From: Pelobacter seleniigenes DSM 18267
Lineage (GTDB): Bacteria > Desulfobacterota > Desulfuromonadia > Desulfuromonadales > Geopsychrobacteraceae
Length of the DNA stretch: 64,000 bases
Direction of reading: 5' to 3'
NCBI RefSeq assembly: GCF_000711225.1
Contig: NZ_JOMG01000002.1
Coordinates: forward strand, 1,934,501-1,998,500
This document shows positions 1 to 64,000 of this stretch, piece after piece (position 1 is the first letter of the stretch; each line of letters begins with the position of its first letter). Both the position numbers and the translations under genes were made by a program. Below the pieces are notes generated by a model that saw only the letters and a list, made by a program, of their open reading frames with translations, searched no databases and was not told the DNA's origin.

Positions 1-68
1 CCGATGCCGATGATGATGAGGGCAATGAGCGGTAGTAAGATTCTCAGGCGTAAAGAAAGCGATTTCAT
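1..68 (-). CDS. N-terminus of a membrane (probably sensory) protein, cut by window edge
   Basis: Only the first 22 or so codons lie in the window. They read MKSLSLRLRILLPLIALI and continue hydrophobic to the edge: two basic residues and then a membrane-spanning helix. This kind of start is typical of transmembrane histidine kinases, diguanylate cyclases and chemoreceptors. An AGGGGGA ribosome site lies about 9 nt upstream of the ATG, and a TTGACA promoter lies further up. Sensor function is inference; only the membrane anchor is seen. It is on the same strand as the PhnD-like/GGDEF-EAL pair but separated from it by about 300 bp. Confidence 0.6.
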   Translation of the reverse strand, partial: MKSLSLRLRILLPLIALIIIGI

Positions 69-110
69 GTGGCAGTATCCCCCTGCGGAAAAGGTGAAAA
101 AATATTATGG

Positions 111-139
111 AAAATAAATTAAATATTATTAAATGTCAA
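111..139 (-). promoter_or_regulatory. sigma-70-type promoter for the left-edge gene
   Basis: On the minus strand TTGACA (134-139) is followed by a 17-bp spacer and TATTTT (111-116), about 45 nt upstream of the ATG at 68. The surrounding DNA is very AT-rich. The rest of the interval up to 370 holds no gene or clear terminator that I can see. Confidence 0.5.
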
Positions 140-370
140 GCGTGACTAATTTACTCTTATTTATAATTTGAGATAACTGTTTATGAAAGATCCTTGAACG
201 AGGTCCAAGGTAAAGATAAGAAGGGGCGGGGACGATCCATAATGACCGCCAAAAGAAGTGATGTTGGTGGTGTGCAATTTGGAGGAAAATGCTTCCCCCC
301 CTGCTTGATCAGTTTGTAGCAAACTCCTTGATGGTCTTTGCCAATCGCCGGTTAAGTGAAGAGTTTTTTG

Positions 371-1264
371 TCAGTCGAGCGCCTTTGCGGCAGCAAGGTC
401 GTGAATCGCTTGATAGTCGGCATCGGCGACCGCAACGATCCCTTTAATCAGTAACTTATTGAACATGCTTTGCAATTCTGGAGCGTCAGAGAGAATAAGG
501 GTACGAATCTGTTGGCGGGTTTTCTGGTCCAGGCTACTGCTGAAAACAAAGGGATCATGATGGATTGGTTTGGAGGTCCAGAGAATATTGACCCGTTCGG
601 GAGGGAGCTGCCCTTTGCGGATCGCCTCATCAAGCCGGGCGCTGGACACGAATGCAGCATCAACCCTGCCTTGCAGCACCGCAGTAATGGCGCGGTCATG
701 GGACCCGGTGTAAATCTGTTTGCCGACAAATTTATCCAGGGATTGGCCGATAAAATTGGCAAATTCAACGCTTGGAATCAAGGCCCCAGAGGTGCTGGCC
801 GGATCGGTAAACGCCACGGTTTTTCCCCGCAACTGTTCCGGCTTGGAAAATCCCGCATCGGCCAGGGTGAACAGGACAGCATAGTAGTAGCTGCCCTGCG
901 GCGTGACTATTCCCTGGGCTTTTTCAAAGGCTGCGAAAGCGGTGATCTGATGATCGCGTTGTTTGGCGTAGGCGTAGGAAGCAGGGCCGAGAATACAAAA
1001 ATCGATCTTATGGGAGAGCAGGCTTTCAATCACGGATTGATAGGATTGGGGGCGGACAATCTCAATCGGTCTCTTTAAATTTTTCTCCAGAAGGTCAAAG
1101 AGGGGCTGAAGTTCGGCCAGTTGCTGACTGATATTTTTTTTAGGGATCAATGAAAAATAAAGGGGTTTGCCCTGTTGCTGGCAGAAGCCGATGCCGGCAA
1201 GGGGCCCGAGCAGCACAAGAAACAGGCAGAGGCTGTGGCGGATGATTCTATAGGTCTTGCTCAT
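371..1264 (-). CDS. PhnD-like periplasmic substrate-binding protein
   Basis: A 297-aa protein with an N-terminal signal segment (about residues 8-28, hydrophobic, ending GFCQQ) followed by a periplasmic binding fold of the PhnD/phosphonate-phosphate type. The family's PLFDLLEKNL, DFCILGPASY and GKTVAFTDPASTSG elements are visible. Its ATG overlaps the stop of the upstream GGDEF-EAL gene (ATGA), so the two are translationally coupled. No ABC permease or ATPase is adjacent, so it may deliver a ligand signal to the membrane cyclase/phosphodiesterase rather than feed a transporter. The ligand cannot be told from sequence. Family assignment is good; the signalling role is inference. Confidence 0.8.
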   Translation of the reverse strand: MSKTYRIIRHSLCLFLVLLGPLAGIGFCQQQGKPLYFSLIPKKNISQQLAELQPLFDLLEKNLKRPIEIVRPQSYQSVIESLLSHKIDFCILGPASYAYAKQRDHQITAFAAFEKAQGIVTPQGSYYYAVLFTLADAGFSKPEQLRGKTVAFTDPASTSGALIPSVEFANFIGQSLDKFVGKQIYTGSHDRAITAVLQGRVDAAFVSSARLDEAIRKGQLPPERVNILWTSKPIHHDPFVFSSSLDQKTRQQIRTLILSDAPELQSMFNKLLIKGIVAVADADYQAIHDLAAAKALD

Positions 1265-3618
1265 GAGGCTTTGGTCCTGTGCGGATTGATTAAAAATTCG
1301 GTGATTTGTTGGGCCGGAAGCGGTCGGCTGAAGAAATAGCCCTGGACCTGGTCACAACCGGCCAGTTTCAGGTGGATAAACTGGTCGTGGCTTTCAATGC
1401 CTTCGGCAATGACGGTCAGGTTGAGCTTTTTGGCCAGGGTGATGGTCGAGGTCACAATGGCGTTGTCGTTGCGGTTGCTGCGAATATCCTGAATGAAGCT
1501 GCGGTCGATTTTCAGGGTGCCGATGGGGAGCGAACGGATGTGGTTGAAACTGGAGAAGCCTTTGCCGAAATCATCCAGAGAGATGGTGACGCCGCCATCG
1601 GACAGCTCGCGCAAATTATCCTTAAGGACTTTTTCATGTTCGATAAGGGCGCTTTCCGTCACCTCGATTTCAATATCGGCAGGCTGCAGCTGATAGTGGT
1701 GGATGGTTTGAAAGAAATGGGCGGCGTACTCAGGATTCTTTATTTCCGTCGGTGAGACATTGATGGCGATGGGAACAGTCGTTAAGCCTTGGTCGCGCCA
1801 GTTGACCAGCTGCCGGCAGGCTGCCTCCAGAACCCAGCCGCCGAGGTGCCCGATCTGGCCGCTTTCTTCGATCCTGTCGATGAAGTCATTGGGATAGAGC
1901 AGTTCATAAAGGGGATGCTGCCAGCGAACCAGGGCTTCCAGACCGATGACCCGGGAATCCTCAAGGCGGATTTTGGGTTGAAAGTGAAGCACGAATTCGT
2001 CATCTGCGATGGCTTTGCCGACCCGCTGTTCCAGTTCAAACTGTTTGATGGAAACGGTATTGAGACTGGAATCGAAAAAGCTGTAACGCCCGCGTCCCGA
2101 TTTTTTGGCGCTGTACATGGCAGCGTCCGCGTTGCGGAGCAGTGCTTCAATGGTGTCTCCATCCCGTGGAAAAATTGCTATTCCGACGCTGGGGCTGACC
2201 GAGAGTTGCTGATTATCCAGGTGACAGGGTTGCGAAATGGCGTGAATGATTTTTTCGGCAACCGGCAGGATATCTTTAACTGCGGCGATTTCCGTCAGCA
2301 TGACTACAAATTCGTCACCGCCGAAACGGGAGACAATATCCGATTTGCGCAGGCATCCTCTCAGGCGGCTGGCAACCTCTTTCAGCAACAGATCACCGAT
2401 CCGGTGTCCCAGGGTGTCATTGATGGTTTTAAAACGGTCCAGGTCGATGAACAGAACACCACAATTGAGACTGTTCCGTTTTGCCAGGTTCTGTTCCGCC
2501 AGAGACACGAACAGCCGGCGGTTGTAGAGATTGGTCAAGGCATCGAAAGAGGCGGCGTTGACGGCCGTCTGATGCTCCTTTTCCAGTTTTTCGATCAGTT
2601 CCTTGTTCTCTGTAAATGAAGCATCCAGGGTTTTCAAATAGTGCTGTTTGCGATTGATCAACTGAAGGAACAGGACAAAGCCGGCCAGGCCGACCAGGGT
2701 CAAGATCGTCAGAACCCAGAGCTGTTTCACGCGGTAGGCGTCGAATTCGGCGAGTCCTTCCCTGAGATTGCGACTGACGGTAACAATTAAAGGGTATTGG
2801 GCGACTGGTCTGAAGGCGATGAGACGCTGATCGCTGCTGCGGTAATATCCGCTCGGACTGGGCGGCCGCGCGTCGATTTTTTTGCTCAGCTCGGCGCAGC
2901 CCGCAGACGTTGAACCCATTACCAGGCCGCCGTTTTCAAAGCGGGCCAGTTCTTCTCCCCGGTCGGTACAAAGCCCGATGTGACCGGCCCGGCCGATATC
3001 GATATTCTGGAGCAGATTGAGGAGATAGCCCAGATTCAGTTCGAGCAGCATGGCTCCGGTGAGCTCGGTGCGGCTGTGCATTGGAAAGAGAATGGGAACC
3101 TGCCAGGAAGAGCCGCCCTGTTTGCTGGTCGGAACGATTGTCGCTGGCGCAGTGGTTGCTTCCAACTGGGCAAGCAGTTGCCTGATGAGCGCCGGGGAGA
3201 GCAGGTATTCGTCCTGCACCGAGGTCTGGTAAAGCTGCTGGCCGCTAAGATCGAAGAGCGCCACCCGGTTAAAGGCCTGCTCACTGTAAATAAAATGATT
3301 GACTTCGTCCGGCCGCCCCTGTTGATGATTTTTGAGCCAGCCTTGGACGATCATGTTAATGGCCTGGTTCTGATCTAGCACCTGAAACAGGTTTTCCGAG
3401 ATGATTGCCGCCAGATTGGTCTGTTCTATCTGCAGTCCATGAATAATGAATTTTCGATTTTCCTTCTGTTGAGCCAGGGTCTGGCTCCAGGCGAGGATGA
3501 TGATCAACAGAAAACAGCCGGTCAGTCCGACTTGCAACAGGGGACTATGGAGAGCTCGGTGTTTCTTTTTGGCAGCCAGTCCACTGGTACCGTAGAAGAA
3601 CGTACTGAAAGTGTTCAA
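1261..3618 (-). CDS. membrane GGDEF-EAL cyclic-di-GMP enzyme
   Basis: A 785-aa inner-membrane protein: TM1 about 28-48, a periplasmic sensor of about 250 residues, TM2 about 300-320, a short coiled linker, GGDEF domain (motif RFGGDEF at about 432-438) and a C-terminal EAL domain. The RxxD inhibitory site (RKSD, five residues before GGDEF) is kept. The EAL half keeps GLEALVRW, the INVSP Asn, DDFGKG and IAEGIE, so both activities look possible; which one dominates cannot be read from sequence. It makes or degrades cyclic-di-GMP in response to a periplasmic signal. The PhnD-like protein directly downstream overlaps it by 4 nt and is the obvious candidate partner. Confidence 0.9.
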   Translation of the reverse strand: MNTFSTFFYGTSGLAAKKKHRALHSPLLQVGLTGCFLLIIILAWSQTLAQQKENRKFIIHGLQIEQTNLAAIISENLFQVLDQNQAINMIVQGWLKNHQQGRPDEVNHFIYSEQAFNRVALFDLSGQQLYQTSVQDEYLLSPALIRQLLAQLEATTAPATIVPTSKQGGSSWQVPILFPMHSRTELTGAMLLELNLGYLLNLLQNIDIGRAGHIGLCTDRGEELARFENGGLVMGSTSAGCAELSKKIDARPPSPSGYYRSSDQRLIAFRPVAQYPLIVTVSRNLREGLAEFDAYRVKQLWVLTILTLVGLAGFVLFLQLINRKQHYLKTLDASFTENKELIEKLEKEHQTAVNAASFDALTNLYNRRLFVSLAEQNLAKRNSLNCGVLFIDLDRFKTINDTLGHRIGDLLLKEVASRLRGCLRKSDIVSRFGGDEFVVMLTEIAAVKDILPVAEKIIHAISQPCHLDNQQLSVSPSVGIAIFPRDGDTIEALLRNADAAMYSAKKSGRGRYSFFDSSLNTVSIKQFELEQRVGKAIADDEFVLHFQPKIRLEDSRVIGLEALVRWQHPLYELLYPNDFIDRIEESGQIGHLGGWVLEAACRQLVNWRDQGLTTVPIAINVSPTEIKNPEYAAHFFQTIHHYQLQPADIEIEVTESALIEHEKVLKDNLRELSDGGVTISLDDFGKGFSSFNHIRSLPIGTLKIDRSFIQDIRSNRNDNAIVTSTITLAKKLNLTVIAEGIESHDQFIHLKLAGCDQVQGYFFSRPLPAQQITEFLINPHRTKAS

Positions 3619-3693
3619 AGTCGTAAATCCGCAAAAGAGAAAAATCCCCCCCGGGACGATTGCTTCAGCAGGAAAGATTAGCGTACGGCAATG

Positions 3694-3722
3694 ACTATCC
3701 GGGAACCGGGCATTAATGTCAA
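3694..3722 (-). promoter_or_regulatory. promoter of the GGDEF-EAL operon
   Basis: On the minus strand TTGACA (3717-3722) and GATAGT (3694-3699) are separated by 17 bp, about 75 nt upstream of the start codon at 3618. The rest of the 305-bp divergent gap (3619-3923) shows nothing else I can support. Confidence 0.45.
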
Positions 3723-3923
3723 TAAGCTAACAAATTTCTAACAATATCCGGCTATTGCCCTGGTGATTGGGACCGTGGGACAGCCCTGTTTGGTCACTCC
3801 TGCAGAAGAATTCATGGATTGCTAACCCGGATTTCACCTGGGCTGAAAAGTCATCGGTTTTAGTTGAGGCCGGCGTTGATCGACAGGGAGTGACAACCAA
3901 TTATCAGGGGGAGCAGAACAGAG

Positions 3924-4586
3924 ATGAAACCAAAACGAATTATTTTGATCCGTCACGCTGAATCCATCGGCAATGTGGATATGGCGGTTTACAGCAAAAT
4001 TCCCGACTATGCCCTGGAGCTGACGGAAAAGGGGCGGGAGCAGGCGCGTCGGGCCGGGAAGGCGGTTTCCGCTGTCATCGGTACAACCAGGGTTAAGGCT
4101 TATGTGTCGCCCTGGAAGAGGACTCGCCAGACTTTCCAGCTGATGAGCGAGAGTCTAAAAGAACGGCTTGTCGACAGCAGTGAAGATCCATTGCTGCGGG
4201 AGCAGGATTGGGGTTATTTTTCCAGTGTCGAAGAGTTGCTGCGCATCAATCGGGAGCGGGAGGCCTATGGGCAATTTTACTACCGGGTGCCGCGGGGCGA
4301 ATCCGGGGCCGATGTCTACCAGCGCATGTGCCTGTTTCTGGACAGCCTCAACCGGGACTTTACCCGCCCGGAGTTCCCTGATAACGCCCTTATTGTCACC
4401 CACGGGATGGCGTTGCGGGTGTTTCTGTGCCGGTTCTTCAAATATTCGGTGGAATATTTTGAGACCATCGATAATCCGGACAATGGAGAAATCTTTGTCA
4501 TCGAGCAGAACAGTTTCGGTCATTATGTGTTGAGGACACCGTTACGGTTTCAGCCCTATCGCGATAAGTTCGAGATGGCGGTCTGA
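3924..4586 (+). CDS. histidine phosphatase (phosphoglycerate-mutase-like) family protein
   Basis: A 220-aa cytosolic enzyme of the histidine phosphatase superfamily. The catalytic RHA motif is at residues 9-11 (ILIRHAES) and the second catalytic His is in VTHGMALRVF near residue 157. The family transfers or hydrolyses phosphate through a phospho-His intermediate. The sequence is closer to the broad-specificity phosphatases than to true glycolytic mutase, but the substrate is unknown. AGGGGGAG about 10 nt upstream supports the ATG. The gene converges head-on with the MFS gene with no spacer (stop at 4586, next stop at 4587). Confidence 0.85.
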   Translation: MKPKRIILIRHAESIGNVDMAVYSKIPDYALELTEKGREQARRAGKAVSAVIGTTRVKAYVSPWKRTRQTFQLMSESLKERLVDSSEDPLLREQDWGYFSSVEELLRINREREAYGQFYYRVPRGESGADVYQRMCLFLDSLNRDFTRPEFPDNALIVTHGMALRVFLCRFFKYSVEYFETIDNPDNGEIFVIEQNSFGHYVLRTPLRFQPYRDKFEMAV

Positions 4587-5735
4587 TCAGCCTCGTCCCG
4601 GGCGCAGCCGGAAAACCCAGAAGCCGGAAAGCATAGCCAGTCCGGCACAGATGAACAGGGCGGCAAACCCGGCCTGCTGGCCGATCACTCCCAGCAGCAG
4701 CGCTCCGAGAAAGCTGCCGCTGTCGATACCGCCGGTGAAAATACCGGTGACCTTGCCGCGGACCGCATAGGGTTCATTCCGAATCGCCATGGCGTTGAGG
4801 GACGGAAACAGCAGGCCGTGACCGATCCCGAAGAGAAAGCCAATCCCCAGCAGCAGAACATTGTTGGTAATTAACGGGACCAGCAGCAGGGCGCTGGCGG
4901 CAATCGCCAGCCCCCAGGGAATGATCTGATTTTCGCCGACCCGGTCGGCCAGTTTGCCGGCGACAAAGCGGACCGAGACCGCGGCCAGGGAATAGGCCAG
5001 GTAGTAGAGGGAGATATACTCAAGATGGCGTTGCTGGGCCAGAGGTGCGATAAAGTTCCCGGTTGCCGCCAGGCCGACGCCGAACAGTAACGCCATGGCG
5101 CCGCTGACCAGCTGTTTGCGGGTTTTCAGCAGGGCGAAAAACGAGGGCGTGGCCGTGCAGGGTTCCGCCTGCTTTCGGTCGCGGACCGGCAGGTGCAGCA
5201 GCAGGGCCGCTGCGCCAAAACCAGCCGCGGTCAGAAAATAGGCGGGAAAGCCGAAGCGGTCGAGAACCGGTTCGGCGATCAGCGGCCCGATAGCCAGCCC
5301 GATCAGCCCCGAGGTACCGAAAATACCGATCCCTTCATTGAGGCGCTGGACCGGGATCAGGTCGATGATAAAGGTGAAAATGGCGGTAAAGCAGATGGCC
5401 AGCCCGATGCCGTGAACCGTACGGATCAGCAGCAGGGGGGCATAATAAGCGCTGAGCGGGCCGGTAAGCAGCAGATGCACCAGGGGCAGGGCGGTCATCA
5501 TCAGCGTGCCGATAGTGTAGCTGCGTTTCCGGCCGATCCGGTCGATCATTTCCGCAACCCAGGGCCTGCTGAACGCGGAGGCCATGGCAAAAACCCCCAT
5601 GATGATCCCGATATCCTGATTGTTCCCGCCGTTTTTGGTGATAAACAGCGGAAACAGGAAAAAGGTCGAATAGCTCGACACCATGGTCAGGTTAGCCAGA
5701 AACAGGGCTGCAAAGGCAGGGGTATAGAGTTTCAT
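4587..5735 (-). CDS. MFS transporter
   Basis: A 382-aa major facilitator protein with about 12 hydrophobic helices. The loop 2-3 signature is visible as RPWVAEMIDRIGRKRSYTIG (about residues 58-77) and its half-repeat as RFVAGKLADRVGENQ. This subgroup (MFS_1, YfcJ/YhhS-like) includes drug and small-molecule exporters; the substrate is not predictable. It lies 12 nt downstream of the DedA-like gene, so the two are probably cotranscribed. It ends exactly against the convergent phosphatase gene with no hairpin between them. Confidence 0.85.
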   Translation of the reverse strand: MKLYTPAFAALFLANLTMVSSYSTFFLFPLFITKNGGNNQDIGIIMGVFAMASAFSRPWVAEMIDRIGRKRSYTIGTLMMTALPLVHLLLTGPLSAYYAPLLLIRTVHGIGLAICFTAIFTFIIDLIPVQRLNEGIGIFGTSGLIGLAIGPLIAEPVLDRFGFPAYFLTAAGFGAAALLLHLPVRDRKQAEPCTATPSFFALLKTRKQLVSGAMALLFGVGLAATGNFIAPLAQQRHLEYISLYYLAYSLAAVSVRFVAGKLADRVGENQIIPWGLAIAASALLLVPLITNNVLLLGIGFLFGIGHGLLFPSLNAMAIRNEPYAVRGKVTGIFTGGIDSGSFLGALLLGVIGQQAGFAALFICAGLAMLSGFWVFRLRPGRG

Positions 5736-5747
5736 CGGGTATCCGGG

Positions 5748-6215
5748 TCAGGTGAGGTATTGGCCGGCTTCAAGCGTCACCACAGCCAGAAAACTGTAGC
5801 GTAACCCTTTGCCGATGGCAACGAGCAGAGTAAAACGGCCCGGCGGAGTTTTCAGCATACCGCTGACCACGCAGAGCGGGTCGCCGATCACCGGCAGCCA
5901 GGCCAATAACAGAGCCCAACTGCCGTAGCGGTCGAACCAGCGGCCGGCCCGGTCCAGCTGAGCGGTATCGAGCCGCAACAGTTTTTGCACCAACCACTCG
6001 CGGCCATAATAGCCGATCAGGTAATCGGTGGCTGAGCCGAGGGTATTGCCAAGGGTCGCCACCAGCACGGTCTGGGCTGGTGCGTGCCCTTCCACCAGCA
6101 GCGCCACCAACAGCCATTCCGAGCCCAGCGGGAGCAGGGTAGAGGCCAGAAAACTGACCAGGAACAGCGCAGGCAGACCATATTGGTTGAGTGCCTCAAA
6201 CATGCCCCGCATCAT
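5748..6215 (-). CDS. YqaA/DedA-type VTT-domain membrane protein
   Basis: A 155-aa integral membrane protein related to the short DedA/YqaA (VTT, SNARE-associated) family. The features are an N-terminal hydrophobic re-entrant segment, the family's LGNTLGSATDYLIGYYGRE region and a C-terminal LPVIGDPLCVVSGMLK segment. VTT proteins are known or proposed lipid scramblases/flippases; the individual role is unknown. Three in-frame ATGs (6215, 6212, 6203) occur with no decisive ribosome site, so the exact start is open. It is the first gene of a probable two-gene unit with the MFS carrier. Confidence 0.8.
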   Translation of the reverse strand: MMRGMFEALNQYGLPALFLVSFLASTLLPLGSEWLLVALLVEGHAPAQTVLVATLGNTLGSATDYLIGYYGREWLVQKLLRLDTAQLDRAGRWFDRYGSWALLLAWLPVIGDPLCVVSGMLKTPPGRFTLLVAIGKGLRYSFLAVVTLEAGQYLT

Positions 6216-6380
6216 AGCAGAGCAGCACCGCCGAACAAATCATTGAAAAGGCCTTGTCGCATTTTCATGTGAAGTGTAAATTAAACGTTTTGACACGGAT
6301 CGATTCTTGATCTCCGCGGTTGTTTTTGCAGACGCGGAACATTTTCGCTCTGCTGCACAGAGCTGCCGGGGATGCTGCCC

Positions 6381-7256
6381 ATGGATAAAAGTCTGTTATG
6401 GAACAAGGTGAAGACGCTGCTGGAGATGATCAAATTCTCCCATACGGTTTTCGCTTTTCCTTTTGCCCTGATGGGGGTTGTCCTGGCCTCACTCGCCAGC
6501 GGTCATGCGCCGGGCTTTTTACAGGTTTTCTGGATCTGTATGGCCATGGTGGGGGCGCGCAGTGCCGCCATGGGGCTGAATCGGCTGATCGATGCCAAGA
6601 TCGATGCGGACAACCCGCGCACCGCTGAACGGCACATCCCGGCCGGTAAAGTGTCAATCAGCGAAGCGTTGCTGTTTATCCTGGTCGCCCTGCTGGTGTT
6701 TTTCCTGGCCGCCTGGATGCTCAATCCGCTCTGTCTGAAGCTGGCCCCGGTGGTGGTCGGACTGTTTATTCTCTACGCCTACTGCAAGCGTTTTACCCAC
6801 TATGCCCATATCGTGCTCGGGTTGTGCCTGGGCATCGCGCCCATCGGCGCCTGGATCGCCCTGCGCGGCGATATCGGCTGGCCGGTGATTCCCCTGGCCG
6901 TGGCAGTGCTGCTCTGGGTGGCGGGATTCGATATCTTTTATGCGCTGCAGGATTACGACGTCGATGTCGAACGGGGGCTGCATTCGATTCCGGCGAAACT
7001 GGGCAAACAGAAGGCCTTCACCCTGGTGAGGATTTTTCACGGTCTGATGCTGGTCTTTTTGCTGCTGGTCATTCCCGGGAGCGGGCTGGGCTGGATTTAT
7101 TTTGCCGGAGTGGTGGTCGTGGCGCTGCTGCTGGTTTACGAGCATCTGTTGGTCAAGCCGGATGACTTGTCCCGGCTGGATGCCGCCTTCTTCAATATGA
7201 ACGGCTATATCAGCGTAACGATTTTCATTTTTACCCTGATCGATGCCTTGGCTTGA
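6381..7256 (+). CDS. mqnP: UbiA-family polyprenyltransferase (MqnP-like)
   Basis: A 291-aa membrane prenyltransferase with about eight TM helices. Both Mg-diphosphate motifs are present: NRLIDAKID (NxxxDxxxD) near residue 71 and DYDVD near residue 192. UbiA enzymes attach a polyprenyl chain to an aromatic acid. With UbiX, MqnE and MqnC directly downstream, the substrate is most likely the naphthoate intermediate of the futalosine menaquinone route. An upstream in-frame ATG at 6372 exists, but the GGGG ribosome site abuts it and sits 9 nt before 6381, so I chose 6381. First gene of the mqn run. Confidence 0.87.
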   Translation: MDKSLLWNKVKTLLEMIKFSHTVFAFPFALMGVVLASLASGHAPGFLQVFWICMAMVGARSAAMGLNRLIDAKIDADNPRTAERHIPAGKVSISEALLFILVALLVFFLAAWMLNPLCLKLAPVVVGLFILYAYCKRFTHYAHIVLGLCLGIAPIGAWIALRGDIGWPVIPLAVAVLLWVAGFDIFYALQDYDVDVERGLHSIPAKLGKQKAFTLVRIFHGLMLVFLLLVIPGSGLGWIYFAGVVVVALLLVYEHLLVKPDDLSRLDAAFFNMNGYISVTIFIFTLIDALA

Positions 7257-7346
7257 AGGCAGGCCCGGGGCTAGAATGATCCTATTGACGCGACTGTCGT
7301 GGCTGACCAGCCAGGTCGCTGCTTGACAGTCTAAAGGATTGAGCGG

Positions 7347-7952
7347 ATGAAACGGATTGTTGTCGGCATAACCGGGGCTTCCGGGTCGATCTACGGTTTG
7401 CGGCTGATTGAAGAGCTGTTGCGGGCTGGGACCCAGGTCACGGTGTTGGTGACGGTGGCGGGGCGGCAGGTGCTGGCCTATGAAACCGGCCTGGAGCTGG
7501 ACCCGGCTGCCGAGCGTTGCACCCGCCAGCTGCAGGATTACTTCCAGGCCGCGGACAAGCTGCGCCATTTTGCCCTGGATGACTTTTTCGCTCCGGCGGC
7601 CAGCGGCTCGAATGCTGCGGATGCGGTGGTGATCTGCCCCTGCTCCATGGGGACCGCCGGCCGGATTGCCGCGGGTTTGGCCGATAACCTGCTGGAACGG
7701 GCGGCAGATGTGGCTCTGAAGGAGCGGAAAACCCTGTTGCTGGTCCCGCGCGAGACCCCCTTTAACAGCATTCATCTGGAAAATCTGCTGCGCTTGACCA
7801 ATGCCGGCGCGCAGATCCTGCCGGCCATGCCGGCCTTTTACCGGAAACCGGAAACGGTGTCCGATCTGGTCGACTTCATGGTCGGCAAAATCCTCGATAG
7901 CCTCGCTGTCGAACATCAGTTGTTTGCACGCTGGGGTACGGAACAAGCTTAA
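7347..7952 (+). CDS. ubiX: UbiX-type flavin prenyltransferase
   Basis: A 201-aa protein with the UbiX N-terminus IVVGITGASGSIYG, VICPCSMGTAG in the middle and LVPRETPFN near the phosphate-binding end. UbiX prenylates FMN to make the cofactor of UbiD-type decarboxylases. In futalosine organisms a UbiX/UbiD pair is thought to decarboxylate the late naphthoate intermediate, so this copy probably serves that step; no UbiD gene is in the window. Length is normal. It sits 90 bp after the prenyltransferase and 44 bp before mqnE. Confidence 0.92.
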   Translation: MKRIVVGITGASGSIYGLRLIEELLRAGTQVTVLVTVAGRQVLAYETGLELDPAAERCTRQLQDYFQAADKLRHFALDDFFAPAASGSNAADAVVICPCSMGTAGRIAAGLADNLLERAADVALKERKTLLLVPRETPFNSIHLENLLRLTNAGAQILPAMPAFYRKPETVSDLVDFMVGKILDSLAVEHQLFARWGTEQA

Positions 7953-7996
7953 TTAACCCCGTCAGCAGATGACGATATCAGATATGGACCGCTTTG

Positions 7997-9079
7997 ATGG
8001 ACAACCTGTTTACTTCCCTGCATGAAAAGATTGCGGCCGGGCAACGCATCACTGATGCCGAAGCGCTGGCTCTGTTCGAATCGCCCGACCTGCTGGCTAT
8101 CGGTGAGTTGGCCGCAGCCGCTAACCACAGGAAGAATGGCGACCGGGTCTATTTCAATGTCAATCGGCACATCAATTACAGCAACCTCTGTGTCAATCAG
8201 TGTATCTTCTGCGCTTTTTCCAAAGAGGAAGGGGAGGCCGGCGGCTACACCCTGGCCCTTGAGCAGATTCAGGAGAAAGCTGCGGAAGCGGTTGCTGCCG
8301 GCGCCACCGAGATCCACTCGGTCGGCGGCTTGCACCCAACCCTGCCGTTCTCTTTCTACCTGGAGATGCTGGGCGCTATCAAAGAGGTTTCGGCGGAACT
8401 TCACATCAAGGCCTTCACGGCCGTGGAGATCGACTATTTTGCCCGAATAACCGGGAAAAGCGTGCCCGAGGTGGTGGCCGAACTTAAGGCTGCCGGACTG
8501 GGCTCCATGCCGGGGGGGGGGGCGGAAATCCTCGGCCAGGCGGTGCGGGACAAAATCTGCCCGGAGAAAATCTCCGGCCAGCGCTGGCTTGAAGTGACCG
8601 AACTGGCCCATCAGGGCGGCTTGCGCAGCAATGCCAGCATGCTGTTCGGTCACCTGGAGGAGTTTGCCGACCGGGTTGAGCATATGCGGCTGATTCGTGA
8701 GCTGCAGGATCGGACCGGCGGGTTCCAGGCGTTTATTCCCCTCGCGTTCCAGCCGGACAACACCCGCGTTCCCGGTGCCAAAGGGGTGGGGGGCGTCGAT
8801 GCCCTGAAAACCCTGGCCATCAGCCGGATCTATCTGGATAATTTCCGCCATATCAAGGGCTACTGGGTCATGCTCGGCCTGAAGATCGCCCAGACCGCCC
8901 TCTGTTTCGGAGTTAACGATCTCGACGGAACGGTGATCGAAGAAAAGATCGGCCACGATGCCGGGGCCGACTCTCCTCAGGTGGTCGCCCGGGAGGGGAT
9001 CATCGAGCTGATCCGCAAGGCGGGCAAGATTGCGGTGGAACGGGACACTCTCTACAACGAAATCAAGGTGTACGCATGA
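7997..9079 (+). CDS. mqnE: aminofutalosine synthase MqnE (radical SAM)
   Basis: A 360-aa radical-SAM enzyme. The [4Fe-4S] motif CVNQCIFC (CxxxCxxC) follows the MqnE-typical VNRHINYSNL. IHSVGGLHP, SMPGGGAEI and FIPLAFQPDNT are family landmarks. MqnE joins carboxyvinyloxybenzoate to SAM to form aminofutalosine, an early step of the alternative menaquinone pathway. The TTG three bases earlier is less likely than the ATG at 7997. The Pro-Gly-Gly-Gly motif is coded by an unbroken run of eleven Gs (8512-8522). The stop overlaps the mqnC start (ATGA). Confidence 0.93.
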   Translation: MDNLFTSLHEKIAAGQRITDAEALALFESPDLLAIGELAAAANHRKNGDRVYFNVNRHINYSNLCVNQCIFCAFSKEEGEAGGYTLALEQIQEKAAEAVAAGATEIHSVGGLHPTLPFSFYLEMLGAIKEVSAELHIKAFTAVEIDYFARITGKSVPEVVAELKAAGLGSMPGGGAEILGQAVRDKICPEKISGQRWLEVTELAHQGGLRSNASMLFGHLEEFADRVEHMRLIRELQDRTGGFQAFIPLAFQPDNTRVPGAKGVGGVDALKTLAISRIYLDNFRHIKGYWVMLGLKIAQTALCFGVNDLDGTVIEEKIGHDAGADSPQVVAREGIIELIRKAGKIAVERDTLYNEIKVYA

Positions 9080-10143
9080 ACCCGGCAGACCTTGGACAAG
9101 CGCTTGCCGGCGGCGCGCAGCTCGACCGTGCGGCTGCGTTGCAGCTGCTGACCGAAACCGATCTGCTCTCCCTCGGAAAATTGGCCGATGTGATCCGCCG
9201 GCGCAAGCATCCCGACAACCGGGTGACCTTTGTGGTCGACCGCAACGTCAATTACTCCAATGTCTGTGAATCGAAGTGTAAATTCTGTGCCTTTTACCGG
9301 AATGAAGATGACCAGGACGCTTACCTGCTCAGTTATGAGGAGATCTTTGCCAAGGTTCAGGAACTGGTTGAACACGGTGGCACCCAGCTGCTGATGCAGG
9401 GCGGCTTGCACCCGACCCTGAAAATCGACTGGTTTGAAGAGCTGTTTCGCCAGCTCCATGAACGCTTTCCCCAGGTCCAGATCCATTCCCTGTCACCGGC
9501 CGAAGTCACTCACATCGCTCGGTTGTCCGGGCTGAGCATGGCGGACTGCCTGCGGCGTTTGCAGCAGGCCGGGTTGGCCTCGGTGCCGGGGGGCGGGGCG
9601 GAAGTCCTGGTCGACGATGTCCGCCAGGAGATCTCCCCCAACAAGATCGGCTGGAAGCAATGGGCTGCGGTCATGGAAGAGGCCCATCGGCTCGGCATGC
9701 GCACCACCGCAACCATGATGTTCGGCAGCCGTGAACAACCGGCGGATATTGTCGAACACCTGTTCCGGGTGCGGGAGATCCAGGAACGGACCGGTGGTTT
9801 CACTGCGTTTATCCCCTGGACTTTCCAGCCCGACAATACCGAGCTGGGCGGCGCGCAGGCCAGCGGTGTCGAATATCTCAAAGTGCTGGCGTTATCCCGG
9901 ATTGTGCTGGATAATGTGGACAATATCCAGGCCAGCTGGGTCACTCAAGGGGCGCGGATGGCCCAGGTGGCCCTGTTTTTCGGAGCCAACGACATGGGCG
10001 GAACCATGCTCGAAGAGAATGTCGTTGCCGCGGCTGGCTGTTCGTTCCGCATGTCCCAGGCCGAGATCGTCGAACTGGTTCGTGGTGCCGGGTTCATCCC
10101 CGCGCGCAGAACCACCGAATATCAGCTTCTACAGGAATATTAA
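9076..10143 (+). CDS. mqnC: cyclic dehypoxanthinyl futalosine synthase MqnC (radical SAM)
   Basis: A 355-aa paralogue of MqnE, with CESKCKFC as the CxxxCxxC cluster motif after VDRNVNYSNV, then LLMQGGLHPTL, SVPGGGAEVL and FIPWTFQPDNTEL. MqnC cyclises dehypoxanthine futalosine to the spiro intermediate of menaquinone synthesis. It overlaps mqnE by 4 nt, so the two consecutive radical-SAM steps are made in a coupled way. Other pathway genes (mqnA, mqnB/mqnX, mqnD) are not in the window. Confidence 0.93.
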   Translation: MNPADLGQALAGGAQLDRAAALQLLTETDLLSLGKLADVIRRRKHPDNRVTFVVDRNVNYSNVCESKCKFCAFYRNEDDQDAYLLSYEEIFAKVQELVEHGGTQLLMQGGLHPTLKIDWFEELFRQLHERFPQVQIHSLSPAEVTHIARLSGLSMADCLRRLQQAGLASVPGGGAEVLVDDVRQEISPNKIGWKQWAAVMEEAHRLGMRTTATMMFGSREQPADIVEHLFRVREIQERTGGFTAFIPWTFQPDNTELGGAQASGVEYLKVLALSRIVLDNVDNIQASWVTQGARMAQVALFFGANDMGGTMLEENVVAAAGCSFRMSQAEIVELVRGAGFIPARRTTEYQLLQEY

Positions 10144-10220
10144 GTCACGACCCTGCTTCGGTTGGTGCTTAGCTGCCTGTAAAAATATCGTTTTTTATGC
10201 TCAGTTGAAGGACGAGTCAA

Positions 10221-11270
10221 ATGTTGCCGATGCGAAAAATTATTGCCGAAATGGCGGGGTATGTGCCCGGCTTCCAGCCGAATGAAAGTGGTTGGATCAA
10301 GCTGAATACCAATGAAAATCCCTATCCTCCGTCACCCAAAGTGGCCGAGGCGATTCTGGCCGAGGTCGCTGGTGATGGCGCCAATCTGCGCAAGTATCCG
10401 GATGCCGGCAGCAAGGAAGCGCGGCGTGCGGCTGCAGAGCTCTACGGGGTCGATCCGTCCTGGGTGATCATGGCCAACGGGTCGGATGAACTGCTCAACA
10501 ACCTGATCCGGGCCTTTGCCGGGGAAGGGGAGGAGATCGCCTATATCCACCCGTCCTATTCCTATTACCTGACCCTGGCCAATATCCAGGGCGCGCGGGT
10601 GCGCACCTTTGGCCTGACCGATGAGCTGCAGATCGCTGATTTCCCGGCCCGCTACGAGGGCAAGCTGTTTTTTCTGACCAGCCCCAACGCTCCGCTGGGG
10701 TTCCGTTTTACCAACAGCTACATCGCAGAGATCGCCACCCGTTGTGCAGGAGTGCTGGTGGTTGATGAGGCCTATGTCGATTTTGCCGACCACAACGCCA
10801 TGGACCTGGTCAAAGAACACGAGAATGTGGTGATCACCCGAACCTTCTCCAAAAGCTATGCTCTGGCCGGGATGCGACTCGGCCTGGCGGTGGCCCGGCC
10901 GGAAGTTATCCAGGCCCTGGACAAGATTCGTGATCACTATCACTTGGATCGATTGGCCCTGGTGGCAGCGACGGCTGCTCTCAAAGATCAGGATTACCTG
11001 CAGATGACCGTCAACCGGGTGCGTGAAACCCGCGACTGGTTCTGCTCTGAACTGCGCAAGATCGGTTATCGGATTGAGCCGTCGCATACCAATTTTGTCT
11101 TTGCCGAACCGCCGGATCGTTGCGGGCAAAGGGTTTATGACGGGCTCTACGCCCGCAAAATCCTGGTTCGTTATTTTTCCGATCCGTTGCTCAAGCACGG
11201 CCTGAGAATTTCCATGGGGACCCGCGAAGAGATGGAAACCACCCTGGCGGCAATGGTGGAAATTGGCTGA
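10221..11270 (+). CDS. hisC: histidinol-phosphate aminotransferase
   Basis: A 349-aa fold-type I PLP aminotransferase. It has the HisC N-terminus [13 protein letters not shown], an [11 protein letters not shown] phosphate-binding loop, VVDEAYVDF with the PLP-pyridine Asp, and the Schiff-base Lys in [11 protein letters not shown]. It converts imidazole-acetol phosphate to histidinol phosphate; some HisC homologues also act on aromatic amino acids. AAGGA 8 nt upstream fixes the ATG at 10221. No other his gene is nearby. It starts 77 bp after mqnC and overlaps mutY. Confidence 0.9.
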
Positions 11271-12336
11271 TCTGCCCTTTTCTCCCCAGCAGTATGTCGA
11301 GCAACTGCTCAACTGGTACGGTCGTCAGGGGCGGGATTTGCCCTGGCGGCAGAGCCGCGATCCTTACCGGATCTGGCTGTCGGAGATCATGCTGCAGCAG
11401 ACTACGGTCGCCGCGGTGCGCGGTTATTACCAACGCTTTCTGGACAATTTCCCGACAGTTGAACGGCTGGCGGCCGCACCCCTGGAAGCGGTGATCGATC
11501 TCTGGGCCGGACTTGGCTATTATTCCCGGGCGCGTAACCTGCATGCCACGGCGCGAATCCTGGTCGAAGAATATCAGGGACGTTTCCCGGCAGATCCGCA
11601 GCAGTTGCAGCAACTGCCCGGGATCGGGCGCTCAACCGCCGGAGCCATTGCCGCGCTGGCATTCGAGCGCCGGGCAGCGATTCTCGACGGCAATGTGCGC
11701 CGAGTGCTCTGCCGACTGTTTGCCTTTGCCCAGCCACCGCGCTCGACACCGGCCGAGAAACAGCTCTGGGCCTGGGCCGATCTGTTGACCCCGGTTGAGC
11801 GGGTGCATGATTACACCCAGGCGATCATGGATCTTGGCGCCACAGTCTGTACGCCCCGTCAACCGCAGTGCCCCGAATGTCCGTTGGACAAGCTGTGTCA
11901 GGCCCGCCGCTTCGGCCTGGAGCAGGAACTGCCCGTCAAACAGAAAACCAAGCAGATCCCGACCCGCCATGAGCTGACATTGCTGGTGGAAGACGACCGG
12001 CAGTTGCTGGTCCGGCGCCGGTTAACGGATGGGTTTCTCGGCGGGCTCTGGGAATTTCCCTGCATCGGTCTGGCTGCCGAGGCAGATGCTGAGGCCAAAC
12101 TGGCCCAGCTCAAAGCCGATCTGGGTGTTGTCGGCGAAGCCGAACCGCTGGGAGAGGTGCAACATGTTTACAGCCATTTCCGTTTGCGGAGTTATATTTA
12201 TCACGTCCGGGTGGAACAGCACCTGCTGATTGCCGATGCGGTCGGCTGCTGGGTTCGGCAAACAGAACTGCAGCAACTGGCGTTGCACGGCGCCCATAAA
12301 AAAGTTCTGGGAAAATTACTGAACCACGGAGTTTAA
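11263..12336 (+). CDS. mutY: A/G-specific adenine glycosylase MutY
   Basis: A 357-aa base-excision repair enzyme that removes adenine opposite 8-oxoguanine. Visible are [10 protein letters not shown] with the catalytic Glu, the helix-hairpin-helix [12 protein letters not shown], catalytic Asp in IMDLGATVC, the [4Fe-4S] ligands CxxxxxxCxxCxxxxxC (about residues 195-211) and a C-terminal NUDIX-like recognition domain. The start is TTG (11263), inside the end of hisC; no in-frame ATG or GTG gives a full N-terminus. It abuts the exonuclease gene downstream without a spacer. Confidence 0.93.
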
Positions 12337-13461
12337 ATGTCTTTACCGCCGATTCTGACCACCACCGAAGAGATTGCTCAACTGGCCGCAAGGTTGAGTC
12401 AACATGCCGCTATCGCTGTCGATCTGGAAGCTGACTCGATGCACAACTATCTGGAGAAAGTTTGCCTGCTCCAGTTTTCCACTCCGGATGAGACGGTTCT
12501 GGTCGATCCCCTGGCCGATGTGGAGTTGGCGCCATTAAAACCGGTCCTCGCCGATCCGGCCATCCGCAAGATCTTTCATGCCGCAGACTATGATATCCGT
12601 TGTCTGGCGCGGGATTTCGATATCGAGATCAATGGCTTGTTCGATACCATGATCTCCAGTCAGTTTCTTGGTGAAGAGCGTTTCGGCCTGGCTGATGTGC
12701 TGAAAAAATATTTTGGCGTGGGACTGGACAAAAAATACCAGCGGGCCGACTGGTCCAGGCGGCCTCTCTCCGACGAGATGATCCGTTATGCGGCGGGGGA
12801 CACCTTTTACCTCCATCGGCTGGTGGAGATTCTGGAAGAGAAGCTGATTGAAAAAGGTCGTCTGGAGTGGGTTCAGGAAGAATTCCAGCTGCTGGAAAAG
12901 GTCCGTTTTACGGTTCATGAAGGGCCGGAGTTCCTGCGCTTCAAGGGTGCCGGAACCCTGAATCCCCGCCAACTGGCGGTTTTGGAAAGCCTGCTGCAGT
13001 GGCGGGACAGCGAAGCACAGCGTCGGGATTGCCCGCTTTACAAGGTGCTGGGAAATAAACAGGTGCTGGAACTGGCCAGGGCCATGCCGCAAGGGCGCAA
13101 AGAGATGGCTGTTGTCCCTGAACTGGCGCCGCGTCTGGTCGAACGTTACGCTGGCAAGCTGTTGTTTGCAGTGACCCAAGGGCTTGAAGTCCCGGACAAC
13201 GAACTGCCCCACTATCCGCGGATGCAACGGCGGGAAAAAGACCTGCAGGCAGAGCAGCGCTTTAACCGCTTGAAGGACTGGCGCAAAGGGAAAGCGGAAT
13301 CCCTGGAACTGGATCCGGGGGTACTGATCAACAACGCCATTCTTGAAGAGCTGGCCAAGCGCTGGCCTAAGCAGATTGCTGAACTGGCGGATATTCCGTT
13401 GCTGAAACGCTGGCAGGTGCGGGAACTGGGGGCGGATATCCTGAAGGTGCTGAGGAAATAG
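12337..13461 (+). CDS. rnd: RNase D-like 3'-5' exonuclease with HRDC domain
   Basis: A 374-aa protein: DEDD exonuclease domain (about 1-190) plus an HRDC-type helical domain (about 205-290) and a C-terminal tail. The DEDDy residues are visible as Asp/Glu in AVDLEADSMH, Asp in FHAADYDIRC, and Tyr with Asp in RYAAGDTFYL. RNase D trims the 3' ends of tRNAs and other stable RNAs. The ATG follows the mutY TAA directly, so it belongs to the same transcript. The length matches the RND family. Confidence 0.88.
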   Translation: MSLPPILTTTEEIAQLAARLSQHAAIAVDLEADSMHNYLEKVCLLQFSTPDETVLVDPLADVELAPLKPVLADPAIRKIFHAADYDIRCLARDFDIEINGLFDTMISSQFLGEERFGLADVLKKYFGVGLDKKYQRADWSRRPLSDEMIRYAAGDTFYLHRLVEILEEKLIEKGRLEWVQEEFQLLEKVRFTVHEGPEFLRFKGAGTLNPRQLAVLESLLQWRDSEAQRRDCPLYKVLGNKQVLELARAMPQGRKEMAVVPELAPRLVERYAGKLLFAVTQGLEVPDNELPHYPRMQRREKDLQAEQRFNRLKDWRKGKAESLELDPGVLINNAILEELAKRWPKQIAELADIPLLKRWQVRELGADILKVLRK

Positions 13462-13749
13462 CTGGTGGCCGCTGGCGGTCGGTCCTTCGTGTTATTGCCT
13501 GGCGGTGAAATGGGAGATAACACAATCCCATCAACCAGCAACTCTTCCAATTCCGTAGATCCTGACTCCGCCAGTACGAGAAGCGCAGCTTCTCGTCGGG
13601 CGCATTCGACGACCATTCGGCTGGTAGCGGCCATGTTCCGTGATTAAACGCAACGGTGACCAACCCTGTCCAACTATCAGCGAGCAGCGCGACCCTGCAT
13701 CCTCCTCGGAACAAACGAAACTCCCGAGCAATCAAAAGGCCATTTTTTT

Positions 13750-13781
13750 CCATCTTTTTGTTGGCCTGGACAAAAAGATGG
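13750..13781. repeat. perfect 12-bp inverted repeat, 8-nt loop
   Basis: Arms CCATCTTTTTGT (13750-13761) and ACAAAAAGATGG (13770-13781) enclose an 8-nt loop. It lies in the gene-free stretch 13462-14079 between convergent rnd and fumC. It could act as a terminator-like structure, but the arms themselves carry the T/A runs and no T-tract follows. Confidence 0.7.
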
Positions 13782-13897
13782 GCGGCTGCGGGGCCGCGAC
13801 TGTGATTTTGATTTCAGTGTTTTGAAGGTTTTCGGCATGAACGGATATTGTTCGTTAAGAAACGACAGAAACCTGCGGGTCTCGTCCCGCCAGACGA

Positions 13898-13929
13898 GTG
13901 ACTTTTCTGCTTCAGGTCAGAAAAGTCAC
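13898..13929. repeat. second perfect 12-bp inverted repeat, 8-nt loop
   Basis: Arms GTGACTTTTCTG (13898-13909) and CAGAAAAGTCAC (13918-13929) with an 8-nt loop, the same geometry as the repeat at 13750. Together they suggest a dispersed intergenic element. I see no credible gene in 13462-14079; the frames open there have no ribosome site or family features. Confidence 0.7.
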
Positions 13930-14079
13930 CAAAAGCCCCCGCCCCAATGCCAGCGTTTGGCTACACCAAGTCCCTTCCGCTCCAGCGCCGGCAAAAGGGG
14001 GGAAGAAAGTCAAAAGCCACAGGCCTATCAATAGAACGAACTTCCATGTGCCGCCGCCAAAATGAAACACTAAACGGAG

Positions 14080-15468
14080 TTAGCTTTTGGGCTCGGTCAT
14101 GGTCGCCGGATCAAGCAGGCGGTCGAGAACATCCGCCGGGACTCCGTCGGCGAGAGCCAGTTCCCGCAGGGTTTTGCCGGTTTTGTGTGCTTCCTTGGCC
14201 AGTTCTGCCGAGCGGTCGTAACCGATCTCCGGAACCAGGGCGGTGACCAGGGCCAGGCTCTTTTCGAGCAATTCTTCGCAACGTTTTTCATCGGCCTGCA
14301 ACCCGGCCAGGCATTTCTCCTCAAAAACCTTGATGCCGTTACTCAACAGTTCAATGCTCTGCAGAATGTTGTAAGCGATGACCGGCATCATCACGTTCAG
14401 TTCGAAATTCCCCGACATCGCTGACAGGGCAATGGTGGCATCATTGCCTATGACCTGGGCGCAGACCTGCATCAGGGATTCGGCCATGACCGGGTTGATC
14501 TTGCCGGGCATGATGGAACTGCCGGGCTGCACCGCCGGCAGCACCAGTTCGCCGATCCCGCAGCGTGGACCGCTGGCCAGAAAGCGGATGTCGTTGGCGA
14601 TTTTAAACAGGCTGACGGCACAGCCTTTAAGGCAACCGCTGGTGGCGACCAGGGCATCCTTGGCCCCCTGGGCTTCGAAGTGGTTGCCGGCTTCGCGAAA
14701 CGGCAGGCAGGTATCGCGGGCTATGGCGGCAATGGTTTTGGCCGCAAAGGCGGGGTGGGTGTTGATCCCGGTTCCGACCGCGGTCCCGCCCAGAGGGAGT
14801 TCGTAGAGGCCGCTCGAAGCGGTGGCGAGTCTTTCCTGGGCCATCTCCGCCTGGCGGGCGTAGCCGGAGAAGACCTGCCCCAGTTTGACCGGAGTGGCAT
14901 CCTGCAAGTGGGTGCGGCCGATTTTCAGTACATCCCTGAAATCCACGGCTTTTTGGTCCAGTTGCCGGAACAGTTGTTCCAGCGCCGGCAGCAGGGCCTT
15001 GTGGAGCTGTTCAGCGGTAGCGATATGGATCGCGCTGGGGAAGACATCATTACTCGACTGCCCCATGTTGACGTGGTCGTTGGGATGGACCGTTTTGCTG
15101 CCGATGGGTTGTCCCAGGAGTTGGGCGGCACGGTTGGCGATCACTTCATTGACGTTCATGTTGCTGCTGGTGCCTGAGCCGGTCTGGAAGATATCGACCG
15201 GGAACTGAGCATCCAGTTTGCCCTCAATCACTTCGCTGGCGGCCTTGCCGATGGCTTCGGCCAGCTCGCCGGAGAGCAGCTCCAGCTCACGGTTGGTGCC
15301 GGCGGCATGTTTTTTGAGCAGGCCCAATGCACGGAGCATGGGCCGGGGCAGGGGAATTCCGGAAACCGGAAAATTAGCGATGGCGCGGGCGGTCTGAGCC
15401 CCGTACAGGGCGTCCTGGGGGACCTGCATAGCGCCGAGGGAGTCTTGTTCAGTTCGGTAATCTGTCAT
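14080..15468 (-). CDS. fumC: class II fumarate hydratase
   Basis: A 462-aa fumarase C, converting fumarate and malate in the TCA cycle. It has the family signature GSSIMPGKINPV near residue 317, plus FQTGSGTSSNMNVNEV, HPNDHVNMGQSSNDVFP and RTHLQDATP active-site segments. AAAGGAAA upstream supports the ATG. Length is normal for FumC. It stands alone on the minus strand and faces rnd. Confidence 0.96.
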   Translation of the reverse strand: MTDYRTEQDSLGAMQVPQDALYGAQTARAIANFPVSGIPLPRPMLRALGLLKKHAAGTNRELELLSGELAEAIGKAASEVIEGKLDAQFPVDIFQTGSGTSSNMNVNEVIANRAAQLLGQPIGSKTVHPNDHVNMGQSSNDVFPSAIHIATAEQLHKALLPALEQLFRQLDQKAVDFRDVLKIGRTHLQDATPVKLGQVFSGYARQAEMAQERLATASSGLYELPLGGTAVGTGINTHPAFAAKTIAAIARDTCLPFREAGNHFEAQGAKDALVATSGCLKGCAVSLFKIANDIRFLASGPRCGIGELVLPAVQPGSSIMPGKINPVMAESLMQVCAQVIGNDATIALSAMSGNFELNVMMPVIAYNILQSIELLSNGIKVFEEKCLAGLQADEKRCEELLEKSLALVTALVPEIGYDRSAELAKEAHKTGKTLRELALADGVPADVLDRLLDPATMTEPKS

Positions 15469-15595
15469 GCTGTTTCCTTTCCAGCGTATCTGGCATCTTT
15501 GACATAGCTGCTCACCACTTATGAAAGCATATCTTCGATCCGGCGGCTGTCAAAGGCGCTTTCCATCACCAGATCAATCCGCTATGCTGCCGACC

Positions 15596-16465
15596 ATGCA
15601 AACTTTAGCCTTACTGCTGATCATTATATCCGCTTTGATGCATGCTTTGTGGAACCTGCTGGTCAAAAAGAGTGGCGACAAGACGATTTTTATCTGGTGG
15701 ATGTTCCTCTGCGCCTGGGGGCTGATGTCTCTGTCCACGGTGGCGCTCGGTTTTTATCCGATCCTCTCGCCGCGTTCGCTGGCGACTGCAGCGGGCGCTG
15801 CGGTCTGTTTTGTGCTGTATCACTGGCTCGGCGGCTTTGCCTATCGCGAAGGCGACCTGTCGGTGACTTATCCCCTGGCCCAGACCGCCATGCTTTATGT
15901 GCCGATCTGGGGTGTTCTGTTTCTGGGGGAACAATTGACCACGCTGGGGATTTTCGGAATCCTGATTATTGCCTTCGGTGCATATTGCATTCAATTGCGT
16001 GTCCTGTCGGTGCAGGAGCTATTGCGCCCCTTGACCCAACTCGGCAACCGCTCAGTCCAAGCGGCGTTGTTGGCCGGTTTTACCTATTCCATCGGCGCGA
16101 TTATCGATAAATCCGGGGTTGATAGCTATTCCGCCTACCGGTTTACCTATACGCTGGTCTTTTTCATGGTTTTTTATATGTCCCTGAATCTGCTGCGGCC
16201 TCGTTATCGGGGGCGGGTGGTCCAGGAGCTGCGGCGAAATCCCAAGTTAGTATTGTTGTCCGGACCGACGGTGTTCGCTTCTTTTTTGACTTTTCGACTG
16301 GGGCTGCAATTGGCTCCGGTGAGTTACGCTGTGCCGGTCCGTCAGGTCAGTCTGCTGATCGGGGTGTTGATCGGGCTGGTTTTCCTGCGTGAATCCTATG
16401 GCCGCATCCGCCTGGCCTCGGCGGCATTGATCCTGACCGGAGTGGTGTTTGTCTGGCATGGCTGA
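15596..16465 (+). CDS. EamA/DMT-family transporter
   Basis: A 289-aa protein with about ten hydrophobic helices arranged as two EamA repeats (about 5-135 and 150-285), as in drug/metabolite exporters such as RhaT and YdcZ relatives. The substrate is unknown. Three in-frame ATGs occur (15521, 15584, 15596) and none has a clear ribosome site. I chose 15596 because the first helix, LALLLIIISALMHALW, begins right after it and the upstream extension is polar. Confidence 0.75.
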   Translation: MQTLALLLIIISALMHALWNLLVKKSGDKTIFIWWMFLCAWGLMSLSTVALGFYPILSPRSLATAAGAAVCFVLYHWLGGFAYREGDLSVTYPLAQTAMLYVPIWGVLFLGEQLTTLGIFGILIIAFGAYCIQLRVLSVQELLRPLTQLGNRSVQAALLAGFTYSIGAIIDKSGVDSYSAYRFTYTLVFFMVFYMSLNLLRPRYRGRVVQELRRNPKLVLLSGPTVFASFLTFRLGLQLAPVSYAVPVRQVSLLIGVLIGLVFLRESYGRIRLASAALILTGVVFVWHG

Positions 16466-16591
16466 GAGCGGTGGTTGAAAAGGGCTGCCGACAGGTCTAT
16501 GCTAGTAGCCTGTTCGGCCATTACCCTTGTCAAATTGAGCAACTGACCGTCCGACGGGGGCTTTCCCGAGGATGGTTTGGAGAATGGATTG

Positions 16592-17167
16592 ATGAAAAAT
16601 ATCGCAAATTTTCTGTTTGAAGTCGGCATGCTGAAACGGACGCCGCGAACCGGTTTTCAGTTCCTTGGCTCCGGTGCCCAGTCGGTGGCCGAGCACAGTT
16701 TTCGCACCGCCATGATCGGCTATACCCTGGCACAGCTGGATGGCAAGGCTGATGTGGCCAGGGTTCTGCAACTTTGCCTGTTTCACGATATCCCGGAAGC
16801 ACGCACCGGCGACATGAACTATGTCAACAAAAAGTATGTTCAGGTGGATGAGGAAAAGGCCATTGAAGATCTTGCCAGTCAGCTTCCTTTTGGGGATGAT
16901 TATCGGCAGACGGCCCTGGAATATATCGCCCGCCAGACCCCAGAGGCGCAGCTGGCCCACGATGCCGACCAACTGGAGATGATCCTGTCCCTGAAGGAAC
17001 GCAAGGATCTCGGTAATCGCTATGCCGATGAATGGTATCCTTATTCACAGCTGCGCTTGAAGACCGAGGTCGCCAAACAGCTGGCCGAAGAGATCTGGGA
17101 TACGGATTCTTCGAAGTGGTGGTTTGATGACGACAAAGAATGGTGGGTTAATGGGAGTCGAGAGTGA
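16592..17167 (+). CDS. HD-domain phosphohydrolase (5'-nucleotidase-like)
   Basis: A 191-aa protein of the HD superfamily with metal ligands H in VAEHSFRT, HD in LFHDIPEA and D in HDADQLEM. This arrangement resembles YfbR-type 5'-deoxynucleotidases and other small HD hydrolases; the substrate is not certain. GGAG 9 nt upstream favours the ATG at 16592 over 16577. The last codons run into a palindromic repeat whose first bases contain the stop. Confidence 0.8.
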   Translation: MKNIANFLFEVGMLKRTPRTGFQFLGSGAQSVAEHSFRTAMIGYTLAQLDGKADVARVLQLCLFHDIPEARTGDMNYVNKKYVQVDEEKAIEDLASQLPFGDDYRQTALEYIARQTPEAQLAHDADQLEMILSLKERKDLGNRYADEWYPYSQLRLKTEVAKQLAEEIWDTDSSKWWFDDDKEWWVNGSRE

Positions 17168-17278
17168 ATGCTGCACGCCATCTGCGTTGTTGTGGGGAAA
17201 ATTCCGTCCTCAACGTAGCTACCGCTACGCTTGCGGGTGAATTTTTCCCACGCCTAGCAGCTGACGCACATCATTCAC
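17164..17278. repeat. 115-bp imperfect palindrome (REP/MITE-like)
   Basis: The outer ends GTGAATG (17164) and CATTCAC (17272-17278) are inverted, the halves match imperfectly throughout, and the centre is CGTAGC-TACC-GCTACG (17214-17229), exactly midway. The stop codon of the HD gene lies in the left edge. As RNA it could fold into one long hairpin and end the transcript. Confidence 0.65.
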
Positions 17279-17384
17279 TCTTGGGGCTGGGGTTGGATTG
17301 CCTGCGGATCGAAGCCGCAGGGCGCCTTGCAGCTGAAATAAATCTATTGCCCGTGAGAGGCAGGGGTGGAGTCAGTTGACGGCA

Positions 17385-17434
17385 GGTGAATTTTTCCCAC
17401 GCCTAGCAGCTGACGCACATCATTCACTCTTGGG
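17385..17434. repeat. 50-bp exact copy of the right half of the upstream palindrome
   Basis: Bases 17385-17434 are identical to 17236-17285 (offset 149), and similarity fades out over the next 20 bp. It is a solo half element in the gap before serS (17168-17581), where I see no gene. Confidence 0.75.
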
Positions 17435-17578
17435 AATGATGTTGGCTTGCCTGCGAGTGACATCGTTTAATCCCTTTCTCTCCACGGTCTGGGAAAAGCC
17501 TGCAATCCTTGACCCTTGCGGGGAGAAGTGGTATCAATTTTCGTTTGAATTCATCAAATCCAGCGCATGGAGGAATAA

Positions 17579-18856
<1,278 letters not shown>

Positions 18857-18901
18857 TTCGACGCCGACCCGCAACTGTGTGGGGCAGGGCAGGAAGCAAA
18901 C

Positions 18902-18940
18902 AAAAACCCCGGCAAGGGAATCTCCCTTGCCGGGGTTTTT
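18902..18940. terminator. bidirectional intrinsic terminator
   Basis: A perfect 18-bp stem (18902-18919 with 18923-18940) with a 3-nt loop, A5 on one side and T5-6 on the other. It sits between convergent serS and the chemoreceptor gene and can end both transcripts. Confidence 0.93.
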
Positions 18941-18964
18941 TAACTGTGCAGGCTGGTTCCCTGC

Positions 18965-21208
18965 TCAGTCCAGGGCGATTTGCCTGGTCGCTTTTTCGAT
19001 AACGAAACGTTGCAGCATTTCGCGCAAATGAACCGCCTGGCCCGAAAGCTCCTCCGCTGCTGCGGCACTCTCTTCCGCGCTGGCTGTATTTTGCTGGGTG
19101 ACTTGATCGATCTGGGCCAGTCCGCTGGTGACCTGGCTGATCCCCTGGGCCTGCTCATTGGACGCAGCGGCAATTTCTTCAAGCAGGTCATTGACCTGGT
19201 TGGTACCGGTCATGATGTCCTTCAATGCTGTTGCCGTTTGATGGGCCAGTTGGTTCCCCTTGTTGGTCAGAGCGACCGATCCCTCGATGAGCTCGGCGGT
19301 TTCCCGGGCTGCTTTGGCGCTGCGGGCGGCCAGGTTACGGACCTCTTCAGCAACCACGGCAAAACCTTTGCCATGCTGGCCGGCCCGGGCCGCTTCGACT
19401 GCGGCATTGAGGGCCAGCAGGTTGGTCTGGAAGGCAATTTCGTCAATGACCTTGATAATCTTACTGATGTCCTGACCAGCCTGTTTAATCTCCTCCATGG
19501 CGCGAACCATATCGGCCATTTGCCGGTCGCCGTTTTCCGCGGCCAGTTTCGATTCGCCCGACAACTTATTGGCGCTGGTCGCGTTTTCCGCGTTGGTACG
19601 GACCTGACCAGCCATCAGGTTCATGGACGCCGTCACCTCCTCCAGTGAGCTGGCGGATTCCGTAGCCCCTTGGGACAACGCCTGGCTACTGTCAGAAACC
19701 TGGGTTGAACCGCTGGCGATCTGTTCTGCGGCGGATTGAATGCCACCGACCATGGCCCGTAGCTCGACCAGCATGTTCTTAAGTGCATGGCCGAGCTGAT
19801 CGTTGGGTGAAGCGAGGCTGACTTCGGCAGTCAGGTCTCCTTGAGCAATGGCTTCCGCCAACTCACTGCGACCCTGCAGGTTTTTGGCCATGCCGACCAG
19901 GACCGAGCCGAGTTCGCTGATTTCGTCGCGGGCCCCGTAGATTTTGCATTCTTTACAGTCGGCGATTTTTCCATTGAGAATCTGCGGGCAATCAGGAGCG
20001 GGGTTGAAGCTTCCAGATTCGACCCAGCAATAGGATTCGCGGCCATAGCTGCGGCAGTCTTTTTTTCCGCAATTGGTCAGTTTTGAGCAATTCACTGCAC
20101 GACCCATGGGTAGATTCTGATTGCGCGTATCACCTTTGCTATACTGCGCAATGGCGGCAAAAGCACGGTGCAACGGATTGGTGATACTGCGGGAAATCAG
20201 CCAGGAAGCAGCAATCCCAAGCAGAATAGATATCAGCAGGCCGACTTTTAGAGTTGTATTTGCAGAACCCAATAATGAAACGGCTTGCCGGGTCATGGTT
20301 TTGGTCTGTTCAATGCCGCTGAGGGAACCGGCCCTGGCTTCAGAGACAATCTTATTGCCGATGTCCGCCCGCTTTTTCGTCCCGGCGATATTCTGTTTCC
20401 AGTATTTCAAATAGACACCGGTTAATCTTTGGTAATCCTGGGCCGCGGTCAATGTTTCCTGCAGCATGGCTTTGACCTGCGGGTCGTTGGCTGTGTTCGC
20501 CAGGTTGCTAACCAGTTTTTCGATCGTCTTGAATTCGTTTTGTTTGTCCTCAATCAATTGTGGGTTCCGTTCGACGAGGGTCCGTAAAATAGCGACCCTG
20601 ACGGCAGTTCCAGCCGTGATCACATCATCAATAATAGCGATATCTCCAATGTAACGTTGTAGCTGGTCTGTTGCGGCGCCGTTTGCCATCACTTGATTGG
20701 CATTTTCCCACTGCTGAGAACGGTAAGCCAGGCTGTTTTTCATGAATGTTCCAGCGGCTTTGGTGAGCTGCTTTCTGGTCGCCTCGATTGCCGCCGTGTT
20801 TTCTTGCGCTTCGACAACCAGCCTTTCAAAATCGATCAGCTGTTTTTCACTGTTGGCAATACTGTCAGTCAGGTGGCTGAGCTTTTGGGAATGAGCGACT
20901 ACCTGGGCAGCATGTTCCAGAGCGCTGTGCAGATCCTTGATGGAATTGTGAGCAGCTGTGATATCGGTCTCATTGGCGCTATAAGAATAGTCGAGCATAG
21001 CGGTGGTGGTTTGGAGCGCACTGCGTTCGACTTGGTTGGCAGATTCGACCAAGGGGACATATTCCTGGTCGAGCTGGTTGGATTGATGGGAAACTTTCTG
21101 CATGTTGCTGATCGCCAGATAGCCCATGGCGCACATCAGCAAAAGGAGCAGGCCGAAGCCCGAACCGATTTTTTTTCCTAGCTTGAGACTTTTGAATGAC
21201 AGTTGCAT
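18965..21208 (-). CDS. methyl-accepting chemotaxis protein with Cys-rich insert
   Basis: A 747-aa receptor: TM1 near the N-terminus, a helical periplasmic sensor of about 280 residues (four-helix-bundle type), TM2 ([19 protein letters not shown]), a cytoplasmic segment with seven cysteines in about 50 residues, HAMP-like linker, then a full MCP signalling domain whose tip reads [20 protein letters not shown]. The Cys segment (about 20020-20100 in DNA) has a two-CW-like pattern (NC..NC...DC, YCW, DC, DCKEC) and may bind a metal or sense redox. The ATG at 21208 has GGAGG 10 nt upstream; the longer reading lacks one. No che genes are adjacent. Confidence 0.9.
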
Positions 21209-21784
21209 TGTTGGATACCCTCCAGGTGGTAGTAGTGAAGTGATATTGACAGGCACCTACCCATGTAGAATGCAAGCAATCGAATAATTTTATCGAGGGG
21301 ACCTCCCATGGATAAATGAGATGTTGAACCGGGCATAGCCATCTTCCGGATGCCCGAAGAAAAAAACCAAAGTATGTGGGGAGCGATAAACTTTACTTAA
21401 GGTTTGTTGAATCTAATTATTGAAATTAAATCTTGTTATTCTTAAAGTCAAGGTTTTTTAATGTTTGGGAAGGGTAAAAAATGTATCGAACTCAACGAGC
21501 TTAATGTGAGCTGCTTGATAACAATTTTTCTCTTCCTTCTTGGAATATTTACAATAGGTTGAGCTATTTCGGGGGGAATGGTTTTCCGTGCTTGTTTTAA
21601 TCCTGCAGGTCGTGTTATGCATACAGGCTCTCTGTCCGGACAAGTCTAAACAAAGAGGTTTTGCGGGGAGAGTGCAAAGCAAGCAATGCGATAGAAAAAA
21701 CTTGTGCTTTGGTCTTGCATTTTGCCAAGTTTTTGGTTACATTCCCCAAGTTTTTCGATAAGCTTATTTATTGTCGAAGGCTAC
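21209..21784. other. gene-free AT-rich interval
   Basis: Between the chemoreceptor and the tRNA cluster. It contains a short hairpin GGGCAT/ATGCCC (21331-21355) in the receptor leader. The minus-strand frame 21458-21682 has no ribosome site or family features. I found no sigma-28 promoter or riboswitch that I would defend. Confidence 0.5.
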
Positions 21785-21870
21785 GGAGGAGTGGCCGAGT
21801 GGCTTAAGGCGGCGGTCTTGAAAACCGTTGAACGAAAGTTCCGTGGGTTCGAATCCTACCTCCTCCGCCA
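21785..21870 (+). tRNA. tRNA-Ser (anticodon UGA)
   Basis: Acceptor GGAGGAG pairs with CTCCTCC (21860-21866), then G and encoded CCA. The anticodon loop CTTGAAA gives UGA. It has the long variable arm of serine tRNAs and a GGTTCGAATCC T-arm. 86 nt including CCA. Confidence 0.95.
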
Positions 21871-21929
21871 CTTGACAAAGACAAAAAAAAGCTGACGCAA
21901 GTCAGAAAAAAACTTAATATACAAGTTGC

Positions 21930-22021
<92 letters not shown>

Positions 22022-22072
22022 TTTATTCAGCCCGATTGTCGTTCTCGCATGGGCAGTGTCACCAGAAAAAGG

Positions 22073-22101
22073 TTGACAAATTTTCCCGCGTGAGCGATAA
22101 A
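22073..22101 (+). promoter_or_regulatory. promoter of tRNA-Arg
   Basis: TTGACA (22073-22078), 17-bp spacer, GATAAA (22096-22101), ending 16 nt before the tRNA 5' end. A near-consensus stable-RNA promoter. Confidence 0.75.
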
Positions 22102-22117
22102 GCTGCTCTTTCAATAT

Positions 22118-22194
<77 letters not shown>

Positions 22195-22205
22195 CTTAAA
22201 AACAA

Positions 22206-22236
22206 GGCCTTAGCTCTCTTGGGAGCTAAGGTCTTT
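22206..22236 (+). terminator. intrinsic terminator after tRNA-Arg
   Basis: Stem GGCCTTAGCTC (22206-22216) with GAGCTAAGGTC (22223-22233), loop TCTTGG, followed by a short T run. It ends the tRNA transcript. Confidence 0.8.
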
Positions 22237-22402
22237 GTCGTTTCTTGATACTCCGAGGTCCTCTCGGGATCCTATGAATTATTCTAACGTATTTCTACCC
22301 ACTAACCGGAGTAAGGCCCTGACGGCTAGCGAGAAGAGCAACGTTCCTGTGGTTGGCGGCACGGTGGAGGCGCCGTAGGACATTGTGCTGAGTTTCGGGC
22401 GT

Positions 22403-22531
22403 TCAGCAACCTTTAGTCAAAGCCAAGGCCTTGCCGAGAACGGCGGCCGCCGTTTCGCTGGCGTGTTCGAGGGCCTTCTGTGTCAGGTGGGTGTACGCTG
22501 CTTGTGTGCCCCGGACGTCACTGCACCTAGA
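22403..22531 (-). pseudogene. C-terminal fragment of a tyrosine recombinase
   Basis: A minus-strand frame bounded by stops and without a start encodes about 42 residues including AAYTHLTQKALEHASETAAA. This looks like the end of a phage-type integrase, where the catalytic Tyr lies in a YxHL context. Everything upstream of this tail is missing. It lies about 210 bp from tRNA-Arg(ACG), a common integration target. Assignment rests on the tail pattern only. The rest of 22234-22543 holds nothing else I can name. Confidence 0.45.
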
Positions 22532-22543
22532 TCAGTGTCAACT

Positions 22544-23893
22544 TCAAAAGGTTAATATAATTTTTGCGTATGCATCCCAGGCAGTATCAACGACGGGCAG
22601 TAAAGAATATTCTGCGCCGTCCTCAATGTCGCTGATTTTCTTCGGCTTTCCGACCGGGGAACCGCTGCCAGAATACTCATAGTCGTAGTAAATGGCGCCG
22701 ATTTTTATAGATGCGGCTTGGCTAACATTGAGAATGTAATAGGCTTCGCCAACATGACCACGAGTGGCGAGTTTATTGCCAAGGACGTCATCCTGAATTC
22801 GGTTGATCGGAGTCCAGTACTTGGAGCCATAGTTGTATTCCAGTCCGAATTTTCCCATCGGTGCGGGTATTTGCATACCAACGTAAACGCCATAGCCTTC
22901 TTGGTGATCGTTGTTTTCAGAATAAGCTGGAGACATGATTATCTCGCTGCCGTCTTCTGAAAGAGTCACCTGAAAAACAGCATCGCTTCCCATACCTCCA
23001 AACATTCCAGCCTTACCGTTCGGACGTAGTTGGGTCATCGCGATCGAACCGAACAGAACGAAACCACTCTCAAACTCGTGAGAGACGTTGAGGTCAATTA
23101 GAATAATGTCTCCAATGGTAGTCGTTGGAACGTAGCGAGTAGCGAAGTTGAAAGTGGGGAACTTCTCCGTATCTTGAGCGAACAACGTTGCGTACTGAGT
23201 AGGAAAGGCAGAGGTGCCATTAAAACCATCGTTAATATCGTGGGCCCTGAAAAAGCTAGCCAAAATCAAGGTTTTGTCGTCATGATAAAGGTCAAAGCTA
23301 ATCCCGGCAAGTTTAGCACCTTCAAGGTTTTTGTCCGTAGCACGTGTCCCATTCCCCCACTCCTCTTCAATTCCCAAACCGTAACATAGCCGAACATTCA
23401 TCCCCTTGATATCAGTTAGAGGTTCCAAAAAATATCCGATTGTCGCACCATCAACATTGAAATCGCTGGGGGTCCTATATGGAGTACCAGAATAGATGCC
23501 ATCATTGGAGACTACCATTGCTTGCCCATAAAAAAAAGGTCTCCGCCCTATCGAATAATTAAAGTTGCTGTCTAGAATATTCCACCATTTAAAATGTAAT
23601 CTCTCTAAACGCAAAGTATCAAAATTTGTTTTATCAAATGTTTGATCCAACTCACCCATATATTTGTACCCATACAACTGACCGCCAAACACCATGTTGT
23701 TGTCTGACTTTACTTCCATGCCTAATCGCAACTGCGAACTATACTCAATATTTTCATAGTCATCTGAATTTACCGATACAACCGAAGTAATGAGTTCACC
23801 ACCAAGAGAAAATTTATCGGAATCAAAACCAGCAAATGAAAAATTTGGAAGTATAAACAAACCGCATAAAATCAATATTGCAAACTTTTTCAT
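22544..23893 (-). CDS. putative outer-membrane beta-barrel (porin-like) protein
   Basis: A 449-aa protein with a signal peptide (MKKFAILILCGLFILPNFSFA) and then alternating polar/hydrophobic stretches rich in aromatic residues, ending in Phe (KIILTF), the usual outer-membrane barrel C-terminus. It resembles DUF3373-type putative porins of Geobacter relatives, from memory only. The gene is clearly AT-richer than the core genes and sits in a tRNA-linked zone with an integrase tail and a MITE, so recent transfer is likely. Substrate unknown. No operon partner. Confidence 0.65.
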   Translation of the reverse strand: MKKFAILILCGLFILPNFSFAGFDSDKFSLGGELITSVVSVNSDDYENIEYSSQLRLGMEVKSDNNMVFGGQLYGYKYMGELDQTFDKTNFDTLRLERLHFKWWNILDSNFNYSIGRRPFFYGQAMVVSNDGIYSGTPYRTPSDFNVDGATIGYFLEPLTDIKGMNVRLCYGLGIEEEWGNGTRATDKNLEGAKLAGISFDLYHDDKTLILASFFRAHDINDGFNGTSAFPTQYATLFAQDTEKFPTFNFATRYVPTTTIGDIILIDLNVSHEFESGFVLFGSIAMTQLRPNGKAGMFGGMGSDAVFQVTLSEDGSEIIMSPAYSENNDHQEGYGVYVGMQIPAPMGKFGLEYNYGSKYWTPINRIQDDVLGNKLATRGHVGEAYYILNVSQAASIKIGAIYYDYEYSGSGSPVGKPKKISDIEDGAEYSLLPVVDTAWDAYAKIILTF

Positions 23894-24307
23894 TATTCCC
23901 TCAAAATGGCAGCTAAGAAAAAATCAACTTTTACAGACGGATTTTATTTATTTCATGTCGCATCCACCTCTGATTGCTAGATATAACCGATCTACTACGA
24001 GATAGTTTTTACCTCACTCGGTTCTTACTACCAAATCGTTAGGCGGAAATTTTGACTCTGTCGAAATTTTGTGTTCCTGATTGCCGGCCACCTCTTCATG
24101 GAAAAATATATTAGGCGCCGTTTCACCTATACCTTTTCCATCGGAACGGTTGCTCAGCCGGCTAATAATGAAGTGCCTAGCACGATTGCCACAAGTACAT
24201 ATTCCATTGCATTTGCTTTTTTAATTCTAAGCAAGATTGTTCTGTTGATTGATATTTAGAAGTGACGGCTCACGATAAACTTTCCCCAATTGCTAGGGGC
24301 GCCTATT
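23894..24307. other. gene-poor interval between the porin-like gene and the MITE
   Basis: AT-rich. It holds a short forward frame of 62 codons (24071-24259) with a hydrophobic stretch but no recognisable family, and an isolated GTTAGGC heptamer (24039-24045). I see no convincing gene. Confidence 0.4.
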
Positions 24308-24470
24308 TAGTGTCCTGTGCGGTTAGTTCTATAGTCTAATTCTGGCCATTTTTACTGCTGTTTACGGTCTGCCTTCTCGGCTTGGCTTTGGCCAGGCCTG
24401 CGGCGGCACGCCTTGGCAGCAGTAAAAATGACTCAGAATTTATACCGACAACTCACCGCACAGGACACTA
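24308..24470. mobile_element. MITE-like element with long terminal inverted repeats
   Basis: 163 bp bounded by TAGTGTCCTGTGCGGT (24308) and its complement ending at 24470. The inverted similarity continues inward for about 50 bp, including CATTTTTACTGCTG against CAGCAGTAAAAATG. No coding capacity. The ends carry TA, which would fit a TA-targeting transposase in trans (inference); no longer target duplication is visible. An inner GC-rich palindrome (GGCTTGGC/GCCAGGCC) lies near the centre. Confidence 0.75.
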
Positions 24471-24934
24471 GCATTCTCTGCAACCTTCAAAACCAAGTAG
24501 GTCTAGTGGTTTTGCGTCTTCGAATTGCTCTGGGTTTGCCTTTTTAATTGTTGACTACTGTACAGACACCATCTGACGGATTTCTGATAAGCAGCAGGTT
24601 ATATCAAAATATGTAGTTTGGCTACGGCGGTGGTATTTTTATCGTTGACCACCAAAACAGAAACCGCCATTCCTCCTTAAGGGGTTGTACCATAAAGGTT
24701 CCATAGAGGTTGCAGTGTCGGGTTCGATGCTCAGTTGGCTCCGCTAACTCGTTGGTTTGTCACATTTTCGTTATCACTCTCTGATTCTGAGCTGTCATCT
24801 ATTGGGTTTTGTGGGAAAATCGGGCTCCCTGTTCTCCTTGCAGCTACGGAATAAAGCTTTTCTTTCTGTAGTTACTTTGTTAGGGTTTCGTAATGAATTG
24901 ACACCTCTCTGATGCCTGACAGAGTTTTTACCCG
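24471..24934. other. non-coding leader region upstream of the large regulator
   Basis: No gene seen. A TTGACA at 24898 lies only 37 nt before the start codon of the 1279-aa regulator and has no good -10 partner. Confidence 0.35.
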
Positions 24935-27900
24935 ATGAAACCTGCAACCAAGCAATATTCTTTTCGTTTTTTGGGATCCGTTACGGTAGAGAGTGATGGG
25001 CGGCGGCTGGAGGCGACATTGCCGCAGAAGGGGCTGGCATTGTTGGCCTATCTGGCGACAACCCCGGGGGTGCCGCAGGCGCGGCGCAAGCTGGCCGATT
25101 TCTTCTGGCCGGAACTGTCCGAAGAGGCCGGGCGAAACAACCTCAGGCAGGTTCTGCTGGGGTTGAAGAGGACTTTGGGAGCGGCTGCTGAACCTCCCTG
25201 CCTGATCACGACCCGTAATGAAGTCTGCTATCAGGCTGTTGGACACTGCTCCTCGGATCTTGCCGATTTTTTGCTTGAAATCCCTGCCTGTCAGACCTTT
25301 GCCAATAACGAGGACTGTGCTGTTTGCCTGCCCGCCCTGCAAGCCAAGGCCGATCTCTACCGCGGTGCTTTCTTGGAAAACCTCATGCTGGAGGGCAGTC
25401 CGGAGTTTGACAGCTGGCTGCAGATTCAGCGAGAAAGACTGGAGCAGCGGGCGCTGTTTATGCTGGAACGGATTGCTTCCTGCCATGAAAATCAGGGTCG
25501 ACTGGATGATGCGCTGGCGGTGGCGGAGCGTTTTGCGGAACTGGCCCCCTGGAGCGACGAAGGCATACGCAGGGTCATCCGCCTGGCGGCATTGACCGGA
25601 CAGCGCGGGTTTGCCCTGAACCGGTATCAGGCGTTCTGTCGAACCCTGAAAGCAGAACTTGGCGTGCAGCCGGAAAGCAAAACACGGCAGTTGGCACAGA
25701 ATATTCAGAACGGCGAGCTGCTCCCCTATCTTGCCCCTGCGGCTCCGCCGCTTGAAAGTGCTGCTGAACTCCCTTCACAAAGTCTCGAACGACGGCAGGT
25801 CACCATCTGTTATTGCCGCTTGCTGCCGCTGCAGGCAGGAGATCCGGATGAAGAATATGAACTGCTGAAAATACCCCTGCAGCGCTGTAAAGAGGTTCTC
25901 CAGCGCAGCGGCGCATATCTGCTCGAAAACATGAGCGGTGCCGGCGTGCTGGCTTATTTCGGGTTTCCGCAGGCCCGGGAAAATATGGCTGCGCTGGCGG
26001 TCAATGCCTCGTTACACCTGAAAAATCTTGATTTGGCTGGGGTGAGGTTGCAGATCGCTATCCATAGTGGGCTGGTGCTGAGCGCCATGGATAAGTTGCA
26101 GCCGGATGTGATCGGCAGGATAACCGGGCGGGTGCTGGAGTTGGCCAATCTGGCGGCGAACAAAGATATTCTTATCAGCCGCACGGTTTATGAACGGGTG
26201 CAGAATTTTTTTGAGTGTCGCGAGGTGGCAACTCGTCCGGTTCCGGAGGAACCGATTGCTGAGCCCTGCTATCTGATTGTCGGGGCCGCTTTCAGTGAGA
26301 GCCATCTTGACCGGTTGGCCGGAATGCCCCCGCTGGTTGGGCGCGAGCAGGAACTGGCCAAGCTGAAAGAGTGCTGGGCTGCCGTGACCAAAGGGGCGGG
26401 AAAAGCGCTGCTCGTGCAAGGCGAGCCGGGGATCGGTAAATCCCGATTGCTCAGCAGTTTCAGGGAAATTTTGCCGGCAACGGGCTGTCTGATCTTGGAT
26501 TTGAGGTGTTCCTTTGAATTCAGTCAATCTCCGTTCCAACCGGTTATCAATCTTCTTAAACGCAGCCTCGGTTTCCAATCGGGCGCTGATCCGGCGGCTC
26601 GTTCGGCAAAGCTGGCTGATGCGATCTCGTTGTTGTACCCCGATGACAGCGGCCAGATTTTGAGTGCGGCGGCCGAGTTGTTGGCTGTGCCGGTGAACGG
26701 CCGGAACCTGGCCTCGGGGGTCACCGTGCCACAACGACGGCAGTTGACTTTGACCCTGCTGCTGGAGTTGCTGGCGAAGCTGGCCAGCCAGCGCTCGGTG
26801 CTGGTCGTTGTCGAGGATCTCCATTGGAGTGACCCCTCAACCCTGGAGCTCGTGGAACTGCTGCTGGAACAGGGGGTTCCCAATGGGCTCTGTTTGCTGC
26901 TCACAGCCCGGCCGGAGTTTGCTCCACCCTGGCAACCCGCAACCGTCGCTAGTGTCCGCCTCGGACCATTGTCGAACCAGGACATCGCCGCCATTGTCAC
27001 CGCAGTGGGGCCGGATACCGGACTGTCATTGCGGCAACAGATCGTTGCCCGCGCTGATGGTGTTCCGCTGTTTGCCGAGGAGCTGAGCCGGTTGCCGACG
27101 GGCTTTGCTGAGGGGGATGCCCCTGCGGTGCCGGCCAGCCTGCATGACCTGCTGGCAACCAGACTGGATCGCCTGGGTCAGGATAAACGGTTGGCTCAGC
27201 TGGCCGCCACAATCGGCAGGGAATTTTCCCCTCAATTGGTTGCGAAACTAACTCTTTTGGAAGAGGAAGAAACCATCGCGGCTCTGTTGCGGTTGAAGCA
27301 GGTTGGGCTGGTTGCTATTCTTACGGCCGATCGCTGGCAGTTCCGCCATGCTCTGTTTCGCGATGCGGCCTATCTGTCGCAGACCCGCGGCGATCGGGAG
27401 GCCGCCCACCGGCAAATCGCGGAGATTCTTACCGCCGACTATCCGGAGATCGGCAGCAGCCAGCCGGAATTGCTGGCTTACCACTGGACCAGCGCCGGCG
27501 CGTTTGAGCCGGCCATCAACAGTTGGTTGCAAGCGGGGCTGCAGGCTCAGTCGCACAGTGCTCACCAGGAAGCGGTCAGGCATTTTAATGCCGGGCTTGC
27601 TTTGCTGACGCGGTTGGAGCCGGCTCAACAAAGCCTGCACCGGGAATGGCAATTCCTGGTCGGTCTGGGGGCATCGGCCTATGCCACGGAAGGCTATGCG
27701 TCCCCCCAGGGCGCGGCCGCCTATCTGCGCGCGGTCGAGTTGGGCGAGCAGAAGGAATTTCCGGAGCAGAGTTTTCCGGCGCTGTGGGGGCTGTGGGCCG
27801 GGGCCAGTTCCCATGCCAACTGGGGGCATTCCCTGCATCTGGCCAAGCGGCTGGTCAAAATCGTCCAAAACGGGAAAGACCCGCTGGCCCGCCAACAGGG

Positions 27901-28774
27901 CTACTTTGCCCTGGGGAATGTCCAGTTCTGGCGCGGTGAATTCCTGGAATCGCGGCGCTGCCTGGAAAAATCGCTTCGGGAGTATCTGCCTGAACGGCAT
28001 ATGGAACTGGAAAGCAGTTACGGCGAAAACGCCTTTGCCACTGGCAACGGCTATCTGTCCTGGAACCTCTGTGTACTCGGGTTTCCCCGGCAGGCGCTGG
28101 CCGCCGGACAACAGGCCGTGGCCGAAGCCGAGCGCTGTGGTCATCCTTTCAGCCTTGGCTATGCCCTGACCTTCTTGACTGTTCTACAGCGGATGCGCCG
28201 GCAGCCCCGGTTGACCCTGGAATTGGCGGAGCGGACCATTGCCCTGGCCCAAAAGCATGATTTCCCATTATGGCTGGTGGGAGCAACCGTAGAAAAAGGC
28301 TGGGCCAAGACCATGCTGGGGCAGCTCGACGGACTAACGGAGATGCAGTGGAGTCTGGACCAGGTTGCTTCGCTGATGAGTGGAATCTCGGTGATCTTCC
28401 TCGAAACCCAGGTGGACAGTTTGCGTTGTGCGGGGCAGACGGAGAAAGCGTTAACGGTCATTGAGCGGGCTTTTGAGCTGATTGAGCAGCTGGACGATCA
28501 TCATGCCGAAGCGGAACTGTATCGGCATAAAGGCCTCTGTTTGCAGCGGTTGTCCGCCGGCAATGCTGAACCAGCCGAGGCCTGTCTGCGGCAGGCGCTG
28601 CAGATCAGCCGCAGGCAGGCTGCCCTGCTCTACGAACTGCGTGCAGCAATAGCGCTGAACCGGCTGCTGAACCGGCAGGGCCGGGGTGAAGAAGGGCGCC
28701 GACTGCTGACTGATGTCCGCCGGCGCTTGAATTTGACCTGTGCGTCTCCCCATCTTTTGCCTGCGGTGGTTTGA
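24935..28774 (+). CDS. BTAD / cyclase-like / AAA-ATPase / TPR regulator
   Basis: A 1279-aa cytosolic protein. Order: winged-helix OmpR/SARP-like domain (about 8-95), bacterial transcriptional activator domain with helical repeats (about 100-255), a class III nucleotide-cyclase fold (about 285-450), a P-loop ATPase with Walker A GEPGIGKS (about 495) and Walker B VLVVVEDLHWSD, then TPR-like repeats to the end. In the cyclase fold the metal-binding Asp positions are lost (VTICYCRLLPL where active enzymes read like VTVLFADI), so it is probably a non-catalytic ligand or signal domain. It resembles AfsR-like and STAND regulators; target genes and signal are unknown. No clear ribosome site precedes the ATG. 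Confidence 0.82.
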   Translation: MKPATKQYSFRFLGSVTVESDGRRLEATLPQKGLALLAYLATTPGVPQARRKLADFFWPELSEEAGRNNLRQVLLGLKRTLGAAAEPPCLITTRNEVCYQAVGHCSSDLADFLLEIPACQTFANNEDCAVCLPALQAKADLYRGAFLENLMLEGSPEFDSWLQIQRERLEQRALFMLERIASCHENQGRLDDALAVAERFAELAPWSDEGIRRVIRLAALTGQRGFALNRYQAFCRTLKAELGVQPESKTRQLAQNIQNGELLPYLAPAAPPLESAAELPSQSLERRQVTICYCRLLPLQAGDPDEEYELLKIPLQRCKEVLQRSGAYLLENMSGAGVLAYFGFPQARENMAALAVNASLHLKNLDLAGVRLQIAIHSGLVLSAMDKLQPDVIGRITGRVLELANLAANKDILISRTVYERVQNFFECREVATRPVPEEPIAEPCYLIVGAAFSESHLDRLAGMPPLVGREQELAKLKECWAAVTKGAGKALLVQGEPGIGKSRLLSSFREILPATGCLILDLRCSFEFSQSPFQPVINLLKRSLGFQSGADPAARSAKLADAISLLYPDDSGQILSAAAELLAVPVNGRNLASGVTVPQRRQLTLTLLLELLAKLASQRSVLVVVEDLHWSDPSTLELVELLLEQGVPNGLCLLLTARPEFAPPWQPATVASVRLGPLSNQDIAAIVTAVGPDTGLSLRQQIVARADGVPLFAEELSRLPTGFAEGDAPAVPASLHDLLATRLDRLGQDKRLAQLAATIGREFSPQLVAKLTLLEEEETIAALLRLKQVGLVAILTADRWQFRHALFRDAAYLSQTRGDREAAHRQIAEILTADYPEIGSSQPELLAYHWTSAGAFEPAINSWLQAGLQAQSHSAHQEAVRHFNAGLALLTRLEPAQQSLHREWQFLVGLGASAYATEGYASPQGAAAYLRAVELGEQKEFPEQSFPALWGLWAGASSHANWGHSLHLAKRLVKIVQNGKDPLARQQGYFALGNVQFWRGEFLESRRCLEKSLREYLPERHMELESSYGENAFATGNGYLSWNLCVLGFPRQALAAGQQAVAEAERCGHPFSLGYALTFLTVLQRMRRQPRLTLELAERTIALAQKHDFPLWLVGATVEKGWAKTMLGQLDGLTEMQWSLDQVASLMSGISVIFLETQVDSLRCAGQTEKALTVIERAFELIEQLDDHHAEAELYRHKGLCLQRLSAGNAEPAEACLRQALQISRRQAALLYELRAAIALNRLLNRQGRGEEGRRLLTDVRRRLNLTCASPHLLPAVV

Positions 28775-28871
28775 TCTTTTGGGCAAGCAGAGTGGTCACT
28801 TGATAGCCGCTTGAAAAGTCGCCTGCTGAGCCCGGGCCTGAAAAGCCCGGGGATATATTTTCACCAACTGG

Positions 28872-29333
28872 TTAAGCCCACCAGACCGAATAACTGCCGC
28901 TGTAGCTGATTTTTTTCAGTGCGGTGGTTTCTTTACGTTCTTCATCCAGCTGAATGAATTCGACTTTGAGCTGGAGCAATTGAGGGCCGTCGATCCGCGC
29001 CCAGATGTTTTTTATCCGTTCCATGGCGCCGTAGTGACGGGAATCCGTTTTGCGGCCGAGATCCTGCCTGCTTTTGACAATTTTGAATTCCAGACACTCC
29101 GGATCGATACGCTGAATCTCACCTTTGATGGATTTGGCCAGGATCGGTTGTGGGTCGAGTCCGAAAATCTGGGCGATTCGACAGATGTCTTCTCCGGCCA
29201 GGGAATAGCCAATACCTTCATACTCTTTAAACTCGCGCCAGCCAAGCACGTCACTGCTGTGCTCCGGGGAAAGACACACGCCACTGTCATGGAGTTCGAC
29301 CAATTCAACCGGCTTGAATTCTTGTGAAGGCAT
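28872..29333 (-). CDS. hypothetical protein, 153 aa
   Basis: I do not recognise this protein. It is soluble, with no signal or membrane segment, slightly acidic, and contains the segment GEDICRIAQIFGLDPQPI, which could be a short helical domain. A very good ribosome site (AAGGAG, 5 nt from the ATG) and its whole-length frame argue that it is real. The antisense frame 28980-29327 is its shadow. It is convergent with the large regulator and divergent from the phospholipase-like gene. Confidence 0.6.
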   Translation of the reverse strand: MPSQEFKPVELVELHDSGVCLSPEHSSDVLGWREFKEYEGIGYSLAGEDICRIAQIFGLDPQPILAKSIKGEIQRIDPECLEFKIVKSRQDLGRKTDSRHYGAMERIKNIWARIDGPQLLQLKVEFIQLDEERKETTALKKISYSGSYSVWWA

Positions 29334-29577
29334 AACATCTCCTTGGAAAGGGGGTTATAGTTGGGGAAGATAAAAAATATTCACATCCTGATTTTGAGCA
29401 GTCCTGGCTGATGGCAAGTGTTTATGCAATTTGGTATATATATTTATAATCGGATAAAATATACAAGAAAAGGGATAAATTGATTATTAGCAGAAAGATG
29501 TCGTGTTTTTGGGATTTTTCTTTCAAAAACAGCAAATTTTTCGGCGTAAACTTTTTCCCAGGAGGTTTTGGCGGGCA

Positions 29578-31692
29578 ATGATTTCAGTTGAAGGAGAACT
29601 GAGCGGGCAACTTTATGACGCCGATAGACTGGCGTTTTTAATTGATGGTGAGGCTTATTATCGGGCTGTTGCAGAAGCCTGCCAGGCCGCACAGCGTTCC
29701 ATCTATATCCTTGGCTGGGATGTCGACAGCCGCATTCGGCTGCGCCGGGGCGAGAGCGCTGACGAGGAGCCCTTTGGTGCATTTATCGATCGCCTGGCCA
29801 GAACGAAACCGCAGCTGAATGTTTATATCCTGGAATGGGATTTTTCCATGCTCTATTCCTTGGAGCGTGAAGCCTGGACCATGCTGAGCTTCGGCTGGAT
29901 GACCCACGAGCGGGTCTGTTTTGCCCTTGATGACAATCATCCGGTCGGGGCGTCTCATCATCAGAAAATTGTGGTGGTGGACGATCTGGTTGCGTTTACC
30001 GGCGGTTTTGACTTGGCGAGTTTTCGCTGGGACACTTCGGAGCACCGACCGGAGCATCCGCAGCGGGTTGATAATGGCACCGCTTACGGCCCGGTCCACG
30101 ATGTGCAGGTCGCGGTGAGCGGGCCGGCGGCAAAGGCCCTCGGCGACATTGCCCGGCAACGCTGGGAGCGGGCGACCGGCGACCGGTTGGCGCCACCCGA
30201 GTCGGTTGCCGGCGACCCCTGGCCAGCGTCGGTCAGTGCCGATCTGGAACAAATTCCCCTGGCCATTCTCCGCACTGAGCCGGAACATGACGGGGCAGTC
30301 GAAGTGCGTGAGATTGAACAGTTCTATTTGACTTCGATCGCCGCGGCCAAGACGCAGATCTACATCGAAAATCAGTATTTTTCGTCCCATGTGATCGGCC
30401 AGGCCCTGGCTGAGTCCTTGCAACACGAAAACGGTCCGAAAATCCTGTTGGTGCTACCGAAAAAGTGCCCCGGTTGGCTGGAAGAGGAGACCATGGGCTT
30501 GCTTCGCAACAGGCTGTTGACGCGTTTGCAGGACGCCGACAGTCATGGCCGGCTGCGGGTCTGCTATCCCGACCGGCGGCAGCTGGACCCCGAGGTTATT
30601 ATTGTCCACAGTAAGCTGATGATCGTGGACGATGCACTTATGACCGTCGGCTCGGCGAATATCAGCAACCGTTCCATGGGGTTCGATACGGAGTGCAATA
30701 TCGCCCTGGACGGCAGGGAGAATGCCAAGATCGCGGCGGGCATTAGCGCTTTTCACCAACGGCTGCTCGCTGAACATTTGGGGACGGACTGTGCCACGGT
30801 CGCCGCGGCGCGGCAGCGCGACGGTTCGCTGAGTGCCTTGTTGGCGCTACCCGGTGACGGCGTCCGCACCCTGAAAAAACTGGAACCCGCAGGCAGCAAT
30901 TCGACGTTGGCGACATTGCCGGCCGACCTGATTGCCGATCCGGAACAGCCGATCGGGTTTGATTCCCTGTTGGTTCATCTGGGCTGGGCCGAAAACGGGG
31001 CAAAAGATAACGGTGATGTGCGTCGGAAAGCCCGTCTATTCATGGCGGTCATCCTGCTGGCTCTGCTTCTGGCGGTGCTGTGGCGCTGGTCGCCGGTCGG
31101 ACACTGGCTCAGCGTCGACAGTCTGGTTGCCGCGGCGCAGTATGTCCAGCAGAGCTCGCTGGCCATCCCGATTGTCTTGGGCCTGTATCTGCTGGGCAGT
31201 TGCCTGATGGTGCCGGTCAACCTGCTGATTCTGGCCACGGCATTGAGCTTCGGGCCTTACCTCGGATTCGGCCTCGCCCTCTCCGGCAGTCTGGTCGGCG
31301 GGATGGCGAGTTATTTTCTCGGTCATTGGCTGGGGGGCAACGCGGTGCGCAAGCTGGCCGGAAAAAAATTGAACCGGCTCAGTCGCAAACTGGCCCAAAA
31401 AGGCTGGCTGGCGGTTGCTCTGGTGCGGGTTGTGCCCATCGCTCCTTATACGGTGGTTAACATGGTGGCTGGCGCCAGTCATATTTCCGCCCGCTCCTTT
31501 TTGCTCGGTACGGCCATCGGGATGTGCCCGGGTATTCTGGCGATCATGATTTTCGAGGAGGGGTTGCAGCGGGCTCTGGCGGAATGGAGCTGGGGCAGCC
31601 TGATTCCGGTCGGTTTGGCAGTGCTGTTTGGCGGGCTGGTTTTTTATGGCGGCCGGCGCCTGTTGCTGCAGCGGGAGGCTCAGCGGAAATGA
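29578..31692 (+). CDS. phospholipase D-like / VTT-domain membrane protein
   Basis: A 704-aa protein with two PLD catalytic motifs, HHQKIVVVDD (about 125) and HSKLMIVDD (about 342), forming one active site, and a C-terminal DedA/VTT membrane domain (about 500-690) with several TM helices, preceded by a TM near 485. PLD enzymes of this type make or remodel phospholipids, for example cardiolipin synthases; the fused VTT domain may move the lipid across the membrane. The start at 29578 (MISVEG) is preferred over 29503 because AGGAGG lies upstream and the N-terminal extension is unlike the family. The stop overlaps the next gene (ATGA). Confidence 0.85.
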   Translation: MISVEGELSGQLYDADRLAFLIDGEAYYRAVAEACQAAQRSIYILGWDVDSRIRLRRGESADEEPFGAFIDRLARTKPQLNVYILEWDFSMLYSLEREAWTMLSFGWMTHERVCFALDDNHPVGASHHQKIVVVDDLVAFTGGFDLASFRWDTSEHRPEHPQRVDNGTAYGPVHDVQVAVSGPAAKALGDIARQRWERATGDRLAPPESVAGDPWPASVSADLEQIPLAILRTEPEHDGAVEVREIEQFYLTSIAAAKTQIYIENQYFSSHVIGQALAESLQHENGPKILLVLPKKCPGWLEEETMGLLRNRLLTRLQDADSHGRLRVCYPDRRQLDPEVIIVHSKLMIVDDALMTVGSANISNRSMGFDTECNIALDGRENAKIAAGISAFHQRLLAEHLGTDCATVAAARQRDGSLSALLALPGDGVRTLKKLEPAGSNSTLATLPADLIADPEQPIGFDSLLVHLGWAENGAKDNGDVRRKARLFMAVILLALLLAVLWRWSPVGHWLSVDSLVAAAQYVQQSSLAIPIVLGLYLLGSCLMVPVNLLILATALSFGPYLGFGLALSGSLVGGMASYFLGHWLGGNAVRKLAGKKLNRLSRKLAQKGWLAVALVRVVPIAPYTVVNMVAGASHISARSFLLGTAIGMCPGILAIMIFEEGLQRALAEWSWGSLIPVGLAVLFGGLVFYGGRRLLLQREAQRK

Positions 31693-32402
31693 TCGAACAG
31701 GCATTGCGGCTGGCGACCTGGAATATTCATATGGGGATCGGCCGGGATGGTACGCGCGACCTGCAACGCACGGCAGGGGTCATCTCGCGAATGAAGGTCG
31801 ATCTGATCGGTTTGCAGGAGGTGGACAATCACTCTCGTGCAGCGGGCGACGACCTTGATCTGCTGGGATCATTGACCGGTTTTACGGTGATTCCCGGACC
31901 GACCATGTTGAAAGAAACAGGGGATTACGGCAACGCCCTGCTCACCAAGCTGCCGCTTCTCGATGTCCGGCGCTATGATATCAGTTATCGGGATTATGAA
32001 CCGCGTGGTCTGCTGCTGGCCGACCTCGACTGGCAGGGAGAACGGGTGCGCGCAGCAGTGACCCACCTCGGCCTGCGGCCAGCGGAGCGGCGCTATCAGG
32101 TTAAAAAGGTGATAACCCATTTGTCCGGATCGGAAACCACACCATTGTTCCTCATGGGCGATTTCAATGAGTGGTTGTTGTGGGGGCGGCCGCTACGTTG
32201 GCTGCAACGGCATTTCGGCCGGCTGCGCTCACCGGCCACCTTCCCGGCACGCTGGCCGTTGCTCTGTCTGGATCAGATTCTGGCCGAACCGCGGCACCGG
32301 TTGCATGCCAAGCAGGTCTGCCGTGATTCCCAGGCCGCGCTGGCCTCGGATCATTTACCGCTGCAGGCCTGTTTTGCGCGGGGCGCAAAACGGTCTGTTT
32401 GA
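31689..32402 (+). CDS. endonuclease/exonuclease/phosphatase family protein (YbhP-like)
   Basis: A 237-aa EEP-fold metal-dependent hydrolase: LATWNIHMG (Asn), LIGLQEVD (catalytic Glu), THLGL, FLMGDFNEW (Asp-Asn) and the final SDHLPL His. No signal peptide. Coupled by ATGA to the PLD-VTT gene, it mirrors the E. coli ybhP-clsB order, so it probably acts on a lipid head group or lipid-derived phosphate (inference). Its substrate is unknown. Confidence 0.83.
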   Translation: MIEQALRLATWNIHMGIGRDGTRDLQRTAGVISRMKVDLIGLQEVDNHSRAAGDDLDLLGSLTGFTVIPGPTMLKETGDYGNALLTKLPLLDVRRYDISYRDYEPRGLLLADLDWQGERVRAAVTHLGLRPAERRYQVKKVITHLSGSETTPLFLMGDFNEWLLWGRPLRWLQRHFGRLRSPATFPARWPLLCLDQILAEPRHRLHAKQVCRDSQAALASDHLPLQACFARGAKRSV

Positions 32403-32422
32403 ATTGCCGGGTGGGGATTGGC

Positions 32423-32446
32423 AAAGGCCCGCCCCGGGCGCTTTTT
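32423..32446 (+). terminator. probable intrinsic terminator after the EEP gene
   Basis: A GC-rich hairpin (AAAGGCCCG and CGGGCGCTTT around CCC) runs into T5. One bulge in the stem lowers confidence. Confidence 0.45.
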
Positions 32447-32533
32447 ATCGGCAAAAGCGTTTCGGGCCGGGCCTTTTGTGCAGGAAAGAGAGCCGCCGGC
32501 AGGTTGTTCTCCTACCGCCAGCCAGGGTGTGAG

Positions 32534-33487
32534 CTATTTTTCCCAGAGCGACTCCCAGCTGTATGCGCTGCCGGGGAGGGTCCAGGCGTTGCCGGTGTAG
32601 TAGCGCCGGTTGCGGTCGAGCTTGGCGATGCGCGCCATGTCGTCCTGGGTCAATACCACTTGCGGGGCGGCCAGGTTCTGCTTGAGGCGTTCCGGATTGA
32701 CTGATTTGGGGATGACGATGGCACCCATGTCCATGGCCCAGCGGATCAGTACCTGGGCTGGCGATACCTGGTGTTTTTCCGCAATCTCAATAATTGTCGG
32801 TTCTTTCATCAGGACCGGCTCGTCGGCTTCCTTGATCCGGGCCGGTCGGTCCGGTGAACCCAGGGGCGAGTACGCGGTCAGCAGGATGCCGTTTTCCTTA
32901 CAGAACGCGAACAGTTCCGGTTGCTGCAGGTAGGGGTGGATTTCGACCTGATTGATTTCCGGTTTCAGGGTGGCTTTGGTGAGCAGATCCTGCAGTTTCG
33001 GGATATTGAAGTTGGAGACGCCCAGATGGCGGCAAAGACCGGCCTCAACCAGTTTTTCCATAGCCTGCCAAGTGCTGGCGAGAGGGATCTCGTCCAGGGA
33101 AATCAGATCTTCGGCGGCAGCGGGGAACGACAGTCCCTTTTTAATGGCGACCGGCCAGTGGATGAGGTAGAGGTCAAGGTAATCCAGCTGCAGATTTTTG
33201 AGGGTGGTCTCCAGGGCCGGGCGGACATCTTCCGGGGCGTGAGCATTGTTCCACAGCTTGGAGGTGATCCACATCTCTTCGCGGCTGACAATCCCTTCTG
33301 CAAAGGCCTCGCTCAGGGCCTTGCCGACCTCCGCTTCATTACCGTAAATATGCGCACAGTCGATATGCCGGTAGCCGAGCCGAATGGCTTCTTTGACCGC
33401 GCCGTAGACTTCGTTGGGGGCTGATTTCCAGGTGCCGAGGCCTAGCGCGGGAATGCGATCGCCGTTTGTAAATTCAAGTGCTTCCAT
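32534..33487 (-). CDS. aldo/keto reductase
   Basis: A 317-aa NADPH-dependent oxidoreductase of the AKR superfamily. The catalytic tetrad is visible: Asp in HIDCAHIYG, Tyr in the same motif, Lys in ITSKLWN and His in YLIHWP. The C-terminal cofactor segment is VIPKSVNPERLKQN. Family members reduce sugar and other aldehydes or ketones. It lies upstream on the edge of the sugar-acid island and shares its strand with the IclR gene (87 bp apart), so it may use a sugar-acid substrate (inference). Confidence 0.9.
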   Translation of the reverse strand: MEALEFTNGDRIPALGLGTWKSAPNEVYGAVKEAIRLGYRHIDCAHIYGNEAEVGKALSEAFAEGIVSREEMWITSKLWNNAHAPEDVRPALETTLKNLQLDYLDLYLIHWPVAIKKGLSFPAAAEDLISLDEIPLASTWQAMEKLVEAGLCRHLGVSNFNIPKLQDLLTKATLKPEINQVEIHPYLQQPELFAFCKENGILLTAYSPLGSPDRPARIKEADEPVLMKEPTIIEIAEKHQVSPAQVLIRWAMDMGAIVIPKSVNPERLKQNLAAPQVVLTQDDMARIAKLDRNRRYYTGNAWTLPGSAYSWESLWEK

Positions 33488-33573
33488 GCATTGTCCTCCA
33501 TGGGGAAGTGGATCGGATTGAGCGCGATCCAGGTGGTGACTTCAGGATAAAGGCAGTGTTTTCGGTCCGGTGT

Positions 33574-34356
33574 TCAGGAGGCGGCCAGCTGTCTGATCTT
33601 GTTTTTTGTACAGCCCATTTTTACGGAAATGGTCGCGGCCGCTTTGACAATCAGTTTAGCATAATTCTTCCAGGTCAATTCCGGATTGACCTGGATATCC
33701 CAGACAACGCTGATCGCGGCAATAACCCGGTCGCGATAATCGAAGATCGGCGCACCGATACAGCGGGTGCCGATTTCTCGTTCTTCATCGTCCATGGCCC
33801 AACCGCGTTCGCGGGTCTGCCTGATTTCCGCCATCAGCGCATCGATGGTAGGCAGGGTTTTGGCGGTCAAGCGGGGCAGGTTCCGCTCCGGATAGAGTTC
33901 TTCAATCTCCCGGTCGCTGCAGCCGGAGAGCATGGCCTTGCCCAGGGAGGTTGCATAAAGGGGAAGACGTTTGCCGATGATGGTGTAGCGACGCAGGCTG
34001 TTGTAGGCTTCGGCTTTGTCGATGTAGACCACCTCGGTCCCATCCATGATCGCCAGAAACACCGTCTGTCCGGTCGCTCTTGCCAGTTCATTGAGAAACG
34101 GGCTGGCTTCGGTCTTCAATTCCAGGCTGTTCAGGTAGAGGCTGGCCAACTCGACAAAGCCCAGCCCCAGTTTATAATTGCCGGACTCGGCTTCCTGTTC
34201 GACATAGCCGCGGTTGCGCAGGGACGCCAGTAACCGGTGGACCGTGCTTTTATGCAGGTCCAGACGGCGACCGATTTCGGTCATGGGGATGCTGCGGGAT
34301 TCCCTGGAAAGAAGCTCGATGATATCGAACGCACGGTCAATGGATTGAACGCTCAT
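33574..34356 (-). CDS. IclR-family transcriptional regulator
   Basis: A 260-aa regulator: N-terminal winged HTH (about 1-70; TEIGRRLDLHKSTVHRLLASL is the recognition region) and a C-terminal effector domain (about 80-250) with the conserved DEEREIGTRCIGAPIF segment. Members such as KdgR repress sugar-acid catabolism and release DNA on binding an intermediate such as KDG. Its position beside kduI and the four shared 17-bp boxes make it the likely local regulator of this island. Whether it represses or activates is not known; box placement over -10 elements suggests repression. Confidence 0.9.
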   Translation of the reverse strand: MSVQSIDRAFDIIELLSRESRSIPMTEIGRRLDLHKSTVHRLLASLRNRGYVEQEAESGNYKLGLGFVELASLYLNSLELKTEASPFLNELARATGQTVFLAIMDGTEVVYIDKAEAYNSLRRYTIIGKRLPLYATSLGKAMLSGCSDREIEELYPERNLPRLTAKTLPTIDALMAEIRQTRERGWAMDDEEREIGTRCIGAPIFDYRDRVIAAISVVWDIQVNPELTWKNYAKLIVKAAATISVKMGCTKNKIRQLAAS

Positions 34357-34405
34357 ATCTGGTTACCCTTTACTTTGATCTAACGCTGTTTGTGTATGAC
34401 CGACA

Positions 34406-34434
34406 AGAATCTCATCTGGGGTTTCTCTTGTCAA
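34406..34434 (-). promoter_or_regulatory. promoter of the iclR-type gene
   Basis: On the minus strand TTGACA (34429-34434), 17-bp spacer, GATTCT (34406-34411), about 50 nt from the start codon. No 17-bp box is seen here, so autoregulation by that motif is not supported. Confidence 0.5.
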
Positions 34435-34647
34435 CCGCGGTTCGCTGGCCGTTATTCCCGTCTGGAAAAGGCTTTTCCTGCTTCGGTCGTTTAAAATTAC
34501 CCCCAATTTCGGAGCGCTGGTCGTATCGCTTGAACAGAAGGCTGGTTTTCCTGCCCGTTTCAGGCAAGCAGGTTGCTGAGTTCATGCCGTTTCTTGAGGG
34601 GCCATGTACCGCCCGGCACAAGCGCAAACCGTCCCGGGCCGTTCAGA

Positions 34648-35478
34648 TCAGCGCAAGTCTTTCATGGCCACATGGTCCATGTCATCAAACAGCTGGTTTT
34701 CTCCGGCCATACCCCAGATAAAAGTATAATTGGCGGTGCCGACCCCGGAATGGATCGACCAGGAAGGGGAGATGACCGCTTCTTCATTGCGCATGATAAC
34801 ATGACGGGTTTCATCGGGCGGACCCATCAGATGAAATACGGCCTGTTCGGCGTTCATTTCAAAATAGAAGTAGGCCTCCATGCGCCGTTCATGGGTGTGG
34901 GTCGGCATGGTATTCCAGACGCTGCCGGTCTCCAGTGAGGTCATGCCCATGACCAGTTGGCAGCTTTTGATACCAGCGGGGTGAATATATTTGCGAATTG
35001 TTCTGCGGTTGCCGGTGGCCGCCTCGCCCAACTGAACCGGGCTTGCATCGGCAAACCGGGCCAGGGTGGTGGGGTAGGTGGCGTGAGCGGGAACCGAGTT
35101 GAAGTAGAACTTAGCGGGTTGTTCGGCTGAAGTGCTGGCGAAGACAATCTCCTTGGCTCCCATGCCGATATAGAGACCGTCTTTGGGAGCAATGGCGAAC
35201 TTTTCCCCATCTACGGAAATAACGCCTGGGCCGCCGACGTTGATGACCCCCAGCTCTCTGCGCTGCAGGAAAAAGTCGCTGCCGATGATTTTTTGATCAA
35301 CCTCCAGGGGCAGGGGGGTGATCGGGCAGGCGCCGCCGATAATCAGCCGGTCATTGAAGCTGTAGACCAGTTTGAGCTGGTCGGGCAGGAACAGATTTTT
35401 GACAAGAAAGTGCTCGCGTAGCGTTGCCGTGTCCATTGTCTTGGCCTGTTCCGGATGGACCGCGTATCTGATCTCCAT
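34648..35478 (-). CDS. kduI: 5-keto-4-deoxyuronate isomerase KduI
   Basis: A 276-aa cupin-fold zinc isomerase. The metal motif HTHERRMEAYFYF (HxHxxxxE) near residue 195 and the C-terminal His in SWSIHSGVG are present. KduI converts 4-deoxy-L-threo-5-hexosulose uronate, from pectin or other unsaturated uronides, to the 2,5-diketo form used by KduD; it also acts on hexuronates in some bacteria. The start at 35478 follows AGGAGG; the longer frame is unlikely, since KduI is normally 278 aa. A 17-bp box covers its promoter at 35676. Confidence 0.95.
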   Translation of the reverse strand: MEIRYAVHPEQAKTMDTATLREHFLVKNLFLPDQLKLVYSFNDRLIIGGACPITPLPLEVDQKIIGSDFFLQRRELGVINVGGPGVISVDGEKFAIAPKDGLYIGMGAKEIVFASTSAEQPAKFYFNSVPAHATYPTTLARFADASPVQLGEAATGNRRTIRKYIHPAGIKSCQLVMGMTSLETGSVWNTMPTHTHERRMEAYFYFEMNAEQAVFHLMGPPDETRHVIMRNEEAVISPSWSIHSGVGTANYTFIWGMAGENQLFDDMDHVAMKDLR

Positions 35479-35675
35479 AATGATGAATCCTCCTGCTGAA
35501 AGATGAAGCTGATGATCAATAAGAGCCGCAGGGTGTGCCCGGCCGGTTTGCGCTTCGCACAATGGTCATGGGTACAAGGCTGCGGCAGTCATTGCCCGGT
35601 TGAAGTGTGTCATGGCCCTGAATCAGTGGAGCCTCTTCCGCAATATGAACACATTTTTTTAATATTTGGCAACCA

Positions 35676-35692
35676 GTTTTATATTATGAAAC
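35676..35692. promoter_or_regulatory. 17-bp operator-like box A (kduI promoter)
   Basis: GTTTTATATTATGAAAC, a pseudo-palindrome. On the minus strand a TTGACA (35708-35713) lies exactly 15 bp upstream of it, so the box covers the -10 region of the kduI promoter. Proposed binding site of the nearby IclR-type regulator. Confidence 0.6.
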
Positions 35693-35852
35693 TTTTGGTA
35701 TGGTGATTGTCAAGAAAAACCGTTGCAAGTGGAAGCGTTTAAAAATCAGGATATTGGCGAGCGGAAAGATTCCATATCATTCAAAATTTACTGTGTATAG
35801 AATCTATTGAAATGGCGGGCTCCTCAAGCCAGTCGTGAAATGGAATTAGAGG

Positions 35853-35890
35853 TTGACAAAAATGCGCAACATAGTTTTATATTGCGGAAC
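35853..35890 (+). promoter_or_regulatory. promoter with 17-bp box B (Ldh2/TRAP operon)
   Basis: TTGACA at 35853-35858, then 15 bp, then GTTTTATATTGCGGAAC (35874-35890), which contains the likely -10 (TTATAT). The spacing is identical to box A on the other strand. The remaining 250 bp before the Ldh2 start codon is an untranslated leader with no gene that I can support. Confidence 0.6.
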
Positions 35891-36143
35891 ATATGGCTTA
35901 TCAAAATAAACCTGATTCCTGAGCCGGGATTGGCTTGAATCTTCACCCTGTTGTCATCCGGAAACTTCAGTTGACAACTCACCAGGCGAACGGACCGTTT
36001 TGGGTTGTAGTAAGGAAATCAAGGGCTTGTGCGGAGGCTTCGTTACGCCGTAGAGGCAAGTCCGCCGATTGACGCTGCTGCAACGGAAAAGAGCCGTTTC
36101 CGGACGAAAACCAGATTGCCCCGTCGGCAAAAGGATATGTGTG

Positions 36144-37172
36144 ATGGCTGAATCGAATAAGGAAGTTTACGTCAAAGCAGAAGAACTCCTTTCCCTGGTG
36201 TCGACAAAGTTGGCTAATGCTGGTCTGAACAGGAAACATGCCGAGTTGACGGCGGATGTTCTGGTCAATGCTGATTTACGAGGTGTCCATTCGCACGGCG
36301 TTATTCGCACAGAACATTATGTGCGCAGGCTGAAAGCCGGTAGCCTGAATGGCAACCCTGATTTTAAATTCAAAACCTTGCGCAGCGGTTGCGGGCTTTT
36401 TGATGCTGACGACGGCATGGGACATGTGGCCACCAACGAGGCAATGACCTATGCCATCAATATGGCGAAGGAGTCAGGTATCGCCATGGTTGGTGTTGAG
36501 AACAGCAGTCATTGCGGGGCATTGTCTTATTTTGTCACCCAGGCGATCGAAAACAGGATGATCGGTATCGCCATCGTTCAGACCGACAAATGTGTCAATC
36601 CTTTTGGTGGCGCCCAGCCTTTTTTTGGCACCAACCCTATCGCCTTTGGCTTCCCCTGTGAAAAAAATCCTCCGGTCATTCTGGATATGGCGACGAGTAA
36701 CGTCGCCTATGGTAAAGTTCTGCATGCCCGAGAAAAGAACGTCTCTATTCCCGAGACGTGGGGGCTCGACCAGGACGGTGCGCCGACGACCGACCCACAT
36801 CTGGTGCGTGGACTGACCCCTCTTGGAGGCTACAAAGGGTATGGCATCGGCATGGTCGTGGATGTCCTCACCGGCATCTTGCTTGGGGCTCAGTTCGGCC
36901 CTCACATTGCGGCGATGTATGACGGATATGAACAGAAACGAAAACTGGCAAGTACGGTGATCGCGATTGATCCTGCCACATATATATCGGCAGATCACTT
37001 TATGAGCCAGATGGATGCCATGGTTGATCAGCTTCATGCTCAACCGACCGGACCCGGGTTTGAAAAAGTCCTCGTCCCGGGAGATATCGAGCTGGCACTT
37101 GAAGAACGCTACCGGAAAGATGGCGTCCCTGTTGTTGGCAGTATATATCAGTATCTGAAAGGAGATCAGTAG
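36144..37172 (+). CDS. malate/lactate/diketogulonate dehydrogenase (Ldh2 family)
   Basis: A 342-aa NAD(P)-dependent 2-oxoacid reductase of the Ldh2/YlbC/YiaK family, unrelated in fold to classical Rossmann dehydrogenases. Landmarks are RGVHSHGVIRTEHYVRRL, VGVENSSHCGALSYF with the catalytic His, and FFGTNPIAFGFP. Known relatives reduce 2,3-diketo-L-gulonate, malate, lactate or ureidoglycolate; the island context favours a sugar-derived keto acid. AAAGGAT about 7 nt upstream selects 36144 rather than 36069. First gene of the TRAP operon. Confidence 0.88.
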   Translation: MAESNKEVYVKAEELLSLVSTKLANAGLNRKHAELTADVLVNADLRGVHSHGVIRTEHYVRRLKAGSLNGNPDFKFKTLRSGCGLFDADDGMGHVATNEAMTYAINMAKESGIAMVGVENSSHCGALSYFVTQAIENRMIGIAIVQTDKCVNPFGGAQPFFGTNPIAFGFPCEKNPPVILDMATSNVAYGKVLHAREKNVSIPETWGLDQDGAPTTDPHLVRGLTPLGGYKGYGIGMVVDVLTGILLGAQFGPHIAAMYDGYEQKRKLASTVIAIDPATYISADHFMSQMDAMVDQLHAQPTGPGFEKVLVPGDIELALEERYRKDGVPVVGSIYQYLKGDQ

Positions 37173-37282
37173 GCACTGAACACATAGTCATTATCTCTGA
37201 CCAGAGATTTGCATTGTCAATGTCGTAATAAAGGCTCATGGATTTCAAGATGGAATAGAGCAGAATAAAGGAGTTGTATGAG

Positions 37283-37777
37283 ATGCAAAATGTTGTAGCA
37301 ATGTGGGACAGACTTAATGGGATGATTAAATGGGTGGAAAAATGGGCTCTGATTATCCTGTTTGTCGGAATGCTTTTATGTGGAGGCCTGCAGATATTCG
37401 CGCGGTTTATCCTTCATGCGCCGATTTCCTGGTCGGAAGAGTTGCTGACCTATGCGTTTGTCTGGTCCAGCTTTCTTGGTGCCAGCCTTGCCGTAGATCA
37501 GCTGGCTCATTTCAATGTTGATATTTTTATCCATCATTTCCCGCCGAAATTTGCCAAGATTGTTCTTTACCTCGTCTGGTTGACGATGCTCTGGTTTACC
37601 GCCTTTCTGACTTATAAAGGCACTATTCTCGCTCAGCTTAATATTGTTCAGACCATGGATGTCCTGCCCCTCTCAATGGTATGGGCGTATGCGTCAATAC
37701 CGGTCTCTGCAGCGTTTATGTTTGTTCATACTGCGGATAAGGTTTTGACCGGCTCATTCCAGCCTGTCAGCGAATAA
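37283..37777 (+). CDS. dctQ: TRAP transporter small permease DctQ
   Basis: A 164-aa membrane protein with four TM helices and the DctQ hallmark ARFILHAPISWSEELLTYAFVW. It forms the TRAP membrane complex with DctM. The ATG at 37283 is 9 nt from AAAGGAG; the ORF also has a TTG at 37274. It lies 13 bp from dctM. Confidence 0.9.
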   Translation: MQNVVAMWDRLNGMIKWVEKWALIILFVGMLLCGGLQIFARFILHAPISWSEELLTYAFVWSSFLGASLAVDQLAHFNVDIFIHHFPPKFAKIVLYLVWLTMLWFTAFLTYKGTILAQLNIVQTMDVLPLSMVWAYASIPVSAAFMFVHTADKVLTGSFQPVSE

Positions 37778-37790
37778 GGGAGGATGATCA

Positions 37791-39077
37791 ATGGCGACAA
37801 CATTATTCTTATTTTTTGTGATCTTTCTGATTGTTCAGATGCCAGTGTCTTTTTGCCTGGTTATCTCAACGGTGCTGGCCATGTTTATCGCCAGCGATAT
37901 CGATTCCATTGCGATCATTCTGAAGCTGTTCCGTTCTTGTGGTAACTATCATTTGATTGCCATTCCCTTCTTTATCCTGGCCGGCGGTTTTATGGAGTCA
38001 GGCGGGATTTCGCGCCGCCTGGTGACCTTCTCATCCGCACTGATCGGCCATGTTCGTGGCGGCCTTGCCAATACCAGTGTCGCGGCGGCGATGTTCTTTG
38101 CCGGGTTGTCCGGGGCCGCCGCCGCAGATACCGCAGCGGTCGGCAGCCTGTTGATTCCGGCCATGAAGCGCAAAGGCTATGGCTCGGATATGGCGACCTC
38201 GGTTATGGCGACTGCCGGCTCTATCGGGATCATTATCCCGCCATCGATTCCAATGATTATTCTTGGGGTGACTGCCGGGGTTTCCATCGGCGGACTGTTC
38301 ATGGGCGGGGTTATCCCGGGCATCCTCATGGGCGGTGGCCTGATGATCGTTAATTACATTTACTGCAAGGTGCGCAAAATCGAGCCCGAAGAGCGGGTTT
38401 CCTTCAAGGAGCTGGTGCGTTCCTGCATGGATTCGATTCTGGCTATTCTGACCGTGGTTATCATTGTCGGCGGGATTGTCGGCGGGATGTTTACCGCGAC
38501 GGAAGCGTCGGTCGTTGCCGCTCTTTACTCCTTTGTCGTCGGCTTCTTTATCTATAAAGAACTGAGCTTCAAAGATCTGCCCGGAATTTTTGTGAAATCG
38601 GCAGTTACTACTGGCGTGGTGGTCTTCACCGTGGCCGCTGCTTCAGGTTTCGGCTGGATTCTGACCGCTGAAAACATCCCGACCGAGATCGCATCATTTG
38701 TTGTCGGCCTGTCTGACTCCAAGTGGGTTATCATGCTGATGCTGAATGCGCTGTTCCTGGTTATGGGGACCTTTCTTGACCCTTCAGCAATCATCATCAT
38801 TCTGGTGCCGATTGTCTGGCCGATCGTCATGAAAATAGGTATTGAGCCGATCCACTTTGGTGTGGCGATGATCGTCAATATGGCGATCGGACAGTGTACT
38901 CCGCCTGTCGGTATTGCTCTGTTTGTGGCATCGGGAATCTCCGGAATAACTTTAAACCAGGTCATGGGTTGTTACTGGAAGTACCTGTTGGCCATGGTTG
39001 TTGTACTGCTGCTCGTTATCTTCTTTCCGTTTTTCTCCACATGGATACCAACCATGCTGGGCTACATCCAACCCTGA
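37791..39077 (+). CDS. dctM: TRAP transporter large permease DctM
   Basis: A 428-aa membrane protein with about 12 helices and signatures AIPFFILAGGFMESGGISRR, AATAGSIGI-type repeats (VMATAGSIGIIIPPSIPMI) and QCTPPVGIALF. It is the ion-coupled transport subunit that takes substrate from DctP. The standard DctQ-DctM-DctP order is kept. Confidence 0.95.
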   Translation: MATTLFLFFVIFLIVQMPVSFCLVISTVLAMFIASDIDSIAIILKLFRSCGNYHLIAIPFFILAGGFMESGGISRRLVTFSSALIGHVRGGLANTSVAAAMFFAGLSGAAAADTAAVGSLLIPAMKRKGYGSDMATSVMATAGSIGIIIPPSIPMIILGVTAGVSIGGLFMGGVIPGILMGGGLMIVNYIYCKVRKIEPEERVSFKELVRSCMDSILAILTVVIIVGGIVGGMFTATEASVVAALYSFVVGFFIYKELSFKDLPGIFVKSAVTTGVVVFTVAAASGFGWILTAENIPTEIASFVVGLSDSKWVIMLMLNALFLVMGTFLDPSAIIIILVPIVWPIVMKIGIEPIHFGVAMIVNMAIGQCTPPVGIALFVASGISGITLNQVMGCYWKYLLAMVVVLLLVIFFPFFSTWIPTMLGYIQP

Positions 39078-39092
39078 TAAGGAGGCTTGACC

Positions 39093-40067
39093 ATGAAAAG
39101 ATTGATTGTGTTGACCGTTCTGCTTTTGATGGTAGCAAGTACCGGCTTTGCTGCGCCGATCGTACTGCGTGCTACCAACACCCTTGGCGAAGATCATCCG
39201 ATGACCATGGCTCTGCGCTATATGAGCACAGAAATTGCCAAAAGAACCAATGGTGAAGTCAAACTCGATGTCTATCCCAACAGCCAGTTGGGCGGCAACA
39301 AGGAAATGGTTGAAGGCGTTGTTTTGGGGACCATCGATATCGCCCAGCAGTTTGCCGGGACTTTCTCCTCTTATGTGCCTGAAATGGACATCCTCGCTCT
39401 GCCTTTCCTGTTCAAGTCAGAGGACGCCCTGTTTGATTCTCTGCAAGGAGAAGCTGGTGACATCCTGGCCAAGTCCCTGGAGAAAAAAGGGTTCATTCCG
39501 TTGACCTACTTCTACGGCGGCGCCCGGAGCTTCATTAATAACGTGCGTCCGATCAACACTCCGGAAGACCTCAAAGGCCTGAAAATCCGCGTTATCGGTG
39601 TTAAAACCGTTATCGAAGCCATTAACGCTCTTGGTGCTATCGCCACCCCGATGAGCCAATCCGAAGTTTACTCGGCACTGCAGCAGGGCGTTCTGGACGG
39701 CTGGGAAAACAGCCCGGTGACCCTGTACTCCCTCAAATTGTATGAGCAGTCCAAATACTTCTCCTACTCCAAACACCTGATGACTCCTGACCTGGTCGCT
39801 TTGAGCAAAGTCACCGCCAAGAAGCTGGGTGAGAAAAACCTTGCTATCCTGAAGGAAGTTGCTCGGGATGCCAGCAAGCTGGAGCGCAAGCTCTGGGCTG
39901 AAAACGAAGGTAAGATGGTCAAGGAAATGACTGATAAAGGATGGTGTCAGTTCAATGATATCGCCGATCTCACTCCTTTTATTGAAAAGACCAAATACCT
40001 GCAGGATGAATACGAAGCAAAATACCACAATGGTTTGATCAAGATGATTCTGAGTAACCAGAAGTAA
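39093..40067 (+). CDS. dctP: TRAP transporter substrate-binding protein DctP
   Basis: A 324-aa periplasmic protein with a signal peptide (MKRLIVLTVLLLMVASTGFA) and the DctP fold. The carboxylate-binding Arg is in the family segment GLKIRVIG (about residue 166). SYVPEMDILALPFLF and YSALQQGVLDGWENSP are typical of the uronate/aldonate-like branch, but the ligand is inferred from context only. GGAGG 7 nt upstream selects 39093. A terminator follows. Confidence 0.93.
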   Translation: MKRLIVLTVLLLMVASTGFAAPIVLRATNTLGEDHPMTMALRYMSTEIAKRTNGEVKLDVYPNSQLGGNKEMVEGVVLGTIDIAQQFAGTFSSYVPEMDILALPFLFKSEDALFDSLQGEAGDILAKSLEKKGFIPLTYFYGGARSFINNVRPINTPEDLKGLKIRVIGVKTVIEAINALGAIATPMSQSEVYSALQQGVLDGWENSPVTLYSLKLYEQSKYFSYSKHLMTPDLVALSKVTAKKLGEKNLAILKEVARDASKLERKLWAENEGKMVKEMTDKGWCQFNDIADLTPFIEKTKYLQDEYEAKYHNGLIKMILSNQK

Positions 40068-40117
40068 GACCTTGAATATGTCGATCGATATAAGCGGTTG
40101 ACGACTTGTTCTGCCCA

Positions 40118-40152
40118 GGGGGCCGCTGAATTACGGCGGCTCCCTGTTTTTT
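40118..40152 (+). terminator. intrinsic terminator after dctP
   Basis: A nine-pair stem GGGGGCCGC (40118-40126) with GCGGCTCCC (40136-40144), one G-T pair, then TGTTTTTTC. It ends the TRAP operon or attenuates reading into the alcohol dehydrogenase gene. Confidence 0.8.
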
Positions 40153-40225
40153 CATCCCCAATTTGGCCAGCTGGACGGCTGTCAATACTGTGGGGAGTTC
40201 ATGCCGCCGTAGAAGGATAAATCAT

Positions 40226-41251
40226 ATGGAAACAATGAAAACACTGACCTGTGAAACACCAGGTAAATTTGTCATGAGCGATCAGCCGGTTCCTGTCCCC
40301 AAAGAGGGAGAGGCCCTGGTGCGCATCACCCGTGTCGGTATTTGTGGAACTGATCTTCACGCTTTTGCCGGGAATCAGCCCTTTTTCAACTACCCCAGGG
40401 TCCTCGGGCATGAACTGGCCGCTATCGTCGAGCAACTACCCGAGGGGACGACCGGGCTGGCGGTCGGTGATCAGGTCTGTATCGTTCCGGTGATCGGCTG
40501 TGGAACCTGTATCGCCTGTCGCAACGGCAAGCCCAACTGCTGCGTCAACATCAACCTGCGCGGTGTCCATAGCGACGGCGGTATGTGCGAATACATGGCC
40601 GTGCCGGTCGAGAATCTGATCAAAAACAGCAACCTGACCCCGGATCAGTTGGCCTTGGTGGAATGCTGCGCGATCGGCGCCCATGCGGTTCGGCGGGCAC
40701 AGATCCAGGCGGGTGAAAAGGTGCTGGTGGTCGGTGCCGGTCCCATCGGCCTGGGACTGATGCAGTTTGCCCGCGCTGTCGGCGGCGATGTCATCGTGAT
40801 GGATGTTTCCGCCACGCGTCTGGCCGTGGCCAAAAATGACCTGGGTTTCACCCAGACCATCCAGATCGGTGTCGATGATCCCAAGGCCCGTCTGGCGGAA
40901 TTGACCAATGGCGATTCCCCCACGGTTATCTTCGACTGTACCGGCAACCCCAAGGCGATGATGGACGGCTTCCTGTTGCTCGCCCATACCGGCCGCTATG
41001 TTCTGGTCAGCCTGGTGACCGCGGATATCACCTTTCCCGATCCGGAATTCCATAAACGCGAAACCACCCTGTTGTCCAGCCGCAATGCCAACAAGGAAGA
41101 CTTTGAGTGGGTCATGGAGTGCATGGAAGCAGGGAAGGTCAATGTCGGGCCGATGGTGACGCATCGCTGTCAATTTGACGAAACCCTGGAGCAGTTCGCC
41201 AGCTGGACCAAGCCGGAAACCGGTGTGGTCAAAGCGGTTATCGAAATCTGA
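40226..41251 (+). CDS. zinc-dependent alcohol/polyol dehydrogenase
   Basis: A 341-aa medium-chain dehydrogenase. Catalytic-zinc residues are in GICGTDLHAF and LGHE, the structural-zinc Cys cluster in GCGTCIACRNGKPNCC, and the Rossmann motif in VVGAGPIGLG. Relatives oxidise sorbitol, L-threonine, galactitol phosphate or L-gulonate. With a UxuB-like SDR next door, oxidation of L-gulonate to D-fructuronate is an attractive guess (inference). AGAAGGAT before the ATG at 40226 supports this start. It is separated from the TRAP genes by a terminator. Confidence 0.88.
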   Translation: METMKTLTCETPGKFVMSDQPVPVPKEGEALVRITRVGICGTDLHAFAGNQPFFNYPRVLGHELAAIVEQLPEGTTGLAVGDQVCIVPVIGCGTCIACRNGKPNCCVNINLRGVHSDGGMCEYMAVPVENLIKNSNLTPDQLALVECCAIGAHAVRRAQIQAGEKVLVVGAGPIGLGLMQFARAVGGDVIVMDVSATRLAVAKNDLGFTQTIQIGVDDPKARLAELTNGDSPTVIFDCTGNPKAMMDGFLLLAHTGRYVLVSLVTADITFPDPEFHKRETTLLSSRNANKEDFEWVMECMEAGKVNVGPMVTHRCQFDETLEQFASWTKPETGVVKAVIEI

Positions 41252-41253
41252 AC

Positions 41254-41288
41254 AAAAAAGGGGCGACTTTGGCAGTCGCCCCTTTTTT
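41254..41288. terminator. bidirectional intrinsic terminator
   Basis: A perfect 15-bp stem (41254-41268 with 41274-41288), 5-nt loop, A6 and T6 flanks, between the convergent alcohol dehydrogenase and SDR genes. Confidence 0.93.
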
Positions 41289-41340
41289 ATTGAATCACCC
41301 TTGCTCTTTCGCCCTTGTCCCCGGGCTCAGCTGGCCGGGT

Positions 41341-42156
41341 TCAGATATTGTGGGCCAGGTAGCCGCCGTCGACCGGAATGGAAACCCCGGTGACAAAGCC
41401 GGCGGCCTTGTTGCTGGCGAGGAACAGGGTTGCCCCGGCCAACTCCTCGACATCGCCAAAGCGGCCGTAGGGGGTGTGGTTGATCACCGCTTTGCCGCGG
41501 GCGGTGTATTCACCGGTTTCCTGGTCGATGAGCAGGGCTTTGTTCTGTTTGCCGATGAAAAAACCCGGGGCAATGGCGTTGACCCGGATGCCATGCTGGG
41601 CGAATTCATTGGCGGTGGCCACGGTCAGGTTGAGGGTTGCGGCCTTCGCTGCATCATAAGCCCAAACCCCGGAGAGGGGATTGTAAGAGGCCATGGAGGT
41701 GAGGTTGATGATCGCGCCACGGATGCCGGCTTTGATCCAGTAATCGGCCAGGACCTTGGTCGGGATCATCAGCCCGGCCACCAGGTTCATGTGGAGGACT
41801 TTTTCAAAGGTCGCCAGGTCGGCGTCGACAAAGGCCGATTTGCCCAGGTTGCCGCCGACTCCGTTGATCAGAATATCGACTTTGCCGAAGCAGGCGATGG
41901 CATTCTTCAGGGCCTTGGCCACGGCTTTTTCATCACCGGTATCGCAGCGTTCGCCGCGCAGTTCGCCAGTAGGCTGTTCGTTGCTGCTGAGTTTTGCGAC
42001 AGCCTCGTCAATCGATTCCTGGCTCCGGCTCCAGATCATGACATTGGCTCCGGCCTTCAGCAGTGCGGCGGACATGACGGTGCCGATAGCTCCGGCGCCT
42101 CCTGTGACGATTGCGGTCTGACCCTTCAGGCTGAACATCTCTTCCAGGTATTGCAT
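41341..42156 (-). CDS. SDR oxidoreductase, probable fructuronate reductase (UxuB-like)
   Basis: A 271-aa short-chain dehydrogenase: TGGAGAIGTVM cofactor loop, NGVGG segment, Ser in NLTSMASYNP, YDAAK active-site Tyr/Lys and PGFFIGKQN in the substrate loop. The last element and the overall pattern resemble the SDR-type D-mannonate oxidoreductases (Bacillus YjmF), which reduce fructuronate to mannonate. GGAGG 5 nt before 42156 selects this start over 42168. It is transcribed away from kduD, with two operator-like boxes between them. Confidence 0.82.
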   Translation of the reverse strand: MQYLEEMFSLKGQTAIVTGGAGAIGTVMSAALLKAGANVMIWSRSQESIDEAVAKLSSNEQPTGELRGERCDTGDEKAVAKALKNAIACFGKVDILINGVGGNLGKSAFVDADLATFEKVLHMNLVAGLMIPTKVLADYWIKAGIRGAIINLTSMASYNPLSGVWAYDAAKAATLNLTVATANEFAQHGIRVNAIAPGFFIGKQNKALLIDQETGEYTARGKAVINHTPYGRFGDVEELAGATLFLASNKAAGFVTGVSIPVDGGYLAHNI

Positions 42157-42205
42157 GCGATCCTCCATGGTGGTGAGAGTAAATAGTTTTAAAATACGAT
42201 AGATA

Positions 42206-42222
42206 GTTTTGTATCATGAAAC
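42206..42222. promoter_or_regulatory. 17-bp operator-like box C
   Basis: GTTTTGTATCATGAAAC, 50 bp upstream of the UxuB-like gene. On the minus strand a TTGACG followed by TACAAA (17-bp spacer) overlaps it, so the box covers spacer and -10. Confidence 0.55.
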
Positions 42223-42381
42223 TAAATCATCGTCAAAAATAATCCTTTTACCGATTCCAATGGTTTTGTCAGGACAAAGAGCTTTTACTTAACTTATTGG
42301 TATATAGATTTTAATCTCTAGATCTTTGATTCGATTGTGATAGAATTTCCGAAGTTTTAAGTTTCATAAAATCTGTCATGT

Positions 42382-42398
42382 GTTTTGTATTATGAAGC
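42382..42398. promoter_or_regulatory. 17-bp operator-like box D
   Basis: GTTTTGTATTATGAAGC, 38 bp upstream of the kduD ATG. A more degenerate partial copy, GTTTCATAAAAT, starts at 42361, 21 bp away. Proposed IclR-type site controlling kduD. Confidence 0.5.
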
Positions 42399-42435
42399 TT
42401 GCGTCATGGTTCCATTTTCCTGAAGGAGTTATGCT

Positions 42436-43206
42436 ATGAGTATTGTTGAAAAATTTTCCCTGGTCGGGAAAACCGCACTGGTCACCGGTTGCAAGCGTGG
42501 GATCGGCAAGGCCATGGCCGTTGGTCTGGCTGAAGCCGGCGCGGATATTATCGGCGTCAGTGCCTCTCTGGAAGAGACCGGCAGCGAGGTGGAAAAAGCG
42601 GTCCAGGCCTGTGGGCGTAAATTCGCCGGCTATCGCTGTGATTTCAGCGACCGCAGCGCATTGCGCGGTTTTATCGCCCGGGTCACCAAGGAGCATCCGG
42701 TCATCGATATCCTGGTCAACAATGCCGGCACCATCAAGCGCGCCCCGGCTGCAGAACATCCCGACGAAATCTGGGATGAAGTGATCGAGGTCAACCTGAG
42801 TTCGCAGTTTATCCTCTCCAAGGAGATCGGGCGCGGCATGCTCGAACGCGGCTCAGGCAAGGTTATTTTTACCGCCTCCCTGCTCACCTTCCAGGGTGGG
42901 ATTACCGTGCCCGGCTATGCCGCCAGCAAAGGCGGTATCGGCCAGCTGACCAAAGCCCTGGCCAATGAATGGGCCGGACGCGGGGTTAACGTCAATGCGG
43001 TTGCCCCCGGTTATATTAAGACCGACAACACCCAGGCCCTGCAGGACGACCCGGCCCGCAGCAAGGCGATCCTGGAACGGATTCCGGCCGGACGCTGGGG
43101 AGTCCCGGAAGATTTTGCCGGGCCGGTGGTGTTCCTGGCCTCGGCGGCCGCGGATTACATGCACGGTGAAGTCATGGTTGTGGACGGCGGCTGGATGGGG
43201 CGCTGA
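42436..43206 (+). CDS. kduD: 2-dehydro-3-deoxy-D-gluconate 5-dehydrogenase KduD
   Basis: A 256-aa SDR: TGCKRGIGKAMAVGL cofactor motif, NNAGTIKRAPA, catalytic Ser in FTASLLTFQGG, YAASKGG and PGYIKTDNT, which is typical of KduD. It interconverts the 2,5-diketo product of KduI and 2-keto-3-deoxygluconate. AAGGAG precedes the ATG. KDG kinase and aldolase genes are not in this island as seen here. Confidence 0.93.
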   Translation: MSIVEKFSLVGKTALVTGCKRGIGKAMAVGLAEAGADIIGVSASLEETGSEVEKAVQACGRKFAGYRCDFSDRSALRGFIARVTKEHPVIDILVNNAGTIKRAPAAEHPDEIWDEVIEVNLSSQFILSKEIGRGMLERGSGKVIFTASLLTFQGGITVPGYAASKGGIGQLTKALANEWAGRGVNVNAVAPGYIKTDNTQALQDDPARSKAILERIPAGRWGVPEDFAGPVVFLASAAADYMHGEVMVVDGGWMGR

Positions 43207-43223
43207 GCAGAGCGCAAAGCGGG

Positions 43224-43275
43224 ACGTGAAGTGTGCAGCGGCGGATTTTTTAGCGCTCCACGCTTCACGTTTTCT
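43224..43275 (+). terminator. hairpin terminator after kduD
   Basis: ACGTGAAGTGTG (43224-43235) pairs with CACGCTTCACGT (43259-43270) with one G-T pair; the loop is long (23 nt) and a TTTTCTTTTCC tract follows. Confidence 0.65.
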
Positions 43276-43372
43276 TTTCCTGGACGGTTCAGTTATGCTT
43301 TAGCCGGAGGATGAAAAGTTTAAAGGAAAATTTTCTCAGCAGGGCAGGCTGCTCAGTGTTTTGGATGGGTTT

Positions 43373-44224
43373 ATGCTAAAGCCGTTTTTCCAACATTTTT
43401 CCGCGCCGGGGCTGGTCTGTGCCCATCGCGGAGCCCGTTCCATCGCCCCGGAAAATACCTCGCTGGCCATGGTCAAGGCCCAGGCCTGTGAGGCCGACCT
43501 CTGGGAGACCGACGTCCAATTGACCGCCGATGGCGTGGCCGTCCTGTTTCATGACGATACCCTGGTGCGCACCACCGATATCCTGGACAGAGCCGCCTTC
43601 AGTGGCAAAGCAGGACTGCGGTTGACCGAATTCAGCTGGGCCGAGTTGGCCGCTCTGGATGCCGGCTCCTGGTTTATTCACACCGATCCGTATGGCACCA
43701 TCCAAAGTGGCGAGGTTCCTCAGGAAGCTCTGCCGCTGATCGCGCAGCAGCGTATTTTACGGCTGGAAGAAGCCCTGCGCTATTGCCGCCAGCATGTTTT
43801 TCCGGTCAACCTGGAACTCAAGGATCAGCGCGGCACCGCGGCCGATGGCCGGATTGTGGCAACGGTGCTTGACTTGATCCGCCAGACCGGGACCGAGGAG
43901 CTGGCACTGATCTCTTCCTTCAATCATGATTACCTGCGCCAGATCCGTCAGCAGGCTCCCGAACTGGCGATCGCGGCCCTGGTGGAAGGGGCTCATCCGC
44001 CGGAGCTGGTGAACTATTTAAGGACGCTTGGTTGTGATGCCTACCATCCTGATCAGCGTTTGATCGATGCCGACTTTGTGCGTCAGCTGAGCGCAGCCGG
44101 TATGCCGGTTAACCCCTGGACAGTCAATGATGAGGCCCAGGCCCTGGAGTTGCTGGACGCCGGAGCTTTTTTCATCTGCACTGACTGGCCGCAACGGTTG
44201 CGCAAAGCGCGTCATTCTGCTTGA
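43373..44224 (+). CDS. glycerophosphodiester phosphodiesterase
   Basis: A 283-aa TIM-barrel enzyme (GDPD/UgpQ family) that splits glycerophosphodiesters to glycerol 3-phosphate and an alcohol. The catalytic residues are AHRGARSIAPENT (His-Arg, Glu-Asn) and WETDVQLTADGVAVLFHDD (Glu, Asp, His). No signal peptide, so cytosolic. The start is either 43361 or 43373; the family N-terminus fits both. Confidence 0.9.
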   Translation: MLKPFFQHFSAPGLVCAHRGARSIAPENTSLAMVKAQACEADLWETDVQLTADGVAVLFHDDTLVRTTDILDRAAFSGKAGLRLTEFSWAELAALDAGSWFIHTDPYGTIQSGEVPQEALPLIAQQRILRLEEALRYCRQHVFPVNLELKDQRGTAADGRIVATVLDLIRQTGTEELALISSFNHDYLRQIRQQAPELAIAALVEGAHPPELVNYLRTLGCDAYHPDQRLIDADFVRQLSAAGMPVNPWTVNDEAQALELLDAGAFFICTDWPQRLRKARHSA

Positions 44225-44288
44225 ATTAAATTCGTTTTCATGATAGAAGCACAAACCTGCCCGATTGAGGCACCAGAGGGCGTGATTA

Positions 44289-44783
44289 ATGAACTCAACG
44301 CAGGAGCAGGACCGGTACTTCATGCAGCAGGCTCTTGATGAGGCTGCCCTGGCTGAACAGCTGGACGAAGTCCCCATCGGCGCCGTTGTCGTGTACAAAG
44401 GTGAAATTGTCGGTCGCGGCCATAATCTGCGCGAAACCAGCAATGATCCGACCACTCATGCGGAAATGATCGCCATCCGCCAGGCGGCGCAAGCCCTTGA
44501 CTCCTGGCGGTTGTTGGATTGTACGTTGTACGTGACCCTGGAACCCTGTGTCATGTGCATGGGCGCCATCATCCTGGCCCGGATTCCAAACCTGGTGTTC
44601 GGTTGCCGCGACCCCCGGGTCGGCGCCGTCGGTTCCATCTACAACCTGGCGGAAGATGAACGCTTCAACCATCGCGTTGCGGTGCAAGAAGGGGTTCTGG
44701 AGCAGGAATGCAGTACCCAGCTGAAGAATTTTTTCCAGCGCCTGCGGGCACGGAATAAGGCAAGGAAGCTGGTTCAAGAATAA
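44289..44783 (+). CDS. tadA: tRNA adenosine(34) deaminase TadA
   Basis: A 164-aa zinc deaminase. HAEM (zinc His and catalytic Glu) near residue 58 and PCVMC (two zinc Cys) near residue 88. TadA converts A34 to inosine in tRNA-Arg(ACG); that tRNA gene is in this window at 22118. tRNA-Ser(CGA) starts 4 bp after the stop codon, so the two may share a transcript. Confidence 0.96.
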   Translation: MNSTQEQDRYFMQQALDEAALAEQLDEVPIGAVVVYKGEIVGRGHNLRETSNDPTTHAEMIAIRQAAQALDSWRLLDCTLYVTLEPCVMCMGAIILARIPNLVFGCRDPRVGAVGSIYNLAEDERFNHRVAVQEGVLEQECSTQLKNFFQRLRARNKARKLVQE

Positions 44784-44787
44784 ACAT

Positions 44788-44875
44788 GGAGAGGTGTCCG
44801 AGCGGCCGAAGGTGACAGACTCGAAATCTGTTGTCGCGCAAGCGACCGGGAGTTCGAATCTCCCCCTCTCCGCCA
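44788..44875 (+). tRNA. tRNA-Ser (anticodon CGA)
   Basis: Acceptor GGAGAGG with CCTCTCC, anticodon loop CTCGAAA (CGA), long variable arm TTGTCGCGCAAGCGAC, T-arm GTTCGAATC, encoded CCA. 88 nt. Its 3' end is repeated imperfectly at 45049-45071. Confidence 0.95.
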
Positions 44876-44885
44876 TAACAAAAAT

Positions 44886-44914
44886 AGCTCCTGCCGTAAG
44901 GTAGGGGCTTTTTT
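44886..44914 (+). terminator. intrinsic terminator after tRNA-Ser(CGA)
   Basis: AGCTCCTGCC (44886-44895) pairs with GGTAGGGGCT (44900-44909) allowing two G-T pairs, tetraloop GTAA, followed by T-rich sequence. Confidence 0.75.
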
Positions 44915-44929
44915 GTTATTCGCAGTCCA

Positions 44930-45071
44930 GGAGATTCGAAGCGCAGTGAGCGCTGACTGAATGTCAGAAAAGCGGCCAGGGATGGCCGCGTCAGCGAACG
45001 AAGGGGAGCCGACGCAGGATTGAGCGTGAAGCGAAATCCGTAGTGGGGGAATCTCCTCCTCTCAACCATAA
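44930..45071. repeat. hairpin-rich tRNA-adjacent element with degenerate tRNA 3' end copy
   Basis: GGAGATTC (44930-44937) is the inverse of GAATCTCC (45049-45056), and the element between them contains five small stems: GCGC/GCGC (44941-44953), CTGAC/GTCAG (44953-44967), GCGGCCA/TGGCCGC (44972-44989), CGTC/GACG (44989-45014) and GGATT/AATCC (45017-45039). The right end 45049-45071 matches the tRNA-Ser 3' end (44856-44878) at 20 of 23 bases. No protein gene fits here. It could be a structured RNA or an integration scar. The following stretch to 45233 shows nothing else I can name. Confidence 0.6.
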
Positions 45072-45233
45072 TGAAAACAGGTAGTTACCTCATGCTGGCT
45101 ACCCGTTTTTTCTTTCTTATTTTATTCTTCGAGGTAGCTCTCAAGGTAGCTTTTGAATTTTGCTAAAGGACCTTGCGAACACCGCCGAATCTTTTCAGAT
45201 TATGGCGCTCGCGTTTACCTTCTGCCTGCGTGT

Positions 45234-45755
45234 CTAAGCATTTTTCTTTCGGAATAATATGCGAGTTTTAATACCAAACTTTTCAATATGTGGTTGAAGG
45301 TTATGGATAATTTTTTCTGTTTCTTTGTTTGAATAGTACGGATCGGATATTTGAGCTTCTGAAATTTCTAATATTTTAATTTTGCTTAGATTTCTCAGAT
45401 CTGTCTCAATATTTTCACGAATTATTTTTTCAACTGTTTTTTCGGGATCACCATTTGTCGTTGCTTTAAAAAAAGCGATTGGATCCTGAATATTCCAGAA
45501 TAGTTTTGCAGTTATCTCTGGAGTGCCAGATAAATAAACCTCAACCGTCTGAACGCGATGTGCCTTTATCAAGTGGGCCTCTTGAAGGAATGGTATTTTG
45601 AAATGAAGGCCTCCCTTTACAGGCTTGCCAACTATTTCTCCATTCTGCGTGATAATTGCTACTTCATCGACGTTCACTTTGTAAAAGAAATTAGGGTCGC
45701 ATCCTTGGATGAGCGGAAAAATCAGTAACAGAAATATTAGGGCTATTTTTTTCAT
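45234..45755 (-). CDS. small SPFH/HflC-like lipoprotein candidate
   Basis: About 173 aa: an N-terminal signal-like helix ending IQGC (possible lipobox), then a stretch resembling the SPFH (stomatin/prohibitin/HflC) domain, with VDEVAIITQNGEIVGKPV and GLHFKIPFLQEAHLI, and a C-terminal EISEAQISDPYYS. It is shorter than HflC (about 300 aa), lacking the coiled-coil tail. AT-rich, with no clear ribosome site; starts at 45755 or 45764 are possible. SPFH proteins scaffold membrane proteases and microdomains; the role here is unknown. Confidence 0.6.
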   Translation of the reverse strand: MKKIALIFLLLIFPLIQGCDPNFFYKVNVDEVAIITQNGEIVGKPVKGGLHFKIPFLQEAHLIKAHRVQTVEVYLSGTPEITAKLFWNIQDPIAFFKATTNGDPEKTVEKIIRENIETDLRNLSKIKILEISEAQISDPYYSNKETEKIIHNLQPHIEKFGIKTRILFRKKNA

Positions 45756-45776
45756 ACTAATCATACTAATTATAGT

Positions 45777-45890
45777 GCCTAACGTAGTGAAAACCGGCGG
45801 CGACGAACTGCTGGGTAACCACCGCAATTTAGGTTTTTCTTTTCGGGAAGCACCCAGCCATTTTCCATCCGCTTACTTTAATGGTTAGCA
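45777..45890 (-). other. attC-like site 1 (integron cassette recombination site candidate)
   Basis: Read on the minus strand it begins TGCTAACCATTAAAGTAAGC, close to known attC left ends, and ends with a perfect GTTAGGC. Internal GCTGGG and CCCAGC pair, and the ends pair imperfectly. The stop codon of the upstream small gene falls just inside the left end, as is common in gene cassettes. No integron integrase is in the window. Confidence 0.45.
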
Positions 45891-46204
45891 GTTTTTGCTG
45901 CATGAAATAGACACTTTAGTACTGCTACAATAGCCGATAAAAGCACAGCAAAGATGGCATTGCTGATAAAAATTGTGCCCCAGAGAATAATGGGATTTTC
46001 TGGCTGGAACCCGACGCCTAGATAAAGCGTATTCACTAACCCCGCCGGTACCATTAAGAAGAAATAAATAAGCATTGTGGCGTTAGCGATGAATTTGGGC
46101 AGGGAATACGGCAGACTACCAACAACAAGGCAAAGCGCACAGAGGGCGGCATAAGCCCCTAGTAGACGCCAATAAGTTCTTTTAAAAACTTGAGAAAATG
46201 TCAT
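45878..46204 (-). CDS. small membrane protein, unknown function
   Basis: A 108-aa protein with about three TM helices (LLGAYAALCALCLVVG; MLIYFFLMVPAGLVNTLYL; AIFAVLLSAIVAVLKCLF). I do not recognise the family. No ribosome site is obvious before the ATG, as is usual for cassette genes. It lies between two attC-like elements. Confidence 0.5.
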   Translation of the reverse strand: MTFSQVFKRTYWRLLGAYAALCALCLVVGSLPYSLPKFIANATMLIYFFLMVPAGLVNTLYLGVGFQPENPIILWGTIFISNAIFAVLLSAIVAVLKCLFHAAKTANH

Positions 46205-46214
46205 AGGGTTGGCC

Positions 46215-46300
46215 TGCTAACGAGGGTGTAGAAAAACCCCTGCGCTCCAATGTTGTTGGGAAATCGGCTTCGCCATTTTCCCTCAGATCAACGGTTTGGT
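46215..46300 (-). other. attC-like site 2 (weaker)
   Basis: On the minus strand it runs from ACCAAAC to GTTAGCA, with terminal GAGGG/CCCTC and an inner hairpin GGGAAA...TTTCCC. The heptamers match the RYYYAAC/GTTRRRY consensus only in part. It lies between the PD-(D/E)XK-like gene and the small membrane protein gene. Confidence 0.3.
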
Positions 46301-46401
46301 GACCGGCTGCGTCGTGCCGGGTCAAAATAGTAGAGACCTTTACGAGGACCGCCCCAGCATCACCAGTCCGGTCGACTGGATTGTTGGAATCCCTCGGCTC
46401 A

Positions 46402-46800
46402 TTATTCTGCGAACAACTCGTTCACCAACTCTGGCGTCATGGCGAAGTCACTTAGTCCCTCGACCTGAGTACCAATGCCGCGTATACGATTTTGCGGCAC
46501 AAGAAAGATTTTGCTTTGATCGAGCAAAACTCTATCCTCGTCTGCAATGAGTTGAACCACTGCAAGGATGTGAAAAAGATTAGGCAACCTGTTTATTCTG
46601 AAAGTGTCGCCGGTGGTTGTCTTCACTTGAATAGCTCGAAAGGCGTTACCTCGGATGGCGATAAGATCATTTCCAGAGTCTTTGATCGGCGGTGCGGCCT
46701 GGACGCCATGCTCGAGAAGACGAAGCTGGACGAGGATTTCGCCCGCTGTTCCTGTGCTCATGTTGTTTGTAATCGGGTTCATATCATTCAATTCCAACAT
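46402..46800 (-). CDS. small PD-(D/E)XK nuclease-like protein
   Basis: A 132-aa protein with a restriction-endonuclease-like pattern: Glu in TAGEILVQLRLLEHG, Asp in DSGNDLIAI, and a Q-V-K element in AIQVKTTTGD. Such stand-alone nuclease folds are frequent in integron cassettes and small islands. Either ATG 46800 or 46782 could start it. Activity and target are unknown. Confidence 0.55.
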   Translation of the reverse strand: MLELNDMNPITNNMSTGTAGEILVQLRLLEHGVQAAPPIKDSGNDLIAIRGNAFRAIQVKTTTGDTFRINRLPNLFHILAVVQLIADEDRVLLDQSKIFLVPQNRIRGIGTQVEGLSDFAMTPELVNELFAE

Positions 46801-46970
46801 GTAATATGCTTGATACTGGCCATGTTATAACACGGCTTGTGTCGGGAAATCTTAATTTAATCTTTGTTATTTCAGTATGTTATCTTCTTTTCTTAATTTT
46901 CTCTTTAACGTGATATATAGTTCCTGCTGCTATTTATTAATGTCTTCCCCCCAGCCCAACCGCCTCAACT

Positions 46971-47237
46971 CTATCCAGATTTCAGCTTTGGACAGTCTGA
47001 GTCCTTCCGATCGGTGCTTTTTGACTTCTCCGCAGAATTCTTGAGCATTGTTAAAGCAGCTTCTTTGATCGGGGCCTCTGAAGCATCATAGGTACTGATC
47101 AGCGATAAATGTTCCTCTGACAATCCTTCGGCAGAGCTGTTTACCTTCCTGCTGCTATAAGATTGACTCTCTCCAGTCAGGGCCCACTCAAGGTCAAAAC
47201 CTTTTTCCCTACAAAATGAGTATTGATAAATTACCAA
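46971..47237 (-). pseudogene. C-terminal remnant of a phage-type repressor
   Basis: 88 codons starting at a TTG right after an in-frame stop. The segment FCREKGFDLEWALTGES is the usual junction after the HTH domain of CI-like/XRE repressors (compare LNWLLTGEG), but the HTH itself is missing. The rest is a polar tail. I take it as a truncated repressor. It is divergent from the small gene at 47294. Confidence 0.45.
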
Positions 47238-47293
47238 TCAAAAGCCAAAGCACCAAAAAATAAAACAAAATTCTAGCACGAAAGGGGGGCCTT

Positions 47294-47518
47294 ATGGACG
47301 CAAAAAATAGGCTCAGGGAAAGTGAGACCGATCTTTCAACGGCTGAAGAGCTGGCGAATCAGGTTTTTCGGTGTAGCTATCACACCTGCATGACCGAAAT
47401 AAAAGTCATAAAAGGCTTCCCACCGGCCATAGGTCACCCAGGAGTTAAGGGGAAATTGCACTGGGTGCGCGATGATGTGATCAACAGGCGCAACGAAAAA
47501 TACCGTCGCGCCTGTTGA
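47294..47518 (+). CDS. small protein of unknown function, 74 aa
   Basis: A very strong ribosome site (AAAGGGGGG, 5 nt from the ATG) suggests it is translated. It is basic and soluble with three cysteines. No family recognised. It is placed head-to-head with the repressor remnant, as regulators such as cro or ner are in prophages, but nothing in its sequence proves that. Confidence 0.4.
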   Translation: MDAKNRLRESETDLSTAEELANQVFRCSYHTCMTEIKVIKGFPPAIGHPGVKGKLHWVRDDVINRRNEKYRRAC

Positions 47519-47639
47519 TATCAGTTTTTCCCGGTAATAGCCGTTATCGGGAAAAAAGAGAGGGGGGAGCAGTGTAGCTATTGCTCCGGTGATGAATCAG
47601 TAAGATCAGGCCGCATAGGAAATCTTGGGATGCCTGAAG

Positions 47640-47783
47640 TTATTTTGCACATGCCTTGGTCGATTCTGCAAAGTCTACTGACATGGTGTTGATTGAGGCC
47701 ACCGCTTTCGGAATGTCCAAACCTTTTTCACGTAAACGAACTACCTGCTTACGGTGGTCGAATTGCGTCTGTTGATTGAGCTT
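47640..47783 (-). pseudogene. stop-bounded coding remnant
   Basis: A minus-strand frame of 47 codons without a start, containing FDHRKQVVRLREKGLDIPKA, looks protein-like (charged helical) but cannot be assigned. It is the only coding trace I see in 47519-47833. Confidence 0.25.
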
Positions 47784-47833
47784 TCAGCCGGCGAAGTTAT
47801 TCATACTTTATGGCGACACACTATAATGAAAAA

Positions 47834-49090
47834 TCAACTAATGGCGTCGGATAAAAGATCAAGAATATGGACTGCATGTTGTTTTCCCCCGGCGTGATTG
47901 ATGCTGTCCTGCAGTTGCATGATGCACCCCGGGCAATCGGTGGCTACCAGACCGGCGCCGCTCTGCGCGATATGGGTGGCCTTCTTGGCGCCGATCTTTT
48001 TGCTGGTGTCGTAATGATAGACCGAATAGGTGCCGCCCAACCCACAGCAGCTGCCGGCATTGTCCATCTCGACGTACTCAACCTGGGGCAAGGCTTTGAG
48101 AATCGCCCGGGGCTCCTTGGTGATACCATGGTTACGCAGGTGGCAGGGATCGTGGTAGGTCACCCTGGTCGGTTGGGCCACTTTGGGCAGGGTCGCCAGT
48201 TTTTCCGGCAGCCCCTGCTGAACCAGAAATACGAAGATATCGCGGACCTTGGCTCGGTAGGCCTCGAACTCTGTCCCCATGCCCGGATAGATCTGGGTCA
48301 GGCCGGAATGGCAGGAGGCACAGGCGGTGACGATATAGTCGTATTTGTGGGCCTGCAGCATGGCCAGGTTTTTCCCCGCCAGGGATTCGACGGTATCCTT
48401 GGCCCCGGCGGACACCGCCGGCAGACCGCAGCAGTTCTGGTCTTTGGGGATGATGATGGTCACCCCAAGAAACTTCAGGGCCTTGAGCAGGGCCTCGCCG
48501 CTGTCCGGGTACATGTAATTGATGCCGCAGCCGGTGAAAAACAGCACCGTCGGCTGGCCTGCCTGGCCCGGGATCACCTCGGGGTGACGCTCGCGGAACG
48601 GTTTGGCCGTAATCGGGGGCAGGGTGCGGTCTGAGCTGATGAAGGGGGCGGGAAAGCGCAGCCGCAGACCACTTTGCTCCGGGACCTTTTTGAACAGCAG
48701 CTTGGAGAAGGCGCCGCCGCTTTTGACCAGCAGGTTCATCAGCCCCTGGTGCTTGAGCACGGTGGCAACGCCCTTGCCGAAGGTCGAGAGCCCTTTGCGT
48801 TCGGCGATCTCACGCCGGGTCGCGGCGACGATCTCTTCGGTATGGACCTTGTTGGGGCACTGGCTGTAGCAGCTGCTACAGAGCAGGCACTGGGACATGT
48901 CGAGCAGGAACTGCTCTTCCAGATCGACGTTACCTTTGAGCAGGGCGTCGGCCAGGGCGATCTTGCCCCGCGCCACACGGCCTTCGTGCTTTTCGGCGCC
49001 GAAGGCCGGGCAGTGAGCCCGACAGGCGCCGCATTTGACGCATTGTTCAATTTCGCTACGGTAGTCTTGGAGTTTTTTAAGTTCAGCCAT
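47834..49090 (-). CDS. glcF: glycolate/lactate oxidase iron-sulfur subunit
   Basis: A 418-aa protein: two [4Fe-4S] motifs, CVKCGACRAHCP (about 18) and CLLCSSCYSQCP (about 68), and two CCG domains with CCGLPAVSAG and CCGLGGTYSV. This is the GlcF/LldE-type electron-transfer subunit that takes electrons from the flavoprotein GlcD towards the quinone pool. It lies 22 nt downstream of glcD. Last gene of the hydroxy-acid cluster. A cluster-linked hydroxy acid rather than glycolate could be the substrate. Confidence 0.92.
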   Translation of the reverse strand: MAELKKLQDYRSEIEQCVKCGACRAHCPAFGAEKHEGRVARGKIALADALLKGNVDLEEQFLLDMSQCLLCSSCYSQCPNKVHTEEIVAATRREIAERKGLSTFGKGVATVLKHQGLMNLLVKSGGAFSKLLFKKVPEQSGLRLRFPAPFISSDRTLPPITAKPFRERHPEVIPGQAGQPTVLFFTGCGINYMYPDSGEALLKALKFLGVTIIIPKDQNCCGLPAVSAGAKDTVESLAGKNLAMLQAHKYDYIVTACASCHSGLTQIYPGMGTEFEAYRAKVRDIFVFLVQQGLPEKLATLPKVAQPTRVTYHDPCHLRNHGITKEPRAILKALPQVEYVEMDNAGSCCGLGGTYSVYHYDTSKKIGAKKATHIAQSGAGLVATDCPGCIMQLQDSINHAGGKQHAVHILDLLSDAIS

Positions 49091-49112
49091 AATTGCTCAC
49101 CATAACCGCCGC

Positions 49113-50519
49113 TTAGTGAGCGGCGGTAACGCCGGTTTTGTCGCTGGGGAACATTTTACCCGGGTTCAGAATGTTGTTGGGGTCAAGGGCTTTCTTGATG
49201 GTTTTCATGTAGTCGATGCTGGCATGACTCAGTTCCATCTCGATGTAGGGGGCCTTCATGATGCCGACTCCATGCTCGCCGCTCATGGTTCCGCCCAGTT
49301 CCAAGGCGCCGGCAAACACTTCCTTGATGGCCTTTTCCGCTTTTTCGCTCTGCCCCGGCACTTTGTTGTCGATCATGACGTTGACATGGATGTTGCCGTC
49401 GCCAGCATGGCCGAAGTTGACGATGGGGATGGCGTAGCGGTCGGAGATCTGATCGATCTTGCGGATCATCTCCGGGACCTTGGAGCGGGGAACGCAGATG
49501 TCTTCGTTGAATTTGTCGGGATTGACCCGGCGCAGCGAGGCCGACACCGAGCGGCGGATCTGCCAGAGGGCTTCGCTCTGTTCCGGGGTTTCGGCGATGC
49601 GGGTTTCGACCACGCCGAGGGGTTTGATGATGGCGGCAATCTTGGCAGCCTGTTTGTCGAGGAACTCGCGGTCGCCGTCGACTTCGATGATCAGCACGGC
49701 GTTGGCACCCTCGGGAACTTGCAGGTCGGTGGCCTTGCGCACGCACTCCAGGGTGCGACCATCCATAAACTCCAGCGTGGTCGGGATGATCTTGCCGCGG
49801 ATGATAGCGGAGACCGCCCGGGCCGCACCGTCGATGGAGTCGAACAACACCAGCATGGTCTTTTTGGCTTCGGGTTTGGGGAGCAGCTTGATGATGATCT
49901 TGGTGATCACCGCCAGGGTCCCTTCGCTGCCGCAGATCAGCTTGGTCAGGTCGTAACCGACTACCCCTTTCATGGTCGGGCCACCGGTCTTGATGATGTC
50001 GCCGGTCGGGGTGACGATCTCCAGGCCGATGATGTAATCCTTGGTGACACCGTATTTGACGCAGCGCGGCCCGCCGGCGCATTCGGCGACGTTGCCCCCC
50101 AGGGTCGAGACCTTCAGGGACGCCGGATCGGGCGGATAGAACAGGCCGACTTTTTCCACCGCCTGCTGGAACTGTTCGGTAACCACGCCGGGTTCGACGG
50201 TGGCGACCAGGTTCTCTTCATCGATCTCGAGGATTTGATCGAGCCGCGACAGCCCCAGCACGATCCCGCCGCTGACCGGCAGGCTGCCGCCGGTGAAACC
50301 ACTGCCGGCGCCCCGGGGAAACACCGGGATGGCGTTGGCGTTGGCCAATTTCATGATCCGGCTGATCTGTTCGCTGCTGTCGGGATGGACCACCACATCG
50401 GGCAGGAACTGGCGTTGAGTGGCGTCGTAGCTGTAGCAGATCAGATCGGCTTTTTTAGTGGAGACATGACTCTTGCCGCAAATCTCTTGCAGCTGTTGCA
50501 GTATGGTTGGCGATAGCAT
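49113..50519 (-). CDS. glcD: FAD-linked 2-hydroxyacid oxidase/dehydrogenase (GlcD-like)
   Basis: A 468-aa flavoprotein with PCMH-type FAD-binding domain (about 40-215; PVFPRGAGSGFTGGSLPVSGG is the flavin loop region) and a C-terminal oxidase domain with FGHAGDGNIHVN and MSGEHGVGIMK. Members oxidise D-lactate, glycolate or D-2-hydroxy acids to 2-oxoacids. The ATG at 50519 has AAAGGAAA upstream; the ORF's earlier TTG is unlikely. It pairs with the FeS subunit. Confidence 0.92.
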   Translation of the reverse strand: MLSPTILQQLQEICGKSHVSTKKADLICYSYDATQRQFLPDVVVHPDSSEQISRIMKLANANAIPVFPRGAGSGFTGGSLPVSGGIVLGLSRLDQILEIDEENLVATVEPGVVTEQFQQAVEKVGLFYPPDPASLKVSTLGGNVAECAGGPRCVKYGVTKDYIIGLEIVTPTGDIIKTGGPTMKGVVGYDLTKLICGSEGTLAVITKIIIKLLPKPEAKKTMLVLFDSIDGAARAVSAIIRGKIIPTTLEFMDGRTLECVRKATDLQVPEGANAVLIIEVDGDREFLDKQAAKIAAIIKPLGVVETRIAETPEQSEALWQIRRSVSASLRRVNPDKFNEDICVPRSKVPEMIRKIDQISDRYAIPIVNFGHAGDGNIHVNVMIDNKVPGQSEKAEKAIKEVFAGALELGGTMSGEHGVGIMKAPYIEMELSHASIDYMKTIKKALDPNNILNPGKMFPSDKTGVTAAH

Positions 50520-50599
50520 TGATTCTGGCTTTCCTTTCAAAAAATCCTGTGTCCACCGATGACTGTCTTAGCAAACCCCATTCAGCAAGTGGTCAGCGA

Positions 50600-51499
50600 T
50601 CATACTTTCAGTTGATATCCTTTAGCATTGAGATAGTCGACGATCTGGATCATCTGCTCCACGGTCTTGGCATCGGCATCCATGCCTGGATGACGCACCT
50701 TGGTCGAGGTAAACACCCCCATGCGCTTGAGCAGGTGCTTACGCAGGGAGATCCCCACCCCGGGCTGGAACTCCCAGCGCGTCAGCGGCAGAAAATCGTA
50801 GAACAGCTGCTTGGCTTCCGTCCACTGCCCGGCCTGGGCATGATTGAACAGCTGCACCAGCAGTTCGGCATAGACAAAGCCGGTCATGATCCCCACCGCC
50901 CCCAACTGCAGCTCTTCCAAGGCATAGTTGCCACCCAGGGCACCAAACACTTTCAACGGCTCACCGACGGTTTTCTGCAGCGCCTGCATCTTCATTCCGG
51001 TTGGAGGATCTTCCAGCTTGATGTATTCGATGAATTCAGCCGTCTCGAACATTTTCGTGATCAGTTCCACCGACATAGTGATGCCGGTCACGGCCGGATA
51101 ATCATGGATGATACATGGGATCCGGGCGGCCGCCGAAACCTGCTGATAATATTCCAGCAGCGGCTTGTCCTTCTGGATTCCGTGCGGCCCCAGCAACAGA
51201 GCATCGGCGCCCAGGTCACGGGCTTTCTGTGCTTGCAGCCTGGCCGGGTCGGTGGCCGGAGCCCGGGTGCCCACCACCAGGTGCATGTCGGAGGGCATCG
51301 TGCTACGAAACAGCTTGATGATCTCGGTGCGCTCAGCGTCGGTCATTTTGGGACCTTCGCCGAGCGCGCCCATAATCGCCAAGCCGTGCACTTTTTTCTC
51401 GGCCATGCAGGCCACCAGGCGTTCAATGCTGGCATAGTCGACCGAACCGTCATCGAGAAACGGGGTCGGGACAATCGGGTAGATTCCTTTGAGTTCCAT
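50600..51499 (-). CDS. DapA-family aldolase/synthase
   Basis: A 299-aa TIM-barrel class I aldolase (DHDPS/NAL/KDG-aldolase superfamily). The Schiff-base Lys is in EYIKLEDPP (about 167), Tyr in IIHDYPAVTG, and the phosphate/carboxylate loop in GALGEGPKMT. The family cleaves or forms 2-oxoacids, and this member is unlikely to be true DapA given its catabolic neighbours. It could be a keto-deoxy sugar-acid or hydroxy-oxoacid aldolase. It sits between tctC and glcD. Confidence 0.85.
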   Translation of the reverse strand: MELKGIYPIVPTPFLDDGSVDYASIERLVACMAEKKVHGLAIMGALGEGPKMTDAERTEIIKLFRSTMPSDMHLVVGTRAPATDPARLQAQKARDLGADALLLGPHGIQKDKPLLEYYQQVSAAARIPCIIHDYPAVTGITMSVELITKMFETAEFIEYIKLEDPPTGMKMQALQKTVGEPLKVFGALGGNYALEELQLGAVGIMTGFVYAELLVQLFNHAQAGQWTEAKQLFYDFLPLTRWEFQPGVGISLRKHLLKRMGVFTSTKVRHPGMDADAKTVEQMIQIVDYLNAKGYQLKV

Positions 51500-51961
51500 A
51501 GAATAGACTTTCTCAGCTTGTTATTTAGTTTTCATCCGGAAACGACCCTTTTCCGCTGTGGTGGTGTCAAGCTGCGGGTTTTCTTGTGCGGCGTAAAGGA
51601 CTACACCACCGCGTAACCCATTGATTTCATTGCTACAAAGAAAAATCGCTCGTTTCCAATCTGAAAACTTAGCCGTTACCCTGCGGAGTTTCCGGATGGC
51701 AACTATTTAGCGTAGACAACAGGATTCATTGGCAGAATATGGTGGGTTTATTGGTTATAACAGCCGTCTCAATTAACTCTATTGAGTTGGTGTCCTTGTA
51801 AAAATACCTGAACGTTGCCTATTACGGTATTCAGCACCTTGACCTTCCCTTGCCTGAGGGCCTCGGCCAAATCTTGTTCACTCATCAGAGGGCCCAGTGA
51901 AGTGTTAAGATTGACCTGTTCCGGACGCATCTGGTCGATGCGTCCGGAGACAAGCTGTTAA
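51500..51961. other. interval between tctC and the DapA-family gene
   Basis: It contains a perfect 10-bp hairpin CCGGACGCAT/ATGCGTCCGG (51921-51947, no T-tract), 15 bp past the tctC stop, which could protect or end the transporter message. A minus-strand frame 51769-51930 (53 codons, MRPEQVNLNTSLGPLMSEQD and on) has no clear ribosome site and no known family; I rate it a weak small-gene candidate. Confidence 0.4.
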
Positions 51962-52936
51962 TTACTGCTTCACCCAGGGGTTGGTTTCCCACAGATGGCG
52001 AAAATCATTCTGGTTGGCCTGGAGAGCTTTCAGGAAGTCTTCGGGTCCCAAATAACGCAGAGGCAGATTTGCCTCCTCGCATTTTTTCTGAAATTCCGGA
52101 TCATTAATTGCTTTTTCCACGGCTTCTGCAAACTTTTTCACGATTTCATTAGGGGTGCCGGCAGGCATGGCAATCCCTCTTATCGATGCCATGATGATGT
52201 CAAATCCTTGCTCCTTGAAAGTCGGAGTGTCTGGAAAAAGAGCCGTTCTTTTTTCTGACATTTGGCCAAGAATTTTGACCTGTCCGGTCGAAACAAATTC
52301 CTTACCTTCGCTAACGTTGATGACACCGACATCGACGTGACCACCAAGCAGTGCCGTTCTTGAAGCACCAGCACCGTTGAAAGGAATATGTTTCATGGTA
52401 ACACCAGCCGCCTGAGCAAAGAGTTCAGCCGCGATATGGTCGTCAGATCCGATTCCGGTTGTGCCATAGCTGACTTTGCCTTTTTTTTCCTTAACGTAAG
52501 CAACCAAGTCCTGCAGGTTATTCAGAGGACTGTCACTTTTGACCAAAAAGGAATCCGGATCATCCATCAACTGAGCCACGGGAATGAAAGATTCCAGCTT
52601 ATAGCGGGTGTTTCTTTGCATTGGGATGGTGAGAACGTTGGGAGTATTAATGAATCCAACGGTATAGCCGTCAGGTTGTGCTTCAGCCAGTGCGGTAAAC
52701 CCGATTTCTCCACCGGCCCCCGGTTTATTCAGAACAACAACAGACTGGCCAAGATACTTTTCGATATATATTGCTGCCATGCGTGCAGCAACATCGGTCG
52801 ATCCCCCCGGGGAATAGGCAACAATCATGGTGATTGGCTGATCACTCGGCCAGGCGGCCTCTGCCTTAGGCGCCATCGGCAATGCAAAAGTCGCTATCAA
52901 GACCATCAGGAAAACGAACTTCATTGTTTTTTTCAT
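51962..52936 (-). CDS. tctC: TTT transporter substrate-binding protein TctC (Bug family)
   Basis: A 324-aa periplasmic protein with signal peptide (MKKTMKFVFLMVLIATFALP) and the Bug fold. IVAYSPGGSTDVAARM is the N-terminal ligand loop and VNKPGAGGEIG-type VVLNKPGAGGEIGF the second. These bind carboxylates such as citrate, tricarballylate or dicarboxylates; specificity is not readable. AGGAGG 6 nt upstream selects 52936. Downstream partner of tctA. Confidence 0.93.
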   Translation of the reverse strand: MKKTMKFVFLMVLIATFALPMAPKAEAAWPSDQPITMIVAYSPGGSTDVAARMAAIYIEKYLGQSVVVLNKPGAGGEIGFTALAEAQPDGYTVGFINTPNVLTIPMQRNTRYKLESFIPVAQLMDDPDSFLVKSDSPLNNLQDLVAYVKEKKGKVSYGTTGIGSDDHIAAELFAQAAGVTMKHIPFNGAGASRTALLGGHVDVGVINVSEGKEFVSTGQVKILGQMSEKRTALFPDTPTFKEQGFDIIMASIRGIAMPAGTPNEIVKKFAEAVEKAINDPEFQKKCEEANLPLRYLGPEDFLKALQANQNDFRHLWETNPWVKQ

Positions 52937-53096
52937 CAATTTCCTCCTGTAAGTTGTGTTGATATTCACTGCTGCTGTCTGAGCTATCTCATCTGCTTCT
53001 TGAGCCACTTCGCTATTGATTCAGGGATTTCGACCTCCTTTTCTGACGACTTCTTATGATTGAAATTCCACAGAGTTTTCAGGTTTATGGCAGTTA

Positions 53097-54620
53097 TTAG
53101 AAATCACCGCTGGCAAGTGCGGCTTCCTCGGTCCCGCCTGCTTTTCTCCTGCGGTAACTCCGATATACCGGAAAAATGAGGCTGATGGCGGTCAACAGTA
53201 CCAGTACCGCGGATAATGGCTGGGTAAAAAGTTCAACCGGGGAATCAGCCAGCATGAGGGCTCGGCGCAGTTCGTCTTCGGCCATACCCCCTAGAATCAA
53301 CCCCAAGACGGCTGGAGCGACGGGAATACGAAGCCGCAGCATGACCAACCCAATCAGGCCGCAAATCAGCATAGTATATACATCGGCAATTGAATTATTG
53401 ATGGCGTAGGTGCCGACAACACTGAGTACGGCGATGGCTGAGGCCATCAGGGTGGGAGGAATTTTCAGGCACTGAGCGAAGACGCGGGAACCAAAATAAC
53501 CAAATGCAAGCATAATGAAGTTAGTGAAAAACATACCCCACATCAGGCCATAAACGATTGTCGGAGATTTGACAAAAAGATTCGGACCGGGCTGCAGGCC
53601 ATGAATCATCAGCCCGCCGATCATGACTGCGGCAACCGCGTTGCCAGGGACTCCAAACGACAGCATAGGCGCCAGAGCGCTTGCCGTTACAGCATTGTTA
53701 GCGGTTTCTGACGCTTTTATCCCATCGATGGCACCGCTGCCAAATTGGCTTTTTTGCTTGGAGCGTTGGCGTGCGTCATTGTAGCTGATAAATGCAGCAA
53801 TATTTGCCCCGGCGCCCGGAAGCATGCCAACGACAACGCCAATCACTGACGAACGTATCCATATACCCCAGGACTGTGCCGTATCCTTGGTCCAATTCCA
53901 GCCTTTTGCCGCGCCGAGGACAATTTTGTCCTGTGACTGATTCTTACCGTGTTTTTCCAGAATGAAAAAAACTTCCGGAATGGAGAACAGGCCGATTAAG
54001 GCAACGAGTTGAGGGATCCCATCAACCAGATAGGTCGAGCCGAAATCAAACCGAGTGATGCCGGTGATAGCATCGGTGCCGCTGGTGCTTACCAGAAGGC
54101 CGATAAAACCGCTGATCAGGCCCTTGATGGTCGAGCCACTGATAAAACTGGCGATGGTGGAAAGACCGAGCACCGCAACCCAGAAATATTCGGCCGGACC
54201 AAACTTCAATGCCAACGCTGCCAGATAGGGTGCCACAAACATCAGTGCCAGGGCGCTGATGGAACCACCAAACGCGGAACTGATGACCGATGTTTGCAAG
54301 GCAAGAACTCCTTCGCCACGTTTGGCCATCGGATAGCCATCCAGGGTTGTACAAACGGCCGCTGGTGTCCCTGGAATATTGAGAAGTATCGCTGCAATGG
54401 AGCCACCGTAGATGGCTCCGTTGTACATACCCGCCATGGCCAGCAGGGCCGTAAGGGAATTCAGGCTGAAAGTAAATGGGATCAGTAAAGCGACTCCCAT
54501 GGTGGCGGAAAGGCCAGGAAGTGCTCCGACGATGATGCCAACGCCGGTCGCGACTACCATAGCTATGATCGACGTCCATTCAAAAACGGAAGACAATGAT
54601 GCAATTAAATGTTCAATCAT
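53097..54620 (-). CDS. tctA: TTT transporter large membrane subunit TctA
   Basis: A 507-aa membrane protein with about 11-12 helices. GALPGLSATMGVALLIPFTF near the N-terminus and GMLPGAGANIAAFISY in the middle are the duplicated TctA motifs. It forms the transport channel with TctB and is fed by TctC. It starts 3 nt after the tctB stop. Confidence 0.95.
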   Translation of the reverse strand: MIEHLIASLSSVFEWTSIIAMVVATGVGIIVGALPGLSATMGVALLIPFTFSLNSLTALLAMAGMYNGAIYGGSIAAILLNIPGTPAAVCTTLDGYPMAKRGEGVLALQTSVISSAFGGSISALALMFVAPYLAALALKFGPAEYFWVAVLGLSTIASFISGSTIKGLISGFIGLLVSTSGTDAITGITRFDFGSTYLVDGIPQLVALIGLFSIPEVFFILEKHGKNQSQDKIVLGAAKGWNWTKDTAQSWGIWIRSSVIGVVVGMLPGAGANIAAFISYNDARQRSKQKSQFGSGAIDGIKASETANNAVTASALAPMLSFGVPGNAVAAVMIGGLMIHGLQPGPNLFVKSPTIVYGLMWGMFFTNFIMLAFGYFGSRVFAQCLKIPPTLMASAIAVLSVVGTYAINNSIADVYTMLICGLIGLVMLRLRIPVAPAVLGLILGGMAEDELRRALMLADSPVELFTQPLSAVLVLLTAISLIFPVYRSYRRRKAGGTEEAALASGDF

Positions 54621-54623
54621 GAT

Positions 54624-55076
54624 TTACCTCATCAGGCCAACGGGCAGCGGAACTTTGAACAGAACCGTAAAACAGAAATAGAGAAAGACCATGAGGCAGA
54701 TGGTAAACAGAAACACGGTCCGTTTCTTCACCCCTCCCCAGCAAAGCCCAACGGCAATCAGGAAAAGAGCACTGGATGTGTAAAATCCAATAATTTTCAA
54801 GGCAATGCCATAAGCAGCCAAGACCCCGGTAACCAGAAGAAACGGTCCCCAAGGCATTTTTTCAGCCATAACAGGCTGTTTCTGCGTCAGGCGTTCTTTG
54901 CGCTGGGTCAGATAGCCCTCTATGGCAAGAAGAATGAGGAGGATACCGATACTGATCAGGCATATTCTCGGGAAAAAGGCACTATCGGCATCATAACCTG
55001 TTGTGATCCATATCCCGATAGCCACAAGCACCAAGCCGGAGACTGCAATAAATCTGTCTTGAACGATTTGCCGCAT
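54624..55076 (-). CDS. tctB: TTT transporter small membrane subunit TctB
   Basis: A 150-aa protein with four TM helices and the TctB-like N-terminus GLVLVAIGIWITTGYDADSAFFPRI-type segment (Asp-Ser-Ala-Phe-Phe-Pro before the second helix). Gene order B-A-C is standard for this transporter class. Confidence 0.87.
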   Translation of the reverse strand: MRQIVQDRFIAVSGLVLVAIGIWITTGYDADSAFFPRICLISIGILLILLAIEGYLTQRKERLTQKQPVMAEKMPWGPFLLVTGVLAAYGIALKIIGFYTSSALFLIAVGLCWGGVKKRTVFLFTICLMVFLYFCFTVLFKVPLPVGLMR

Positions 55077-55168
55077 TCTTTAAATACCTCTCTGATAAGT
55101 CACTAAATTCTGTTCAGCCATCAAATATTCAGGGAGTGACGTAAAACACCAGGCCATCACCCCGTTGG

Positions 55169-55849
55169 TTAGTCGATAAATTCGCAGCCTTTTTTTAGCA
55201 ACGTCGCCTCGACCCATGCCCGGTCCCAGGTCAGATTTTCAATTGCTTCTTTTTCCCTCACCTCGGCATCGTTTTTAGCCCTGGCTTTTGCCAGAACATC
55301 CTTGGCATCTTGAGGATTTATCACCACGATTCCGTCAGCATCACCGACCAGGATGTCGCCTGGGTGGATGATTAACCCACCACACATAATGGGGAAATTG
55401 ACTTCACCGCCCCCTTCTTTCAGGGGGCCGTTAGGTGTAATGCCAGTGGCATAGACTGGAAAATCAGTGAGGTTGCGCACCGCATCGATGTCGCGAATGC
55501 AGCCATCGACAACAAGCCCTGCAATTCCCCGGCGACGCATCCATGAAATCATCAGCTCACCGGTAATCGCGTAGGATTGTTCATTCTGGGCATCGACGAC
55601 AATGATATCCCCGGGACCTGCCATGTCGATGGCTTGATGCATCAGCAGGTTGTCGCCGGTACGGACTTTAACCGTCAGTGCGCATCCCAACAGCGGAGCT
55701 GTATTCATCGGCCTGATTCGGGAATTCATACAGTTGATCCGGTTCATGCTGTCGCCAATGTTCGCAACCGGAATGGAACGAAAGGGCTCTATCAGCTCTT
55801 GTTTCGGACGGACAAAGTTTTTTTTAACTCTTAATCCTGGATTTGCCAT
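55169..55849 (-). CDS. RraA-like aldolase / demethylmenaquinone methyltransferase-like protein
   Basis: A 226-aa protein of the RraA/HMG-aldolase superfamily. The family's metal and substrate segment GGLVVDGCIRD-type (IAGLVVDGCIRDIDAV) with the Arg-Asp pair, and VDAQNEQSYAITGELM, are visible. True relatives are 4-hydroxy-4-methyl-2-oxoglutarate aldolases and oxaloacetate decarboxylases, so cleavage or decarboxylation of a 2-oxoacid is likely. I chose the ATG at 55849 (AGG about 7 nt upstream) over the GTG at 55903. Confidence 0.85.
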   Translation of the reverse strand: MANPGLRVKKNFVRPKQELIEPFRSIPVANIGDSMNRINCMNSRIRPMNTAPLLGCALTVKVRTGDNLLMHQAIDMAGPGDIIVVDAQNEQSYAITGELMISWMRRRGIAGLVVDGCIRDIDAVRNLTDFPVYATGITPNGPLKEGGGEVNFPIMCGGLIIHPGDILVGDADGIVVINPQDAKDVLAKARAKNDAEVREKEAIENLTWDRAWVEATLLKKGCEFID

Positions 55850-55918
55850 ATACGTACCTGTCATGAAAGATAAGTTTCTGCGCCGTGGATATGGGAAGTT
55901 CACATCATTGTGGAGTTC

Positions 55919-56977
55919 TCAATAGTAGGGAATCTGTTCAACAAAACCCTTCTTACCGTTTGCAAACCAGTAGACAAGGTGCTTAACGGTTTCAGAAGCC
56001 TTCGCAGCAGCGGCCACATCCCCATTGAATCCCTGATGCGGCTGAACATAGATATTGTCCGTTCGGTTGAGGCTCATTTCGACAAGCATTTTCGCTGCGA
56101 GATGGTCCAAATCTGTGGTCGTTGATTTTTGTTTGATGAAGTCGGCAAAATCGCCTTCTTTACTAAAGGCATCAAGGCCGAGACCGATAATTTTTCCTTT
56201 TTTATAGAGTTCAAGTAGCAAGGCTTCCGACGCAATATCACCTCGGGTGACGTTGATAAAGATAAGGTTCTTGGTTGCATGGGAAAAAAGGTCTTCGGAG
56301 AAATAGCCGACATTGTAGAACGGATGGGCGGGATCTTTGGTCAAACTCATACCGCTAAGAATAATATCGCTTGTGGCCATCGCCTCTGTGGCACTGACAA
56401 ATTTAACGCTACTCCCATATTGCTGAGAAAGTTCTTTCTCACGAATATCAACGGCCTGAACAGTCAATCCATTCGCTTGCAGCAGGTCATAGATTTGTTT
56501 TCCAATTCTACCCACGCCAAAAACGGTAGCGATACGATGGGGACCCAGTTCGAAAAAGGATGGCACGGTTTGCCGATTAAATGTCCTGATAGCTTCCGTG
56601 TAGCAATTTAAATAACCGGCTGTCGCATAAAGTAACTTGAGCGCAGTCTGAGCAACGGCGGTGACACAGTATTCTCGCAAAGAAGTCAAATTGACAGAAG
56701 GAGCAAGGTATTCAACCGAATCATAGCCAGCGCCACGGAAAATTACATTTTTACGTGCCCCCTTTAAATATGACGCTGGTACTTTGGAATGTGCTTTAAC
56801 CGTAATCACCTCTGGCAAAGAGGTTTCTGGTTTAGCCAGGAAGTCCTGAATGGTTTCAGATGTGACGAGATAGCTGTGTAAAGGAAGTTTGCCCTCTTTG
56901 ATAGCGGCCTGGATTTCGTTTTCCAGATGTTGCGATTCCATGCCCAGGGCTTCAAAGTGGATGATGTCGTACTGCAT
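55919..56977 (-). CDS. D-isomer-specific 2-hydroxyacid dehydrogenase
   Basis: A 352-aa NAD(P)-dependent dehydrogenase. Rossmann motif FGVGRIGKQ (about 172), catalytic Arg in NVTRGDI and catalytic His in VQPHQGF. It interconverts a D-2-hydroxyacid and its 2-oxoacid. AAGGAG before the ATG. It stands between the racemase homologue and the RraA-like gene, so it probably handles the same carbon skeleton. Confidence 0.9.
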   Translation of the reverse strand: MQYDIIHFEALGMESQHLENEIQAAIKEGKLPLHSYLVTSETIQDFLAKPETSLPEVITVKAHSKVPASYLKGARKNVIFRGAGYDSVEYLAPSVNLTSLREYCVTAVAQTALKLLYATAGYLNCYTEAIRTFNRQTVPSFFELGPHRIATVFGVGRIGKQIYDLLQANGLTVQAVDIREKELSQQYGSSVKFVSATEAMATSDIILSGMSLTKDPAHPFYNVGYFSEDLFSHATKNLIFINVTRGDIASEALLLELYKKGKIIGLGLDAFSKEGDFADFIKQKSTTTDLDHLAAKMLVEMSLNRTDNIYVQPHQGFNGDVAAAAKASETVKHLVYWFANGKKGFVEQIPYY

Positions 56978-57057
56978 GTTGTCTCCTTGATATTACTTAA
57001 TCAAATAGTCGTTTTGGTCGTTTTGAAGCGTTCCAGATCGGCCGATTCTAAAACACC

Positions 57058-58365
57058 TCAGAGTTCTGAATTAGGAAACACCTGTCTCCAGATATCCCGA
57101 TCCAGTTTCCCTTCAGAATTGAAATGGAGTGGGGCTTGCTCACCTACGATCCTGATTCTCTCGTTGCCTTCCAGTTCTGTGGCGACAGCAGGAGAAATGA
57201 GGAGCTTATCCAGATGAAGAGTGTCCAGAATACGAATGGCTCGGATTGAGTGAGCCGGCACAGAAGAGGTTTTGACTCCGCAGCGAAGCACATCTTCATC
57301 AGTTTCAAGAACCATCGGCATGCGGACAAAGCTTAGACTGGTACTGGTGATAACATTGGCGTAGGTGTACTCAAAATTGATGCCATCAGCCATGCTCCGG
57401 GGAATAATGTCAGCATTTCCCATGCCGGTAGCATTTCCTTTGGTTTCTTCGGTCAACCCAAGGGTAACAAGGCGGTTTACGTTAGGGCCACCGGTCTTTG
57501 CGGGGGAACCATGTCGGCCGGTAATATTGGGGTCCATCCCTGCCCCGGAAATATTTTTCCCAATTCGGTCAATGATCAACAGATCAAGATCCTGAATAGG
57601 CAGTGACGGCATCAAGGTTTTGGAATAGGCCAAAAGAGAGGCGTCACGGTCCAGGATTTTTTCGGATGTCACCGCCTCAACCAGGCAGGTATTCTCCAGC
57701 GCATTTTCAACCACAGCAAGACCGCCGAGGATGGCAGGCTTTCGTTCCAGAACCATACGTGCCATGGCCGGCATGATGGTGGGAAACTGAAAATAGCCAA
57801 GGCAATGAGCCGCATTGGCACCTTTCTGTTTGCCAAGTCCAATGGTCAGCATCTTGACCAGCCCGCTCTCGTGGGTTCCGGAAAAGGAGGTATGGGTTTT
57901 GACCCGGTTGATGATGAACACGCCATCTGCGTTCCAGGCGTTCTTGTCCATATAAACCGGCAATCCATTGTCGAGCTGTCCAACTTCGACAACCTCCATG
58001 GACGATCGAATCGGGCATCCAACGGTTTCTTCGGTAATACCCAGATCAGCAAGAACTTTTACCTGTCCTGGTCCAGTCGCGCCACCATGACTCCCCATAC
58101 AGGGGATGACAAAAGGTTTGCAACCATTACAGCGAAACCAGGTGACTGTTGAGGCAACCAATGCTGGCAGGTTTGCGATGCCACGGGATCCAACCCCAAT
58201 GGCCACCTCTTTATGCACTGGAAGTTTCAGTGATAACCCGGATTCATTTAGCGCAGTTACGACGGCTGATGGGATGTCCGTGATACAATCATCTGCAAAC
58301 GACTGATATGCAGGGATAAATTCTGGTATCTCAGTCTGTTTGATTAAGTCCTTGAGTATTGACAT
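57058..58365 (-). CDS. LarA-type (DUF2088) nickel-dependent racemase/epimerase homologue
   Basis: A 435-aa LarA-superfamily protein. His in CMGSHGGATG, His in RVKTHTSFSG, Lys in GLVKMLTIGL and His in NAAHCLG match the order of the LarA nickel-pincer and catalytic residues. LarA racemises lactate with a nickel-pincer cofactor, and homologues act on other 2-hydroxyacids. No larB/C/E cofactor genes are in the window. It heads the catabolic cluster behind a sigma-54-type promoter. Confidence 0.83.
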   Translation of the reverse strand: MSILKDLIKQTEIPEFIPAYQSFADDCITDIPSAVVTALNESGLSLKLPVHKEVAIGVGSRGIANLPALVASTVTWFRCNGCKPFVIPCMGSHGGATGPGQVKVLADLGITEETVGCPIRSSMEVVEVGQLDNGLPVYMDKNAWNADGVFIINRVKTHTSFSGTHESGLVKMLTIGLGKQKGANAAHCLGYFQFPTIMPAMARMVLERKPAILGGLAVVENALENTCLVEAVTSEKILDRDASLLAYSKTLMPSLPIQDLDLLIIDRIGKNISGAGMDPNITGRHGSPAKTGGPNVNRLVTLGLTEETKGNATGMGNADIIPRSMADGINFEYTYANVITSTSLSFVRMPMVLETDEDVLRCGVKTSSVPAHSIRAIRILDTLHLDKLLISPAVATELEGNERIRIVGEQAPLHFNSEGKLDRDIWRQVFPNSEL

Positions 58366-58448
58366 ATATGCCTCTGAATTAATTAAAACTGCAGCCCCAT
58401 CCGCTTGTCGTAGTTTTGCAGCTTGGTTTTAAAGTCATACAGGTATAG

Positions 58449-58464
58449 AGCAACAACCTTGCCA
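58449..58464 (-). promoter_or_regulatory. sigma-54 (-24/-12) promoter of the hydroxy-acid operon
   Basis: On the minus strand TGGCAAGGTTGTTGCT: GG (-24) and GC (-12) with exactly 10 bp between, matching TGGCAC-N5-TTGCA at all key bases. It directs transcription to the racemase gene 84 bp away and faces a sigma-54 activator gene. Confidence 0.8.
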
Positions 58465-58507
58465 AAGGGCAGAAGCGCGAAAAAGCTGGCTTTCCCCAAA
58501 AGAAAGG

Positions 58508-58538
58508 TGCATCATTTGTCTTATGCATTGCATCAATT
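58508..58538. promoter_or_regulatory. paired direct repeats, candidate activator sites
   Basis: TGCATCATTT (58508-58517) and TGCATCAATT (58529-58538) start 21 bp apart, i.e. two helix turns, 44-74 bp upstream of the -24 box. An ATGCATTGCAT palindrome (58523-58533) overlaps the second. Probable upstream activating sequence for the adjacent PrpR-type protein. Confidence 0.5.
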
Positions 58539-58579
58539 GAATCATATTTGCACATTTTGACGCATTTGGAGTTTTGAAT

Positions 58580-60493
58580 ATGGAGCCATTGATTGGGCTG
58601 ATCCCACCAAATCGGGAGATCGGGGAGCGAGCCATCAAGGTCGCGGCAATGTTGGGATTGGAAGACCGGATTATCTTAAAAGAAGGGGTCGGGGATATTT
58701 CGAGAATCCACGCCGTCGAATTGGAAAAGCAGGGGGTTGATGTCATCATTACCAGGGGGATAAATTGCGATATCGTCAAAAGTACAGTCAAAACCCCTGT
58801 CCTGGAAATTCCTGTAACGGGTCAGGATCTCGTAACGGTTCTCCATGAAGCTAAAAAGTCGACCAGGATCAACCATCCTCGCATTGCTCTTCTGGCTTTT
58901 GCAGCTATCAACAGGGATATTGCCGGTCTCGCAGAGCTATTGGATATAGATCTTCTGATTTACTCAGTGATTAACAATTTTGAATATATCAGGGGGCAGA
59001 TTCGGCAGGCCATGCGAGAAGGAGCAGATGTTGTGGTTGCTGGCCATATTTCTTCGGGAATAGCCCGGGAGGAAGGACTCCCCACCGTCTTTCTCGATTC
59101 AGGGCCTGCCGCACTGAGAGAGGTTTTTTCGGAGGCCCGGAATGTTGCTTATGCCCGAAAGCTTGAACAGGCCAGAACCCGAAGGCTTCAAACCGTCATT
59201 GACCAGTCTCCAAATGGAGTCTTTGTTGTCGACTCACTCGGCAATATTCAGGCCATTAACACCATGGCGCGACAGATTCTAAATGCCAATATCGATTACG
59301 TAAACAGTAAGGCAACCGAGGTTTTGCCAACCCCATTGGCAGATAGATGTCTGGAATTCAGCACGCCGATCGTTGATGAAATGCTTGAAGTCAATGGGAC
59401 CCCCATCCTGCTAGGGACCGAATTTGTTAAAATGGGTTCGCAGGTTGTCGATATAATTTTCACAATGCAACCTGCAGCCATCATCGGTGAGCTTGAGTCA
59501 AAATTACGCAAAAGCCTCCACACCAGGGGACTGACCAGTAATTACTCCTTCGCCGACATTTGGGGCGACTCAAAGGCGCTTAAGAATACCATCACTTGGG
59601 CACGTTCATTTGCTGCCACAGACAGCCCCATTTTACTGATGGGTGAAACCGGCACTGGCAAAGAACTTTTTGCCCAGGCCATTCATCAGGTCAGCCCTTA
59701 TGGCCCAGGTCCTTTTGTAGCCATTAACTGTGCCTCTCTTCCACCGTCATTGCTGGAATCAGAGTTATTTGGTCACGAGGAAGGAGCGTTCACTGGGGCT
59801 CGCAGAAGTGGCAAGCAAGGTCTGTTCGAGATCGCCAACAATGGCACCATCTTTCTCGATGAGATATCGGAAATGGATCATTATGGGCAGACGAGGCTGC
59901 TACGTGTTTTACAGGAGCGCTGTACCATGCGTGTGGGTGGAGATAGGTACATTCCGGTGAATGCCCGTGTCCTTGCCGCTTCGAACCGAAACCTTCGCGA
60001 GTTGGTTGAGAAGGGGGAGTTCCGTAAAGATTTGTTTTACAGACTGAATATTCTACCATTGCAGATTCCCCCATTGCGGGAGCGATATGGGGATGTTTCC
60101 CTTTTGGCCGGCCGATTTGCGGACATTTATAAAAAAAAGTATGCAAGCTCTCTCAAGTTAACAGAGACCATCATGACTATACTCGAAGGACATCCTTGGC
60201 CTGGAAATGTCAGGGAGTTGGCCGGGGTCATTGAGCGCTTAGCTCTAATGGCACGTAATGCTGAAGTCACTGACAGTTTTGTTCGGTCGCAGTTGTCGAT
60301 GGAAGATCGTGTGCCTGAAGCCCCTTATGTCCCCCAGAATGAAAAAGCCGACGAATTGTCCGAGAGGAACAGAATCCTGCAAGCACTAAAACGGCACAAT
60401 GGCCACCAGGGGCTAGCTGCCGATCATCTGGGAATTCACAGAACAACATTGAAGCGAAAAATGAAAGCGTTGCAGATAAATCGCTTCGGTTAG
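58580..60493 (+). CDS. PrpR-type sigma-54-dependent transcriptional activator
   Basis: A 637-aa enhancer-binding protein. N-terminal PrpR_N sensory domain (about 1-175), PAS (about 205-300; FVVDSLGNIQAINTMA), AAA+ domain with Walker A GETGTGKE (about 354), GAFTGA loop for sigma-54 contact (about 401) and Walker B GTIFLDEISEMD, then a Fis-type HTH (ERNRILQALKRH...). PrpR_N domains sense small carboxylates. It is divergent from the racemase operon with a -24/-12 promoter between them, so that operon is its likely target. GGAG 8 nt upstream selects the ATG at 58580. Confidence 0.93.
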   Translation: MEPLIGLIPPNREIGERAIKVAAMLGLEDRIILKEGVGDISRIHAVELEKQGVDVIITRGINCDIVKSTVKTPVLEIPVTGQDLVTVLHEAKKSTRINHPRIALLAFAAINRDIAGLAELLDIDLLIYSVINNFEYIRGQIRQAMREGADVVVAGHISSGIAREEGLPTVFLDSGPAALREVFSEARNVAYARKLEQARTRRLQTVIDQSPNGVFVVDSLGNIQAINTMARQILNANIDYVNSKATEVLPTPLADRCLEFSTPIVDEMLEVNGTPILLGTEFVKMGSQVVDIIFTMQPAAIIGELESKLRKSLHTRGLTSNYSFADIWGDSKALKNTITWARSFAATDSPILLMGETGTGKELFAQAIHQVSPYGPGPFVAINCASLPPSLLESELFGHEEGAFTGARRSGKQGLFEIANNGTIFLDEISEMDHYGQTRLLRVLQERCTMRVGGDRYIPVNARVLAASNRNLRELVEKGEFRKDLFYRLNILPLQIPPLRERYGDVSLLAGRFADIYKKKYASSLKLTETIMTILEGHPWPGNVRELAGVIERLALMARNAEVTDSFVRSQLSMEDRVPEAPYVPQNEKADELSERNRILQALKRHNGHQGLAADHLGIHRTTLKRKMKALQINRFG

Positions 60494-60987
60494 TACAAAA
60501 GCCCCCCCCCGCTTTTTTTATGGTTCTTTTGCGAGCCGCGCATTGTGACGGGCGGCTTTTTGTGCCAAAAATCAACCTGATCAGGTCCTCGCTGCCAGCC
60601 CTTCACGGATAACGACCCGCCTGACACCGAACTTCTTGATGAGACGGGGTTCGGAAGGTGGCGACTCGTGTTGATGGCAAATTTGATGGCGGACTTCATC
60701 TGGCAGTGAGTCTTTTGTTGACTCGACTGGCTCAAATTTTTCACTAATTCATACTACGAATTGGTTAAAATATTTGTTTTATATGGATTTTTAATAGATC
60801 TCATTATTTTAATTCTTATTAGTAGTTGACGTGATGAGTTGTATCGATTAACGTCCGATCAATCTATGATTATTTCATGGCACCATTCATTTCTTCCCTT
60901 TTCAGGTGACAGAAAGCCGCCGGTTGAGTACATGGATGGTATGGGGTCATTTTCAGTCTCACAGGGAGCTGTTAGCGGAGGAGCTTC
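60494..60987. other. interval between the activator and the ThDP enzyme
   Basis: It starts with a C9 run (60502-60510) and a terminator-like AGCCGC/GCGGCT stem with T5 (60534-60561). A weak promoter-like TTGACG (60826) with TAACGT lies 130 bp before the ThDP gene. I see no gene. Confidence 0.45.
60534..60561 (+). terminator. probable terminator after the sigma-54 activator
   Basis: Stem AGCCGC (60534-60539) with GCGGCT (60552-60557), 12-nt loop, followed by T5. It lies about 40 bp after the stop codon. Confidence 0.55.
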
Positions 60988-62652
60988 ATGCAAAATTCAG
61001 CAGGTATGCGCCATGGTGGTCAGATTGTTATCGACCAATTGAAGATTCATGGCTGTGAGCGGGTTTTTTTTGTTCCCGGCGAGAGCTTTCTTGCGGTGCT
61101 CGATGGTTTTGTGGATGTCCCGGACATTGAACCCGTGGTTTGCCGCCAGGAGGGTGGGGCGGCAATCATGGCGGAAGCCTATGGTAAGCTGACCGGGAAA
61201 CCTGGTGTGTGCATGGTCACCCGTGGTCCCGGTGCAACCAATGCGTCCGCCGGGGTGCACATCGCCCAGCAGGACAGCACGCCGATGATCCTGCTGATCG
61301 GGCAGGTCGCCCGGCATATGGTTGACCGGGAAGCCTTTCAGGAAGTGGACTACCGCAAAATGTATGAACCCCTGGCGAAATGGGTGGCCCAGATCGATCA
61401 GATCGAGCGCATTCCGGAATACCTCAGTCACGCCTATCACGTCGCCACCTCCGGTCGCCCCGGACCGGTCGTGCTTGCGCTGCCGGAAGACGTCCAGTCC
61501 GCCTATGCGAAAGTTGCCGACTGTAAACCCTACACCAAAGTCGAGGCGCGTGCCGCGCAGGACGATGTGGCCGCATTCCGCAGTATGCTCGAAGAGGCGG
61601 CCAGGCCGTTGGTGATCGTCGGCGGCCATCCCTGGGACGCCACTGCGACGGACAACCTGGTCCGCTTTGCCGAGCGCAACGGGATTGCGGTGGCTAACGA
61701 GTTCCGTTTTCAGGACTACATGCCCAACCTTCATCCCAATTATGTCGGCGATGTCGGCATCGGCATCGACCCCAACCTGGCGCGGATGATCGCCGAGGCC
61801 GATCTGATTGTGTTGCTCGGGGCGCGCCTGGGTGAGATGGCCAGTAGCGGTTATAAACTGCTGCAGATCCCCTGTCCCAAGCAAAAGCTGATTCATATCT
61901 ACCCCGGGTCGGATGAACTGGGGCGGGTCTATCGGCCGGACCTGGCCATCAACGCTTCGCAGCCTTCGTTCCTGGCCGCTGTGGCCGCCATGGAACCGAT
62001 CAACGGCGCAGACAACAGTGCCTGGATCGCATCCGGACATGCCAACTATCTACAATTTGCGGAACCCTTTGACACCCCCGGCGCCGTTAAAATGGCACAT
62101 GTCATCAGCCAGCTCTCCGCGATTCTCCCCGACGATGCCATCATCACCAACGGGGCCGGCAATTACGCGGCATTTCTGCACCGCTTCTACCACTACCGGA
62201 GCTTTGGCACTGAGCTGGCGCCGACCTCAGGCTCTATGGGCTACGGCTTGCCGGCGGCGATCTCGGCCAAAGTACACTATCCCAAGCGCGAGGTGGTTTG
62301 CGTGGCCGGGGATGGCTGCTTCATGATGCATTGCCAGGAATTCGCCACCGCCGTCCAGTTTGGCGCCAATATTATCACCGTCATTGTCAACAACGGCATC
62401 CTCGGCACCATCCGCATGCATCAGGAGCGGAACTATCCTTACCGAGTCAGCGGCACAACCTTGCGTAACCCGGATTTCGCCGCCTATGCCAAGGCCTTTG
62501 GCGGCTATGGCGAGAAGGTCACCCGCACCGAAGACTTTGCCGGTGCTCTGGAGCGTGCCCGCAAAGCCAATTTGCCGGCAATCATCGAATTGAGGGTTGA
62601 CCCGGAAGCGCTTAGCGTGGCCAAAACTCTTTCCGAGATCCGCAATGGCTGA
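60988..62652 (+). CDS. thiamine diphosphate-dependent enzyme (acetolactate-synthase-like)
   Basis: A 554-aa enzyme of the ILV/POX family: N-terminal pyrimidine-binding domain with catalytic Glu in CRQEGGAAIM, a central domain, and a C-terminal diphosphate domain with GDGCFMMHCQ...VNNGIL (GDG to NN motif). Family members decarboxylate 2-oxoacids and transfer the active aldehyde, or form glyoxylate/oxalyl products. The specific reaction is unknown; it lies beside the hydroxy-acid cluster and could use its 2-oxoacid product. GGAGG 6-8 nt before the ATG supports 60988. Confidence 0.85.
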   Translation: MQNSAGMRHGGQIVIDQLKIHGCERVFFVPGESFLAVLDGFVDVPDIEPVVCRQEGGAAIMAEAYGKLTGKPGVCMVTRGPGATNASAGVHIAQQDSTPMILLIGQVARHMVDREAFQEVDYRKMYEPLAKWVAQIDQIERIPEYLSHAYHVATSGRPGPVVLALPEDVQSAYAKVADCKPYTKVEARAAQDDVAAFRSMLEEAARPLVIVGGHPWDATATDNLVRFAERNGIAVANEFRFQDYMPNLHPNYVGDVGIGIDPNLARMIAEADLIVLLGARLGEMASSGYKLLQIPCPKQKLIHIYPGSDELGRVYRPDLAINASQPSFLAAVAAMEPINGADNSAWIASGHANYLQFAEPFDTPGAVKMAHVISQLSAILPDDAIITNGAGNYAAFLHRFYHYRSFGTELAPTSGSMGYGLPAAISAKVHYPKREVVCVAGDGCFMMHCQEFATAVQFGANIITVIVNNGILGTIRMHQERNYPYRVSGTTLRNPDFAAYAKAFGGYGEKVTRTEDFAGALERARKANLPAIIELRVDPEALSVAKTLSEIRNG

Positions 62653-62779
62653 GTGGGGCTCAGCATATAGCTGCCCTGGGTCGTGTTGACTCTTCTGATG
62701 GTGGGATGGCCCTGCTCGGGCTGCTCAGGGATTATTCCGGCCAGACAGGCTGACCCGGTTATGGTATGGTCGAGAGGGA

Positions 62780-64000
62780 TCAGCTTCTTGCTTCACATTC
62801 TGCTGCAGTGGTCAACGTTGCGGCGACCTTTGCGGCCAGTTCATTTTTGGAAAAGGGTTTCTGGATGAAGTTAACGCCTTCATCCAATACGCCACTGTGG
62901 GCAATGACGTTGGCGGTATAACCGGACATAAAGAGAACTTTCAACTCTGGATAGTTCTGCTTGAGTTGTTGTGACAATTCCCGGCCATTCAGGTCGGGAA
63001 GGATGACATCGGTAATCAGCAACCGAATATCCAGCCGCGCGCTACGGACCAGCTCAAGGGCCTGATTGGCGGTTTCTGAACAGATCACCTGATAGCCCAG
63101 GCTGACCAGGATCTTCTGGCACATCTGCAGAATGGCTTTCTCGTCTTCGACCAGAAGCACCAGTTCTCCATGGCCGGAAGGGGTTGCGGCCGGCGGGTGA
63201 ACCTCTTTTTTCGCGGCGACGCCATGGTGCTCAGGGAAATAGATGTTGAAGGTGCTACCGATCCCCTGTTCACTGTAAATGTTGATAAAGCCATTATTCT
63301 GTTTGATGATGCCGTAAACGGTGGCCAGCCCCAGTCCGGTCCCTTCATTGACCTTTTTGGTGGAAAAGAAGGGCTCGAATATTTTTTCCCTCGTCTCCCG
63401 ATCCATCCCAAGTCCGTTGTCGCTGATGCTGAGGCAGATGAACTCTCCCGGTTGAAAACCGTGATGGCGGGCACAATATTCCTGATCGATTTTGACCGAC
63501 CGGGTTTGCAGAGTGATTTTCCCTCCGGTCGGCATGGCATCTTTAGCATTGATGCAGATGTTGGCCAGAATCTGATCGATCTGGGTTGCATCCATTTTGA
63601 CCATTCCCAATGAACTTTGTGGGAGCCATTCCAGCTCAATGTTTTCCCCGATCAGTCTGCGCAGTATTTTCAGCATGTCGCTGATACAGGCGTTGAGGTC
63701 CAGGGCCACGGGGGCAATGGTCTGCTTTCTGGCAAAGGCCAGGAGTTGCCGGGTGATATCCGCCGAGCGCTGGGCGGCATTGATAATTTCCTTTAGATAG
63801 CGGCGATTGGCGTCCGACTCGTCCATATTCATCAGCGCCAGTTCGGCACTGCCGAGAATAACCCCGAGCATGTTGTTATAATCATGGGCCACTCCACCAG
63901 CCAGGCGACCGACTGATTCCATTTTTTGGGACTGGAGCAGTTGCTCCTGCATCTCCTGGTGAGCCTTCTCCTGGGCGATGCGGGTGCTGATGTCCTCGAC
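62780..64000 (-). CDS. hybrid sensor histidine kinase, N-terminus beyond the window
   Basis: The visible 407 codons show the end of a PAS domain (VEDISTRIAQ), HisKA with phospho-His in GGVAHDYNNML, HATPase with ICINAKDAMP (N box), ISDNGLGMD (G1) and GTGLGLATVYG (G2), and a C-terminal receiver domain with phospho-Asp in LITDVILPDL and Lys in FIQKPFSK. This PAS-HisKA-HATPase-REC layout is very common in these bacteria. The output partner is unknown. The gene continues past 64000. Confidence 0.92.
   Translation of the reverse strand, partial: VEDISTRIAQEKAHQEMQEQLLQSQKMESVGRLAGGVAHDYNNMLGVILGSAELALMNMDESDANRRYLKEIINAAQRSADITRQLLAFARKQTIAPVALDLNACISDMLKILRRLIGENIELEWLPQSSLGMVKMDATQIDQILANICINAKDAMPTGGKITLQTRSVKIDQEYCARHHGFQPGEFICLSISDNGLGMDRETREKIFEPFFSTKKVNEGTGLGLATVYGIIKQNNGFINIYSEQGIGSTFNIYFPEHHGVAAKKEVHPPAATPSGHGELVLLVEDEKAILQMCQKILVSLGYQVICSETANQALELVRSARLDIRLLITDVILPDLNGRELSQQLKQNYPELKVLFMSGYTANVIAHSGVLDEGVNFIQKPFSKNELAAKVAATLTTAAECEARS

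Follow-up and report, generated by a model that had tools for sequence, protein, structure and literature searches.

Genes and 17-bp sites of the island

The window, i.e. the whole 64 kb stretch of DNA analysed, contains an island of ketouronate (KduI/KduD) genes, the features of which are collected in Table 1. Its regulator was recognized by the models PF09339 (65.1 bits, cut-off 22) and PF01614 (177.7 bits, cut-off 24). The original prediction had described four related 17-mers, and all of these were found at the positions claimed, with identical letters when checked against the window. Designated W1 to W4, they lie in the kduI/ldh2 gap (W1 and W2) and the SDR/kduD gap (W3 and W4), and our scan of the genome itself agreed with the claim that the motif is confined to these two divergent gaps of the island. 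W1 is symmetric at seven of eight positions. No place with ≤5 mismatches was present in the kduI–iclR and iclR–AKR gaps, and none lies 5′ of iclR itself. In addition, because Rfam gave 0 matches on positions 32000–44000 and the 256 nt 5′ of the ldh2 ATG folded little better than shuffled sequences (z −0.77), we claim no riboswitch.

Table 1. Coordinates of genes and predicted regulatory features in the window (AKR, aldo/keto reductase)
Feature	Position	Strand	Remarks
Aldo/keto reductase	32534..33487	−	Adjoins iclR and kduI in both relatives too
IclR-family regulator, 260 aa, predicted binder	33574..34356	−	HTH_IclR + IclR_C
kduI, 5-dehydro-4-deoxy-D-glucuronate isomerase	34648..35481	−	Score above curated cut-off
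Predicted operator W1, kduI promoter side	35676..35692	−	GTTTTATATTATGAAAC; GTTTCATAATATAAAAC on − strand; 194 bp 5′ of kduI ATG; 1 mismatch against IclR group 1 consensus
−35-like TTGACA, predicted kduI promoter	35708..35713	−	15 bp from W1
−35-like TTGACA, predicted ldh2-TRAP promoter	35853..35858	+	15 bp from W2
Third box GCGCAAC of W2	35864..35870	+	Lies between the predicted −35 and −10, at an offset of 20 bp
Predicted operator W2, ldh2-TRAP promoter	35874..35890	+	GTTTTATATTGCGGAAC; 253 bp 5′ of ldh2 ATG; 1 mismatch against consensus
Ldh2-family dehydrogenase, first gene of TRAP operon	36144..37172	+	
TRAP transporter DctQ-DctM-DctP	37274..40067	+	
Terminator-like hairpin	40116..40146		3′ of TRAP genes
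SDR	41341..42168	−	Top model D-mannonate oxidoreductase PRK08277, 249.7 bits, below cut-off of 281
Weak third box ACGATAG of W3	42196..42202	+	20-bp offset; 2/7 mismatches
Predicted operator W3, SDR promoter side	42206..42222	−	GTTTTGTATCATGAAAC; 37 bp 5′ of SDR ATG; 2 mismatches against consensus
Predicted operator W4, kduD promoter	42382..42398	+	GTTTTGTATTATGAAGC; 37 bp 5′ of ATG; 2 mismatches against consensus
kduD-like SDR	42436..43206	+	TIGR01832, 329.7 bits, below cut-off of 338.85

Specificity and recurrence of the motif

A genome-wide scan, which had been proposed together with the original prediction, found the pattern GTTTYRTANYRYGRARC exactly at only four places in the 5,088,373-base (5.09 Mb) genome, namely W1–W4, with seven further places at one mismatch (reversed control, four rows). 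This test is partly circular, because the pattern was derived from W1–W4 themselves, and a non-circular test was made with the GTT-11-AAC consensus published for IclR group 1, GTTYCRYWWWRYGRAAC (PMC8222616). With ≤2 mismatches the published consensus matched the window at four places, exactly W1–W4, against a shuffle mean of 1.01, and four such places anywhere in the 64 kb were reached by 2/100 shuffles. With ≤1 mismatch there were two places (shuffle mean 0.07; 0/100 shuffles), and the 13 places with ≤3 mismatches were not unusual against a shuffle mean of 9.2. W1 and W2, both in the kduI/ldh2 gap, are the sole 1-mismatch places of the genome (reversed control, 5). At ≤2 mismatches the genome gave 74 places against 62 for the reversed-pattern control; at this genome rate, approx. 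0.014 places would be expected in the two gaps (662+267 bp), where four were observed. Random occurrence of the motif elsewhere had been named as one outcome that would speak against the prediction: the genome-wide counts show no clear excess over the reversed control, and the striking feature is the concentration of W1–W4 in two gaps.

The proposed comparison with related genomes covered 135 other genomes of the order, of which two (G005 and G006) have a close IclR orthologue (73–75%). Both keep the AKR-IclR-KduI order, with two sites each in the gap upstream of kduI. G006 has two more sites 5′ of kduD and another two 5′ of a second TRAP operon on a separate contig, so that its putative site set extends beyond the island; 5′ of kduD in G005 there is a 3-mismatch place only. 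Conservation of sites 5′ of orthologous genes was therefore seen for kduI in both orthologue genomes and for kduD in one of the two. Among the G006 TRAP genes with matches of 76–90% to those of the window, no gap contained a place with ≤3 mismatches and positions 6700–7300 of locus L122 contained none with ≤4; the SDR adjoining kduI in the relatives is a different SDR, with 30–31% identity to that of the window. Further afield, GTTCCACGAAGTGAAAC stands 5′ of kduI, in the gap, in an Actinomycetota MAG (L044) whose IclR relative is at 53%. The loci of more distant IclR relatives had a group 1 place with ≤1 mismatch in eight of 11 cases (shuffle mean 0.10); perfect palindromes also occur at loci of distant relatives, for example GTTCCGCAAAGCGGAAC and GTTTCATTATACGAAAC. 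The relaxed pattern GTTYYRYRNTRYRRAAC matched exactly in 55/136 genomes, 52 of these without a close IclR orthologue, a spread as expected from other IclR regulators and chance.

Several places were set aside. Four of the seven 1-mismatch places of GTTTYRTANYRYGRARC (C4:643500, C2:623289, C1:271180 and C2:222190) were taken as chance, as was G000:C4:102927 after its surroundings had been read; translations from these five regions indicate triosephosphate isomerase/phosphoglycerate kinase, response regulators, a ribosomal protein and GTPase, a sodium/solute symporter and NAD synthetase, and no uronate genes were seen among their ORF translations. A further scan gave five places beyond the 11 at described sites, i.e. 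G000:C4:102927, G005 C187 and C236, and G006 C38 and C50. By reading, G006 C38 lies among ribosomal protein genes, whereas G005 C187 adjoins an acyl-CoA gene and a different gene of IclR type and is therefore probably the operator of another regulator.

Predicted promoter overlap, third box and paired layout

The architecture was counted over 12 sites from three genomes. TTGACA (≤1 mismatch) lies exactly 15 bp away from six of these, whereas every other distance between 5 and 30 bp was found at two sites at most, and the palindrome would therefore cover the likely −10. Seven places in the three genomes match TTGWCA-N15-GTTTYRTA exactly; six are described sites and the seventh, G006:C26:71242, was put down to chance, its right half being poor. 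At the six TTGACA-type sites, palindrome positions 5–10 agree with TATAAT at 5, 5, 5, 6, 4 and 5 of six letters, the W2 hexamer being TATATT, a likely −10. This placing implies a 19-bp spacer, longer than the usual −35/−10 spacer of 17 bp; spacing of 17 bp was tried and gave poor −10 hexamers (2–3 of 6), and a promoter scan using 16–18-bp spacers did not score the TTGACA-type promoters. W3 and W4 are without TTGACA at 15 bp. Five of the six TTGACA-type sites (the exception is W1) have an asymmetric half GTTTTRTA, not GTTTCRTA, that also supplies the likely −10 as TATATT, TATAAT or TGTATT. That one half doubles as the likely −10 may simply explain why these sites are only pseudo-palindromes.

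A third box at 20 bp was present at nine of 12 sites, or 7/10 when the orthologous B1/B2 are left out; control offsets of 25–70 gave a mean of 1.35 and a maximum of 4/12, and offsets 17 and 21 gave four each. The sites without it are W1, W4 and B4. As predicted from these spacings, the sites would be promoter-overlapping and mostly three-box, which refines the original reading.

The sites also occur in pairs, at distances of 198, 176, 193, 197, 189 and 196 bp. An equally narrow range was reached in 0.0002 of trials under random placement (five pairs, with orthologous B1/B2 omitted), a post hoc statistic from three genomes. Such pairs are also found at two non-divergent promoters, those of kduD and the second TRAP operon in G006, where the distal sites approx. 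190 bp upstream are kept though no divergent gene of ≥90 aa lies behind them.

Proposed regulation and relation to known IclR systems

It is probable, in our view, that the island's own IclR protein is a pathway-specific repressor with W1–W4 as predicted operators, of a three-box type placed on the core promoter. An IclR dimer would bind the 17-bp palindrome, and a further protomer or dimer would occupy the third half-site 20 bp (two helical turns) off at most sites. At TTGACA-type promoters, which in the window are both in the kduI/ldh2 gap, the bound protein would cover the −35/−10 spacer and the likely −10, and RNA polymerase would therefore be excluded. The repressor would be released by a sugar acid formed along the KduI/KduD route, either 2-keto-3-deoxygluconate or a ketouronate close to it, and one tetramer may hold both operators of a ~190-bp pair. 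That a looping repressor of this kind ties together two, mostly three-box, operators, with the fixed-distance pair, and not a single operator for each gene, as the unit of each promoter region, is a tentative suggestion; among the papers listed by a literature search, none was by its title and abstract opening about a DNA loop of an IclR protein.

The same regulator and sites might instead serve activation, or a dual role, through sites lying just 5′ of the −35. In both relatives the kduI-side site, as read by eye, stands 3 bp before TTGTCA/TTGCCA, itself 17 bp from TATATA, and PcaR is, by the title of a paper cited in PMC8222616, an IclR-family case of both activation and repression; we nevertheless consider this unlikely, as the −35 placing puts the likely −10 inside the palindrome in six of 12 sites, including W1 and W2. 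The motif 5′ of kduI tracks the close orthologue in two genomes and the 53% relative, and there is no further regulator among ten scanned island genes, which makes it improbable that another DNA-binding protein (an IclR paralogue or a member of another family) binds the motif next to a coincidental iclR, even though a first look at the genome gave 19 candidate proteins of IclR type (two of them at E ≤ 1e-40, the second with 35% identity), IclR motifs overlap in sequence and G005 has a similar site pair beside another IclR-type gene. Half of each palindrome is −10-like and the gap holding W3 and W4 has 31% GC, as might be expected if the 17-mers were merely similar A/T-rich −10 sequences (TATATT/TATTAT) and not operators. 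This is hardly credible given the outer GTT...AAC and inner symmetry, which are not promoter features, the distal sites kept in G006 and the perfect palindromes at distant IclR relatives' loci. The local IclR regulon originally proposed, with repression as our preferred reading, thus gains from the consensus fit, the restriction to the island and the recurrence with the orthologue; the binder is predicted, and its assignment to W1–W4 is supported rather than proven.

According to the survey of Suvorova and Gelfand (2021), the GTT-11-AAC subgroup of IclR group 1 has the 17-bp palindrome GTTYCRYW3RYGRAAC, frequent sugar and sugar-acid genes and DctPQM among its co-regulated transporters; three-box sites and 18–22-bp tandem sites are published family traits, and Delta-Epsilonproteobacteria contribute 1.36% of its GTT-11-AAC motifs (PMC8222616). 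W1–W4, in that order with 1, 1, 2 and 2 mismatches, resemble this group but differ from its published form by the T-for-C half-site, which also supplies the likely −10, and by the 176–198 bp pairing, a distance not discussed in the passages of the survey consulted (PMC8222616).

The island regulator scored 187.6 bits with the KdgR model NF011671, below the cut-off of 275, and higher, at 196.4, with the BhcR model (cut-off 350). KduI and KduD are targets of KdgR. In gammaproteobacteria this IclR-family protein controls pectin/oligogalacturonate genes through the box RWWGAAACGNCGTTTCAKKA (Table 1 of PMC8222616). That box reads GAAAC..GTTTC, whereas the window sites read GTTTC..GAAAC; in the relatives the third box alone makes a local GAAAC-NNN-GTTTT. 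The yiaKLMNO operon of E. coli includes an Ldh2-type dehydrogenase and a TRAP transporter and is not known to encode KduI or KduD. It is likewise controlled by an IclR regulator, PlaR/YiaJ. The PlaR box, ATnTGAAACnnnGTTCAnTT, overlaps the yiaK promoter and has the inverse arrangement (PMC6958661). Because their half-site order is inverse, identity with the KdgR or PlaR box was rejected. A palindrome with an extra half-site, required for PcaU, recalls the PcaU/PobR-type operators (PMC8222616), which differ by their GTNCG-type boxes and aromatic catabolism.

On our best reading, the W1–W4 regulon, which was the subject of none of the titles listed by the literature searches, is a further case of a known IclR-family type and not a KdgR or PlaR box. 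The ketouronate island gains a candidate regulator, predicted operators and four putative target transcripts, in a host that shares its order with two Geobacteraceae MAGs and from a group that is sparse in the published survey (PMC8222616). The strict −35 and third-box spacing provides a promoter model that is clear and can be tested, and the pairing of the sites raises the question of whether IclR proteins loop DNA. Looping, if true, would extend a family known chiefly for 20-bp tandem sites by a long-range variant.

Placing of the palindromes and the genes that they precede

All four 17-bp palindromes predicted to be operators of the local IclR-family protein (W1–W4) are present exactly as first written, and a genome-wide scan with the pattern GTTTYRTANYRYGRARC returned exact matches at these four alone in the 5,088,373-base genome, in keeping with the original prediction of a local regulon. 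As GTTTYRTANYRYGRARC was built from the four sites themselves and covers them all, we performed a second test with a consensus not derived from them, GTTYCRYW3RYGRAAC, which an excerpt of PMC8222616 gives for the subgroup GTT-11-AAC of IclR-family group 1. With up to two mismatches, this consensus marked four places in the window, W1–W4, and 74 in the whole genome compared with 62 for the reversed control; with up to one mismatch, it marked two places in the genome, both in the kduI/ldh2 gap (control, five). The genome-wide number of matches is thus without clear excess, and the placing is the striking part, because the two gaps (929 bp) hold four places where approximately 0.014 would be expected at the genome rate for up to two mismatches. 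At three mismatches, the window showed no excess of consensus places (13 compared with 9.2).

Features of the sugar-acid island and of related loci
Feature	Locus	Position	Strand
AKR gene	window		-
iclR	window	33574-34356	-
kduI	window		-
W1	window	35676	
Third box of W2 (GCGCAAC)	window	35864-35870	
W2	window	35874	
Predicted ldh2 leader	window	35891-36143	
ldh2 (first gene of ldh2-dctQ-dctM-dctP)	window	36144-37172	+
dctQ-dctM-dctP	window		+
Terminator-like hairpin with six T	window	40116-40146	
Zinc alcohol dehydrogenase gene	window		+
SDR gene	window		-
W3	window	42206	
W4	window	42382	
kduD-like SDR gene	window		+
Operator pair before second TRAP operon	L098 (G006:C95)	7761-7973	
Two-mismatch palindromes	L100 (G005:C187)	3141, 3350	
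Perfect GTTTCATTATATGGAAC sites	L017 (G102)	403, 480	

KduI scored above its curated cut-off (442.6 compared with 250), the kduD-like protein just below its own (329.7 compared with 338.85) and the window SDR below that for D-mannonate oxidoreductase (249.7 compared with 281). The Ldh2-family protein passed one ureidoglycolate dehydrogenase model (385.1 compared with 356) and missed the other (377.2 compared with 496.2); a sugar-acid substrate seems likelier because of its gene neighbours. A strong terminator-like hairpin separates dctP from the zinc alcohol dehydrogenase gene, which may therefore fall outside the ldh2 transcript. Upstream of iclR there were no operators, even allowing five mismatches, and the kduI promoter perhaps drives iclR too.

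Predicted operator and promoter anatomy

We aligned 12 sites: four of the window (W), two of L042 (A) and four of L043 (B), which are the kduI loci of the relatives G005 and G006 respectively, and two of L098 on a separate contig of G006 (C). In six of these (W1, W2, A1, B1, B3 and C1), the interval between the palindrome and the end of a TTGACA (one change allowed) is exactly 15 bp; each of the other spacings between 5 and 30 bp was found in at most two of the 12. The TTGACA type includes W1 and W2 in the kduI/ldh2 gap but neither W3 nor W4, each of which lies 37 bp upstream of the ATG of its own gene. Palindrome positions 5–10 of the six agree with TATAAT at 5, 5, 5, 6, 4 and 5 of 6 bases with a 19-bp spacer, compared with only two to three matches with the usual 17-bp spacer. 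The predicted −10 element would be covered by the palindrome under either spacer, the long spacer being the weak point of this reading of the sequence. The half supplying the likely −10 element is the asymmetric one in five of the six, W1 being the exception. A simple promoter scan with 16–18 bp spacers left these promoters unscored and found five compared with 7.6 expected. The combined pattern TTGWCA-N15-GTTTYRTA had seven exact places in the three genomes, six of which are aligned sites.

Nine of the 12 sites, or seven of ten without the orthologous B1/B2, have a third half-site (up to two mismatches in seven) offset by exactly 20 bp; at offsets of 25–70 bp the number averages 1.35 and peaks at four, and it is four at both 17 and 21 bp. 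Of the window sites, W2 carries this box and W3 a weak form, and W1 and W4 fail the threshold. Three-box sites and the 20-bp spacing have already been published for the IclR family, according to the same excerpt (PMC8222616). If the predicted promoter is right, ldh2 would have a long leader, its ATG lying 253 bp beyond W2; this stretch had no match in Rfam, and its fold was ordinary.

Regulator and sites in related genomes

An IclR match at E ≤ 1e-40 was found in 127 of the 136 genomes of the order searched, although a close orthologue (73–75% identity) occurs only in the organism itself, G005 and G006, the next best being 39%. The distribution is patchy, since none of the 43 other genomes of its own family searched has one. 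Both relatives keep the AKR–IclR–KduI adjacency and, where kduI and an SDR gene diverge, two sites each in the intervening gap, GTTCCACAATATAAAAC and GTTCCACGATATGAAAT in L042 and GTCCCACATTATAAAAC and GTTCCATAATATGAAAT in L043. This SDR differs from that of the window (30–31% identity with the window SDR and 35–38% with the window KduD). Some results in these relatives go against the predicted set: the contig C5 TRAP genes in G006, which match those of the window at 76–90% identity, had no gap place with up to three mismatches, nor was there one with up to four in the region upstream (L122 6700–7300), and the best place at the G005 kduD (79%) has three. The L043 kduD is preceded by two further sites, GTTTCGTAATACAAAAC and GTTCTGCATTATGAAGT (three mismatches). 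In G006, an operator pair 196 bp apart also precedes a second TRAP operon, different from that of the window (DctP identity 35%), and the regulon therefore extends beyond the island in this genome. After the AKR gene, L042 and L043 share a sugar-acid block, named by reading translations (DUF1537-type kinase, hydroxyacid dehydrogenase, HpcH-type aldolase, KDPG aldolase and aldehyde dehydrogenase), whose genes were not seen among the island's own.

Among 11 more distant loci (L044–L054; 39–53% identity), eight have a place with up to one mismatch, compared with a mean of 0.10 and a maximum of three in 200 shuffles; no such place was found in L045, L048 or L051. For L044, the closest of the 11, this place is situated before kduI, and L046, L050, L052 and L054 have a second, weaker site 20–21 bp off, the tandem spacing known for the IclR family. 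The relaxed pattern GTTYYRYRNTRYRRAAC is present in 55 of the 136 genomes, and 52 of these lack the close orthologue; alone, the pattern is therefore no marker of this regulon. Several GTTTCGCATTGCAAAAC-like palindromes occur in G078 and G080, own-family genomes without the close orthologue, and are probably operators of another IclR regulator. In addition, two perfect copies of GTTTCATTATATGGAAC, spaced 77 bp apart, lie close to an IclR paralogue (39% identity) in G102.

Paired layout, known systems and proposed mechanism

The six site pairs are spaced 198, 176, 193, 197, 189 and 196 bp apart. Reading of long ORFs places a same-strand neighbour upstream of the G006 pairs before kduD and the second TRAP operon, so a divergent gene does not simply account for the second site at these promoters. 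For five pairs (orthologous B1/B2 omitted), a 22-bp range or tighter arose in 0.0002 of trials when sites were placed at random within the gaps; this test was post hoc and counted pairs from the same genome as independent. The spacing would be accounted for by a hypothetical loop in which an IclR tetramer bridges the two sites; at 10.5 bp per turn, the distances appear not to be strictly in helical phase. G005 also has two palindromes 209 bp apart (L100), next to a different IclR-type gene and an acyl-CoA gene; these perhaps mark a second IclR regulator with this arrangement, a hint that the paired layout may not be peculiar to the local regulator.

Identity with KdgR was rejected, as the IclR protein missed the curated model (187.6 compared with 275), and so was a KdgR box, whose half-sites stand in inverse order relative to those of the window; the half-site order of the PlaR box is likewise inverse. 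By its motif, the island system belongs to the GTT-11-AAC subgroup of group 1, and it appears to work alike. The most probable mechanism is repression of all four transcripts by the local IclR protein: when bound, the protein would cover the core promoter, and a pathway intermediate would bind it and release it from the DNA. KDG is a guess at this effector, by analogy with KdgR. Among the open-licence papers listed by our searches, none reports on this regulon.
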